A stretch of DNA of 43,952 nt from a virus. Where the stretch lies: positions 1 through 43,952 of the IMG/VR virus record IMGVR_UViG_3300023442_000004. One strand, given 5' to 3'. Below, piece by piece: positions 1 to 43,952 of this stretch. A program made the position numbers and the translations under genes. Positions within the stretch are counted from its first letter, which is position 1. The number at the start of each line of letters is the position of its first letter. The notes under the pieces were generated by a model that saw only the letters and a list, made by a program, of their open reading frames with translations, searched no databases and was not told where the DNA came from.

Positions 1-127
1 AGCGGATCGAGGCCGCCCCAGGTCACCGGCAGCCCCAGGGCCTCGCCGGCGAGCTGGCAGGCGTCGCGCAGGGGCTCCATCAGGGATGCGATGAGCGCCG
101 CCTCGCGGATGGCCAGCTCCTCGCGCC
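1..127. repeat. 127-bp terminal direct repeat, left copy
   Basis: These bases are identical to window positions 43826-43952. The repeat lies inside the coiled-coil half of the Rad50-like gene, and joining the two copies keeps that gene in frame, so it marks a circular assembly. The length 127 equals a common maximum assembler k-mer, so I read it as an overlap artefact and not a biological terminal repeat. Confidence 0.95.
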
Positions 128-1556
128 AGCGCTTCGCCTCGTCGCGCTCCTCCTGGGCCTCCTGGAGCGCCTCGGTGGCCCGGGCCCTGGCCTTGGCGGC
201 CTCGGCCTGGCCGGCCAGATCCGTGGCCCGGTCCCGGGCGGCTCGCATGGCCTGCTCCGCGGCCTCGACCTGGGCACGCAGGACCTCGAGGTCGGGCAGC
301 TCCTGGGGGGCCTGCTCCGCGGCCTCCTCCCGGGCCAGGTCCTCCCGGGCCTGCTCCGCGATCTTCCTGGCATCCTTCAGGCGCCCCTCGACGACGCGGA
401 GGTCCTCCTGTGCACGCTGGGTCTCTCGGGCGGCCAGCTCCCACTCCTGGGCCTCCTTGGCAGCCGTCTGGGCCGTCTGGCGGGCCGCCTCCCCGCTCTC
501 CTCGATGCGGGCGATCAGCTCCTCCGTGGCGACCCGGTCGGCTCCTACCTCCTCGCCCACCTCCTGGTGGCAGGTGGGGCAGGTGCCGTGCTCCAGCGCC
601 TCGATGAGCCCGCGGAGCTTTGCCTTGGCGGCCCCGAGCTCCTCGGCCCGGCGCTGGGCCTCGGCCCTGGCGGCGCGCTCCTCCTCGCGGGCGTCTCGGG
701 CGGCATCCTTGGACCCCTCCGCGGCCTCGACCCGTTGCTCGTACCGCCGGTGGGCCTCGCCGACCTCCCTCTCGATGGATGCCAGGTCCGCGGTAGCCGC
801 CTGGGCGCGGTCGCGTAGCCGCTCGATGCGAGCGGTCCGCTCCCGAGCCTCGCGGGCCGCGGCTTGGGCGTCGGCCATCTCATCCGAGAGGCGCCGGTAC
901 TCCTCCTCGGCCGCAGTGCGGGCCTTGGCGGCCTCGTCCACCTTGGCCTGGGAGACCGCGGCGCCTCCGTCCGCAGCCATGGTCTCCGCAGTCTTCCTGA
1001 GCCGCTGGAGGGCAGCCTGGGCCTCGCGGGCCCACTCGCCCACCTTGGCGCTCGCCTCCTGGAGGGCCTCCACCGGCGGCAGGTCAGTGGCGGGCTTCAG
1101 TCGGTCGGGCAGGTCGGACAGGTCCACCCCTGCATCCCGGCCGGACAGCAGGGCCAGGAGCTGGCCTCGCCACTCGCTGGCGGTCATGGCGGCCACCTGG
1201 TGGGCATCGAGGTAGCCGAGGGGCCCGAAGACCGCCGCGGCCTCCTCCTCGCTGCCCCCGGGGGTCAGGGCGGAATGCCACTCGGCCTTGACCCCTCCCC
1301 TCTTGGTGCGGCGCCAGGCGCGGCGGATGGTCCCGCCCTCCAGGGCGAGATCCACCACGACGTCCTCCCCGGCCGGGGCCTGCTCGATCACCTGCTGGTG
1401 GGCCCGCCCCTTGGTTCCCTGGATGGCCCGGGCGATGGCCTCCAGCGCCGCGCTCTTGCCCGAGCCGTTGGGGCCGGCGAGCACGGTCACGGGCGCGAGG
1501 TCGTGGGTCGCTGCCTGCCCGCGCAGTCCGCTGATGGTGACGGTCTCGATCCTCAT
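1..1556 (-). CDS. Rad50/SbcC-like ATPase with zinc hook (N-terminal and hook part; continues across the contig junction)
   Basis: ATG at 1556 opens a frame that stays open to base 1 and resumes at 43825, ending at 43483: 632 residues in all. Walker A GPNGSGKS lies at residues 28-35. A long Glu/Arg/Ala-rich coiled coil follows, and a zinc-hook CPTC sits at residues 326-329 in its middle, as in Rad50/SbcC. The family uses ATP to hold and process DNA ends, usually with an Mre11/SbcD nuclease. No metallophosphoesterase partner is visible in this genome. The arms are much shorter than in bacterial SbcC of about 1,000 residues. The start lies 1 nt after the stop of the 402-residue gene, so the two are probably translationally coupled. 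The Walker B region is on the other side of the junction. Confidence 0.9.
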   Translation of the reverse strand, partial: MRIETVTISGLRGQAATHDLAPVTVLAGPNGSGKSAALEAIARAIQGTKGRAHQQVIEQAPAGEDVVVDLALEGGTIRRAWRRTKRGGVKAEWHSALTPGGSEEEAAAVFGPLGYLDAHQVAAMTASEWRGQLLALLSGRDAGVDLSDLPDRLKPATDLPPVEALQEASAKVGEWAREAQAALQRLRKTAETMAADGGAAVSQAKVDEAAKARTAAEEEYRRLSDEMADAQAAAREARERTARIERLRDRAQAATADLASIEREVGEAHRRYEQRVEAAEGSKDAARDAREEERAARAEAQRRAEELGAAKAKLRGLIEALEHGTCPTCHQEVGEEVGADRVATEELIARIEESGEAARQTAQTAAKEAQEWELAARETQRAQEDLRVVEGRLKDARKIAEQAREDLAREEAAEQAPQELPDLEVLRAQVEAAEQAMRAARDRATDLAGQAEAAKARARATEALQEAQEERDEAKRWREELAIREAALIASLMEPLRDACQLAGEALGLPVTWGGLDP

Positions 1557-1557
1557 G

Positions 1558-2766
1558 TCAGTCCTCCTTGGCGGCCGCGGCCTTGAGGGCGGCGGCGATG
1601 GCCTTACGGGCCCGCACGAGCCGGCCCTTGCTGGCGTCCCGGGCGAAGTCCTCGAAGTCGATCACGTCGAGCTTCTCGCAGACCTCCTGGAGGGCGCGCT
1701 CGTCGACAGAATTCAATTCCATCAGGCCGTTGAACACAGCCTGGCGGAGCTTCTGGTCTGCGTGGTCGGCGTCGGCCGCCGGCGGTACGGCCTCCTCCTC
1801 GGCTTCGGGGGTGTCGGCAACCATGCCACCCTCCTCGGCCTCGACGGCCGCGTGGTCCAGCTCCAGCTCGTCGGCATCCACCACCGACCGGTCAACCTCG
1901 ATCTCCACCCCGCGGGGGCGGTCCCCCCTGGAGACGGCCATGGCGATCTCGCCCACCCGGTCAAGCCGGGCGTCGGCCTCCATCCACCCGACCACAGGCA
2001 CCTTCGCCCGGGCCCGGTTGTCGTCGGTGAAGTAGATAGAGGCTTTGGTGCGGCTGATGGCAGGGTGCTTCGAGAGGGCGCGGCGATGGCAGATGGTGCT
2101 CGCCGCCCGCTCGGCGAACTTCGTCTTATTCTGGTAGTCGGTGAGCGCCCCCATGACCTCCTCATTGGAGGGGTCCACCAGGTAGCCGCCGACCTGGCCC
2201 ATCCCTGCGCTCACGGTCGGGAAGAAAAGGCGCGTGGCCAACTCCTCCTCGGTCAGAGACTGCTGGGTCCGGTACTGGATGGCCTTGTCCTTGCCCTTGA
2301 GCCACCTCGCCTTCTTGGCGAGGGCCTCCAGGAGATACTGCTTGGGGCTGTAGTCGAGGGTCTCGTCTACCGCTACGAGATTGCCGGTGGGCGAGCGACC
2401 CAGGGCGATCTTGCGGATGATGATCCGGTCCGCGGCGTGGCTCTCGGGATCACGGATCACGTAGGGATTTCCCTTCTCCTCGCCGTCCACGATGACGGTG
2501 GGCGGGGTGAAAACGTGGAGCCCGGCGATCTGATTGAGGGCCAGGTAGGCCTCGGCGGTGAGGCCCATCGTGGCGATCTCTCCGTTGCGCTTGCGCGCGA
2601 CGAAGATATGGCCCGCCTCCTCGGAGAGGACCTTGGTGGCCTTGACGCTGCGGATAGAGCCGTCTGCCCCGCGGCGGACGAGGACCTCCACGTCCCCGAT
2701 GATCACAATCTTGGTGGTGGGCGCGGGGCTGGCGGTGGCCAGCGCGGTTACTTTCGGCTTGCTCAT
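1558..2766 (-). CDS. 402-residue protein of unknown function, upstream partner of the Rad50-like gene
   Basis: ATG at 2766 follows a clear GGAGGAA ribosome site. I do not recognise the family. The N-terminal half is mixed alpha/beta with hydrophobic strands (residues about 18-30 and 80-95). The region about 120-270 is basic with conserved-looking aromatic and His/Arg residues. Residues about 300-350 are strongly acidic (Glu/Asp/Ala) and look like a linker. The C-terminal 50 residues are helical and Lys/Arg-rich. No metallophosphoesterase motifs (DxH, GDxxD, GNHD) are seen, so it is not an obvious SbcD/Mre11. Its place directly before the Rad50-like ATPase, with 1 nt between the genes, suggests a shared DNA-processing job; a single-strand annealing or DNA-binding role is only a guess. 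Confidence 0.8.
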   Translation of the reverse strand: MSKPKVTALATASPAPTTKIVIIGDVEVLVRRGADGSIRSVKATKVLSEEAGHIFVARKRNGEIATMGLTAEAYLALNQIAGLHVFTPPTVIVDGEEKGNPYVIRDPESHAADRIIIRKIALGRSPTGNLVAVDETLDYSPKQYLLEALAKKARWLKGKDKAIQYRTQQSLTEEELATRLFFPTVSAGMGQVGGYLVDPSNEEVMGALTDYQNKTKFAERAASTICHRRALSKHPAISRTKASIYFTDDNRARAKVPVVGWMEADARLDRVGEIAMAVSRGDRPRGVEIEVDRSVVDADELELDHAAVEAEEGGMVADTPEAEEEAVPPAADADHADQKLRQAVFNGLMELNSVDERALQEVCEKLDVIDFEDFARDASKGRLVRARKAIAAALKAAAAKED

Positions 2767-2781
2767 GGCTTCCTCCGGGCC

Positions 2782-2979
2782 CTAGTGGGCCAGCTCTAGG
2801 TACAGGCAGGCTGCCAGCGCGATGGTGGCGGCCGCCAGGCAGATGGACATGATCAGGGAGACCCGACGCCGCCTCCGGTCCCGGGCCAGGGCGCGCCTCA
2901 CGGCGGCGGCACGGCGGGCCTGGGCCTCCTGGAGACGGGCGCGCCAGTGGTGATCGGGGTGTAGGTAGGTGGTGGTCAT
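2782..2979 (-). CDS. Small single-pass membrane protein, first gene of the leftward operon
   Basis: This 65-residue protein starts at ATG 2979, chosen over an upstream in-frame start because GGAGGAGG lies at the right distance. Residues about 10-40 are very rich in Arg and Ala (amphipathic or coiled helix), followed by a hydrophobic segment at about 41-61 with one Cys pair region and a short polar tail. The charge pattern predicts an N-in topology. No family is recognised. It is the promoter-proximal gene of the operon that leads into the Rad50-like, UvrD-like and ParB-like genes, so it might anchor DNA or proteins at the membrane, but that is inference. Confidence 0.7.
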   Translation of the reverse strand: MTTTYLHPDHHWRARLQEAQARRAAAVRRALARDRRRRRVSLIMSICLAAATIALAACLYLELAH

Positions 2980-2995
2980 GGGGTGTCCTCCTCCA

Positions 2996-3016
2996 GGCGG
3001 CGCAGCATGCGCCGCC
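2996..3016 (-). promoter_or_regulatory. Perfect 9-bp hairpin in the 5' leader of the leftward operon
   Basis: GGCGGCGCA and its exact complement are separated by 3 nt. The hairpin lies between the predicted -10 box (3029-3034) and the GGAGGAGG ribosome site of the first leftward gene, a few bases from that site. It could modulate translation or be a dyad operator; no U tract follows, so it is not a standard terminator. Confidence 0.5.
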
Positions 3017-3028
3017 CATCTGAGGGTG

Positions 3029-3057
3029 ACGCTAGCAGGTCTAGCGGGGGCTGTCAA
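3029..3057 (-). promoter_or_regulatory. Leftward sigma70-type promoter with overlapping operator element
   Basis: On the minus strand a perfect TTGACA (3052-3057) is followed by 17 nt and TAGCGT (3029-3034). The spacer plus -10 contain CCGCTAGACCTGCTAGCGT (3029-3047), which matches the element over the facing rightward promoter at 15 of 19 positions. The transcript would begin about 40 nt before the first leftward ATG. Confidence 0.7.
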
Positions 3058-3132
3058 GCCCTCCCGAATCCCGCGTAGGATGGGGCTGATCGCGATTCCG
3101 GCACCGGCGAGGTGGGGCTCTGGGTGGCGCGA

Positions 3133-3168
3133 TTGACGGGGTGCCGCTAGCTGTGCTAGGGTGCCCGC
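3133..3168 (+). promoter_or_regulatory. Rightward early promoter, leaderless type, with overlapping operator element
   Basis: TTGACG (3133-3138), an 18-nt spacer and TAGGGT (3157-3162) are followed by exactly 6 nt and ATG at 3169, so transcription should start at or next to the start codon. CCGCTAGCTGTGCTAGGGT (3144-3162) overlaps the -10 box and carries two CTAG tetrads 9 bp apart, like the facing promoter. Confidence 0.7.
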
Positions 3169-3819
3169 ATGGAGACACTGCCGGAGAGGCCGCCCAGGGC
3201 CAGCTACTCCACCGCCCCGCCACCGGGAGTCCCTGCCGGGACGCCAGCCTGGGAGCTGATCCCGGAGGGGCGAGTTGCCGCCCTGGGAGCAGGCGGCGAC
3301 CTCTCGCTAGTGGTGGAGCCCGCCCCGCCCCTGCCAGACCCACCAGACCCACCCAAGGAGGAGACCATGCCCATCGATCTAGGCACCGGCATCCAGGCCG
3401 AGGCCACTACCGCGATCCTCGACGCACTGGTCGAGGCCCACGAGGGGGTGGCCAGGGGCGACGCCGGCGCACCTGACGCCTGGCTGGCCCGGGCCACGCA
3501 GATAGCATCTGCCGTCCACGACCTGCTCACCGCCGAGCTGGCTGCCATGCAGGTGCTCCGGGGGACCACGGACACCATCGAGGTGGCCTCTCGCCCCCGG
3601 GCGCGGCAGGACCCCGCCCCCTCGCGAGGGGCCGCGCTGGCCCGGGAGTACATCGAGCGGGAGGGGTGCAGCATCTCCGAGGCGGCCAGGCGCTCCGGGG
3701 TGCCCGGCTCCAGCCTGAGGGGGTGGCTCCGGGGAGTCAGCAGCCCCCGGGCCGAGGCCCGCATCAGCATGGAGATCGCCCTGGGGGTGCCTGCCGCCAC
3801 CTGGGACGAGCCCGCATGA
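3169..3819 (+). CDS. HTH DNA-binding protein, first gene of the rightward early operon (two possible starts)
   Basis: The 216-residue form starts at ATG 3169, 6 nt after a -10 box and without a ribosome site. A second in-frame ATG at 3367 has an excellent AAGGAGGAG site and would give 150 residues; both products may be made. The first 66 residues are Pro-rich and poorly structured. The C-terminal part (about residues 155-200 of the long form) reads as a helix-turn-helix with a Ser/Gly-rich turn and basic recognition helix. It is probably a transcription regulator of the adjacent divergent promoters. It overlaps the next gene by an ATGA junction, and two further DNA-binding proteins follow. 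The functional class is fairly secure; the true start is not. Confidence 0.75.
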   Translation: METLPERPPRASYSTAPPPGVPAGTPAWELIPEGRVAALGAGGDLSLVVEPAPPLPDPPDPPKEETMPIDLGTGIQAEATTAILDALVEAHEGVARGDAGAPDAWLARATQIASAVHDLLTAELAAMQVLRGTTDTIEVASRPRARQDPAPSRGAALAREYIEREGCSISEAARRSGVPGSSLRGWLRGVSSPRAEARISMEIALGVPAATWDEPA

Positions 3820-4016
3820 CCCTCGCAGAATACCGGGCCCTCCTGGGCCTCTCCCAGGACGACGTGGCCGCCGCCCTGGAGACCACCCGGGGCGCCATCG
3901 CCCACTGGGAGCACGGCCGCTGCCTGCCGTCTCTGGACCGTGCCCTGGCACTCCAGAGGTGGTCTCAGGGCGCCGTGCCGGTGGAGGTGTGGGGGGAGGT
4001 GCGACATGGCGACTGA
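3816..4016 (+). CDS. Cro/CI-type (XRE) HTH regulator
   Basis: This 66-residue protein begins in an ATGA overlap with the previous gene. Residues about 5-35 form a typical XRE helix-turn-helix: a LGLSQDDVAAAL segment, then a recognition helix with TTRGAIAHWEHG. The size and single domain fit a Cro-like repressor. It is the second of three consecutive DNA-binding genes beside the divergent operator region and is the best Cro candidate. Its end overlaps the next start by 11 bp. Confidence 0.85.
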   Translation: MTLAEYRALLGLSQDDVAAALETTRGAIAHWEHGRCLPSLDRALALQRWSQGAVPVEVWGEVRHGD

Positions 4017-4395
4017 TCCCGGATATCGCTCCCTGCCCCCCTGGGGCGATCCCTGCGCCCACGCCCACGGGGACCTGGCCAGCGCCGTGGCCTGCCTCCG
4101 GAGGCGGGAGCAGTGTCGCAAGCAGGGCCCGGATATCCCCCTGGAGCCGTCGATGGTGGTCTGGGAGGAGGATGGTGAGCTGTCACCCCTCGGGCCGGCC
4201 GAGGAGGGGGTCGTCGAGAGATACCTGGACCAGGATGCCGATGTCCCCACCACCATCACGGTGGAGCTGGACCCGCGGACACGGCTGGGGGTGCGGCGGC
4301 TGGCCCGGTCTCACGGCAAGAGCACCAGCGCCTACGTCCGGGAGCTGCTGCGTTGCCTGGTGGCGGATCCCCCTCTCCCCCTGGGGCCGAGATGA
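4006..4395 (+). CDS. Ribbon-helix-helix DNA-binding protein
   Basis: The 129-residue frame starts at ATG 4006 after GGGAGGT. Residues 1-80 are Cys-, Pro- and acid-containing and not recognised. The last 45 residues have the Arc/CopG/MetJ pattern: a beta strand TTITVELDP, then a basic helix RTRLGVRRLARSHGKS, then a second helix with Tyr-Val-Arg-Glu-Leu-Leu. RHH proteins bind DNA as dimers through the strand. The gene overlaps both neighbours, so it is translated together with the HTH and XRE proteins. Confidence 0.75.
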   Translation: MATDPGYRSLPPWGDPCAHAHGDLASAVACLRRREQCRKQGPDIPLEPSMVVWEEDGELSPLGPAEEGVVERYLDQDADVPTTITVELDPRTRLGVRRLARSHGKSTSAYVRELLRCLVADPPLPLGPR

Positions 4396-4658
4396 GGCCA
4401 CCCCTCACCGTGCGGCGGTTCTTCGACTCCACCCGGCTCTACCTCGAGCTCTCCGGGGCCGAGACCGGGGCATGGGAGGCGACGAGACCCCCGGGGTGGG
4501 ATCCTGTGATGGCGGATTACCCGCCCCGGGGTCACCGCGCCTGGAGGCGGCGAGGCGGCGGGCCGACTCTGGCGGATATCTACCTGGAACACGAGGATAC
4601 CTGGGCCGGCCTGGATGCGATCCAGGACTGGCTGGATGAGAGGCTGGGCAATGACTGA
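4392..4658 (+). CDS. Small hypothetical protein (88 residues)
   Basis: The gene starts in an ATGA overlap with the RHH gene and overlaps the next ORF by 8 bp. The sequence has a basic N terminus, a Pro/Trp-rich middle and an acidic helical C terminus with Trp and Leu repeats. I see no known motif. The unbroken chain of overlaps and the typical GC-rich third positions support it as a real gene of the early operon. Confidence 0.65.
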   Translation: MRPPLTVRRFFDSTRLYLELSGAETGAWEATRPPGWDPVMADYPPRGHRAWRRRGGGPTLADIYLEHEDTWAGLDAIQDWLDERLGND

Positions 4659-4785
4659 CCAGCCCTATGCGCTCTGCCCCTGCCCCGAGGACGAGCCCGC
4701 CCCCTGCCCTGGGGGGTGCGACTGCTGCTCCTGGGCGTGGGATGTGGAGCTGGGTCCCCTTGACACCCTGCCCGAGGAGGGGTAG
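4651..4785 (+). CDS. Tiny Cys-rich protein (44 residues)
   Basis: The frame begins in an overlap with the previous gene. Six Cys lie in residues 9-26 (pattern C-x-C-x7-C-x3-C-x-C-C), followed by a Trp pair and an acidic tail. The Cys spacing suggests a metal-binding knuckle. The size, overlap and composition fit the small zinc-type proteins that phages encode early; its function is unknown. Confidence 0.5.
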   Translation: MTDQPYALCPCPEDEPAPCPGGCDCCSWAWDVELGPLDTLPEEG

Positions 4786-4794
4786 GCGGGTGGT

Positions 4795-4859
4795 GTGAGG
4801 ATCAGGATAGACAACAAGTTTCCCTTCACTCGGGGCCGGACCGCCCTCCTGGTCCTCAC
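4795..4859. repeat. 13-bp inverted repeat upstream of the replication initiator
   Basis: GTGAGGATCAGGA (4795-4807) pairs with TCCTGGTCCTCAC (4847-4859), 12 of 13 pairs plus one G-U, around a 39-nt loop that is AT-richer than its surroundings. It lies between the Cys-rich ORF and the initiator gene and could be a regulatory stem or part of a replication region. A 35-codon GTG frame also crosses it but is weakly supported. Confidence 0.45.
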
Positions 4860-4905
4860 AGCCCTTTGGGCGCCGGTCCCGGGTGGAGGGGAGTTGAGCT
4901 GAGCG

Positions 4906-5880
4906 ATGGCCCGCTACAGGAAGATCGACGTCAGAATGTGGGGGGATGAGCGCTTTCGGGGGCTCTCCCCGACCGCCAAGCTGCTGTGGGTCTACCTTCT
5001 CACCGGACCCGAGACCACCAGCCTACCCGGGGCCATCGTGGGGGGGCGGCTCCACTTCGCCGAGGTGCTGGTCTCCATCAATGCGAAACCGTTTGGGGAA
5101 CCGTTACCGAAACGGTTTCTGGAAACGTTCCTCGAAGCCTTCTCAGAACTATCTCAGAGGGGCATGGCGAAGGCAGATTGGGACGCCCGCTTTGTCTGGC
5201 TCCCGAACGCCATCAAGCACAACCCGCCGCCCAATCCGAACGTCGTCAAGGGGTGGGCCTGTCACTGGGACGAGCTTCCCGAGTGCGACCTGAAAACCGA
5301 GGCGTGGCACAGACTTAGAGCCTTCATGGAAGACTTCGGGGAAGCCTTTCAGGATGCCTTTGCGAAAGCGTGCCCGAACCCTTGCCGAAACGGTTCCCAG
5401 AACGGTTCCGGTAACGGTATGGCAAAACAGGATCAGGATCAGGATCAGGATCAGGATCAGGATCAGGAGAGAGATCCGGATCCTCCGCTTCGCTACGGAT
5501 CCTCGTCGACTCCCGCCGAGCCGGGAGCCGACCAGACCCCCTCGAAGACCCCGCCCTGGAAGAACCCGAGAACCGTCCGGCAGGTGTTCGACCACTGGCG
5601 GGAGGTCATGGGCAAGAACGGCGCCGCGAAGCTGACCCCCCTTCGCCGGCAGAAGATCCAGGCCCGTCTCCGCGAGACCAACGGAGATCCCGCCGACCTG
5701 CTGGCAGCCATCGACGGCTGCGCCGCCTCGCCATGGCATATGGGAGAGAACCCCAACGGCCGGCGGTATGACAGCCTGGAGCTCATCATGCGCAACCGGG
5801 AGAAGGTGGAGGCGTTCCTGGATCTCGCCCACCCCGCCGCGCCACCGATGGACATCGACCCCGAGATGGTTATCTACTGA
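4906..5880 (+). CDS. Phage replication initiator / helicase loader (O/DnaD-like)
   Basis: This 324-residue protein starts with MARYRKIDVRMWGDERF, the N terminus typical of phage winged-helix replication initiators. Residues about 1-110 form the DNA-binding winged helix. Residues 160-192 are a low-complexity linker with NGS repeats and a run of QD pairs. The C-terminal 90 residues (VFDHWREVMG onward, then SPWHMGENPNGRRYDSLELI) match the loader domain of many phage initiators. The DnaB-like helicase gene follows 13 bp later, as in O-P or DnaD-DnaB modules. The gene contains two clusters of AACCGTT/AACGGTT elements at 12-bp spacing, so it probably houses the origin, as lambda O does. Confidence in the class is high. 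Confidence 0.85.
   Translation: MARYRKIDVRMWGDERFRGLSPTAKLLWVYLLTGPETTSLPGAIVGGRLHFAEVLVSINAKPFGEPLPKRFLETFLEAFSELSQRGMAKADWDARFVWLPNAIKHNPPPNPNVVKGWACHWDELPECDLKTEAWHRLRAFMEDFGEAFQDAFAKACPNPCRNGSQNGSGNGMAKQDQDQDQDQDQDQERDPDPPLRYGSSSTPAEPGADQTPSKTPPWKNPRTVRQVFDHWREVMGKNGAAKLTPLRRQKIQARLRETNGDPADLLAAIDGCAASPWHMGENPNGRRYDSLELIMRNREKVEAFLDLAHPAAPPMDIDPEMVIY
5086..5130. repeat. Candidate origin iterons, cluster 1
   Basis: AACCGTT at 5087 and 5099 and its complement AACGGTT at 5111 are spaced exactly 12 bp, with a degenerate AACGTT at 5124. The first and third are extended to AAACCGTTT and AAACGGTTT. The cluster lies in the initiator gene. A/T-containing codons such as AAA, TTT and TTA are unusual for this GC-rich genome, which argues for selection at the DNA level. 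Confidence 0.6.
5388..5419. repeat. Candidate origin iterons, cluster 2
   Basis: AACGGTT at 5389 and 5401 and AACGGTA at 5413 are direct repeats with a 12-bp period. They are read in a different codon frame from cluster 1, so a shared amino-acid repeat does not explain both clusters. The cluster ends 9 bp before the GATCAG hexamer array. Confidence 0.6.
5428..5468. repeat. GATCAG hexamer tandem array in the initiator gene
   Basis: Six perfect GATCAG units (5431-5466) with partial units on both sides encode alternating Gln-Asp in the linker of the initiator. Each unit contains a GATC site. The array lies next to the iteron cluster and may act as an unwinding or methylation-sensitive part of the origin, or may only be a flexible protein linker. 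Confidence 0.85.
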
Positions 5881-5893
5881 CCGGGAGATCGCC

Positions 5894-7267
5894 GTGATCG
5901 CCAAGTACCTCGCCCGCACCCTCATCCACGACCGGCCCCACCTGGAGACCCTGGTCGCCTGCGCGGCCTGGTATGACCCCCAGGGCTGTCTGGACAACGG
6001 CCTGCTGGCCCAACTCTCCCCGGAGCACTTCAAAGACGAGCAGTTAGGCCGGGTGTGGGTGCTCATCGCCGAGCACATGCTGGAGCACCGCCGGCCCGAT
6101 GGGCTGATGGACCGGATCCGGGCCGAGCTGGGCGAGGTGCTGGCCCTGGGACTCCACCGTCGCATGGATGCCGCTGGTCCGCCTCTCTGGCACCAGGTGC
6201 CGACCATGGTCCGGCTGCTGGGGGAGGCGGCATTGGGGGAGCGCGTCGCCGCGCTTGCGACTGAGGGCCCGGAGCCCCAGGAGCTGCGGGATCTCGCGGA
6301 CCGTCTCCAGGGGCTGGTGGCGCCGCTGGAAGGCGGCAAGGCCCTGTGGGATCAGGTCTTCGCCTCTGCCGTGGACGAGGCGGGCCCCCGCGTGGCAATT
6401 TCGACCGGCATCGGGCCGCTGGACGAGGCGGTCTCCATCCGCCCCGGCCACCTGGTGGTGGTCGGCGGTCACCCGGGGCTGGGCAAGACCTCGTTCCTGG
6501 TGCAGCTCGCGGTGGAGGCGGCCCGGGCGGGCCACAAGTCGGTGATTGCCAGCCAGGAGATGCTGCCGCGTGAGGTCGGGCTCCGGGCGGCGGCCTGTGT
6601 GTCTGGCCGACCCACCCGGGAACTGTCCGGGGACCTGAGCAAGCTGGATCGAGCGCTCCAGGAGGTCAGAGCGCTACCGCTGGCGGTGGTGTCTGTCGGT
6701 AGCGCCGGTGACGTGGCGGCGCTGGTGCGGGCCCAGGAGCCGGCGCTCGTTGTCGTGGATTTCTTGCAAGTCCTCAAGCACCCTGGCGGGCCCCGCAGCT
6801 CCCGGGAGGAGCGGGTGGCGGCCACGGTGTGGGAGTTGGCCCGCCTGGCGCGGGATAGCGAGACCGCGATCGTGCTGGCGAGTCAATACAACCGGCAACA
6901 GGGCAGCTTCGGGGCCCAGCGGGTGAAGGGCGAGCGCCTGCCGGTCATGTCCGACCTGCGTGAGTCCGGAGCCATCGAGCAAGCCGCGTCCACGGTGCTG
7001 TTGCTGGCCCGGCCGGAGAAGGCCGACACCTACCAGCGCTGGGGGGCCCCGGGATGGGTGCAGGCTGCGGTGTCCGGTCGGAACACCCCGCCCCGGGTGG
7101 CGGTGGCGCTCAAGGTCGAGAAGCAGCGCCATGGTGCGGCGGGGAAGCTCCTCTGGCTGCGGAGCGACTACGCCTGTTGCCGGTTCTCGGCGGCTGGTGA
7201 GGGGTCCGGGTCCCGCCCCCGCGTGGTGGACTACGGCGAGGAGGTCCCCGATGCCCCGGAGTTCTAG
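5894..7267 (+). CDS. DnaB-like replicative helicase
   Basis: GTG 5894 after GGGAGA gives 457 residues. A short N-terminal helical domain (about 1-110) is followed by a RecA-type domain: Walker A GGHPGLGKTS (191-200), a Glu at 222 in the ASQEM motif, Walker B ALVVVDFLQVL (284-294), Ser-Gln at 330-331, and SDLRESGAIEQ (353-363), all in the DnaB order. It would unwind the phage fork as a hexamer and recruit host primase and polymerase. It lies right after the initiator gene. The N-terminal domain is shorter and diverged from cellular DnaB, and the last 20 residues are a polar tail. Confidence 0.9.
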   Translation: MIAKYLARTLIHDRPHLETLVACAAWYDPQGCLDNGLLAQLSPEHFKDEQLGRVWVLIAEHMLEHRRPDGLMDRIRAELGEVLALGLHRRMDAAGPPLWHQVPTMVRLLGEAALGERVAALATEGPEPQELRDLADRLQGLVAPLEGGKALWDQVFASAVDEAGPRVAISTGIGPLDEAVSIRPGHLVVVGGHPGLGKTSFLVQLAVEAARAGHKSVIASQEMLPREVGLRAAACVSGRPTRELSGDLSKLDRALQEVRALPLAVVSVGSAGDVAALVRAQEPALVVVDFLQVLKHPGGPRSSREERVAATVWELARLARDSETAIVLASQYNRQQGSFGAQRVKGERLPVMSDLRESGAIEQAASTVLLLARPEKADTYQRWGAPGWVQAAVSGRNTPPRVAVALKVEKQRHGAAGKLLWLRSDYACCRFSAAGEGSGSRPRVVDYGEEVPDAPEF

Positions 7268-7718
7268 GCTCCTCGCCATCGACCCCGGGACCCACACGGG
7301 TCTGGCGCTCTTCGAGGGGCGGCGGCTGATCCATCACGCGGCCGTCCGCATGGACGCCGGGTGGCGGGGATGGGAGAGAGCTCTGGCGGCCGTGACCGAG
7401 GCCGGCCCCGCAGTGGTGGCCGTGGAGGACCAGTGGCTGCCGTACCACGGAGCCGCTGGGGGCGGAGCCGGGCGTAACCTGCTCACCCTCATCCGCATCG
7501 CCCACACCTGGCGCCTCACCGGGATGCGCGCCGGCGCCGAGGTCGTGCTGGTCCGGCCCTGCGACTGGCAGCGCTTCATCGGGGCTCGGGGGCGCAGTCC
7601 CATGCGCAAGCAGCTAGCCCAGGCCCTCGCGGCGGGCATGGCGCGTGATGCCGGACTGGAGGCCCCGGGCCCGGATGCGAGCGACGCGGTGTGCATCGGG
7701 CTCTATGCCCAGGGGTAG
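7251..7718 (+). CDS. RuvC-like Holliday-junction resolvase
   Basis: This 155-residue protein starts at ATG 7251 behind GAGGAGG and overlaps the helicase end. It has the RNase H-fold catalytic layout of RuvC: Asp11 in LLAIDPGTHTG, Glu59 in VVAVEDQW, and the C-terminal pair Asp142/Asp145 in PDASDAVCIGL. The length is close to RuvC (about 170). It would resolve branched replication or packaging intermediates. A gap of 90 bp with a promoter follows. Confidence 0.85.
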   Translation: MPRSSRLLAIDPGTHTGLALFEGRRLIHHAAVRMDAGWRGWERALAAVTEAGPAVVAVEDQWLPYHGAAGGGAGRNLLTLIRIAHTWRLTGMRAGAEVVLVRPCDWQRFIGARGRSPMRKQLAQALAAGMARDAGLEAPGPDASDAVCIGLYAQG

Positions 7719-7751
7719 GAGACCCCCTGAGGCGCGCGAGGTTGGGCTGTG

Positions 7752-7787
7752 TTGGGATTTTGGGGGGAGACACGATAGAATCCCCGT
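7752..7787 (+). promoter_or_regulatory. Promoter before the GroES-like gene, leaderless geometry
   Basis: TTGGGA (7752-7757), 18 nt, TAGAAT (7776-7781) and then 6 nt lead to a GTG at 7788 that is in frame with the GroES-like ORF. The same spacing of -35, -10 and start codon is seen before the genes at 3169 and 10597. An AAGGAGG ribosome site just inside the transcript may serve GTG 7809. Confidence 0.6.
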
Positions 7788-7808
7788 GTGCGGGGCAAGG
7801 AGGCCGTG

Positions 7809-8123
7809 GTGAGCGAATTCGAGCGCATAGGACGAGAGGCTGAGGATGTAGCCGGAGCCCCGGCTGATGGGGCTCACTGGGAGCCCTTGGGCGATGGCGT
7901 GGTGGTGAGGCGTGATGCCCCGCTGGAGAAGGTGGGATCGATCCAGGTCCCTGGCCGGGCCCAGCGCCCCCCCCAGACCGGGGTGGTTGTCTCTGTGGGA
8001 CCAGGAGTTCAAGAGGTAACCCCCGGGGATCGCGTGCTGTTCGCCTTCCACTCGGGGCAGGACCTTCCCGGCGAGGACCTGCTGATCATGTCCGTGCAGG
8101 ATGTGATCGCCCGGGCGGGGTGA
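7809..8123 (+). CDS. GroES-like co-chaperonin (phage Cpn10, Gp31 type)
   Basis: GTG 7809 is preferred because AAGGAGG lies 5 nt upstream; GTG 7788, at a leaderless position, would add seven residues. After about 22 extra N-terminal residues the Cpn10 fold is clear: WEPLGDGVVVRRD, a mobile-loop region with a GSIQVP segment, TGVVVSVGPG, PGDRVLFAFHSG, then EDLLIMSVQDVIARAG. The segment between the GPG and PGD motifs is about ten residues shorter than in GroES, so the roof hairpin is missing, as in T4 Gp31. It likely works with host GroEL, probably on the capsid protein. No GroEL gene is present. The stop overlaps the next start (GTGA). Confidence 0.85.
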   Translation: MSEFERIGREAEDVAGAPADGAHWEPLGDGVVVRRDAPLEKVGSIQVPGRAQRPPQTGVVVSVGPGVQEVTPGDRVLFAFHSGQDLPGEDLLIMSVQDVIARAG

Positions 8124-8641
8124 AGGTCTGGCGCTGGCGGCTGGGCAGGGGTAGGTGGGGTGCCAAGCGCCCCTGGCGCCAGCCCCTCGGTATCCTGCTA
8201 CGGCATTTCCGGGAGGCCCGGGGGCTGACCCAATACGAGCTGGCCGATATCCTGGGGTGCTACCAGCACCACCTTTCACGCTGGGAGAACGGCGGCCGCG
8301 TGCCTCGTCCGGAAACCCTGGCGCGGTTGTCCGCGGCGCTGGGAGTGCCTGTGGCGGCCTTCTGGGACGTGGAGCACGCGCGGATCGTCGTCGAGCGACA
8401 GCGACAACGCGGGGGGAGCAGGCGGAAGGTGCCGCCCCCTCTGTACCTGAAGCCCGCTCTCTCCATGGGCGAGGCCAGGTCCCTGCGGTCCCCTGGTGGG
8501 ACTCCCGCTCCAGCTCCCGAGCTACCCCCTGCCCGCATGTGGGACCAGGTACTCAACGGCCATGACCGACCCCAGCCCCGCCGGCGACTGCTCACCCGGG
8601 CCCCGATGGGAGCCCGGACCCGGCGCTGGCGGGTGCGCTAA
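8120..8641 (+). CDS. XRE-family HTH protein with long basic tail
   Basis: GTG 8120 overlaps the previous stop. A basic Trp/Arg-rich N terminus (1-25) leads into an XRE domain at about residues 26-80 (ARGLTQYELADIL, then HHLSRWENGGRVPRPETLARL). The last 90 residues are basic and Pro-rich, without a recognised fold. It is likely a regulator of late or lysogenic functions. It ends convergently on the leftward cluster, overlapping its last gene by 4 bp, and no terminator is visible there. Confidence 0.75.
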   Translation: MKVWRWRLGRGRWGAKRPWRQPLGILLRHFREARGLTQYELADILGCYQHHLSRWENGGRVPRPETLARLSAALGVPVAAFWDVEHARIVVERQRQRGGSRRKVPPPLYLKPALSMGEARSLRSPGGTPAPAPELPPARMWDQVLNGHDRPQPRRRLLTRAPMGARTRRWRVR

Positions 8642-8820
8642 CCCCGCGTTACGACAGGGGGTTCCGTGGCCAATGCGGCCAGGTGGTGGATGATGTGCTC
8701 CGCCCGGGCCAGGGTGGGGGCCCGGAAAGTGGCCAGGCGGCGGGGTTTGTGGCCTTTGGCGCGGTGCGTCATGGTCACCAGGTAGGCGCTACCGAGCTGC
8801 TCAAGGCGAATCTCGGTCAC
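8638..8820 (-). CDS. Small basic hypothetical protein (60 residues)
   Basis: GTG 8820 overlaps the upstream stop (GTGA). The product has a short beta-rich N terminus, a basic KGHKPRR segment and a helical C terminus. No known family. It is the last gene of a four-gene leftward cluster, all joined by short overlaps. Confidence 0.6.
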   Translation of the reverse strand: MTEIRLEQLGSAYLVTMTHRAKGHKPRRLATFRAPTLARAEHIIHHLAALATEPPVVTRG

Positions 8821-8981
8821 CGGGCGAGCTCCAGCGCCGCCCGGGTCGCCTCCAGGGCCGGACCCGAGAGACCCAGGGCCGCCAGTATGACGGCGAGGGC
8901 CTCCCGGGCCCGGGGGTCGAGGGGGTCTGCCTGGACCCTGGCGAGGGCCAGAGCCAGGGCGTAGGGAGTCGGGGCGGTCAT
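8817..8981 (-). CDS. Small helical hypothetical protein (54 residues)
   Basis: It starts in an ATGA overlap with the zinc-ribbon gene. The sequence is Ala/Leu-rich and predicted to be two or three helices (DPRAREALAVILAALG pattern, TPR-like in character). Function unknown. Confidence 0.6.
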   Translation of the reverse strand: MTAPTPYALALALARVQADPLDPRAREALAVILAALGLSGPALEATRAALELAR

Positions 8982-9172
8982 GACGTGGGCTCCTGGCGGG
9001 CCCGCCGTGCCGCCTCCTCGATGGCCGCCCATGCGGCAGCTCGGGCGGCAGGGGCGGTCCGATCCCGGCACGAGGGGCAGGTGACGGCCACACCGCTGGT
9101 GGAGACCGGCCCGGTGGCGCCGCATACGGGCGCCCCGGTCAGGCTGGCACGATGAACGGTGGGGGCGGTCAT
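8978..9172 (-). CDS. Small zinc-ribbon-like protein (64 residues)
   Basis: ATG 9172 follows GGAGGAGG. The N-terminal half has a Cys-Gly-Ala-Thr-Gly knuckle and a TCPSC knuckle about 15 residues later, the form of small phage-encoded zinc proteins; the C-terminal half is one Ala/Arg helix. Likely metal binding; role unknown. Confidence 0.65.
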   Translation of the reverse strand: MTAPTVHRASLTGAPVCGATGPVSTSGVAVTCPSCRDRTAPAARAAAWAAIEEAARRARQEPTS

Positions 9173-9176
9173 GATC

Positions 9177-9374
9177 TCAATCCTCCTCCGCGTCCAGCTC
9201 CATGGCGGCCGCGACGGCCGCCCGGAAGGCCTCCGCGTCGAAGTCGCGCCCCCAGCGGGCGCGCATCACGCTCTCATGCTGGGCGTACTCGTGTACGCCC
9301 GTCCCCACCTCCCCCGGGGCGGGGCGGAAGTCGCGGCGCAGCTCCTCGGTCATCCTCTCGATCGTATCGGTCAT
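9177..9374 (-). CDS. Small acidic hypothetical protein (65 residues)
   Basis: ATG 9374 follows GAGGAGGAG. The product begins with a helix rich in Glu/Arg and ends with an Ala-rich acidic helix. No family is recognised. It is the first gene of the leftward four-gene cluster; I could not find a convincing promoter just upstream. Confidence 0.65.
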   Translation of the reverse strand: MTDTIERMTEELRRDFRPAPGEVGTGVHEYAQHESVMRARWGRDFDAEAFRAAVAAAMELDAEED

Positions 9375-9488
9375 GGTCTCTCCTCCTCGGTTACGCCGGC
9401 GCCCCTTGCGCCGACACCTCCAGGCATATGCATCCCGCGTGCCAGGGGTGGGCAGGGGAAAAGGTTACTGGTAGCAACAGGTTTTCCA

Positions 9489-9649
9489 TGACCCAGGGGG
9501 CCCGGAAGGGCGGTGACCCACGCAAGGTGTACCAGGGTCATTGGTGACCCAGGCAAAGACCGCAAGGGGCAAGGGGATCCGAGAGGGACCACGGTGACGA
9601 AGTCCGCCATGACCCATGCAAGGATCGTCACCGCGTCACGAATGACCCT
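9489..9649. repeat. TGACCC repeat cluster
   Basis: TGACCCA occurs at 9489, 9514, 9545 and 9610, TGACCCT at 9643, and its complement at 9534-9540. Three copies extend to a 15-mer of the form RTGACCCANGCAARG (9513, 9544, 9609). This is consistent with binding sites for an initiator, terminase or regulator. Confidence 0.65.
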
Positions 9650-9737
9650 GGAGCACGGGAGGAGCCTACTGGAGTGCGGAAACGGACAGGGGCTAAGTGC
9701 CGAGAATCACTCAGGGCCCAGGGGGGGCTTGACAGGG

Positions 9738-9757
9738 GGGGGTCAGACGTGACCCCC
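9738..9757. promoter_or_regulatory. Perfect dyad of the TGACCC element
   Basis: GGGGGTCA and TGACCCCC flank a 4-nt centre and share the core of the upstream TGACCC repeats. A TTGACA lies just before it (9729-9734), but no -10 box is found at the right distance. Confidence 0.5.
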
Positions 9758-10535
9758 AAGGAGATCAGGTCCTACGGACCTAGGGCGTCCGGGGATCCGG
9801 GAGAGCTGCTGTAGGGCACCGGCGGCACCGGAGAGGGCAGGACTGCTAGAGAGGCGGCCAGGGGAGCGGATACCCGAGGGGCGGGGGGTGGGACCTACGA
9901 CCCCCTCAGCTCCCCCCTCCCGTGACGCCCGTGTCATGCCGCGTTCGTCCCGGTCTCATGCCCCCTCGACCCCCTCACCGCGTACCTGTGGCGCCCCTTG
10001 ATCGAGCTCCGGGCCGTCGACCGCTACCCTCGCCTCGAGCTCGGCCAACCCTGCGCTGCTCTCACGGTGTCTGCGGCATCGTCGGAGCTGCTTCTGCTGT
10101 CCCCCTGGCGTTCCATCTCGACGCGGCGACCACCCCTGGGCTCGCTGCTCCTCTCTCCCGGTGCTGTCTCCCGTCGTCTCATATCTCGCGCGTGGGCCCG
10201 GGGAGCCGCCCCTGGGTGCTCTCCCTCTGCTGCTGGGCGGGCACGCGCGTGACCCCGGGTAGGTGGGAGCCGCTGCCTCCGCGCGTTGGCTCGCTCTCCC
10301 CCTCCGGGTCGGTGCGGCCGGGGTGGCACGCCAGGGCGGACTCCGGAGAACGGCGCCAGTTGGACGCGCGCCGGTAAACCGGGATGGTTGGGTTGCTAAC
10401 CGACACGGATGGGTCTCGGCAACCGCTGGGTTCCGGGGCCGGGCGGCTGGCTCGAAGGGGTGGCCCCCAAAGTGGGTGTACCCCTATGGCCCCAAAGGAG
10501 TCCCACCCCCACGCCCCCGACCCCCAATTTTCAAC

Positions 10536-10552
10536 TGTGACTTATTGTCACA
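10536..10552. promoter_or_regulatory. 17-bp palindromic operator candidate upstream of terS
   Basis: TGTGACTTATTGTCACA is a perfect dyad (6-bp arms, 5-nt centre) within a short AT-rich patch and ends 8 bp before the -35 box. It resembles CRP/GlxR-type sites but has one base more than their usual 16-bp form. Confidence 0.5.
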
Positions 10553-10560
10553 CCCCTGGC

Positions 10561-10596
10561 TTGACCAGAGCCGTGGGTGTGTGCGAGATTGGCGGC
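10561..10596 (+). promoter_or_regulatory. Late promoter before terminase, leaderless geometry
   Basis: TTGACC (10561-10566), 18 nt, GAGATT (10585-10590), then 6 nt to ATG 10597. The -10 is a weak match, but the spacing is the same as at 3169 and 7788, and no ribosome site precedes this ATG. Confidence 0.45.
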
Positions 10597-11007
10597 ATGG
10601 CGAAGAGAGAGGAGCGCCCTTCGGCCCTGACGGAGCGCCAGGTGCCGGTGTCGGACCTGGGGCTTTATGGCGAGCGCCTACCCTGGGAGTTGCCGGGGGA
10701 AGCGTTGGATCTGATTCGGGGCGGGCGGTGTGAGCACTGTGGTGCGGTGCGTGGTGGTGGGTTGGGGACATTGGTGCGGATGATGTTGGATGAGTACGAG
10801 GCGGCGGGGCGAGTGAAGGACACGGCGACGCGAGTGCGTGTGTTGGAGCGATTGGCGGCGATGCTGGGTGTAACGGAGGCCCGAGCGATTGGAGGGGGTG
10901 GTGGTGGGTTGGATGTGGCGGAGTTGGTGAGCAAGGCGAGGCAGTGCGGGCTGGAATTGGGGTCTACGTTGGCGGGCGGTTATGCGGAGATGCGAGGTGA
11001 CGGGTGA
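10597..11007 (+). CDS. terS: Probable terminase small subunit
   Basis: This 136-residue protein precedes the large terminase by a GTGA overlap, the usual place for TerS. It has a CEHC knuckle at about residues 43-46, a basic helical middle (about 55-95) and a Gly-rich linker before a last helical segment. Fold recognition by eye is weak, so the call rests mainly on position. It has no ribosome site and sits 6 nt after a -10 box. Its codons end in G or T far more than those of downstream genes. Confidence 0.6.
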   Translation: MAKREERPSALTERQVPVSDLGLYGERLPWELPGEALDLIRGGRCEHCGAVRGGGLGTLVRMMLDEYEAAGRVKDTATRVRVLERLAAMLGVTEARAIGGGGGGLDVAELVSKARQCGLELGSTLAGGYAEMRGDG

Positions 11008-12662
11008 AGGCGCGTCCGGTCGCGGGTCAGATTGACCTGGAGTACATCAAGCAGCATTCTTCGGAGGAGGTTGCGGGGTGGGTGGAGGAAGTTGCGACCC
11101 CGGAGGTGCTTGAGGGGATTCAGTGGTTGGCGGTCAAGAAGCCGTATCTGCTATTTGTGCCCCACGAGAAGCAGTTGGAGTTCTTCCGGTGTACGAAGCG
11201 GAGCAAGTGGATATTTGGGGGCAACCGTTCAGGGAAGACCACGGCGGCAATCATCGAGCTTGCGATGTTGATGCAGGACGACCATCCGTTTATTCGGACG
11301 GGTGGTCCTGGGACGTACTTCCTTGGCGTGGACCGGAAGGATCACATAGCGGACCCGTTTGTAGGGGAGAACTGGAGGGGCGGTTTGGTGCGCCGGTGGT
11401 TTGGGGAGTCGGTGGTAGACATACAGATAGGAGGGGCGAGCTTCGTAACGTCTTCGGGTTCTGTGTGCAGGTTCCGGACCTACCAGGCGGGTAGGCGTGC
11501 GTGGGAGTCGGTGTCGTTGCAGGGGGTGTACTTTGACGAGGAGCCGCCAGAGGATGTGTTCCAGGAGGCGATGCTTCGAGTGGGGGACCAGGAGGGGCGG
11601 ATTTGGGGTGCAATGACGCCGATGTTGAACGGCATGACCTACATGTTTCAGCGGGTGTACAAGAACGAGCTGAACGACCCGGAGGTGTGGTCGATCGTGA
11701 TCCCCACGGCGGACAACCCGGGGTTTGGGGAGGAGGAGAGGGAGAGGCTGAAGAACTCGTTGGGGAATGAGGCGCAGGTAGCGGTGCGGCTGCACGGGTT
11801 GTTTGTTCCGTTGGGGGGTGCGTCGGTATTTGGGGCGGATGATGTGACCTGGTACCACGAGCAGGCGAGGGCGCCCATGTGGAAGGGGGAGCTGCAGCGC
11901 AAGTATGGGGAGCGGGAGTGTGTGATGAAGGAGGGGGAGGGGCGTTTGAAGGTGTGGGAGCGCCCGGTGGAGGGGAAAGAGTACGTGGTGGCGGTGGACC
12001 CCTCGGCGCCGGGTGATGACGGGGACCCGACAGCGATGCAGGTGTTGAGGCGTGACACGGGGGACTTTGTGGCGACCTGGTGGGGGAAGGGGCGCAACTA
12101 TCTGGAGCTGGCGTTCCAGGTGGCGACACTGGGATACTGGTACAACACGGCGCTGGTGGGAATCGAGGTGACTGGCGGCGGGGAGGTGTTGCTGCAGGAG
12201 GTTACCCGGGGTTTATCGGGGGCGGGGGATCGGATGTACCCGAGCCTCTACCAACGCCAGGCGGCGCCTGACAGGATGACGGGGAGGCGGACGGGGAAGT
12301 TGGGGTGGGCGACCACGGTGTCAACCCGGCCGCTGTTGGTGGAGACTCTGAGGCGGTTTATCAAGGACCGGGCGGTGGGGATCTACGATGCGGCGATGGT
12401 GGAGGAGATGACCACGTTCATCTACATGGAGAAGTCGGCGAGCCGTCGATGGTGGAAAGCGGAAGCTCAGCGCGGGTGCCATGACGACCGACTGATGGCG
12501 GCGGCGATTGCCCTGGTGATCCACGAGGGGCTTGTGTTCCGGGTGGACCCGGCGGAAGATGTGAGGAGACAGCAGCACACGGCGGCCTGGGCGGCACGGG
12601 CCTTGATTGACCAGCAGCACCGCACCAGGCGTGCGCTGCGACGTGGGAGGTACCTACGATGA
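11004..12662 (+). CDS. terL: Terminase large subunit (ATPase and nuclease)
   Basis: This 552-residue packaging motor has Walker A GGNRSGKT (72-79), Walker B VYFDEE (175-180) with its catalytic Glu pair, and an RNase H-like nuclease with Asp332 (VVAVDPS), Glu388 (VGIEVTGGG) and Asp494/495 (GCHDDRLMAAA). It pumps DNA into the prohead and cuts concatemers. It starts by GTGA overlap with terS and ends by ATGA overlap with the portal gene. Like terS, it uses many TTG, GTG, GCG and GGT codons, unlike the C-ending bias of later genes. Confidence 0.95.
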   Translation: MKARPVAGQIDLEYIKQHSSEEVAGWVEEVATPEVLEGIQWLAVKKPYLLFVPHEKQLEFFRCTKRSKWIFGGNRSGKTTAAIIELAMLMQDDHPFIRTGGPGTYFLGVDRKDHIADPFVGENWRGGLVRRWFGESVVDIQIGGASFVTSSGSVCRFRTYQAGRRAWESVSLQGVYFDEEPPEDVFQEAMLRVGDQEGRIWGAMTPMLNGMTYMFQRVYKNELNDPEVWSIVIPTADNPGFGEEERERLKNSLGNEAQVAVRLHGLFVPLGGASVFGADDVTWYHEQARAPMWKGELQRKYGERECVMKEGEGRLKVWERPVEGKEYVVAVDPSAPGDDGDPTAMQVLRRDTGDFVATWWGKGRNYLELAFQVATLGYWYNTALVGIEVTGGGEVLLQEVTRGLSGAGDRMYPSLYQRQAAPDRMTGRRTGKLGWATTVSTRPLLVETLRRFIKDRAVGIYDAAMVEEMTTFIYMEKSASRRWWKAEAQRGCHDDRLMAAAIALVIHEGLVFRVDPAEDVRRQQHTAAWAARALIDQQHRTRRALRRGRYLR

Positions 12663-14719
12663 GCAGCATCTTCGACGTGATCCGGGGGAAGGGGCGCGAG
12701 GTGACGCTGGAGAAGCCGGACGAAGAGGCCGTGGCGTGGGTGCTGGATCGGTTGAAGGAGGCGGTGCGGGACAAGAAGGCTTTTGAGACCCGAGCCCTGA
12801 AGTCGATCGCCCACTACCGGGGGGAGCAGTACACGGAATCCTCGGAGCACCTGGGGGAGCTGTACCAGTTGGAGCTGGACCCGGACGAAACCGCCTACGT
12901 GGGGAACCACATCGTGCAGCATGTGGAGACCATGGTGGCGCGGTTCCTGGGCGGGGTGCCGCGGATGACGCCTCAGCCCACCAGCCCGGACCCGGAGGCG
13001 CGGCTGGCGGCGAAGGCGGCGGCGAGGTTCCCGGAGTACATCGTGGAGACCACGGGGATGGAAAGGGACTACGACCGGGTGGCCCGGTGGGTGGTCACCA
13101 CGGGGGTGTGCTGGTACCGGCTGTTTCTGGAGAGGGGGGAGCCGATGCTGTTCAAGGATGGGTCGGAGGGGGTGCAGCCCCGGGTGGGGATTACCTATCG
13201 GAACCCCTTCGCGGTGACGGTGCCGCTGGGGTACGAGCGGGTGGAGGACCTGCCGGTGCTCTTCGACGAGGAGGTCATGGCGGTAGATGAGGCCCGGCGG
13301 CGGTGGCCGGAAGTGGCGGACAAGATCGAAGGGGGGATGCGGCGGTTTCGGGAGATCGCGCCGCAGCTTGCAGGCCTGGATGCCACGGTGGCGGCATCCT
13401 TCGGCGGGGACAAGGATCAGGAGCGGGTGGCGATTACCGAGGCGTGGGTGCGGCCCCAGGGTCCGGAGGGGTTGTTCCCTGAGGGCGCGGTGGTGACCTT
13501 GGCCGGAGAGGAGGTGTTGGAGTGGCGGGGGCTTCTGCCGGTCTGGCGGGAGCGACTGCCCTACTTCGCCATCCAGGATATCCCGGTTCCGGGGACCCTC
13601 TACGCGGAGAGCCGCGTCCACCAGATGATCGCCCCTCAGCAGGTGAGGAACCGGGCGGTGTCGCTGAAGGTGGACCACATGGAGAGGTTCCGGGCGAAGG
13701 TGTTTGCACCGGCGGGGTCCGTGAGCCAGGAGGCCATGGATGATTCTGCCGGGGAAATCGTGGAGTTCAACCCATCCTTTGGCCCCCCTGTGATGAGCCA
13801 GCCGCCGCCGCTGAACGCCGACAACAACCTGGTGATCTCGATTGCCCAGGATGACATGCAGCGCCTGGCCAACAACGCTCCGGTGTCGGAGGGGGCTTCC
13901 GCGGGGGCCATCCAGAGCGGCGCGGGGCACCTGGTGCTGCAGCAGGCGGACAAGTGGCGGAACCTGCCGAGCGCGGCACGGCTGGCGAAGGATGTGTTCG
14001 AGCCGCTGTTCACCATGGCGCTGAAGATCGCCCAGGAGGAGATGCCGCCCGAGGTGCAGGCGATGGTGGTTGGAAGGACCAGGCAGCCGGAGCTGGTGCA
14101 GTTGTCCCGGGAGAGCTTGCGGAAGGTGGCCTCGTTCAAGATGCAGCCTGACGCGCTCCTGCCCGACAACCCCATGGTGCGGGCCCAGCATGTGCAGATG
14201 CTCATGCAGATGCAGCTTCTGAGCCCCCGGGCCGCCGCGCAGATGCTGGACCTGTCGGTGGCTTTCGACGATGTGCTGGCGGACGTGAACGCCGATGCCG
14301 AGAACGCCACCAGGCAGATCGTGGAGTTCGAGGAGACCGGGGAATTGCGGCAGGCTCGAAGGAGCGACAATCACCCCGTCTACATCGAGGCGTTCCTGAA
14401 GTTTGTGCGCAGCGCCCGGTTCGAGCGCCTGGACAAGGAGATGCAGATGCTCGCCGAGGTGCGGCTGCGGCAACACGAGCTCTACGCCCACAAGCAGCAG
14501 CTTGCCGCCATGGCCCAGCAGCTCGCCGCTCAGGGGGCCGCCCCGGAGGTGGTCCAGCAGGTGGTGGGGATGCTGCAGGAGGCGTCGTCCCAGGCCGATA
14601 TTCCGAGCTTCGAGCAGGCCCGGGGGGCCATGGCCCAGTCTGGCCAAGGACAGCAGCCTCAGCCCGATGCAGGCAAGGCCATGGTGGCCCCGATTGCCGC
14701 CGCCACCAGGCCCACTTGA
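12659..14719 (+). CDS. Portal (head-tail connector) protein
   Basis: The 686-residue product follows terL by ATGA overlap. Its N-terminal region (YRGEQYTESS, then a helical portion) and the central stretch with AGEIVEFNPSFGP and SEGASAGAIQSGAG match large podoviral portals of the P22 size class. The C-terminal 200 residues are Gln/Ala/Met-rich helices that could form a barrel reaching into the head. It would form the dodecameric DNA channel that docks TerL and the adaptor. Confidence 0.85.
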   Translation: MSSIFDVIRGKGREVTLEKPDEEAVAWVLDRLKEAVRDKKAFETRALKSIAHYRGEQYTESSEHLGELYQLELDPDETAYVGNHIVQHVETMVARFLGGVPRMTPQPTSPDPEARLAAKAAARFPEYIVETTGMERDYDRVARWVVTTGVCWYRLFLERGEPMLFKDGSEGVQPRVGITYRNPFAVTVPLGYERVEDLPVLFDEEVMAVDEARRRWPEVADKIEGGMRRFREIAPQLAGLDATVAASFGGDKDQERVAITEAWVRPQGPEGLFPEGAVVTLAGEEVLEWRGLLPVWRERLPYFAIQDIPVPGTLYAESRVHQMIAPQQVRNRAVSLKVDHMERFRAKVFAPAGSVSQEAMDDSAGEIVEFNPSFGPPVMSQPPPLNADNNLVISIAQDDMQRLANNAPVSEGASAGAIQSGAGHLVLQQADKWRNLPSAARLAKDVFEPLFTMALKIAQEEMPPEVQAMVVGRTRQPELVQLSRESLRKVASFKMQPDALLPDNPMVRAQHVQMLMQMQLLSPRAAAQMLDLSVAFDDVLADVNADAENATRQIVEFEETGELRQARRSDNHPVYIEAFLKFVRSARFERLDKEMQMLAEVRLRQHELYAHKQQLAAMAQQLAAQGAAPEVVQQVVGMLQEASSQADIPSFEQARGAMAQSGQGQQPQPDAGKAMVAPIAAATRPT

Positions 14720-14771
14720 CGCGAACCCCGGGAACCCACTAGGATTCCCACAACCAACCCAGGAGGTTGAG

Positions 14772-15497
14772 ATGCCGCCAAAAGAGCAAGTAGTTGAGGT
14801 GAAGGGCCAGGAGCCCGACACCATCAGCGAGCCCGAGGGCCAGGAGCCCGGGGCTGATAGGAAGGAGGGCGAGGAGAAGGGCAAGGGCAAGGTCTTCCCG
14901 GAGAGCTACGTCAAGGAGCTCCGGGAGGAGAGCGCCGCACGCCGCCGGGAGTTGCGCGAGGTGCAGGCCGAGATGGAGAGGCTGAAGGGCAGCATGGACG
15001 AGCGAGCCCAGCAGCAGAAGGCCCTGAACGACCTGTTGAGCACCCTTCCTGAGGACGAGCCGGACGATCCGGTGGAGCGCCTGGAGCGCAAATACCAGAA
15101 GGAGATCGATGCCCTGAAGGCCGAGATTGCCCAGACCAGCCAACGCGTGGCCTCTTCGGAGACCGAGCGCCAGGTGGAGCGGGCCATCGCGACCGCAGGC
15201 AAGGATCTCCTGCCGGAAAGCCGGTCCATCCTGGAGAGCCAGCTCCTTGCTGGCGCAGTGGTCCTGCAGCAGCAGGGCAAGAGCGTGGATCTCGGCCAGT
15301 TGGCCGGCAACCTCGCGGAAGAACTCAAGAAACACGAGGCGGCCCTGGAGGCCAGAGTGGCCGAAAGGGCGAAGAAAGCGGCCGAAGAGGCCCGCAATGC
15401 CCCCGAGAGGAAGGTAGTGATGCCGGCCCCGGAGGAGATCAAGACGCCTCAAGACGAACGCAAGGCCATGCTCGCCATCCTGGAAGGGATGGGGTAG
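14772..15497 (+). CDS. Capsid scaffolding protein
   Basis: ATG 14772 follows AGGAGG. The 241 residues are highly charged and almost entirely helical: an acidic Gly/Glu N terminus, coiled coil at about 45-130, and a basic C-terminal tail. Composition, size and position between portal and major capsid fit a scaffolding protein that guides prohead assembly and exits before packaging. Confidence 0.75.
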   Translation: MPPKEQVVEVKGQEPDTISEPEGQEPGADRKEGEEKGKGKVFPESYVKELREESAARRRELREVQAEMERLKGSMDERAQQQKALNDLLSTLPEDEPDDPVERLERKYQKEIDALKAEIAQTSQRVASSETERQVERAIATAGKDLLPESRSILESQLLAGAVVLQQQGKSVDLGQLAGNLAEELKKHEAALEARVAERAKKAAEEARNAPERKVVMPAPEEIKTPQDERKAMLAILEGMG

Positions 15498-15512
15498 GCC
15501 GGGAGGACAACA

Positions 15513-16772
15513 ATGCCGAACTTGGCTGCTCTCAGCGACCTTCTGAAGGTCACCCAGGTGCGCCTGCAGGACAACATCCGCAAGCGCACCAAGCTCTACG
15601 ACATGCTGCGGCGCTCCAGCCGCGCCATGTCCCCCAACGGGAAGTACTGGACCTGGCCGGTCTACCTGGATCGGGACTACGCCGGCGTCGGCGCCCGCGC
15701 CCTGTCCGGGAACGTGGCCTTGCCCGAGGGGACCGACGAGAACCCGCCCATGGCTCAGCTCGAGAGCAAGGCGGCCTACGGCTCCATCACCATCCCGGGG
15801 GCGGCGCTCCGGAACATCCAGAAGAACCGGGATGCCTTCGTGGACATCCTCCAGGACAAGAAGGCCCGGATGACCGTGGCCCTGAGCCAGTACCTCAACC
15901 TGATCTTCTACGGCACCGGCAACGGGGTGCTGGGGCAGGTCAACAAGTCCGGCGGCTACACCGCCGCCACCAGCATCATCCTGGACAGCAACCGCAACAT
16001 GAGGGTGGGGATGAAGCTGGACTTCTACGACAGCGCCTCCTTCGGTACCCGGCAGGCGTCCGGGATCAAGGTGACCGCGGTCTCCAGCAACGGCACCACC
16101 ATCACCGTGGACACCCCCATCACCGTGGGGGACAACGCCGTCCTGGTGTTCTACGACACCGTCTCCAGCGGGTCCTTCACCGGGCCCATGGGGATCAGCG
16201 GCATCGTGGACGACGGCACTAACCTGGTGACCCTGCAGAACATCAGCTCCTCCACCTATCCCGAGTGGAAGAGTTACGTGTTCTTCATCGACAGCGCTGG
16301 CGACGGCACCGGGACCGCCGCGCAGCTCACCGACCTCTACCTGGACCGCGGCCGTGACTGGCTGGCGGACCACACCGGGGACGACGAGCAGGACACCGGC
16401 GCCCTGAAGACCATCCTGACCACCCCGGACGTGTGGCGGGACTACACTCAGACCCTCACCACCGATCGCCAGGTGCGGCCGGCGGACTACAAGGGAGGCG
16501 GTGTGGCCACCTACGCCGGGCAGTCTCCGGTGCTGGACAAGACGGCGCCGGCCAACACGGTCTTCCTGCTTTCGGAGAGCTCCGTGGAGTTCTTCTCGGA
16601 GGTGGAGGGCCAGTGGATCGAGGACGACAAGGGCGCAGCGATGATTCGCAGCGGCCACAACGACCGGTTCCTTGCGGACTGGGTCATGCAGTTCAACCTC
16701 GGCACCATGAGCCGGTACGGTGTGCGTATCGGCGGGGTCCGTGAGGACACCGGCTACGTGATCAGCAACTAG
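15513..16772 (+). CDS. Major capsid protein
   Basis: This 419-residue protein starts at ATG 15513 with GGAGGA upstream. The order portal, scaffold, capsid and the pattern of an N-terminal helical region, an extended loop (YLDRDYAGVGARAL) and a long spine-like helix fit an HK97-type coat protein. Residues about 170-240 are beta-rich and may be an inserted domain. The C-terminal GHNDRFLADWVMQFNLGTMSRYGVRIGGV segment looks like the shell-forming end. It is a likely GroEL client. A strong hairpin follows the gene. Confidence 0.8.
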   Translation: MPNLAALSDLLKVTQVRLQDNIRKRTKLYDMLRRSSRAMSPNGKYWTWPVYLDRDYAGVGARALSGNVALPEGTDENPPMAQLESKAAYGSITIPGAALRNIQKNRDAFVDILQDKKARMTVALSQYLNLIFYGTGNGVLGQVNKSGGYTAATSIILDSNRNMRVGMKLDFYDSASFGTRQASGIKVTAVSSNGTTITVDTPITVGDNAVLVFYDTVSSGSFTGPMGISGIVDDGTNLVTLQNISSSTYPEWKSYVFFIDSAGDGTGTAAQLTDLYLDRGRDWLADHTGDDEQDTGALKTILTTPDVWRDYTQTLTTDRQVRPADYKGGGVATYAGQSPVLDKTAPANTVFLLSESSVEFFSEVEGQWIEDDKGAAMIRSGHNDRFLADWVMQFNLGTMSRYGVRIGGVREDTGYVISN

Positions 16773-16790
16773 CCTGACTGGACGCCCCAC

Positions 16791-16818
16791 CCCCTCCTCT
16801 GGCGTGCCAGGGGAGGGG
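16791..16818 (+). other. Stable 12-bp hairpin after the major capsid gene
   Basis: CCCCTCCTCTGG pairs with CCAGGGGAGGGG (one G-U) around a 4-nt loop. No U tract follows, so full termination is unlikely. A partial terminator or an RNA-stabilising stem that raises capsid mRNA relative to downstream genes is more likely. Confidence 0.55.
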
Positions 16819-16852
16819 CAGGGGGCGCCCCACAGGGCAAGGAGAACGACAA

Positions 16853-17254
16853 ATGGGACGCGTGAATCACATCGGGAGGCGGTGGGTGCATTTCCCGCTC
16901 CTCGCCAAGACCATCTCCGTCGCTCAGGCGGTGGTGAAGATGCCCCTCCCCGAGGGGAAGATCCTGAAGGCCTACGTGGAGATCGGCGACACCGGCACCA
17001 CCAGTGGCAGCAACACCTTCAACGTCCGCAACCTCAACACGGGGTTGGACCTGTTCGCTTCGGGTGACAGGCCCACCTTCGGCTTCAACGCCTCTGACAA
17101 GGACATCTTCTACACCACCCTGCAGAACCAGGTGGTGCGGGAGGGAGAGGTGATGGCGGTGGACGTGGATGCCGTGGCGGCCGCCGGCACCCCTGGCGAC
17201 GTCAACGTGTGGCTGCTCATCGACACTGACACCAACGCCGAGTACGAGGGCTAG
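16853..17254 (+). CDS. Probable small head protein (decoration-like)
   Basis: ATG 16853 follows AAGGAG. The 133 residues are beta-rich with many Thr/Asn/Asp and Gly (GDTGTTSGSNTFNVRNL), like virion surface proteins. Its position right after the capsid gene suggests a decoration or head-completion protein. No family is recognised with confidence. Confidence 0.6.
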   Translation: MGRVNHIGRRWVHFPLLAKTISVAQAVVKMPLPEGKILKAYVEIGDTGTTSGSNTFNVRNLNTGLDLFASGDRPTFGFNASDKDIFYTTLQNQVVREGEVMAVDVDAVAAAGTPGDVNVWLLIDTDTNAEYEG

Positions 17255-17256
17255 GA

Positions 17257-17775
17257 GTGGCCCTGCACGAAGAGCCCCCGGCGGTGATTGGTCCTGCAAG
17301 GCCCTTCCCGCCGGGGGCTTGCCCCTTCTCCACCCCCCCCGAGAGCTTCATGGCTCGGTTGCGGCGCATTCCCGGGTGTGAGTGGTTGTGGCCCTTCTGG
17401 TTCCCGGAGGATGGGATCTGGAGGGTTTTCGAGCGCACCCGGAGGACGGAGAAGGTGACCGCAGCGGATGGCACCACCTACCTGGTCCCGTTCTACCTCT
17501 GGCAGCACACGCTCGCAGTGGAGTCTCACAGGGAGGAGCCCTGGCCCCTCGACAACCGCACGGTGCTGCGCTTGGCCCGGCAGGTGGTGCGAAACACTCC
17601 CGACCTGGGGAAGTGGTTCGATGAGTTTCTGGCGGCCAGGGATGCTGCCGAAGAGGCCGAGCTGGAGGCCCTGGACGCAAGTGACCTGGACTGGATGAGG
17701 GAGGCGGCTGACCGCGTGATGCACAAGCACGGGATGCGGAAGATTCATGCTGTGCCACGGCTGGCGGTGGTGTAA
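17257..17775 (+). CDS. Hypothetical protein in the head-completion region
   Basis: GTG 17257 lies 2 nt after the previous stop with a weak GAGGG site; ATG 17350 is an alternative. The product (172 residues) has a Pro-rich start, a Trp/Phe-rich segment (CEWLWPFWFPEDGIW) and an acidic helical C-terminal half. Family unknown. It overlaps the adaptor start by one base (TAATG). Confidence 0.6.
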   Translation: MALHEEPPAVIGPARPFPPGACPFSTPPESFMARLRRIPGCEWLWPFWFPEDGIWRVFERTRRTEKVTAADGTTYLVPFYLWQHTLAVESHREEPWPLDNRTVLRLARQVVRNTPDLGKWFDEFLAARDAAEEAELEALDASDLDWMREAADRVMHKHGMRKIHAVPRLAVV

Positions 17776-18794
17776 TGATCCTCGAGGAACTGCGAGCCCT
17801 GGCCTACCGGCTGCTGGATGATGCGGAGCGGTCCCGCGACCTCGAGGACGTGGACAACTGGCTCAACCTCGGGGCCATGGAGATTTATCGGGAGGCCGTG
17901 AGGGCTGACCTGGGGGTGGGACTGACCTCTGCCACCGTCTCCTACAGCGCCGCCAGCAAGTCCGGGTCGCTTCCTCCGGATCTCTACCAGCTCAAGGAGG
18001 TGACCGACTCCAGCGACACCAAGCTGGAGATGGGCGCCCTGAGCGATATCCCTCGACTACGGACGGGGCTCTGGGTGAATCCTCGCCTGGGCCCCAGCCG
18101 GCGCTTCTTCGTGATCACGGGGGACAGCCTGAGGATCCTGCCGGATCCTGCCGTAGACGAGGAGTTGACCATCTACTACTACCCGGTGCTTGGGGCAGTA
18201 GAGACCAGATCCTTCGCGTCGGTGGCAAGCCCGGTCGTTGGTGACGCCGTGGCAAGCATGGTGGCCCCCGGGCCCGGCAAGGTGGTCTCCGTCACGGCCA
18301 CACTCGCCACCACTGGAACCGCCGGAAGCACTACCATCCAGGTGCGAGACACCCGCCTCAGTCCCACCGATCCGACAGCCAACGGCCCCGGGGAGTTGTT
18401 CGCGGATGATTTTCGGCCCGTGATCGCGGCCACCGACCCGGACGGGAAGGTGGTGGAGTCGGCCGACCTGCAGAACAACCGGGACATCCAGCAGAGCGAC
18501 ACTCTGGCACTGGATGTGGACACCGTGGCCACTGGTGCGGCGACCCTGTCCGTATCACTGCGGCTCATGCGGTATGACAAATGGCGCCCCCTGACCGACA
18601 CGGGAGACACACCCCCGGGTCCCTCTGTCTTGCACCCCCTCGTGGCGACCTATGCGGCCTGGATGGGGCGGATGCAGGTGGACGACCCCGAGACTCAAAT
18701 CTGGTGGGCGAAGTGGGAGCGGGAGAAGCGCGAGGCCCTGGCAGACCTGGGGCAACGCTACAAGGGCGTCCGGCGGATCCGGCGCTCTCGATAA
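17775..18794 (+). CDS. Head-tail adaptor protein
   Basis: The N terminus (LRALAYRLLDDAERSRDLEDVDNWLNLG) and C terminus (LHPLVATYAAWMGRMQ, then DPETQIWWAKWEREKREAL) show the helical pattern of podoviral adaptors that bind beneath the portal. The middle (about 140-270) is a Val/Thr-rich beta domain that seems inserted. The length of 339 residues is large for the family, in line with that extra domain. Position and helical ends make the class fairly secure. Confidence 0.65.
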   Translation: MILEELRALAYRLLDDAERSRDLEDVDNWLNLGAMEIYREAVRADLGVGLTSATVSYSAASKSGSLPPDLYQLKEVTDSSDTKLEMGALSDIPRLRTGLWVNPRLGPSRRFFVITGDSLRILPDPAVDEELTIYYYPVLGAVETRSFASVASPVVGDAVASMVAPGPGKVVSVTATLATTGTAGSTTIQVRDTRLSPTDPTANGPGELFADDFRPVIAATDPDGKVVESADLQNNRDIQQSDTLALDVDTVATGAATLSVSLRLMRYDKWRPLTDTGDTPPGPSVLHPLVATYAAWMGRMQVDDPETQIWWAKWEREKREALADLGQRYKGVRRIRRSR

Positions 18795-18806
18795 CAGGAG
18801 GACCCA

Positions 18807-19367
18807 ATGAAGCGAGTGGCATCTGTGACCAACACCCTGAACCGGGAGGTGTGCCTGACCTACGACGGCAAGCCCTACACCTGGGAGATCGGGGAGACGA
18901 AGCCCACCGTGGCCCTGGATGCGGCGATGTTCCTCTCCCACCGGCAGCCCGGATTGCGGGTGGCGGATGAGCGGACTGTGCAGGTGCTCCCGGGGGCCGA
19001 CCAGGTGGCCGTGGCCTCGGTGGTGGTGCGGGCCCTCAACAAGGACCTCCACGCCAAGGTGGACGGTGTGGCGTACGACCTGCCGAAGGGGCAGCCCGTG
19101 TCCGTCTCAAGCATGGTGGCGGTGGAGCTTGGCCGGCGGTTCAACATCACGCCTGAGGAGGAGGACCGGGAGTTGTCCATCGAGGGCGAGGGGGTGGATC
19201 CCGGCATCCTGGATCTCCCCACCTCCAAGGTTGTCACGGCGGCAGCAGCCCTTCCCCTGGAGGACCTTCGCAAACTCCGTGAACTGGAGGCAGTCGGGAA
19301 GAACCGCAAGACCCTGTTGAAGCGCCTGGAGGCTCTATCCCGGAAGATTGCGAGCGAGAAGCTGTAA
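18807..19367 (+). CDS. Structural or assembly protein of unknown function (186 residues)
   Basis: ATG 18807 follows AGGAGG. The first 120 residues are beta-rich with mixed charge; the last 50 are a basic helix with heptad character (LRKLRELEAVGKNRKTLLKRLEAL). It lies between the adaptor and the nozzle-like protein, so a tail completion role is plausible. No family recognised. Confidence 0.6.
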   Translation: MKRVASVTNTLNREVCLTYDGKPYTWEIGETKPTVALDAAMFLSHRQPGLRVADERTVQVLPGADQVAVASVVVRALNKDLHAKVDGVAYDLPKGQPVSVSSMVAVELGRRFNITPEEEDRELSIEGEGVDPGILDLPTSKVVTAAAALPLEDLRKLRELEAVGKNRKTLLKRLEALSRKIASEKL

Positions 19368-19370
19368 CCC

Positions 19371-22307
19371 ATGGCCCTTCCCCGCAAGCGGCTCCCCGTC
19401 GTGGACCTGCGCGGGGGGCTCAACGAGCAAGAGGGGGATATCAGTCCCTCGGAGTTCCGGGAGCTGCTGAACCTGGAGCATGACTCCCTGGATGTGCTCC
19501 GGACCCGGAAGGGCTTTCGGCTGCTCAACGGGGCCGGCCAGGTGACCACGCCCACCGGCCAACACCCACCCGTTCAATCCATCTACGACCACCGGCCCCC
19601 GGGTGGGGCCGGGAGCGTCTTCGCTGGGACTGACGGTGCAATCTACAAGGTGGACACCGGGGCCGGGACCGTCTCCCGGGTAGGGCCTGGTATAGTGGTT
19701 GCTATCGAGGGGGCAGGGGAGCTGGCAACGCAGCGGGGCCAGGAGACCAGCCGCACAATCGGGGCTGCCACCTACTACAACAACTACGAGGACGACCTGG
19801 ACGCGGGCACGGTGAGGCGTCCGGTGTCTTCCTGGGCCTTTGCGGCAGACCTCGGGACGATGGTCTCGGAATTCTTTGAGCAGGCGTGGGTGGAGTGCCT
19901 GGATGCTTCGGGGGGCAGGATTGGGCAGCTTCCCAGCAACATGCTCCCGCCTGGGGTGGGGATGGTCTACGACAGCAGCGGGGTGCTCCAGCTCGGGCAC
20001 ATGAGAAGGTACCTGTCACTGGAGGGACACTCTGGGGTGCTGGATGGCAACTACATTACTGCCTGGGTGTCTGGCGCGGTGGACCCCAATGCAGACGGAT
20101 TCAACCTGGGCGGGACGGATGTGAACGGGGTCACCGCCCCCACCGCTTGGGTGCCGGTGCTGGCAACCGGAGGTAGCGCCGGAGCCCTGGATTACTCGGC
20201 CGTAGGGGCCGGGACTCAGACCGCCATGGAGAACACCATCCGGTTCTTGCGGGTGAAGATCCAGCTCAACCGCAACCCGGGTGGCGGCCTACCAGCCCTC
20301 ACCGAATCCCCGTTGGTGCAGTCAGTGGTGATGAAGACCCAGGGGTTTCACCCGTCCCCCAAATACCGGACAGATGAGGAGGGAGGGGTCTTCTTTCTCA
20401 AGAGGAACCTTGAGGCAAACCCATCCGGCGTGATTGAAAGTGTCTTTCAGAGGGTGACCCGTGAGGGCCTGATTCGGGATGGGCATGGGGGGTACTTTCG
20501 CCCCTACGCCAACGGCACCCCTGGAGTGGTGCGCTTCCGGAAGGGGTACTCCACGGAGTTTCTGGACCCCGGGGTGTTGGATCTGGGGGCCGGCACGGCG
20601 GTTGCCACCAAGCTAGACAGGGGGAAGTACGGAGTGCGGGCCCTGGTGCTTGACCAGAGGCCGGCCAGCTACCAGAAGGTCAACTGCGGCTACTTTACGA
20701 AGACCATCGACCTGGGGGTGAAGTGCGATTTCTACGCCTTCACGAAGACCTCGCAGCGGGAGAGCACCGACCCCGTGGTCAAGTTCTACGGGCGGGCCTC
20801 TGACGATGGGACCACCTGGAACCCTATGCGCCAGTTCTTCTCTGACCCCACCAGCCAGACCCTGCCCGGAGGGGCGTACTACCATCGCCTCGACCCGGTC
20901 ACCCCCACGGCGGGTGTCTACCTGGATCCCGGACGATACGTGCAGCTCTACCTGTGGGGCGGTAACGCCATCTCCTTCGGTACGACCCTGAAGGTGGCTG
21001 ATGTGCTGTCGTCCCTAGGGCTCGTGGCGGTGCCGCAGGACACCGCCGGTACGGGGCAGATGAAGAGGCGGTGGTCCTTCGCCACCCTTGGCGGGAAGTG
21101 CTATGCCACCAACGGCGAGCAGCGCCTGCAGGTCTACAACTCCCACGTCTTCGAGGAGCTGAGCCTGTCCAGCTTCCAGGATGAGCCCGGTGGAGGTCTG
21201 GACCAGGTGGGCTATGACGAGCTTCCCCAGGCCAGGTTCGTCAAGGCGTGGCAGGGTCGCCTGGTGCTCGGCGGACTCGGGGATCAGGCAGATGCTATCT
21301 TGCTCTCCGAGATCCGAAGGCCCGACCTGTGGGACAGGGCGCGGCTCTTCCAGATGGCGGCCGAGTACGACTCCACGGTGACAGCGCTGGCCTCCCTGGG
21401 CCCTGCCCTCGTGATCTTCACCGACCGGGACGTCTGGCTTCTGACCGGCACTCACCCCAACAACTTCTACCTCCGGAGGGTGGAAGGAGCGCCGGGGGCA
21501 CTGGGGAACGGTGCGGTGGCAGAGATCCCCGGCGGGCGGGTGATGTACCTTGCCCGTGATGGACTGCGAATCGTGGATGGGCAGAGGTCCACCCTCGTAT
21601 CGGAGCCGAAGATGCGGAAGACAGTGGGGTCCCTGCTGGAAACCGGTGACACCGACAACATTTCCGCGGCCACCTTCGAGCCTCTGGGGCAGGTGTGGTT
21701 CTCCGTTCCGGCGCCGGGCGGGGGAGCGCCGGAGAAGGTGCTGGTCTACGACTACAGGTACCAGCGCTGGTACCTCCACGACTTCGGAGGGGACGTTGTC
21801 TCCTTCGGGGTGATCCGGGACAGGCGAGGGCGCTCCCATGATCGACTGGTGTCGGGTACCGGGGATGGCTACATCCGGGTCCACAACTCTGGGGATGATG
21901 ACAACGGCCAGGAAATCTCCTGGGCCGTCAAGACCGAGGCGTTGCATTTCCTCCACCCCGACCGGCTGAAGCGGATCAGGCGGCTACTCCTCGAAAGCGG
22001 TAGCATCGGGCGGCACTCCATCACCGTTGAGGGGGTGTGGGACGAGGATGTGCTGGGCAGGGCCTCGCCCAACTTCGCCCCCAGGAGCGTGGGGGATTCG
22101 CGCCAGGTGTCTCTGGAGGAGCCCGGAAGCACCGTTTGGGGGACTGCCAGGTGGGGTGAGGCGAAGTGGCAAGCATCCAGGGGGTTCTGGCAGCGGGTGG
22201 CGGTTACGGGCAAGGGGCGTCGCGCTGCCTTCCGGTTGTCGGGGACCGGCCCCTTCCGGCTCTACTCCTACGTGCCTGAGTACCAGGTGTTGAGGGGGAG
22301 CCGCTGA
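19371..22307 (+). CDS. Tail nozzle / stabilisation protein with beta-propeller (978 residues)
   Basis: The N terminus (VVDLRGGLNEQEGDISPSEF, then NLEHDSLDVLRTRKGF) is the usual start of podoviral hub/nozzle proteins. Residues about 100-400 look like inserted beta domains. Residues about 550-820 show repeating propeller blades (FVKAWQGRLVLGG, SLGPALVIFTDRDVWLLTG, GGRVMYLARDGLRIVDG, VLVYDYRYQRWYLHDFG). The C terminus is basic and beta-rich. It would close the tail tube below the adaptor. The end overlaps the next start by one base (TGATG). Confidence 0.75.
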   Translation: MALPRKRLPVVDLRGGLNEQEGDISPSEFRELLNLEHDSLDVLRTRKGFRLLNGAGQVTTPTGQHPPVQSIYDHRPPGGAGSVFAGTDGAIYKVDTGAGTVSRVGPGIVVAIEGAGELATQRGQETSRTIGAATYYNNYEDDLDAGTVRRPVSSWAFAADLGTMVSEFFEQAWVECLDASGGRIGQLPSNMLPPGVGMVYDSSGVLQLGHMRRYLSLEGHSGVLDGNYITAWVSGAVDPNADGFNLGGTDVNGVTAPTAWVPVLATGGSAGALDYSAVGAGTQTAMENTIRFLRVKIQLNRNPGGGLPALTESPLVQSVVMKTQGFHPSPKYRTDEEGGVFFLKRNLEANPSGVIESVFQRVTREGLIRDGHGGYFRPYANGTPGVVRFRKGYSTEFLDPGVLDLGAGTAVATKLDRGKYGVRALVLDQRPASYQKVNCGYFTKTIDLGVKCDFYAFTKTSQRESTDPVVKFYGRASDDGTTWNPMRQFFSDPTSQTLPGGAYYHRLDPVTPTAGVYLDPGRYVQLYLWGGNAISFGTTLKVADVLSSLGLVAVPQDTAGTGQMKRRWSFATLGGKCYATNGEQRLQVYNSHVFEELSLSSFQDEPGGGLDQVGYDELPQARFVKAWQGRLVLGGLGDQADAILLSEIRRPDLWDRARLFQMAAEYDSTVTALASLGPALVIFTDRDVWLLTGTHPNNFYLRRVEGAPGALGNGAVAEIPGGRVMYLARDGLRIVDGQRSTLVSEPKMRKTVGSLLETGDTDNISAATFEPLGQVWFSVPAPGGGAPEKVLVYDYRYQRWYLHDFGGDVVSFGVIRDRRGRSHDRLVSGTGDGYIRVHNSGDDDNGQEISWAVKTEALHFLHPDRLKRIRRLLLESGSIGRHSITVEGVWDEDVLGRASPNFAPRSVGDSRQVSLEEPGSTVWGTARWGEAKWQASRGFWQRVAVTGKGRRAAFRLSGTGPFRLYSYVPEYQVLRGSR

Positions 22308-22513
22308 TGGCTTTCGGGCTCCCAGCCGTGGAAGACCAGGAGGTGGAGCGGGTGCTGCTGGAAATCGAGAGGAGGTTGCAAGTTGGGCCCCTCTTGCTGC
22401 AAGATGGCAAGGGAAGGAAGTGGAAGGTGTCCGGGACGGATAAGGGGCTTGAGGTGGCGGTAGGAGAACAGACCGTGGCAGTCATCACTCCTGAGGGACT
22501 GGAAGCGAAATGA
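22307..22513 (+). CDS. Small hypothetical protein (68 residues)
   Basis: It starts at TGATG with the nozzle gene and overlaps the next start by 4 bp. The N-terminal half is an acidic helix; the C-terminal half is beta-rich (KWKVSGTDKGLEVAVGEQTVAVITPEG cut into short strands). Likely a small virion-associated protein; no family. Confidence 0.55.
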   Translation: MAFGLPAVEDQEVERVLLEIERRLQVGPLLLQDGKGRKWKVSGTDKGLEVAVGEQTVAVITPEGLEAK

Positions 22514-23055
22514 GCACCTACACGAAGACCTGGACCCCGGCAGACGGGGACACCGTTGATCCCGTCGCCTACAACGCAGAGGTGGACGGGATTATCAGCA
22601 CCATCAACGCCCTGGATGACGCCAACATCGCCTCGGGGGCTGCAATCAACCCGGAGAAGCTGGCGGTCCCTCTGGCGAAGCAGAGCGGCGGGGGGGCCAC
22701 CCTCCTGGACCTGTCGGACTTCAAGCTCTCCGACCTGACTTCCAGCGTCTTCTGGTCGGGTTGGAAGTCACACGGCGCCGATGAGACGGAAACCCTGTCC
22801 CATGGATTGGGCGTGGCGCCGTCGCTGATACTCGTGGCGGTGAGAGAGGCTGCGGGCGGTCCTTACATTCTCTCCACCCCTGCCGAGAGCGGCGCGAACG
22901 ATGTAGGGGTGCAGGTGGAGTCGGTAAACACGTCCCAGTTTGATCTCCGGACCGGGAAGAACGGACTGGGGTTGAAACTGGATGGCACGGGGACAATCGC
23001 CGTTATCGCCACCGGGGATGTGGGCATTCTCGCCCTCGCCCTGGATGCGAGCTAG
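22510..23055 (+). CDS. Tail-fibre-like protein (181 residues)
   Basis: It starts in an ATGA overlap. Residues about 8-55 (TWTPADGDTVDPVAYN, then NIASGAAINPEKL) have the motif found near the N terminus of many phage fibre and spike proteins. The rest is beta-rich with Gly/Ser/Thr. It is probably a small tail appendage or fibre-attachment protein. Confidence 0.6.
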   Translation: MSTYTKTWTPADGDTVDPVAYNAEVDGIISTINALDDANIASGAAINPEKLAVPLAKQSGGGATLLDLSDFKLSDLTSSVFWSGWKSHGADETETLSHGLGVAPSLILVAVREAAGGPYILSTPAESGANDVGVQVESVNTSQFDLRTGKNGLGLKLDGTGTIAVIATGDVGILALALDAS

Positions 23056-23064
23056 GAGGACACC

Positions 23065-23562
23065 ATGGGATTTCTGGACTTCCTCGGCGGCGGCGTTACC
23101 CCCGGAGAGCAGCAGCTCGGGCGTACCAAGAACGCCCTCCAGAGCCAGATCGGCGGGTTCCTGGCAGAGAACCAGGGCATCCCGCCCGATGTGATGCAGG
23201 CGATCCAGGGGAGGTTCCTGGAGAACCTGAATCGGTTTGCTGCCAAGCAGCGGGGTGGACAGGTGGCGGACCTTGAATCTCGGGGCCTGGGGCGCAGCAG
23301 TCTCATCTCGGGACTGGACATCGCGCGGCAGGGACAGGCGGCGGATGCCCTGGCGCAGGAGCAGAGCCAGCTCGCCATGCAGGACCTTCTTCTTCGTCGC
23401 CAGGCCGAGCAGTTTGGCATCGGCGCTCTCGGCAACGTGGCCAACATCGACGCTCAGCTCGCGGCCATGCAGGGGGCGCGACGGCAGGCCGGCCTGGGGC
23501 TGCTGGGATCCTTGCTGGGAATCGGCGGCAGCCTGGGCGGGATCGCCCTGCTGCGGAAGTAG
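23065..23562 (+). CDS. Internal virion (ejection) protein candidate 1
   Basis: ATG 23065 follows AGGAGG. The 165 residues begin with a Gly-rich hydrophobic start, continue as Gln/Ala-rich helices, and end in a Gly/Leu-rich hydrophobic segment (LGLLGSLLGIGGSLGGIALL) able to insert in a membrane. This matches small ejection proteins encoded before the giant internal proteins of podoviruses. It is followed by two further candidate ejection genes. Confidence 0.6.
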   Translation: MGFLDFLGGGVTPGEQQLGRTKNALQSQIGGFLAENQGIPPDVMQAIQGRFLENLNRFAAKQRGGQVADLESRGLGRSSLISGLDIARQGQAADALAQEQSQLAMQDLLLRRQAEQFGIGALGNVANIDAQLAAMQGARRQAGLGLLGSLLGIGGSLGGIALLRK

Positions 23563-23571
23563 GAGGAGGCT

Positions 23572-24711
23572 ATGGGGTTCGCCCAGGGTTTCAGTAGCGG
23601 AATCAATCCCTTGATGCAGATCCTCGTGGCGCAGGCCTTGCGAGGAGATGCACAACCCGTGCAGCGAGAAGCGCAGAGCCCCCTTCTGGGCCTTCTGGGT
23701 TCGGCGGCGGTGGCCAAGTTGGCGCCTATCGTCGGGCTTGCCGGGTTGGCCCAAGCGAACTCCGAGCTGACAAGCGCCGGCGCTCTGTCGCCGGAAACCC
23801 AGAAGATGTTCGCCGATGCCATGGCGCAGGTCCGCAAGCAGGAGTCGAGGGCGTTGGGTGTCAGGGAGACACAGGCTCAGGCGGCCCAGGATGCCGCCAG
23901 AGCGAAGGCGGGGGCCTCCCTGGGGGCATTGGCCCCGCGGGCGGGTGCAGAGGCTCTGGCGCGAACCCTGGGCGTCGGTGGGACATTGGCGGGCTCCCAG
24001 GGGGCGCAGCTTCAAAAGGCTCTCGGAGACCAGTTGGCACGCGAGCGGCAGCTTGCCGGTGCCGGCCAAGGTCTCCAGGGTCGTCTTGCCGACCAGGTCG
24101 GAGGGGGGCAGACGGTGCAGCCCCTGGGTCTGCTTGACCTCGGACCCCCAGAGAGCAGGACGAACCTCTTGTTTGGCGCTGGCGCTGGCGAGGTCGCTCG
24201 TGCCGGCGTTCCGGGTGCCCCGGCCGGGGATTCCCTGAAGGCCCTGGTGAATGCGGTCGGTGAGGCCAAAGGGCAGGTAGCCGCTGCGGGGGGCGAGGCT
24301 GTCCGGAAGCAGAGACGTGCGGAGGTAACGAAGGCGCTTCAGGTCAAGGGGCTGGAGGCAGTGGTGGGCCTGGCGGCTGCGGGCAGACCCAAGGAGAGCA
24401 AGCGCCTGTTGGATCTCATCCAGGATGAGCGGGAGTTCAAGAAGGCTCTCGCTGCGGCCAAGGCCAAGGCGAGCCGGAAGGAGGCTCTATCCTTTGAAGA
24501 GCAGTTTGCCCTGAGATTGGCAGGGGGCATCAGCGGCCTCGTGAGGTCTGGAAAGGAGATTCGATCCCAGGCCCATGCGGCTGCCGTAGGGGGAGGGGGG
24601 GGCGGTGGGGGTGGTGACGCCAGGAAGGCGCTGGACAAGGCGGCGGCCAAGCTCGGGTTGACGCCCGAGGAACTGATCAATGCGTTCATTCCTGGTGGGG
24701 CCGCCCGGTAA
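23572..24711 (+). CDS. Internal virion (ejection) protein candidate 2
   Basis: ATG 23572 follows AGGAGGAGG. The 379 residues are Ala/Gln/Lys-rich, mostly helical, with a hydrophobic stretch at about residues 41-62. A polyglycine run near residue 345 comes from a G-rich tract at about 24589-24616. Composition, order and size fit an ejection protein packaged in the head and released with DNA. Confidence 0.6.
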   Translation: MGFAQGFSSGINPLMQILVAQALRGDAQPVQREAQSPLLGLLGSAAVAKLAPIVGLAGLAQANSELTSAGALSPETQKMFADAMAQVRKQESRALGVRETQAQAAQDAARAKAGASLGALAPRAGAEALARTLGVGGTLAGSQGAQLQKALGDQLARERQLAGAGQGLQGRLADQVGGGQTVQPLGLLDLGPPESRTNLLFGAGAGEVARAGVPGAPAGDSLKALVNAVGEAKGQVAAAGGEAVRKQRRAEVTKALQVKGLEAVVGLAAAGRPKESKRLLDLIQDEREFKKALAAAKAKASRKEALSFEEQFALRLAGGISGLVRSGKEIRSQAHAAAVGGGGGGGGGDARKALDKAAAKLGLTPEELINAFIPGGAAR

Positions 24712-24717
24712 TACCTG

Positions 24718-27700
24718 ATGGGCCGAGAACTTGACAGGCTCGCCAGGCTTGCCCTTGAGGCAATCTCCAGGGAGCCCAAGCCCGGAGACACCGTTGAGGT
24801 GGGGGCGCCAGTCGGCACGTCTCCGGCCGACATCAAGGCCAGGCGGGAGACCCTGGAGTCAGCACGGCAGAAGATGGCTGTCGTTCGGACCGCCCAGCGC
24901 ACCATCCGCGCCGCGGCTATCACCGGGACGCCGCTGGTGGGCGCGAGCGAGGGCGCGAAGCGGGACCTGGTACAGGCCGCGCGTGAGGTGACAGACCGGG
25001 CGGGGTTCTCCATCATCCTTCCGGCCACCCCCGGCAAGCCACTCAAGGTCAACATCGACCCCAAGAAGTTGGACGCGATAGGGCCCGTATCTCATGCCCT
25101 GGGAGTGCTGAGCGAGAAGGATGCGGTGGATGGGCTGGCAAGCCTGGTCCAGATGCAGGACACCCTGCTGAAACGCGGCAGCGTGGAGGTGGCCCACGCC
25201 GGTCCAGCCGCCAGCACCCTCGCCCAGGACAAGCAGAGCTACCAGGAGAAGGTGCGGCAGTTCATGGACGTTGCGCGGAGTGCCCACGAGGCTGGGGCGC
25301 TGTCGGATGAGTTCTACGGGGACCTGGTCGCCAGGCTGTTCTCGTTGCGCCACCCCAGGCACGGGGTCTCTGCTGCCGTGTCTCCCGGCGAGATTTCCGA
25401 TCTCGCGGCCAAGATCGGGAGGCGCACCGCCATGGGGGCGATGAGCATCCTGGACTACGTGGCCCGGGTGGTGGGGGTGGTGCCCCGCTCTCTGGGGGCC
25501 GTCACCACCGCCATCACCGCCGAGCTCAACAAGCAGGCCAAGGGTGGGGGCGGTCTGCCGGAGATCGCCCCCCCTGGCGTGAGAGAGCAGGTGGTCAAAG
25601 CCGTCAAGCCCGTGCTCGATCGGGCTGCAAGCGACGATCCGCAGGAGTCGAGAGGCGCCGTTGACGCGATTAGGGGGACCTTGGCAGAGATTCCTTCGGT
25701 GGCCGTTGACGCAGCCATGGGTCTCTTCGACCCCACAAACGAGGATGCACGTCGGGCCTGGAACAGCGAAGCGCTCCCTGGACTGGTGCATGCGGTCGCC
25801 GCGCTGCTCACCACCGACCCGGAGCGGCGCCGCCACATCGACAACCGACTAGGGGCGGCGGCTGCGCTCGGAGGCTTCGCCCTGGACGTACTTGTGGACC
25901 CCGTGACCTTCCTGGGCACGGGGGGTCTTGCGGACAACACGGCCAAGGTGATCCCCAAACAGGCCGGAGAGTTTACAGCGAGATTCATCCGGTCCTCTGG
26001 CATTGACGCCGAGGTGGTGGTGGGCAAGTCCGGGAAGAGCGTGAAGCTCTCCGAGATGGCTAAGGAGGGGGCGGAGAGGAGCCTGCGGGCCGTGCTGGAG
26101 CATCCCGAGGGCACCACTGCGGGACTCCACAAGGCTGTGATGAAGGCGGTGGTGGACCGGGCCGGCAGGGCCGGGCAGATGGCCGGGTTGGCCCCTGATG
26201 AGGTGTCGATCCTGCAGCAAAGGGCGCGACACTTCTACCGTAAGGCTCTGGCGCCCGCCCTTGGCAGGAGGGGGCTCTACATCAGCCACCCAACAATCGA
26301 GCTCAAGCAAATAGGCGGTGTTCCGGTGCCGTGGCTCGGAGCAATCAAAGGGCGCGACCTGTTGCCCCCGGAGGCGCTTCGAGTGGCCCACTACCAGGTG
26401 GCCCAGAAGCTCCTCAAGGGTGGCAAGTGGGTGGATTCTCTGGCCCTGTCCCCTGATCGCAGGGTTCGGCTGGTTGGCAAGGTCCTTCAGCGGTCGCTGG
26501 GGCCGCTGATCAAGGCCAAGATCGCCGGGCAGGATGCCGTTGGCTGGGCCTTTGTCCCGAGCTACGACCTGCTCAAGGACGGGGTCGATTCGCTGCGTGA
26601 GGACCTGCAGGTCACCACGGCAAGGCTGGAGTCGCAAAAGGAGGCTCTTGGCAGTTCCGAACTCCCAGCCCTGGCAAAGGAGGTTCCGGATGAGGCCAGC
26701 AGGAGGGAGGCCACCTTCCTGGTCGAAGGCACCTCCAAAAAGCCGCTGAATGTGCAGCGCCCCCTGCCCCCCAAGGAGATGGATCGCGTGAACCGAGCCA
26801 TTCTCCAGGCTCGCATGCTCGAGGACACGGAGCGCAAGATTGACAGACTGGAGGCCGCGTTTCGGAAGGTGATGGGCAAGGAGTACCAAGAGCTGAAGGA
26901 GATGCTGATGCCTGAGAAGGAGCTCAAGACCGTGGTCCGAGACACGGCGAAGCAGCTCCGACTGCAGGCGGCAGAACCATCCGGCCCCGCACGTCTTGCA
27001 GAGGCCATCCGGGCGAACGGCGGCTTGAAGCCGAACGAAGCCGAGATGGAGGAGTTCTTCCGTGCCGTACCGCCGAATCTCTACGCCTACCGTGTGACCG
27101 CCGGCAAGCGAGGGGGTGCGTTCGCCCCCCCCTTCAAGGTCAGGACCTACTTTCGCAAGGGGGAGCTTGTCGGGAGGGGCGACAAGGCAGTCCCCAGGAT
27201 TCTCAAGCAGGCCGGCATCCGCAATCCCGACCCCTTGGATCTGCGAGTAGCGGCTTGGAAGACCATCGTGGGGCGCCTGGAGAAGGCCAAGATCCGCCCC
27301 GGTACGGTGACTGAGGCCAGACTTCGGACCTTGTGGCATGACCTGCACAGGCTCACGGCAGACCGGAAAGACGGTGAGGCGATCCTGGGAGAGGCGCGAG
27401 CCCTGGTAAGGGCTCTGCCGGAACGGATCCGGGCCAACAGCGTGCTCGCCGATGTTCTGGACGAGAGGGCCAGCCGCGAGTTGCTGGGGCAGGTCGAGGG
27501 GTTCCGCACAAGCGGCAAGGCCAGGCCAAAGACCTGGAGGCACTGGACAGACGGGGACGCCCCTGGGCTCAAGGTGGACCAGATGGCCCAGGTTCTGGCT
27601 GACGAACACATCATCCCCGATGCCTACCCGGCCACCCTGCTTCAGGCTCTTGAGGACACCCCTCTACGGGAGCTGGACCCGCTCCGCACCCCCTGGCAGG

Positions 27701-30108
27701 AGTGGGAGGATGACGCGGTTGAGATGCTTGACCGGGCCTTCGGCGGCGAGGCCTGGAAGATCAGCAAGGAGAAGGCGGCAACCCCTGAGGGTGAGGCCGC
27801 CCTTTGGGACGAGCTCAAGGCCACCCACTACGTCGAGGGTGGCGAACTGCTGGATCTGCGCAGGCGGTACAACAAGGCTGTCACCGCCGCAGAGGAATCC
27901 CTGGGGGTGACCTATGAGGAGATGCGCCGCCTCTTCAAGGACCCGGGGTCAAGGCTTCGCAGTGTCCCCAACCCCGATATTCCCCCCTCTCAACTGGCCT
28001 TTGCCGAGAAGATCCACCAGGAGTTCGAAAGGTTCCACAAGCAGGAGATCGACCGGTCGCTGAGGCTCCGCGGGGACGAGTTCGGATACACCCGGAGCTA
28101 CATGCCCATTCGCCTGGAGAAGGAGAAGCCCGAGTACTCCATCGGCGGACTGCTGGGGCATGGGTCCCCGGGAGAGGCCCACAGGATGCGCTTCCAGCGG
28201 GCCAGGGATGTGTACCCATCGGTGGCGGCGGCCGAGGCTGCGGGGGAGCCCGTGATCACAGATGCGGCCCTGCTGTACGGCATCCGCAAGGCAGAACACC
28301 TGCAGTTCATGGCGGCAACTGGGGTGATGGAGAGAAGCCTGAAAGACCTGGGGAATCCCTGGGTGAAGGACGTTGTCAAGGTAGGCCGGGAGCAGTTTGA
28401 ACGGCTGGCAGACCTCTATCCGGAGCTGGTGGACATCGCCGGCAAGGGGGTAGAGGGGTCGCAGGATGCTCTTGACGTGCTCCACTATCTTCACTCCAGG
28501 GGGGCCCTTCCCGCTCCCATCGAGAAGAAGCTGGGAGCATACTTGACAGTCCTTGACGATAATCCCCAGGCCCGCTTCGTAGAGTGGAAGGGGCGCTGGC
28601 TAGGCCATGGACCCAAGGGGCCGCTGCTTATTCCCGAGTCCGTGGCGAAGGCCTACGAGAGGATGGAGGCCCTGATGCTGGGGCCGGCCATCCCCAACAA
28701 CGCTTTGTGGGCAGCCTTTCAGCAGGGGGTGGTCAAGCCCTTCTTGGCGCCCATGTACAACTTCTGGAAGCTGTCGGTAACGGCCTTGAGGCCCGGGTTC
28801 CACCTCCGTAACGCCTACAGCAACTATTACCAGGCCTGGGTGGGCGGAATGGAGGACTTCCGTCACGTCTGGACGGCGCTGATACTCCAACGTCACGGCA
28901 AGGACATCCTCTTCAATCCTGAGTCGAAATGGGCGACTCAGTTGCTGGAGACGGCCAGCGGTCCGATCACCTACAAGCAGATCATGGAGCAGGCGGTGGA
29001 GGACGGGGTTCTCAACCGGGGTTGGATGGGAACCGACATTGTCTCCAGGTCGGAGCCCTATATGGACTCCCTCCGCAGGGGTAGGCTGGTGACCTGGAGA
29101 AAGAAGCTGGCCGCGAGCCCCCGCGAGGTGGGCAGTGCAATCGAGAACAACGCCCGGCTGGCCTTCTACATTGACCAGAGGATGAGAGGGGTTCACCGCG
29201 GACTGGCGGGCATGGAGGTGGCCAAGTGGCTCTACGACTACAAGAACGTCACCACCTTCGATAAGGGTGCCAAGGTGGCCGTCCCCTTCTGGATGTGGAC
29301 CAGGAACAACTTCCCTCGCTATCTGGAGGCGTTGTTCACCAGGTCCGGCAAGATCCTGGGCACGGTCAAGGCGTTGGAGGGGGTCGGGAATGTTGCTCAG
29401 AATCAACTCGGGGAGCTTGACCGCCGGTTCGTCTATCCCTGGCTCAACCAGAGCATGGCTGCACCACTGCCGGTGTTGACCTCGAAGGGCATGGAGGTGG
29501 CAGAGGCCAACGGGGTGCTGTTCCTGGACCCGGACCTGCCCCTGTCGGGAGTCAACGAGCCCTTTGACGTGTCCGGGCTGGGGACTTCTCGATGGAGGGC
29601 CGGGCTCAACAAGGAGTATTTCCTGAACCAGCTCAACCCCGTCTTGTCCGGCGCCTTTTCCTTCCTATCCGGTAAGGACGCTTTCAAGGAGTCCCCTACC
29701 GGTGCCACCGCTACCCCCGGATGGGCCACCCTCAACCCCGACCTCAATGACACAGCCGGGTCACGCCTGGCTCGCCTCATCCTAGAAGCGAACCCCCAGC
29801 TCGCGGAGAAGATCGGCATCCGCCAGAGCGGCCCCTACATCATCATGTCCAAGCGGAACCTTTACTTGCTCCGGGAGCTCCCCCTTGCTTCTCAGGTGGG
29901 CAACTTGCTACAGTATGGGCAGCGGCCCGTGCTGCCGAACGTGCTTGGACCCCTGCAGAGGCCTGTGGAGACGCTGGGGTCGCTACCGCTCCGGAGGGTG
30001 AATGTGCAACGTGCCGCCAGGTTCCAATCCCAGAAGGCGGACAGAGAGATTCAACAGGTTCTCAGCGACCTGTTCCAGCAGAAGCTCGGGGTAACAGAGC
30101 CCCGGTAG
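24718..30108 (+). CDS. Giant internal virion protein (1,796 residues)
   Basis: This is the largest gene in the window. It is predicted to be mainly helical and charged, with no lysozyme or polymerase motif that I can see. The C-terminal third is best conserved in style: aromatic-rich stretches such as FLAPMYNFWKLSVTALRPGF, NAYSNYYQAWVGG and VPFWMWTRNNFPRYLEALF. These resemble large internal or ejection proteins of podoviruses. It probably forms part of the ejectosome that carries DNA across the envelope. There is no strong ribosome site; the ATG at 24718 lies 7 nt after the previous gene. Confidence 0.7.
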   Translation: MGRELDRLARLALEAISREPKPGDTVEVGAPVGTSPADIKARRETLESARQKMAVVRTAQRTIRAAAITGTPLVGASEGAKRDLVQAAREVTDRAGFSIILPATPGKPLKVNIDPKKLDAIGPVSHALGVLSEKDAVDGLASLVQMQDTLLKRGSVEVAHAGPAASTLAQDKQSYQEKVRQFMDVARSAHEAGALSDEFYGDLVARLFSLRHPRHGVSAAVSPGEISDLAAKIGRRTAMGAMSILDYVARVVGVVPRSLGAVTTAITAELNKQAKGGGGLPEIAPPGVREQVVKAVKPVLDRAASDDPQESRGAVDAIRGTLAEIPSVAVDAAMGLFDPTNEDARRAWNSEALPGLVHAVAALLTTDPERRRHIDNRLGAAAALGGFALDVLVDPVTFLGTGGLADNTAKVIPKQAGEFTARFIRSSGIDAEVVVGKSGKSVKLSEMAKEGAERSLRAVLEHPEGTTAGLHKAVMKAVVDRAGRAGQMAGLAPDEVSILQQRARHFYRKALAPALGRRGLYISHPTIELKQIGGVPVPWLGAIKGRDLLPPEALRVAHYQVAQKLLKGGKWVDSLALSPDRRVRLVGKVLQRSLGPLIKAKIAGQDAVGWAFVPSYDLLKDGVDSLREDLQVTTARLESQKEALGSSELPALAKEVPDEASRREATFLVEGTSKKPLNVQRPLPPKEMDRVNRAILQARMLEDTERKIDRLEAAFRKVMGKEYQELKEMLMPEKELKTVVRDTAKQLRLQAAEPSGPARLAEAIRANGGLKPNEAEMEEFFRAVPPNLYAYRVTAGKRGGAFAPPFKVRTYFRKGELVGRGDKAVPRILKQAGIRNPDPLDLRVAAWKTIVGRLEKAKIRPGTVTEARLRTLWHDLHRLTADRKDGEAILGEARALVRALPERIRANSVLADVLDERASRELLGQVEGFRTSGKARPKTWRHWTDGDAPGLKVDQMAQVLADEHIIPDAYPATLLQALEDTPLRELDPLRTPWQEWEDDAVEMLDRAFGGEAWKISKEKAATPEGEAALWDELKATHYVEGGELLDLRRRYNKAVTAAEESLGVTYEEMRRLFKDPGSRLRSVPNPDIPPSQLAFAEKIHQEFERFHKQEIDRSLRLRGDEFGYTRSYMPIRLEKEKPEYSIGGLLGHGSPGEAHRMRFQRARDVYPSVAAAEAAGEPVITDAALLYGIRKAEHLQFMAATGVMERSLKDLGNPWVKDVVKVGREQFERLADLYPELVDIAGKGVEGSQDALDVLHYLHSRGALPAPIEKKLGAYLTVLDDNPQARFVEWKGRWLGHGPKGPLLIPESVAKAYERMEALMLGPAIPNNALWAAFQQGVVKPFLAPMYNFWKLSVTALRPGFHLRNAYSNYYQAWVGGMEDFRHVWTALILQRHGKDILFNPESKWATQLLETASGPITYKQIMEQAVEDGVLNRGWMGTDIVSRSEPYMDSLRRGRLVTWRKKLAASPREVGSAIENNARLAFYIDQRMRGVHRGLAGMEVAKWLYDYKNVTTFDKGAKVAVPFWMWTRNNFPRYLEALFTRSGKILGTVKALEGVGNVAQNQLGELDRRFVYPWLNQSMAAPLPVLTSKGMEVAEANGVLFLDPDLPLSGVNEPFDVSGLGTSRWRAGLNKEYFLNQLNPVLSGAFSFLSGKDAFKESPTGATATPGWATLNPDLNDTAGSRLARLILEANPQLAEKIGIRQSGPYIIMSKRNLYLLRELPLASQVGNLLQYGQRPVLPNVLGPLQRPVETLGSLPLRRVNVQRAARFQSQKADREIQQVLSDLFQQKLGVTEPR

Positions 30109-30117
30109 GAGGAACCA

Positions 30118-30504
30118 GTGAAGCCTGATAAGTTGGTATTGGTTGCGGTCCTCATCACCACCCTTGCTGCCGTCGCAGTGGCGGGCGTGCAGTCTGTGAA
30201 GGTGCAGGAGTCCAAGAACACTGCCTGGGGCAACGTCGCGCTGACGTCGCAGGCCGTGACCACCGTGGGGGGGCTGACCAACCGCAACACCATCAAGGTG
30301 GCTGTGAACACCTCTGGCGGATTGGCCTACTGCGCCCCCGTGGATGCGGGGGAGTCCACGCCGAGCGCCACCACCCTACGGGCAAGCGGGTTCCCGGTTA
30401 CCGACATCGCCCCATTGACCCTGGTGCTTAAGTGGTCGTCCGTTCTGAAGTGCGTGGAGAAAGACACCACGGACGTGGACCTGCGCTACCTGGAGCTGGA
30501 GTAG
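30118..30504 (+). CDS. Exported or membrane-anchored protein (128 residues)
   Basis: GTG 30118 follows AGGAGG. Residues 3-24 form a signal peptide or membrane anchor (basic start, then LVLVAVLITTLAAVAVAG). The rest is a small beta domain with Thr/Val repeats and two Cys that could pair outside the cytoplasm. It is the first of three adjacent genes with N-terminal export signals. Function unknown; surface display or modification of the host envelope is possible. Confidence 0.6.
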   Translation: MKPDKLVLVAVLITTLAAVAVAGVQSVKVQESKNTAWGNVALTSQAVTTVGGLTNRNTIKVAVNTSGGLAYCAPVDAGESTPSATTLRASGFPVTDIAPLTLVLKWSSVLKCVEKDTTDVDLRYLELE

Positions 30505-31737
30505 ATGGGACTGACCGCCGCTATCGTGGCGGCATCCTTGGCGGTGACGCCTGGGATGTTGTCGAAAGCTCCTCCCCCCGGGGGCGCTGGCAAAGCTCCC
30601 GCTGGCGCCCTGAACGACGGCCTCCTCCTCTGGTATCCCCTCACCACCGGCACCAGCGTGGTGGTCAATCGCGGCCCCACGGCCACGGTCACCGCCGCGT
30701 CGCCGCCTGACTGCCTGAGTGACGGCGCATGGGAGACCCTGAGCGCCGGGCAGCTATGCACGGACGCGACCAAGGGGGCGCGGTTCAACGACGCGGTGAC
30801 GAACTACGCGCTCTACTCGGAGGACCTCTCCAACGCCGCCTGGACGTTGACCACGGCCACCGTGACCACGGGGCAGGCGGACCCCAGGGGGAACACCGCC
30901 GCGCAAACGCTGACCGAGACCGCGACCGGAGGCAAGGCGTGCCAGACGGTGACGGCCACGGCCTCTGCGACCTACACCCTCGCGGCGGCGCTCAAGGCGG
31001 GCTCCGCGGTGACCGCACGGATCTCCCTCGCCGGGGACGTGACCGCGGAGAGCATCGGGACCTGCTCCGTGACCACGAGCTGGCCCTACACGGAGACCGG
31101 CCGGTGCTACAAGAGCCTCACCCTCGGGGCCAGCGACACCACGATCACCGCGTGCATCTACGCGGGCGACGGGGCGACCAGCTCGCAGGCGGTGGACGTG
31201 TTCGGGGTCTCGCTGACGAAAACGAGCGTTCCCCACTGGTACTGCCCGACCACCAGCGCCAGCGCGACGTGTGCGATCAGCTACGCCACCGTGGACCAGG
31301 GCGAGGGGGTGGCGTGGCAGGCGGCGGCGGGGACCATTGAGACCACCTTCACCACGGACTTCGACCCGACGAAGAATGTCGCCTATCTCTGGTCCATCGA
31401 CGACGGCACCAGCAACAACTTCATCTTCGACCGCCTCAAAGACGGAGCCCAATGGCGGATTGCCGTCTTCGAGTACGCTAACGGCTCCGCCTTGTATGCC
31501 TGGTACCCGGGCTCTCTGACGGCTGGCACCTACACCCTGCGCCACGCCTGGGATACCTCTCGGGGAGCCGAGCTTTGGCTAGGCGGCGTCAGCAAGGCGA
31601 CCGACCCTGACACCAACCTGGCGGCGGGCGGCACCCGGACGATGTACCTCGGCTGGAGCGGCTACGCTGGTGGGGGCTATGGAAGTGATGTCTGGCTCCG
31701 CGACCTCAAGGTCTGGCGCCGGAGGATCGCCCCATGA
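30505..31737 (+). CDS. Adhesin-like protein with carbohydrate-binding and LamG-type domains
   Basis: The 410 residues start directly after the previous stop. A hydrophobic N terminus (1-20) resembles a signal peptide. Residues about 95-235 (NYALYSEDLSNAAWTL onward) match the jelly-roll domain often found in phage fibres. Residues about 255-405 look like a concanavalin/LamG sandwich (IETTFTTDFDP, then YTLRHAWDTSRGAELWLGG). Eight Cys suggest disulfides outside the cytoplasm. It could be a receptor-binding protein or a secreted decoy; the signal peptide makes a plain virion protein less usual. Confidence 0.65.
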   Translation: MGLTAAIVAASLAVTPGMLSKAPPPGGAGKAPAGALNDGLLLWYPLTTGTSVVVNRGPTATVTAASPPDCLSDGAWETLSAGQLCTDATKGARFNDAVTNYALYSEDLSNAAWTLTTATVTTGQADPRGNTAAQTLTETATGGKACQTVTATASATYTLAAALKAGSAVTARISLAGDVTAESIGTCSVTTSWPYTETGRCYKSLTLGASDTTITACIYAGDGATSSQAVDVFGVSLTKTSVPHWYCPTTSASATCAISYATVDQGEGVAWQAAAGTIETTFTTDFDPTKNVAYLWSIDDGTSNNFIFDRLKDGAQWRIAVFEYANGSALYAWYPGSLTAGTYTLRHAWDTSRGAELWLGGVSKATDPDTNLAAGGTRTMYLGWSGYAGGGYGSDVWLRDLKVWRRRIAP

Positions 31738-32264
31738 AGATCTCGCGTACCCTCGCGGCCATACTCGGCGCTGGCTCTCTGGCGGTGGGATCGACCCTGC
31801 CGGTGGACGTCACGGTCTGGACCTGCCCGGATGGGCGGGTGCGGCTGAGCAAGGCCGACACCGTGCAGATCGCCGGCCCTGACGGCGGCACCGTCGCGGC
31901 CCCGGTGGAGGCGGTGACGCCGTCGCTCCAGGGCTGTCAGCCCCAGGGTCGCGTCACGCGCATGGCCGTGGTCGCGCTCTGGAGCCCCCAGGTGGTGCTC
32001 TCGGAGACCCCGGCCGCCGACCTCGACCAGGTGGCTCTCCGGGAGCTGCCCCCCTCGTGCGTGGAGGTGCGATCCTCGCCGGTGGGCGGCACCTGGCAGC
32101 GGGCGCAGCTCGACGGCACCGCGCCCTACTCGGCGGACCCCCGGCTCCAGGGGCGCACCTGGCGGCTGCGGGCGGGGGCGGGGCCTGAGTGCGACCTGGC
32201 GGCCGCTCCCCGGCTGCTGCGGCGCGTGGCGCGTGGCGGCGACCCCAGGGGGCCGTGGCGGTGA
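31734..32264 (+). CDS. Secreted Cys-containing protein (176 residues)
   Basis: It begins in an ATGA overlap. A clear signal peptide (KISRTLAAILGAGSLAVGS) precedes a domain with four Cys (TCPDG, QGCQP, PSCVE, PECDL) and beta-rich, Ig-like character. It is the third exported protein in a row. Function unknown. Confidence 0.6.
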   Translation: MKISRTLAAILGAGSLAVGSTLPVDVTVWTCPDGRVRLSKADTVQIAGPDGGTVAAPVEAVTPSLQGCQPQGRVTRMAVVALWSPQVVLSETPAADLDQVALRELPPSCVEVRSSPVGGTWQRAQLDGTAPYSADPRLQGRTWRLRAGAGPECDLAAAPRLLRRVARGGDPRGPWR

Positions 32265-32292
32265 TGACGGCGGGGGGAGAGGAGACGGACCG

Positions 32293-32646
32293 ATGCCTGC
32301 CGGACTGCTGACCCTGGTCTCCCAGCTCTCGCCTCCGGGCCTGCTGCTGGTGTGCCTCGCCTGGCTCTACCTCTCCGAGGTGCGGCGCCGGCGAGGCGGC
32401 GACGTGAGCGAGCAGCTACGCCACAACCTCGACGCCGTGGCGGCCGCCGTGGATGAGCAGCACAGAGAGGCGCACCGGCTGGCCGAGGAGCAGATCGGCG
32501 CCATGCGCGAGATGCGCGAGGCGATCAGTGAGCTGGTGGGCCAGATCCGAGAGATGAGAGAGGAAGGCGCACGACGGGGCAATCGGATCCTCGACGTGCT
32601 GGCCGACACCCGGAGGCGGCTGCCTGATGCGGTGGGGGGAGAGTGA
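32293..32646 (+). CDS. Membrane protein with coiled coil (117 residues)
   Basis: ATG 32293 follows GAGGAG. Residues about 4-26 form one transmembrane segment, followed by a basic stop-transfer (EVRRRRGG) and a coiled coil from about 32 to 105. The single anchor plus periplasmic or cytoplasmic coil resembles phage lysis-associated membrane proteins, but no family is certain. Confidence 0.6.
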   Translation: MPAGLLTLVSQLSPPGLLLVCLAWLYLSEVRRRRGGDVSEQLRHNLDAVAAAVDEQHREAHRLAEEQIGAMREMREAISELVGQIREMREEGARRGNRILDVLADTRRRLPDAVGGE

Positions 32647-32671
32647 CAACCCGCAAGACGAGGAGGAGACC

Positions 32672-33049
32672 ATGGGACAGGAAGCAAGACAGGTGCACCA
32701 TGACCAGGAGCTGGTGGCAGCCATCGCTATGGTGTGCCACGAGGCCAACCGCGCCTACTGCCTCACGCTCGGGGACCGGAGCCAGCCCGCCTGGGCGGAC
32801 GCGCCGGCCTGGCAGATCGAGTCCGTCATGGCCGGCGTGCGCTCCGCTCTGGATCCGATCCAGGTCCTCTCCCCGGAGGCGAGTCACCAGCTATGGATGC
32901 AGCGGAAGCATGAAGAGGGCTGGATCTACGGCCCGGCCAAGAACCCGGAGAAGAAGGAGCACCCGTGCATGGTGCCCTACGAGGATCTGCCCATGGAGCA
33001 GCGGCGCAAGGATAGCCTGTTCTTGGCCATTGTGCGGGCGCTGACATGA
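32672..33049 (+). CDS. RyR-domain protein
   Basis: ATG 32672 follows GAGGAGGAG. The 125 residues match the ryanodine-receptor (RyR) repeat seen in some phages: CHEANRAYCLTLGD, SQPAW, HEEGWIYGPAKNPEKKEHPC and MVPYEDLPMEQRRKDSLF in order. In bacteria and phages its biochemical role is unclear. It overlaps the next gene by 4 bp and lies upstream of the endolysin. Confidence 0.8.
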   Translation: MGQEARQVHHDQELVAAIAMVCHEANRAYCLTLGDRSQPAWADAPAWQIESVMAGVRSALDPIQVLSPEASHQLWMQRKHEEGWIYGPAKNPEKKEHPCMVPYEDLPMEQRRKDSLFLAIVRALT

Positions 33050-33351
33050 CTCCCTACCGCGACCGCTACCCGGACTTCCTCCGGGCGCTGGAGGCCAAGC
33101 TGGAGCGGGGTGCTCGCGACTATGGCGACGCCTCGCTCTCCCTCGACCCGGAGCGCTACCTGGGGGAGCTGGCGGCCGAGGCGCTGGACCTCGCCGGCTG
33201 GGGCTACCTGCTCTGGCGTCGGTGCGAGGAGCTGCGCGAGGCGCTGGTACCCCGGCCCAGGGCTATCGGCTGGGGCGAGCTGGGCCAGCCAGTCTACGGG
33301 CGGCGCGGGGAGGCCCCGGTGGACCGCGTGGCCGAGAGGGGGAGGGAGTGA
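33046..33351 (+). CDS. Small MazG-like or dNTP-associated hypothetical protein (101 residues)
   Basis: It starts in an ATGA overlap. The segment YGDASLSLDPERYLGELAAE and the following EALDLAGWGYLL resemble small phage proteins distantly related to all-alpha NTP pyrophosphohydrolases, but the metal-binding Glu set is incomplete by eye. The C-terminal third is basic and Pro/Gly-rich. The functional call is weak. Confidence 0.5.
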   Translation: MTPYRDRYPDFLRALEAKLERGARDYGDASLSLDPERYLGELAAEALDLAGWGYLLWRRCEELREALVPRPRAIGWGELGQPVYGRRGEAPVDRVAERGRE

Positions 33352-33827
33352 CTCCTGTCTCCCCCCTCGGCCTCTCCCCCGAGGAGACGGCTATCCGCCA
33401 GGCGGTATGCCACGAGGCGCGCTCGTACCTGGGCGTCCCCTACGTCTGGGGCGGGCAGAGCAGGGACGGGATCGACTGCTCCGGGCTCGTGCTCCGCTGC
33501 CTGGAGGCTGCCGGCACCTGGGGGGACCCGGACCTCGAGGACACCACGGCGGCGGGGCTGTGGGTCACCCTGGAGCGGGTAGGTACGCCCTGGGACGTGG
33601 CGCCCGGGGACCTCGCCTTCTACCGGCCGCCGCGAGGGCGGCTGGTGAGCCATGTCGTGGTGGTCGTGGCCGATGGGGTGATCAGCGCCAGCGGTGGCCG
33701 CAGAGGCATGACCGCCTCCGAGGCCGTGGCTGCCGGGGCCAGGGTGCGGCGGTGGGACTCGCCCTGGTACCGGGCGGTGCTACTGGGCTACACGCGGCCG
33801 TGGCGGACGGGGGAGGGGGTGGCGTGA
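33348..33827 (+). CDS. NlpC/P60-family peptidoglycan endopeptidase (endolysin candidate)
   Basis: GTG 33348 overlaps the previous stop. The 159 residues have the NlpC/P60 layout: Tyr-Val-Trp-Gly-Gly, catalytic Cys44 in DGIDCSGLV, a PGDLAFY motif, and catalytic His102 in SHVVVVVADG. It would cut stem peptides. There is no signal peptide, so release would depend on a holin, and a holin-like gene lies about 470 bp downstream. Lysis is the likely role; a virion-associated role is less likely at this position. Confidence 0.85.
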   Translation: MTPVSPLGLSPEETAIRQAVCHEARSYLGVPYVWGGQSRDGIDCSGLVLRCLEAAGTWGDPDLEDTTAAGLWVTLERVGTPWDVAPGDLAFYRPPRGRLVSHVVVVVADGVISASGGRRGMTASEAVAAGARVRRWDSPWYRAVLLGYTRPWRTGEGVA

Positions 33828-34102
33828 TCGTCTCTGCCGATGGCCTCCGCGCCTGGCCCGGGCCATGCGAGGATGCCTGGTGGTATCTGGCCGAGCACTG
33901 CCCCGAGCAGCTTGTCGAGCTGCTGTCCGCCATGGAGCCCCGCCACGCCACCTATGCCGCCGAGGCCCTGGGGGTGGCGCCTAGCTCGATCGCCATCCCC
34001 GCGCTCGTCGGACTGCTCGGCCACGAGGTGCCCCACGTGCGCGAGGGGGCGGCCTACGGGCTGGCGCCGCACCTGGAGGCCTCAGGGGAGGGGCCGGAGT
34101 GA
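33824..34102 (+). CDS. Small HEAT-repeat-like protein (92 residues)
   Basis: GTG 33824 overlaps the endolysin stop. The C-terminal half has helix pairs such as IAIPALVGLLGHEVPHVREGAA, the HEAT/PBS-lyase repeat style. A Trp/Tyr-rich N terminus precedes it. Probably a protein-binding helper; function unknown. Confidence 0.55.
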   Translation: MIVSADGLRAWPGPCEDAWWYLAEHCPEQLVELLSAMEPRHATYAAEALGVAPSSIAIPALVGLLGHEVPHVREGAAYGLAPHLEASGEGPE

Positions 34103-34311
34103 GCGTTGTCGCCCCAAGGGGCCGCGCCCCCCGGGGTGGTCCAGGAGGCGCGGAGAGCTGCGGACTCATGGTCTCTCGGCTGGCCGGGCGACCCTCCCAC
34201 CTGGGAGCCCAGCGGGCGTCTAGCGCCTCACCACCGGCAGCGAGGGGGAGGCTACACCGGCCCATCCGGGCCGTCAAGCGGGAGACAGGAGGTGACCCAT
34301 GGACTGGCTGA
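34099..34311 (+). CDS. Possible small ORF bridging to the holin gene
   Basis: GTG 34099 overlaps the previous stop (GTGA) and the frame runs 70 residues into the holin-like start. The composition is Arg/Gly/Pro-rich without clear fold, and another frame here is also open, so this may be a coupling leader and not a real protein. Confidence 0.3.
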   Translation: MSVVAPRGRAPRGGPGGAESCGLMVSRLAGRPSHLGAQRASSASPPAARGRLHRPIRAVKRETGGDPWTG

Positions 34312-34502
34312 TCGCACACTGGCAGGACCTCATCGCGGTCGTCGGGGCCGCGCTCGGACTGGCGACCCTGGTCGCGAGGCTCACCCCGACCCCCAGGGAC
34401 GATGAGGTGGTCGCCGTCGTGCGCCGCTGGCTGCTGCGGCTGTCGGTGCTCCACCCGGACGGCGGGGCGAAGCTGCCCGGCGCCGCCCCGAAGCTGAGGT
34501 GA
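34299..34502 (+). CDS. Holin-like small membrane protein (67 residues)
   Basis: ATG 34299 has a near-perfect AGGAGGTGA site. One transmembrane segment (about residues 9-28) is followed by the TPTPRDDEVVAVV segment typical of a common phage holin-like family. It lies between the endolysin and spanin-like genes, which supports a role in making the inner-membrane hole. Confidence 0.7.
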   Translation: MDWLIAHWQDLIAVVGAALGLATLVARLTPTPRDDEVVAVVRRWLLRLSVLHPDGGAKLPGAAPKLR

Positions 34503-34506
34503 GCCC

Positions 34507-34788
34507 GTGGGCGCGGCTCTCGCTACCCTGGCGCTGGCCCTGGTGGCGGCCGGCGGCTGGCTGGCTGTGGCGCTGCACCAGCTCAGAATCGCGCGATCCA
34601 GGCTCCGGCTCGCCCGGGCGGACGCGGGGAGGCTTCGGGCGGCGCTCCAGGGGGCGCAGGCGCGAGCACGGATGCTCCGGGAGGAGACCCACCTGCTCGC
34701 GGCTCCGGAGGCTGTGGCTCGCGGTGTCGCTGCTCTGCATGCTAGCCTGGCCCGCGAGCTCGAGGGCAGAGACGAGCCTCCCGGCTGA
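34507..34788 (+). CDS. Rz-like inner-membrane spanin candidate
   Basis: GTG 34507 has AGGTGA upstream. The 93 residues have an N-terminal anchor (about 3-24) and a long Arg/Ala/Leu coiled coil, the i-spanin pattern. A second ORF with a signal peptide starts inside this gene in another frame, as Rz1 does in Rz. Spanins link inner and outer membranes at lysis. Confidence 0.6.
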   Translation: MGAALATLALALVAAGGWLAVALHQLRIARSRLRLARADAGRLRAALQGAQARARMLREETHLLAAPEAVARGVAALHASLARELEGRDEPPG

Positions 34789-35035
34789 CGGCCCGCCCTA
34801 CTGCTTCTCGACCCCGGAGATGGCGCTAATCCTGGCCCGGCTGGCGGACCGGGATCGCTGCATGGCTACCGCTCGCCAGGCTACCAGCGCGGCGGCCGAG
34901 GCCGTGGCAGTGGGACGGGACGCGGTGGAGGAGATGCAGTCCCGCACTGCAATCAACGGCTGGTGGTGGGGGATGGTGGCTGGCATAATCGTGGCCGGGG
35001 CTGGCACTGCTGCCGTCTGGGGGCTCACGAGGTAG
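34724..35035 (+). CDS. Overlapping spanin-like protein with signal peptide and C-terminal anchor
   Basis: This frame overlaps the Rz-like gene. GTG 34724 (CGGAGG 12 nt upstream) gives about 103 residues; other in-frame starts lack support and the frame is open from 34499. It has a signal-like segment ending SSRA, a Cys in PPYCFSTPEM, a helical middle with basic and acidic residues, and a C-terminal membrane segment WWWGMVAGIIVAGAGTAAV. This resembles a family of phage lysis proteins with export signal and tail anchor. A weak lipobox (SLLC) could make it a single-protein spanin. The exact start is uncertain. Confidence 0.5.
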   Translation: MSLLCMLAWPASSRAETSLPADGPPYCFSTPEMALILARLADRDRCMATARQATSAAAEAVAVGRDAVEEMQSRTAINGWWWGMVAGIIVAGAGTAAVWGLTR

Positions 35036-35044
35036 TATCTCGCC
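35033..35044 (+). promoter_or_regulatory. Possible -10 box 6 nt before the tail-fibre start
   Basis: TAGTAT (35033-35038) is followed by 6 nt and ATG 35045, the same geometry as the other leaderless candidates, and no ribosome site is present. The -35 (about CTGCCG at 35010) is poor, and the TAG is also the upstream stop codon. Confidence 0.35.
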
Positions 35045-36208
35045 ATGGCGAAATGGGGCCCAACACCGCACTCTGCCACCCACGTCACCAGTGGGTCGGA
35101 CAAGATCCGGGATGCGTCGGCAACCCAGGACGGGATTGTGTCAACCGGCGCCCAGACATTCGCCGGCGCCAAGACCTTCAAGGACACGGTCACCGTGGAC
35201 CGGGCTGGGGACTCGGCGGCGGTTGACCTCAAGGCCGGCAATGCGGCCGTGGAAGCCCGCCTGAACCAGTACCACACCTCGGGGGTGGAGCACCTGGACA
35301 TCGATGCCGCGGTGGATGCCGCGACTGCGGCGACGGATTCCAGGGTTATCCGGCTGGGCCGGTTCCACAACACCTCCGGCGTGGTGAAGGTGGAGCTGTG
35401 GCCGGCCGACAACGGCGCAGGGGGCAGCCCCTCGGCCTACTTCGACCTCAAGACGGGCAATGTCTACATGGTGGCCCCTGCCGGTGCGGGGATCACCGCG
35501 GGCGTGACCCTGGACGCCACGGCGGACACGGGGGGCAACGGCAAGGCGTACAACCTGTCATCGGTAGGGGTCAACGGCTACCTCTACCTCACTGAGGTGG
35601 GCGGCGACAACCTGCTCATCGTGAAGCCAGCGGCGACGGATCACCACCAGTTCGAGTTCAACGCAGAGGTGGGATTCAACACCGATGGCACTCATGACGG
35701 GCGGCCATGGTTCACCTACCACCTGACCGCGGGCAGCTTCGGCCACAACAACGCCAGCGGCATCGTGCTCAACGGGGCGGGCCCCACCTATCCGGGGTAT
35801 GGGAAGCTGGACGCCGGCCACACCTACTCCATGACCACCATGGTCCCGATTCCCAAGGGGGTTCAGGGGGACGTGGAAATCGAGGCGTGGGGCTGCAACC
35901 TGTACGATGCCGCGGCCACCACCATCAAGCTTCAGGCTCAGTACAAGGCCCTGGCAGAGGGGGCAGACTTCAGTTCAGGACTGACCGCGGGGGCGGGAAC
36001 GCAGGTAAATATCGCGGCGGCCACCGCGGTGACCGTGATCAAGAAGCTCTACTCCAAGCAGATCACCGGGCTGGTGACAGACGGCACCCACGAGAACTTG
36101 TTCATTGCACTGTCGCGAGTGGCCCCGGACAGCGGGACAGACCTGCCAGCAGACGCCTGGATCACCTCGGCGGTGGTCAGGTTCAGGATGGACAACCTCG
36201 GCTACTAG
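35045..36208 (+). CDS. Tail fibre protein
   Basis: The 387 residues begin with a short head and the fibre-type repeat DGIVSTGAQTFAGAKTFKDT, then Thr/Gly/Asn-rich beta repeats typical of trimeric fibres. The C-terminal half (about 215-387) is a compact beta domain that may bind the receptor. It stands after the lysis cassette as an accessory late gene. Confidence 0.7.
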   Translation: MAKWGPTPHSATHVTSGSDKIRDASATQDGIVSTGAQTFAGAKTFKDTVTVDRAGDSAAVDLKAGNAAVEARLNQYHTSGVEHLDIDAAVDAATAATDSRVIRLGRFHNTSGVVKVELWPADNGAGGSPSAYFDLKTGNVYMVAPAGAGITAGVTLDATADTGGNGKAYNLSSVGVNGYLYLTEVGGDNLLIVKPAATDHHQFEFNAEVGFNTDGTHDGRPWFTYHLTAGSFGHNNASGIVLNGAGPTYPGYGKLDAGHTYSMTTMVPIPKGVQGDVEIEAWGCNLYDAAATTIKLQAQYKALAEGADFSSGLTAGAGTQVNIAAATAVTVIKKLYSKQITGLVTDGTHENLFIALSRVAPDSGTDLPADAWITSAVVRFRMDNLGY

Positions 36209-36217
36209 GAGACGGCC

Positions 36218-36403
36218 ATGGCCCGAAAGGCAAAGCTCGGCAGCGGGAAGCGATTCGCAGCCCTCAAGAAGAAGGTGGCGAAGAAGGGGGTGAGGAACCC
36301 CGCCGCCCTTGCGGCGTCCATAGGGCGCAAGAAGTACGGGGCGAAGAAGATGGCGAAGTTGGCGGCGGCTGGCCGGAAACGTGCCGCCAGGAAGAGGAAG
36401 TAA
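36218..36403 (+). CDS. Very basic small protein (61 residues)
   Basis: ATG 36218 follows AGGAGA. More than a third of residues are Lys/Arg, with helical stretches (RFAALKKKVAKKGVRNPAAL, then IGRKKYGAKKM). Such proteins occur in several phages and probably bind DNA or fit inside the capsid. Confidence 0.65.
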   Translation: MARKAKLGSGKRFAALKKKVAKKGVRNPAALAASIGRKKYGAKKMAKLAAAGRKRAARKRK

Positions 36404-36406
36404 GCC

Positions 36407-37348
36407 ATGGGACGCACCAGGCACGTTGCGGGGACGGAGTGGAGCGCCGTGGTGGTCCTCTCTGACAGTTCCGGGGCGCGTGTCACTGGCGCGGCGGCCG
36501 GAATCGTGACGAAGGTTTCCGGTGGGGTTAGGGGATCGGCCTACTCCAACCAGGCCGACGCCATCACCGTTACAGAGGTGGACTCCGTCAATAACCCCGG
36601 TGTCTACCAAGTGAAGCACACCTGGGCCTCGGGACTGGCCGGGTCGGTGAGGGATGTGGAGGTGTCACACCCCACCTACCTGCCCTACGGGGTCACCTTC
36701 GGGATCGACCTTGAGACCTACGATGCTGACGGGCTCGCCACTGGAATCGGGGCGAGCTTCGGCGCCCACGCCTGGACCCTGACGACCCAGGAGGCCGACA
36801 CCACCCCGATAACGGGCGTGGACGTGTCCTTGCGCGACGCTACGGACACCAACCGGATGTACCGGGCCACGACCGACAGTAACGGCCAGATCGTCTTCAA
36901 CCTGGACGACGGGACCTATTACGTCCACCTGGCCAAGGAGGGCGTCACTTGGGACTTCCCCGTGAAGTCGTTCACCATCTCCGGGGGCGATGCCGCCATG
37001 ACTCGGACGGGCGCCCTGTTCTCCCCTCCGGTGCCTGGCGGGGGCAGCACGGTGCTGTTCTTCGGGTTCGCCCAGGATGTTCACGGTGCCGCCCTGGTAG
37101 GAGAGAAGGTCCTGGTGAGGGCTGATTCTGATCTGGTGATCGGCGGCAAGGGTGTGGCGGTCAAGGAGTTGTCCCTTACCACCGATGCCAACGGCTACTT
37201 CCAGTATGCCGTGGTCAAGGATGCGTCTTCGGGGGCCACTGTGCGCCAGACCATCGAGGCCCTGGGCCTCTTCGATGTGTCCCTCCCGGTGTCGGCCTGG
37301 GATCTCACCGCCACCAGCTACGACACCCTTACGGACACCTGGGCTTAG
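36407..37348 (+). CDS. Virion protein with Ig/carboxypeptidase-regulatory-like repeats
   Basis: The 313 residues contain two beta modules of the form VSLRDATDTNRMYRATTDSNG followed by a strand and DDGTYYVHL, and AALVGEKVLVRAD to TTDANGYFQYAVV, as in surface-exposed phage proteins. It probably decorates the virion or fibre. It ends the rightward operon; the next gene is convergent and no strong terminator is visible. Confidence 0.6.
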   Translation: MGRTRHVAGTEWSAVVVLSDSSGARVTGAAAGIVTKVSGGVRGSAYSNQADAITVTEVDSVNNPGVYQVKHTWASGLAGSVRDVEVSHPTYLPYGVTFGIDLETYDADGLATGIGASFGAHAWTLTTQEADTTPITGVDVSLRDATDTNRMYRATTDSNGQIVFNLDDGTYYVHLAKEGVTWDFPVKSFTISGGDAAMTRTGALFSPPVPGGGSTVLFFGFAQDVHGAALVGEKVLVRADSDLVIGGKGVAVKELSLTTDANGYFQYAVVKDASSGATVRQTIEALGLFDVSLPVSAWDLTATSYDTLTDTWA

Positions 37349-37455
37349 CCAGTTACTAGAGTCGCGCCTCCTCGCTCGCCCCTGCATCCGCTCCCATGCG
37401 CGGCGCGATCATCCGCAGGTGCCGCCCGCACCACAGCGCCTAGCGCGGTCAGCAT
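37345..37455 (-). CDS. Possible 36-residue terminal ORF of the leftward operon
   Basis: ATG 37455 overlaps the previous stop (ATGCTGA). The sequence is Ala/Gly/Arg-rich with one Cys. Only the coupling supports it. Confidence 0.25.
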   Translation of the reverse strand: MLTALGAVVRAAPADDRAAHGSGCRGERGGATLVTG

Positions 37456-37655
37456 GGCGCATCCTCGATGCTCTCTCCCTCCCAGGGGCCAGCGTGGATC
37501 AGGGTGCCATGCAGGACCTCGCCACTCGGCGAGCAGGTTACCAGGGCCTGCCGGGTCATGCCGCAGCGGCAGGGCTCCACCACTAGGGCGTGGAGCGGGG
37601 GATAGCGGATCACCCGGCGCAGGCGGCGGATGGGAGCGTGGTGGTGGGTGCTCAT
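37449..37655 (-). CDS. Small His/Cys-containing protein (68 residues)
   Basis: ATG 37655 has GGAGAA upstream. A His-rich start (STHHHAPIRRLRR) and Cys residues in EPCRCGMTRQ suggest possible metal binding. Unknown function; near the end of the long leftward operon. Confidence 0.6.
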   Translation of the reverse strand: MSTHHHAPIRRLRRVIRYPPLHALVVEPCRCGMTRQALVTCSPSGEVLHGTLIHAGPWEGESIEDAPC

Positions 37656-37670
37656 GGGGTGTTCTCCAGG

Positions 37671-37901
37671 TCACGGCTCCCGGTCGATCTCGACGAGGGC
37701 CAGCCGCCGCTCCAGCCAGTCGGTGATGGACTCGGTCTCCAGGTCGAGCCCGTGGCGCTCGCAGACCGCCTCGACGATCCGCAGCGTCCCCTGCTCGGCC
37801 ATCAGCCGGGGCAGCAGGTAGCAGGCGTCGCACAGACAGTCCGGAGCGTGGCGCGAGAGCCGCTCCCGGATGAGGGGCAATGTGGGGCGTGGGATGGTCA
37901 T
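37671..37901 (-). CDS. Small protein with CxxC knuckle (76 residues)
   Basis: ATG 37901 follows GAGGAGG and overlaps the upstream stop. It contains CLCDAC at about residues 23-28 and helical flanks. Possible zinc knuckle; function unknown. Confidence 0.6.
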   Translation of the reverse strand: MTIPRPTLPLIRERLSRHAPDCLCDACYLLPRLMAEQGTLRIVEAVCERHGLDLETESITDWLERRLALVEIDREP

Positions 37902-38200
37902 GAGGTCTCATCCTCCTCGGGCCACACATGCGCCACGCGCCACTCGTCGCGGTGATCCTCCAGCCACTCGTCCATGGCGGGGCGGGAGGCGAAGGCGGCG
38001 AGCATGAGATAGCCCTGCCCATCGGCGGACGTGAGCAGGAGCACGGGCGCGTCTGCGGCAGGGACGGTCCAGACGGCGACCCCGAGAGGCGCGTCTGGCC
38101 CGCCCAGGTCTCGGACGTTGAGGTAGCCGCCGGGGCGGATGCCGCCGGGGCGGATGCCGCCGCCGCTGGCGAGCTGATGGACGGTGACGTGGTGGCTCAT
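37898..38200 (-). CDS. Hypothetical protein with a 15-bp duplicated segment (100 residues)
   Basis: ATG 38200 follows GGAGGAG. A tandem 15-bp repeat (38131-38160) encodes GIRPG twice near residue 13. The rest is beta-rich, then acidic helical with a Trp-Glu/Asp-rich end. No family recognised. Confidence 0.6.
   Translation of the reverse strand: MSHHVTVHQLASGGGIRPGGIRPGGYLNVRDLGGPDAPLGVAVWTVPAADAPVLLLTSADGQGYLMLAAFASRPAMDEWLEDHRDEWRVAHVWPEEDETS
38131..38160. repeat. 15-bp tandem duplication
   Basis: Two perfect copies of a 15-bp unit lie in the N-terminal coding part of the 100-residue gene. This is a simple in-frame duplication and a potential length polymorphism. Confidence 0.9.
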
Positions 38201-38694
38201 GACTCCTCCCTCGCGCCCCATCTGAGGCGCAGCTCGTCGGGGCCGGTCTCGGCCTCGCACATCCAGTCAGGCCGTGGCACGAGGATGCCCACGGCGTTGC
38301 CCCACGCCTGGATGGTCACCGGGATCCGCTGCCCGCCCGGCCCCTCGATCCACACCGTGCGCTCGTCCAGGCCAGCGGTGATCGCTACCTCCGTGGTCTG
38401 CGGCCTCGCCCGCTCCATCGCCCGCAGGTAGGCCAGGGCGCAGGTCACGGCGCGAGCCAGCACCGGGGAGCGGGAGCAGCGCTGATCGCGGTAGTCGGTG
38501 AGGCGCTGGAGCAGCAGCTCCCGGTCGGCCGAGCGCTGCCAGATGTAGCGCTCGCCGCTGCGCAGGGCCATCCGGGCGGCGTGAGCTCCGGGTGCTCCCT
38601 GGTGGTCCCAGCGGCGCAGGACCTCATGCAGCCGGGTGCGAGCCCAGCGGGAGGTGGAGAGGGTCCAGTTGTCGCGGGCGCGGGCATAGCTCAT
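38197..38694 (-). CDS. Hypothetical protein (165 residues)
   Basis: ATG 38694 overlaps the upstream stop. The N-terminal 110 residues are Arg/Trp-rich and helical (SYARARDNWTLSTSRWARTR); the C-terminal 55 are beta-like (TTEVAITAGLDERTVWIEGP). No recognised family; part of the small-gene train. Confidence 0.6.
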   Translation of the reverse strand: MSYARARDNWTLSTSRWARTRLHEVLRRWDHQGAPGAHAARMALRSGERYIWQRSADRELLLQRLTDYRDQRCSRSPVLARAVTCALAYLRAMERARPQTTEVAITAGLDERTVWIEGPGGQRIPVTIQAWGNAVGILVPRPDWMCEAETGPDELRLRWGAREES

Positions 38695-38945
38695 GGTATA
38701 CCATCCTCGCACTCCCAGACGGGCGGCATCTCCCGCTCTGAGAGTATCCAGCAGTGCCCGCACCAGCAGCACCAGCCGATGGCGCGGGGCAGTAGGGGCC
38801 GGGCAGCCCTGGCCACGTCCTCGACATGGACGGCCGGGTGGCTGCCGCGCTCGATGATCTCCCACCCGACGTGACCCGGTATGTAGACGGTCGGAGATGG
38901 GCGCTGGCACGCGGGGCAATGGAGCAGTGGTTCAGTCGCGAGCAT
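38691..38945 (-). CDS. Small zinc-finger-like protein (84 residues)
   Basis: The protein has a CPAC knuckle at residues 10-13 and CCWCGHC near residue 60, a likely split zinc-binding site. It overlaps the next gene by ATGA. The start has only a weak ribosome site. Function unknown. Confidence 0.6.
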   Translation of the reverse strand: MLATEPLLHCPACQRPSPTVYIPGHVGWEIIERGSHPAVHVEDVARAARPLLPRAIGWCCWCGHCWILSEREMPPVWECEDGIP

Positions 38946-38954
38946 GGAGACGTC

Positions 38955-39407
38955 TCATGGCTCATCCTCCCTGTACTCGTCATCGCCTCCATCATCTGCA
39001 GGCCCCAGGCGCACGCCATAGGCCAGGCTCCCCCAGCGGATGTCGTCGTCCCGCTCCTCGTCTCCCCACCGTGACCGCTCTCCGCAGATATCTTCCACTT
39101 CCAGCCATGCGGGGATGTAGGGATACCAGTCGCCGGGGAACAGGAACAGGCCCCCGTCCCAATTGCCGAAGCCGCGCTCTTTCGCCTCTTGCGGCGTCAT
39201 GCAACACAGGCGGCCCCAGTCCTCATCAGTGGCCGGCAGTGCGGGAGCCGGCGGCATATCAGGGCTGCGGTGGAACTGCGGCGTGACGATCTCCACCACC
39301 TCACCGGGCTCCGCGCCGATGGCGGAGCGCAGCGCGTCGATAGCCCCAGGCATGCTGAGGTCGATGATCGCGTCGAATCTCGGGTCGTCCTTGTCATACA
39401 TCGTCAT
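38955..39407 (-). CDS. Acidic hypothetical protein (150 residues)
   Basis: ATG 39407 has GGAGGAGG upstream and overlaps the stop of the preceding shifted frame. The product is acidic with Trp-rich segments (FGNWDGGLFLFPGDWYPYIP) and an Asp/Glu tail. The same frame is open upstream to the start of the previous gene, so an N-terminally extended 242-residue fusion could be made if no frameshift occurs there. Confidence 0.65.
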   Translation of the reverse strand: MTMYDKDDPRFDAIIDLSMPGAIDALRSAIGAEPGEVVEIVTPQFHRSPDMPPAPALPATDEDWGRLCCMTPQEAKERGFGNWDGGLFLFPGDWYPYIPAWLEVEDICGERSRWGDEERDDDIRWGSLAYGVRLGPADDGGDDEYREDEP

Positions 39408-39683
39408 GGATCCTCCTCCCCCCACGGCGCGTACATCCGCGCACACTCCCATCCTCGCTGCCAGCGACACAGGCGATGGCTCTCCCCGCACAGCCAGCGC
39501 AGGGGCCGGCGACCACCACGGGGGCCACGGCGGACCTCGACCAGCCCTAGCAGCGACGGGTAGAGCCGGGTGCCCACCAGCCGCTCGGCCTGGCGTGCGC
39601 GAGCGTCCAGACCCCTGACCAGGTAGCGGCCGGGAGCCGTGGGCGGGCCTGAGTGCCAGGCGGACGGGGGGGATGCGGGTCAT
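39404..39683 (-). pseudogene. Frameshifted or recoded gene at a C7 run (92 residues if one base is skipped)
   Basis: ATG 39683 has a strong GGAGGAGG site and overlaps the upstream stop. Protein-like sequence (GRYLVRGLDARARQAERLVG, then RPLRWLCGESHRLCRWQRGW) lies in the +1 frame, reached only if one base of the C7 run (G7 at 39666-39672 on the plus strand) is skipped. The shifted frame ends at 39404, exactly overlapping the next start, as a normal gene of this operon would. This may be a sequencing or assembly error, a phase-variable tract, or programmed frameshifting on proline codons. Confidence 0.7.
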
Positions 39684-39889
39684 GGGGCCTCCTCCATCTC
39701 GATGCGCACCCGCTCGACGCGGGCCACGCATCCCAGGGTACGATAGGCGGCACGCAGCAGGCGGGCCTCGCGGCGGCTACCGACTACCAGGGCCGCATAG
39801 ATGGTGGCGCCGGTGATCAGCGGCACCAGGCCAGCCGGGATCGTGCCGTCGATGCTGACGGCCCAGAGAGTGGTGCGGCGGGTGGTCAT
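39680..39889 (-). CDS. Small membrane protein (69 residues)
   Basis: It starts in an ATGA overlap. Residues about 16-36 are hydrophobic (IPAGLVPLITGATIYAALVV), followed by a basic and then acidic helix. Likely one membrane span. Function unknown. Confidence 0.6.
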   Translation of the reverse strand: MTTRRTTLWAVSIDGTIPAGLVPLITGATIYAALVVGSRREARLLRAAYRTLGCVARVERVRIEMEEAP

Positions 39890-40095
39890 GGGGCCCTCAG
39901 CTCCCCCAGCATCTCCACCACGGCCTGCCGGGGGTCACGGGGGGATGAGTCGATCCGCCGCAGGGCCTCGCGCAGGGCTCTCTCCTGGGCGTAGCGGGCA
40001 TCCCAGCAATTGCCCTCCCGGGAGCACTCGGGCTCCTCGGGGTCGGTCGTCCTGGCTGCCGCGCAGGCGGGGCAAAGGGTGGACCAGGGGGTCAT
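39886..40095 (-). CDS. Small Cys-rich protein (69 residues)
   Basis: ATG 40095 follows GGAGGAGG and overlaps the ParB-like stop. Cys at CPAC plus two further Cys within 20 residues suggest a zinc site; the C-terminal half is a charged helix. Function unknown. Confidence 0.6.
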   Translation of the reverse strand: MTPWSTLCPACAAARTTDPEEPECSREGNCWDARYAQERALREALRRIDSSPRDPRQAVVEMLGELRAP

Positions 40096-41732
40096 CTCTC
40101 GTCCTCCTCCGGGGCCTCCGCGAGCCCCATGACCACCCTCAGCCGCAGCCACGGGGCGTGCTCGGGCAGCCAGTCGTGCTCGGCCCAGACGCGGGCGCTC
40201 TGCGTGGCCAGTAGCTCGACCAGGAGCCCCCACATCTCGGCCACGTCCTCCGCCTCCTCACCGGCCATGGCGTCGATGTAGGCCCGCATGCCCTCCCGGG
40301 GGGGCCGGTCGTGGCCCTCGTCGGGGATCAGCACGTCGCGGCGGCGGCAGACCGCCTGGAGCGTGTCGTGCTGGACCTCGATCAGCACGGCCCGCAGGAC
40401 CTCGGGCAGCAGCTCCTCGACGCGCTCGGCGCCCTCCCGCCGCAGGGCCTCGACCCGGTGGGCCAGCTCGGCCATATCATCATCGAGCTGGGCCTTGCGG
40501 CGTGCGCGCTCCTGCCGAGTCCGCTCCGCCGCCTCCCGGCCCTCCTCGCGGGCGGCCGCCCGCTCCTCCACGTCCCCGGGGTCCACCTGGTCGGCCAGGT
40601 CGGCTCGCCCCAGCTCCCGCATGGCGGCGGCCAGCTCGGCCGCGGGCAGGCGCATGGTGACGCGGCCGGTGGGATCCACCCACGCCACCCGGGGCACGGA
40701 CTCCGGGGCCAGCTCGTCCCAGGTGGGAGCAGCCGCGACGGCCGCGGTGCACTCCTGGCAGCAGTCGGACTCCCCGCAGTAGGGGCAGGTGCAGGGGTCC
40801 TCGTCAGTGCCCCGGCACTCCTCCTCGGGCTGGCCGCAGACCTCGCAGGTACCCGGCGCCCGCCTCGGGATGTCACTGGCCTGCTCCCAGGCCACAGGGT
40901 CGTCGGGGTAGCCCTCGCGGATGTCGGCCCCGCTGTCCCGCAGGTGCTGGAGCCACGCCTTCCGGTGCTGCTCCCAGCATGCCGGGTCGAGGCAGCGGTC
41001 GCCGCCTCGGGCCTCGCCCCACAGGTCCGGCTGAGCGCCGGAGCGAGTCCGGCAGACCAGGCATGCCCGCGGGCCGAGCGGCTGCTCCAGGGGCCAGGGG
41101 GCCTGGTCCAGCCAGCGGCAGCGCCGCTCGATGGCGGACCGGATCTCTCTCCGAGTCCAGGTGCGGGGCTGGTCGTACCGCTCGGCGTCCGGGCGGATCG
41201 CGTCGTAGGCGTCGTCCGCGGCCAGCTCATCCTGCCGCTCTCGGGGCAGGGCGGCCAGCATGAGAGCGCCTCCGAGGGGGATGCGGCCATCCTCCAGGAG
41301 CTGGCGGTAGGGCTCGATCAGCGCCTGGAGCCGGAGCCTGCTCTGCACCCACCGCAGGGGCCGCCCCAGGCGCTCCGCGATCTCCTCCGGCTCCACGCCG
41401 GCGTCCACCAGCCGGGCGATGGCGTCGGACTCCTCGACGGAGCTCACGTCGGAGCGCTGGGAGTTTTCGACGAGCTGGCACATGGCCACCTCGTCGTCCT
41501 CGAGCTCGCGCACCACCACCGGGACCGTGGTCAGGCCAGCCAGGTGAGCAGCTCGCAGGCGCCGGCCCCCGCAGACCAGCTCGTAGCCGGCGCCCTGGGG
41601 CCGCACCACGAGGGGCTGAAGAATGCCGAGCTGCAGGATGGAGTCGGCCAGATCCTGGAGCGCGGCCTCGTCCCAGCGGCGGCGGGGGTTGAGGGGCGAC
41701 TCGACGATGCGGGTGATCTCGACCTTCAGCAT
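40092..41732 (-). CDS. ParB/Srx-domain protein with zinc clusters (546 residues)
   Basis: ATG 41732 has GGAGGAGG and overlaps the helicase stop. Residues 1-95 form a ParB-type domain (NPRRRWDEAALQDLADSI, GGRRLRAA at 55-62, LVENSQRSD at 88-95), followed by a HTH-like stretch at about 115-133. A Cys set CLVC (224-227), C247 and C252 matches zinc sites in plasmid- and phage-type ParB relatives. A second cluster (CEVC 296-299, CPYC 316-319 and more) follows, then a long charged coiled coil and a helical C terminus. The family includes CTP-dependent DNA clamps and nucleases. No ParA is present, so the role may be regulation, repair or plasmid-like maintenance. Confidence 0.8.
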   Translation of the reverse strand: MLKVEITRIVESPLNPRRRWDEAALQDLADSILQLGILQPLVVRPQGAGYELVCGGRRLRAAHLAGLTTVPVVVRELEDDEVAMCQLVENSQRSDVSSVEESDAIARLVDAGVEPEEIAERLGRPLRWVQSRLRLQALIEPYRQLLEDGRIPLGGALMLAALPRERQDELAADDAYDAIRPDAERYDQPRTWTRREIRSAIERRCRWLDQAPWPLEQPLGPRACLVCRTRSGAQPDLWGEARGGDRCLDPACWEQHRKAWLQHLRDSGADIREGYPDDPVAWEQASDIPRRAPGTCEVCGQPEEECRGTDEDPCTCPYCGESDCCQECTAAVAAAPTWDELAPESVPRVAWVDPTGRVTMRLPAAELAAAMRELGRADLADQVDPGDVEERAAAREEGREAAERTRQERARRKAQLDDDMAELAHRVEALRREGAERVEELLPEVLRAVLIEVQHDTLQAVCRRRDVLIPDEGHDRPPREGMRAYIDAMAGEEAEDVAEMWGLLVELLATQSARVWAEHDWLPEHAPWLRLRVVMGLAEAPEEDER

Positions 41733-43483
41733 ATGGCCTCCTCCACGAAGGGGGAGGGCGCAACCGGCCTCTGCCCCCCTCGCCAACCCGCTATCGTCTG
41801 CGGGGTCAGCAGATATGCCGCCTCCTGGGCCCGAGTCAGAGCCACGAAGGCGAGCCGGCGCTCCTCCTCGCTTGCCTCGCGGAGCGGGAACCGGCCCATG
41901 GCCATGCCGGGCATGATCACCACCGGCCACTCCAGTCCCTTGGCCGCGTGGATCGTCGAAATCACGACGTGGGGCTCATCCGGGTCAGTGCGCGGCATCC
42001 GGTCCTGGATCGACCGGAAGGTCACCACGTCCAGGGCGGTCTCCACCCTCACGGCTCCGCTGCTCTCCAGTGCTGCCAGTGCGTCCAGTAGCTCCTCCAC
42101 GCGGCGAGCCTTGGTCTCCCGGAGCTGCTCGCGATAGCGGTCGCGCAGCCAGGGGACCAGGAGCTCACCTGTGTCGAGGGGGCCGGTCTCGGCCTCGCGT
42201 GCCTTGCTGATAGCCGCCAGGGCTGGCCCCAACTCGGCGGGCGCACCCTCGGCCAGTACGTCCCAAAGTCGCGCCTCCTCCTTCCAGGCTCGGGCTTCCA
42301 GGCCCGCCCACTCCGCATCGGCGAGGAAGGGGCCGGCGATCCCGTGGAGGGCCACGTCGTCCCCGGGGTTGGTCACCAGGCGCAGCAGGCGCAGCAGGTC
42401 CCGCCCGGGCTCGCTGGACCACGGGTCGGTGTCTCGCGTGACGACCTCGAGGGGGGCGACCCCGGCCGAGCTCAGGGCCTCGCCGATGGTGCGGACCTCG
42501 CGATTGCTGCGGCAGAGCACGGCGACCGTCAGGCCGTGCTTGTCGAGGCTGCGTAGGCAGGCGGCGCCGGTGATCCGGGCCTGCTCCTGCTCGTCAGCCG
42601 CCACCAGGGCCTGCACCTGGCCTCCAGGCTCACGCACGGGCACCAGCGGCTCGGGCCAGCGGTCCTGATTGTGGGCGATGAGGCGGTTGGCGGCCTGGAC
42701 TATCTCCGGCCGGCAGCGGTAGCACTCGGAGAGGGGGATGGTGGTCGTCTCGGGGTCGTCCAAGTAGCGCAGGAAGAGGCGCGGCTTCGCCCCCCGGAAG
42801 CCGTAGAGGCTCTGATCCACGTCCCCCACGGCAAACAGGTGGGGAGGGTCGATGGCCTGGAGCAGATCGAGCAGGAGGGGGTCGCCGTCCTGGACCTCGT
42901 CCACGAGGATGTGTTCGTAGTCGGGGCCGTGGCCGTCCTCCACCAGGTCTCGAGCGTGGCCGATCAGGCCGTCGAAGGTGGCGGCGTTGATGGTGATCAG
43001 CAGGTCCCGGACGGCCGCACGCGCCGCCAGGCAGGCAGAGCGCTGCGCTGCCGACCAGGACTTCGGCGGGCGGAACTCCGTCGCGACCACATGGGCCACG
43101 GGCACCTCCGCTCCAAGGCGGCGGATCGCCACCCGAGCCACATCCTCGTGATCGTCCTGATCGTAGACGGTGAAGGTCCGGGTGAGAGGAGTCAGGCTGG
43201 CGTGGTCGCGCACCCAGCGGGCACACCAGGCGTGGAAGGTCGAGATGGTCAGGTGGCGGCAGAGCCGCTCATCCACCGCGGCCGTGAGCCGGGCCCGCAT
43301 CTCCGCGGCCGCGGCCCGGGTGTAGGTCACGCAGAGGATGCGCCCCGAGGGCACCCCCTCCTCGAGGAGGGCGGCCACCCGCTCCACCAGGACCCGGGTC
43401 TTGCCCGAGCCCGGGCCCGCGGGCACGCCGATCCGCGGGTCGCGGCAGGTGACGGCCTGGAGTTGGGCGGGGGAGAGTTGCAT
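41726..43483 (-). CDS. UvrD/Rep-family SF1 DNA helicase (585 residues)
   Basis: ATG 43483 overlaps the stop of the Rad50-like gene. The SF1A motifs are all present: Q motif LSPAQLQAV, motif I AGPGSGKT (22-29), Ia CVTYTRAAAAEM, II VDEVQD (194-199), III VGDVDQSLYGFRGA (219-232), IV near SECYRC, V TIHAAKGLEW (510-519), VI RRLAFVALTRA (543-553). The length is shorter than UvrD (about 720), with a reduced 2B region. It would unwind duplex 3' to 5'. Direct coupling to the Rad50-like ATPase points to joint action on DNA ends or forks. Confidence 0.92.
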   Translation of the reverse strand: MQLSPAQLQAVTCRDPRIGVPAGPGSGKTRVLVERVAALLEEGVPSGRILCVTYTRAAAAEMRARLTAAVDERLCRHLTISTFHAWCARWVRDHASLTPLTRTFTVYDQDDHEDVARVAIRRLGAEVPVAHVVATEFRPPKSWSAAQRSACLAARAAVRDLLITINAATFDGLIGHARDLVEDGHGPDYEHILVDEVQDGDPLLLDLLQAIDPPHLFAVGDVDQSLYGFRGAKPRLFLRYLDDPETTTIPLSECYRCRPEIVQAANRLIAHNQDRWPEPLVPVREPGGQVQALVAADEQEQARITGAACLRSLDKHGLTVAVLCRSNREVRTIGEALSSAGVAPLEVVTRDTDPWSSEPGRDLLRLLRLVTNPGDDVALHGIAGPFLADAEWAGLEARAWKEEARLWDVLAEGAPAELGPALAAISKAREAETGPLDTGELLVPWLRDRYREQLRETKARRVEELLDALAALESSGAVRVETALDVVTFRSIQDRMPRTDPDEPHVVISTIHAAKGLEWPVVIMPGMAMGRFPLREASEEERRLAFVALTRAQEAAYLLTPQTIAGWRGGQRPVAPSPFVEEAIC

Positions 43484-43952
43484 CAGCCCACCACCTCGGT
43501 GGGCTCGCCCTGGTCCAGTCCGAGCCAGATCAGTCGGGCTCCGGAGTCGGGCTCCGCGCTCCAGCTCTCCATGATCGCGGGCACCTCCTCGCCGGCGTGG
43601 GCGGCCACCACCTGGTGGAGCAGGCCGCGCTCCAGGAGTTGGAGCAGCAGCCCCCCGAGGGTGCGCTGGTGGTCCGGATCCAGGGCCTCCAGATTGTCCA
43701 GCAGCAGCAGGCGGCACCTGTCGGGCCGCTCCTCGCCCTCCAGGCCGTGGATGCCGGCGAGCATTGCGGTCCACCAGATGGCCCGCTCCCCGGTGGAGAG
43801 TGTAGCCCAGGGGTGGCCATCGACCAGCGGATCGAGGCCGCCCCAGGTCACCGGCAGCCCCAGGGCCTCGCCGGCGAGCTGGCAGGCGTCGCGCAGGGGC
43901 TCCATCAGGGATGCGATGAGCGCCGCCTCGCGGATGGCCAGCTCCTCGCGCC
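43483..43952 (-). CDS. Rad50/SbcC-like ATPase, C-terminal part (continuation of the gene at 1-1556)
   Basis: In the circle this joins the frame at position 1. The last 140 residues carry the ABC signature LSTGER (528-533), Walker B-like LLLLDN (558-563), D-loop LEALD and an H-loop His in VVAAHAGEE. The residue after the Walker B Asp is Asn where the family normally has the catalytic Glu, so ATP hydrolysis may be altered. The stop overlaps the start of the UvrD-like gene (ATGA). Bases 43826-43952 duplicate 1-127. Confidence 0.9.
   Translation of the reverse strand, partial: REELAIREAALIASLMEPLRDACQLAGEALGLPVTWGGLDPLVDGHPWATLSTGERAIWWTAMLAGIHGLEGEERPDRCRLLLLDNLEALDPDHQRTLGGLLLQLLERGLLHQVVAAHAGEEVPAIMESWSAEPDSGARLIWLGLDQGEPTEVVG
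43826..43952. repeat. 127-bp terminal direct repeat, right copy
   Basis: Identical to 1-127; see the left copy. Removing one copy gives a circle of 43,825 bp. Confidence 0.95.

Follow-up and report, generated by a model that had tools for sequence, protein, structure and literature searches.

The window analysed here is the whole stretch of DNA under study, a virus record of 43,952 nt that begins and ends with the same 127 bases. With this 127-bp direct repeat at both ends the window closes as a circle of 43,825 bp, and the locus described below spans the closing point:

1-127, no strand assigned: direct terminal repeat, identical to 43826-43952; an overlap left by assembly of a genome that is circular or circularly permuted
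1-1556, minus strand: N-terminal part of a Rad50/SMC-like ATPase, running on across the circular junction (Walker A, CPTC hook, module HMM)
1558-2766, minus strand: p402, an orphan protein and the first cassette gene; candidate ssDNA-annealing/ssDNA-binding protein (PHROG 32428, HMM of relatives, AF2 model)
2782-3057, minus strand: 91-aa protein with a single hydrophobic helix, upstream of p402 (open reading frame; no family match in Pfam and PHROG searches)
40092-41732, minus strand: ParB-like protein with ParB_N and HTH domains and zinc-cysteine clusters, outside the conserved cassette (Pfam; TIGR03734 below cut-off)
41726-43483, minus strand: UvrD/PcrA-like SF1A helicase of 585 aa with intact motifs (Pfam, identity to cassette UvrDs, tree)
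43483-43952, minus strand: C-terminal part of the Rad50/SMC-like ATPase, with signature LSTGE and Walker B LLLLDN (43826-43952 duplicates 1-127)

The genes are tightly packed. A single nucleotide separates p402 from the Rad50-like gene (TGA C ATG), the Rad50-like and UvrD genes overlap at TGATG, and the UvrD and ParB genes share 7 nt (ATGCTGA). The initial annotation had described the genes as joined by ATGA-type overlaps, which captures the tightness of the junctions but not the form of all of them. Its proposal that the Rad50 gene continues at 1-1556 is borne out by a reading frame that runs unbroken from position 1556 through the junction to 43483 and encodes 632 aa; given the identical 127-bp ends, the gene is interrupted at the linearisation point only. 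The orphan and the small membrane protein that it placed ahead of the Rad50 gene are both present, but p402, far from being a bystander, opens a conserved cassette of three genes.

Close relatives of p402, UvrD and Rad50 were not found in IMG/VR and GTDB searches, and tblastn of INPHARED with p402 and Rad50 gave no match. The lead to relatives was a marginal match on a Clostridioides plasmid, which proved to be a second member of PHROG 32428 located 6 kb from another Rad50-like ATPase. Searching 399 genomes of the Clostridioides phylum for PHROG 32428 returned, apart from the starting genome (C. difficile CD10-165), two strong new members. In both new genomes a Rad50-like gene comes immediately after the p402 relative, and a UvrD gene comes next. 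A first scan of IMG/VR with a three-sequence p402 alignment yielded 26 viral records, all 26 with the order p402, Rad50-like, UvrD-like; the genes mostly abut or overlap, with one small gene or a gap before UvrD in some records. A second scan with a broader p402 alignment added five further records, used as hold-outs, and the same order recurs in all five, one of which (L187) has a G+C content of 62%. The initial annotation had proposed a Rad50-like/UvrD-like DNA-end module, an idea that stood to fall if these genes were never adjacent in relatives. The search for the same gene order in other phages and genomes places the three genes together and in order in 33/33 cases (31 distinct IMG/VR records and two bacterial genomes).

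The cassette is also diverse. With the window included, G+C content ranges from 29 to 68%, p402 identity falls as low as 27%, and the first 28 p402 sequences (again including the window) form 15 clusters at 70% identity, so that this is not one phage sampled repeatedly. The three proteins have co-evolved, their identity matrices being correlated across phages (Mantel rho 0.65, 0.46 and 0.74; 0/999 permutations). The exception to the full set is the plasmid relative (L085), which carries p402 and a Rad50-like gene, with no UvrD found within the 30 kb examined. Capsid and terminase cousins of the window phage, namely Arthrobacter phage Jasmine, the Manatee Spring records and IMG/VR loci L005-L084, do not have the module. 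Searches of papers, with subscription journals outside their coverage, gave no description of the cassette, and the literature that could be searched held no biochemistry for the p402 family.

In the window Rad50-like protein Walker A reads GPNGSGKS, the signature LSTGE and Walker B LLLLDN, with a single CPTC motif in the centre; Walker A, signature and zinc hook are of Rad50 type, and Walker B is without the catalytic Glu. A module HMM built without the window sequence detects it at 8e-15, the homology to the cassette family resting on the heads while the coiled coil is weakly related. Throughout the family Walker A is intact and the last residues of Walker B are D-N or D-D in place of D-E; the switch histidine is missing in most relatives and the signature is degenerate in a few. 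Together these features make ATP hydrolysis by the Rad50-like protein uncertain. The CXXC hook is replaced by a conserved C-x7-C (CVIxxxIxCxKD) in L092, L094-L119 and L160-L177, CPTC occurring in the window alone.

Assignment of the second enzyme as an SF1A helicase, made in the initial annotation, is confirmed by Pfam (UvrD-helicase, PF00580, 5.5e-44; PF13361, 4.9e-34). Over their full length the window UvrD and the cassette UvrDs of the two new genomes share 28-29% identity. In the tree built from UvrDs, a branch with support 100/99 separates the window and cassette proteins from eight other UvrDs, the window's own branch being long, and a cassette UvrD profile scores the window protein at 315.9 bits versus 259.2 for a control profile. 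The ParB-like protein has a different distribution. Its description as a zinc-rich ParB is sound (ParB_N 1.7e-26, zinc clusters present), but it is not retained alongside the other three genes: none of 28 other module-bearing loci searched holds a relative, on which ground we rejected it as a module component. ParB is a local addition, co-transcribed here and outside the conserved unit. It matches the PRTRC-type ParB model TIGR03734 at 4e-41 and 141 bits, below the cut-off of 278.6. The plasmid p402 relative (L085:10646-15963) adjoins E2/ThiF (PRTRC-like) genes, a possible second link.

The only family that p402 matches is PHROG 32428, whose function is unannotated (E 9e-41, residues 18-294); Pfam, NCBIfam, PDB and PADLOC gave no match, and an HMM of the relatives recognises window p402 at E 1e-57. 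Conserved positions of the family are G, N, P, Y, K and R (for example R220, R228, N78 and an NPY motif), with few conserved acids. In most relatives the C-terminal tail is acidic and its last residue aromatic, usually F (GEVKF, GGDMF); SSB-type proteins have acidic, aromatic-ended tails of this kind. The C-terminus of p402 takes two alternative forms, this acidic tail or a helical domain, the latter in the window, L100, L107, L108 and L118.

AlphaFold modelled window p402 with a pLDDT of 75 (core 85-90; AF2) and an extra C-terminal helical bundle, and the p402 core of a relative with a pLDDT of 86.8 and a pTM of 0.78. Both models order their elements as helix, beta-hairpin, helix, three strands, helix. 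The RAD52 SSAP fold consists of alpha1, a beta-hairpin, alpha2, a three-stranded antiparallel sheet and alpha3 packed on the sheet, and Red-beta also has an extra C-terminal helical bundle (PMC9870868). The predicted secondary-structure order of p402 is thus compatible with the RAD52 SSAP fold. Foldseek with the p402 models returned nothing under E 1e-3, and its matches had large rmsd; a local match to the phage protein A0A6J5PQ09 reached a probability of 0.99 over 85 columns (E 0.026). Among 23 p402 members no Pfam match to RecT/Red-beta (PF03837) appeared even at E 10, and Erf, Rad52, Sak3, Sak4 and Gp2.5 (PF04404, PF04098, PF06378, PF13479, PF10991) were not among the p402 Pfam matches at E up to 10. 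Alignment of p402 with RecT and Erf by hhalign was negative (probability 0.1-1% for RecT), a weak test since RecT against Erf was negative too. Membership of p402 in the RecT or Erf families was therefore not borne out by Pfam or hhalign. Context, the acidic aromatic-ended tails and the element order make p402 a candidate for a new ssDNA-annealing/ssDNA-binding family; within a phage recombination module its likeliest part, to judge by context, is that of recombinase or annealing protein.

In the relatives, integrases and repressors lie at a median of 3-7 kb upstream on the opposite strand, and DnaB_2 replication proteins, DnaB, SSB, RecU and HNH proteins, judged by median positions, surround the cassette and follow downstream. 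In diverse phages the cassette adjoins the replication genes on the same strand, and it occupies the recombination-gene slot of temperate phages, between repressor and replication genes. For example, a similar slot in Brevibacillus phage Davies contains genes for Gam, ERF and SSB, and Davies and the relative L105 have a DnaC-like loader in common.

No Metallophos (Mre11/SbcD) domain was found anywhere in the window record, as the initial annotation had maintained for SbcD/Mre11 motifs. Metallophos, RecT and YqaJ were likewise found in 0/26 relative records, each search being positive in control genomes, with the caveat that not every relative record is complete and that host-encoded nucleases could serve. 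RecT was found in 25/200 genomes of the Clostridioides phylum. The suggestion of a module without Mre11 is therefore supported by the window's own record and by 26 relative records. The accompanying idea that the orphan or ParB could be the nuclease finds no support: ParB is an ordinary-looking ParB_N and HTH protein, and the p402 family shows no PD-(D/E)XK-like, phosphoesterase or other nuclease pattern and no conserved acidic catalytic set, for which reason p402 was rejected as a nuclease.

We propose, with a probability of roughly 60%, that the cassette is a phage homologous-recombination module which replaces pairs of SSAP and exonuclease (RecET or Red, for example). The Rad50-like SMC ATPase would clamp or tether DNA ends or forks, its hook possibly dimerising through the conserved central cysteine pair, and the UvrD-like 3'-5' helicase would open the DNA, with unwinding in place of exonuclease digestion. 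p402 would coat the ssDNA so exposed and anneal it to a partner, giving rise to concatemers or to repair of broken phage replication intermediates. These biochemical steps, with the binding and annealing of ssDNA by p402 and a complex of the three proteins, are inferred; what the analysis shows is the identity of the genes, their conserved order and co-evolution, their place in the phage early region and the lack of a recognisable Mre11, RecT or YqaJ in the records searched. A bolder extension, which we advance tentatively, is that p402 may found an unrecognised family of phage annealing proteins working with a Rad50-like clamp and UvrD, in which unwinding replaces resection and no nuclease takes part.

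The main rival is a prophage-borne anti-phage defence, a Gabija-like pair of ATPase and UvrD with p402 as third component or sensor, which we consider unlikely and less likely than recombination. That SMC-helicase pairs occur in defence systems had been pointed out in the initial annotation, and the resemblance is real: the UvrD scores with PADLOC GajB models (8e-63 for the window, 3e-100 for the relative L109) and the Rad50-like protein has weak LmuB, AriA and GajA matches, that to GajA being N-terminal only. GajB models are UvrD models, however, which any UvrD will match; a TOPRIM/OLD domain was not found in the N-terminal 518 aa of the window Rad50-like protein or in the Rad50 of relatives, and p402 has no defence match in PADLOC. 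The location of the cassette, its strand and its conservation speak for a lytic recombination role: a cassette next to replication genes and on their strand in diverse phages is not in a cargo position, and neither RecT nor YqaJ was found beside it. We give a similarly low chance to protection of DNA ends or inhibition of RecBCD/AddAB, with the Rad50-like protein and p402 binding phage ends as Gam does and UvrD remodelling them. Phage Davies offers a precedent, its Mu Gam-like end-protection gene adjoining ERF in a similar slot, although a Gam-like domain was not found here and end protection needs no active-looking 3'-5' helicase. Such a function would be compatible with recombination rather than exclusive of it.

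Two further explanations appear more improbable still. A nuclease complex of the SbcCD/Mre11-Rad50 kind, with p402, ParB or a host protein acting as a nuclease that goes unrecognised, would account for the Rad50-type heads and zinc hook of the window protein, and a nuclease could be hidden where none is recognised. Against it, the few acids conserved in p402 form no catalytic pattern, those at family positions D140 and D148 are S and A in the window, and ParB is missing from the relatives. A replication-fork accessory module, active in fork restart or in clearing bound proteins by UvrD, would make p402 a specialised SSB and not a recombinase, in keeping with its acidic aromatic-ended tails and with the initiator, DnaB and SSB genes that adjoin the cassette; yet some cassette-bearing relatives also encode an ordinary SSB, and end and recombination chemistry is where Rad50-like proteins typically act.

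Taking the recombination module as the preferred reading, comparison with known systems brings out both likenesses and differences. Like the cassette, the SSAP modules of phages (RecET, lambda Red, ERF-Gam, Sak4) lie next to replication genes in the early region of temperate phages, and SMC and sbcC genes have been recorded in the vicinity of phage SSAP genes (PMC8093625). Unlike those modules, the cassette has a p402 that matches no SSAP Pfam family, and a UvrD helicase and Rad50-like ATPase where they usually have an exonuclease. Mre11-Rad50, SbcCD and T4 gp46-47 have Rad50-like heads and a coiled coil in common with the cassette, and the window protein has a CXXC hook as well; the cassette differs in having no Mre11/SbcD partner that we could find, in Walker B (D-N/D-D), in the C-x7-C hook of most relatives and in a length of about 630-750 aa. 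Gabija (GajA and GajB) also couples an ABC-type ATPase to a UvrD-family helicase with a similar UvrD score, whereas the cassette has no recognised TOPRIM nuclease domain, a third protein in p402 and a phage-core location. In Moorella phage MTATph1 (L157:1713-5840) a UvsX-like recombinase gene is followed by one small gene, then by the genes for a UvrD helicase and a 'partition protein'. This series parallels the arrangement of recombinase, UvrD and ParB in the window, with the differences that its recombinase is UvsX-like and that its partition protein has no sequence similarity to the window ParB.

Phage mosaicism is driven by phage recombinases, which are targeted by several defence systems and form the basis of recombineering tools; the known phage annealing families were discovered through similarity. 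If our proposal is true, the cassette would contribute a new annealing family and a new route to exposed single strands. The previously unannotated PHROG 32428, of which p402 is a member, gains here a conserved cassette context, conserved motifs and a function hypothesis.

The rest of the window is that of a phage, with structural genes for portal, large terminase, major capsid protein and an internal-virion-like protein, together with a RuvC-like resolvase and a DnaB helicase. Lastly, this 44-kb phage encodes a GroES-like co-chaperonin (7788-8123; PHROG 3188, 1.3e-9), a replication-initiator-like protein with a mid-protein run of Gln-Asp repeats (DQDQDQ...; 4906-5880) and an apparently structural open reading frame of 1796 aa (24718-30108).
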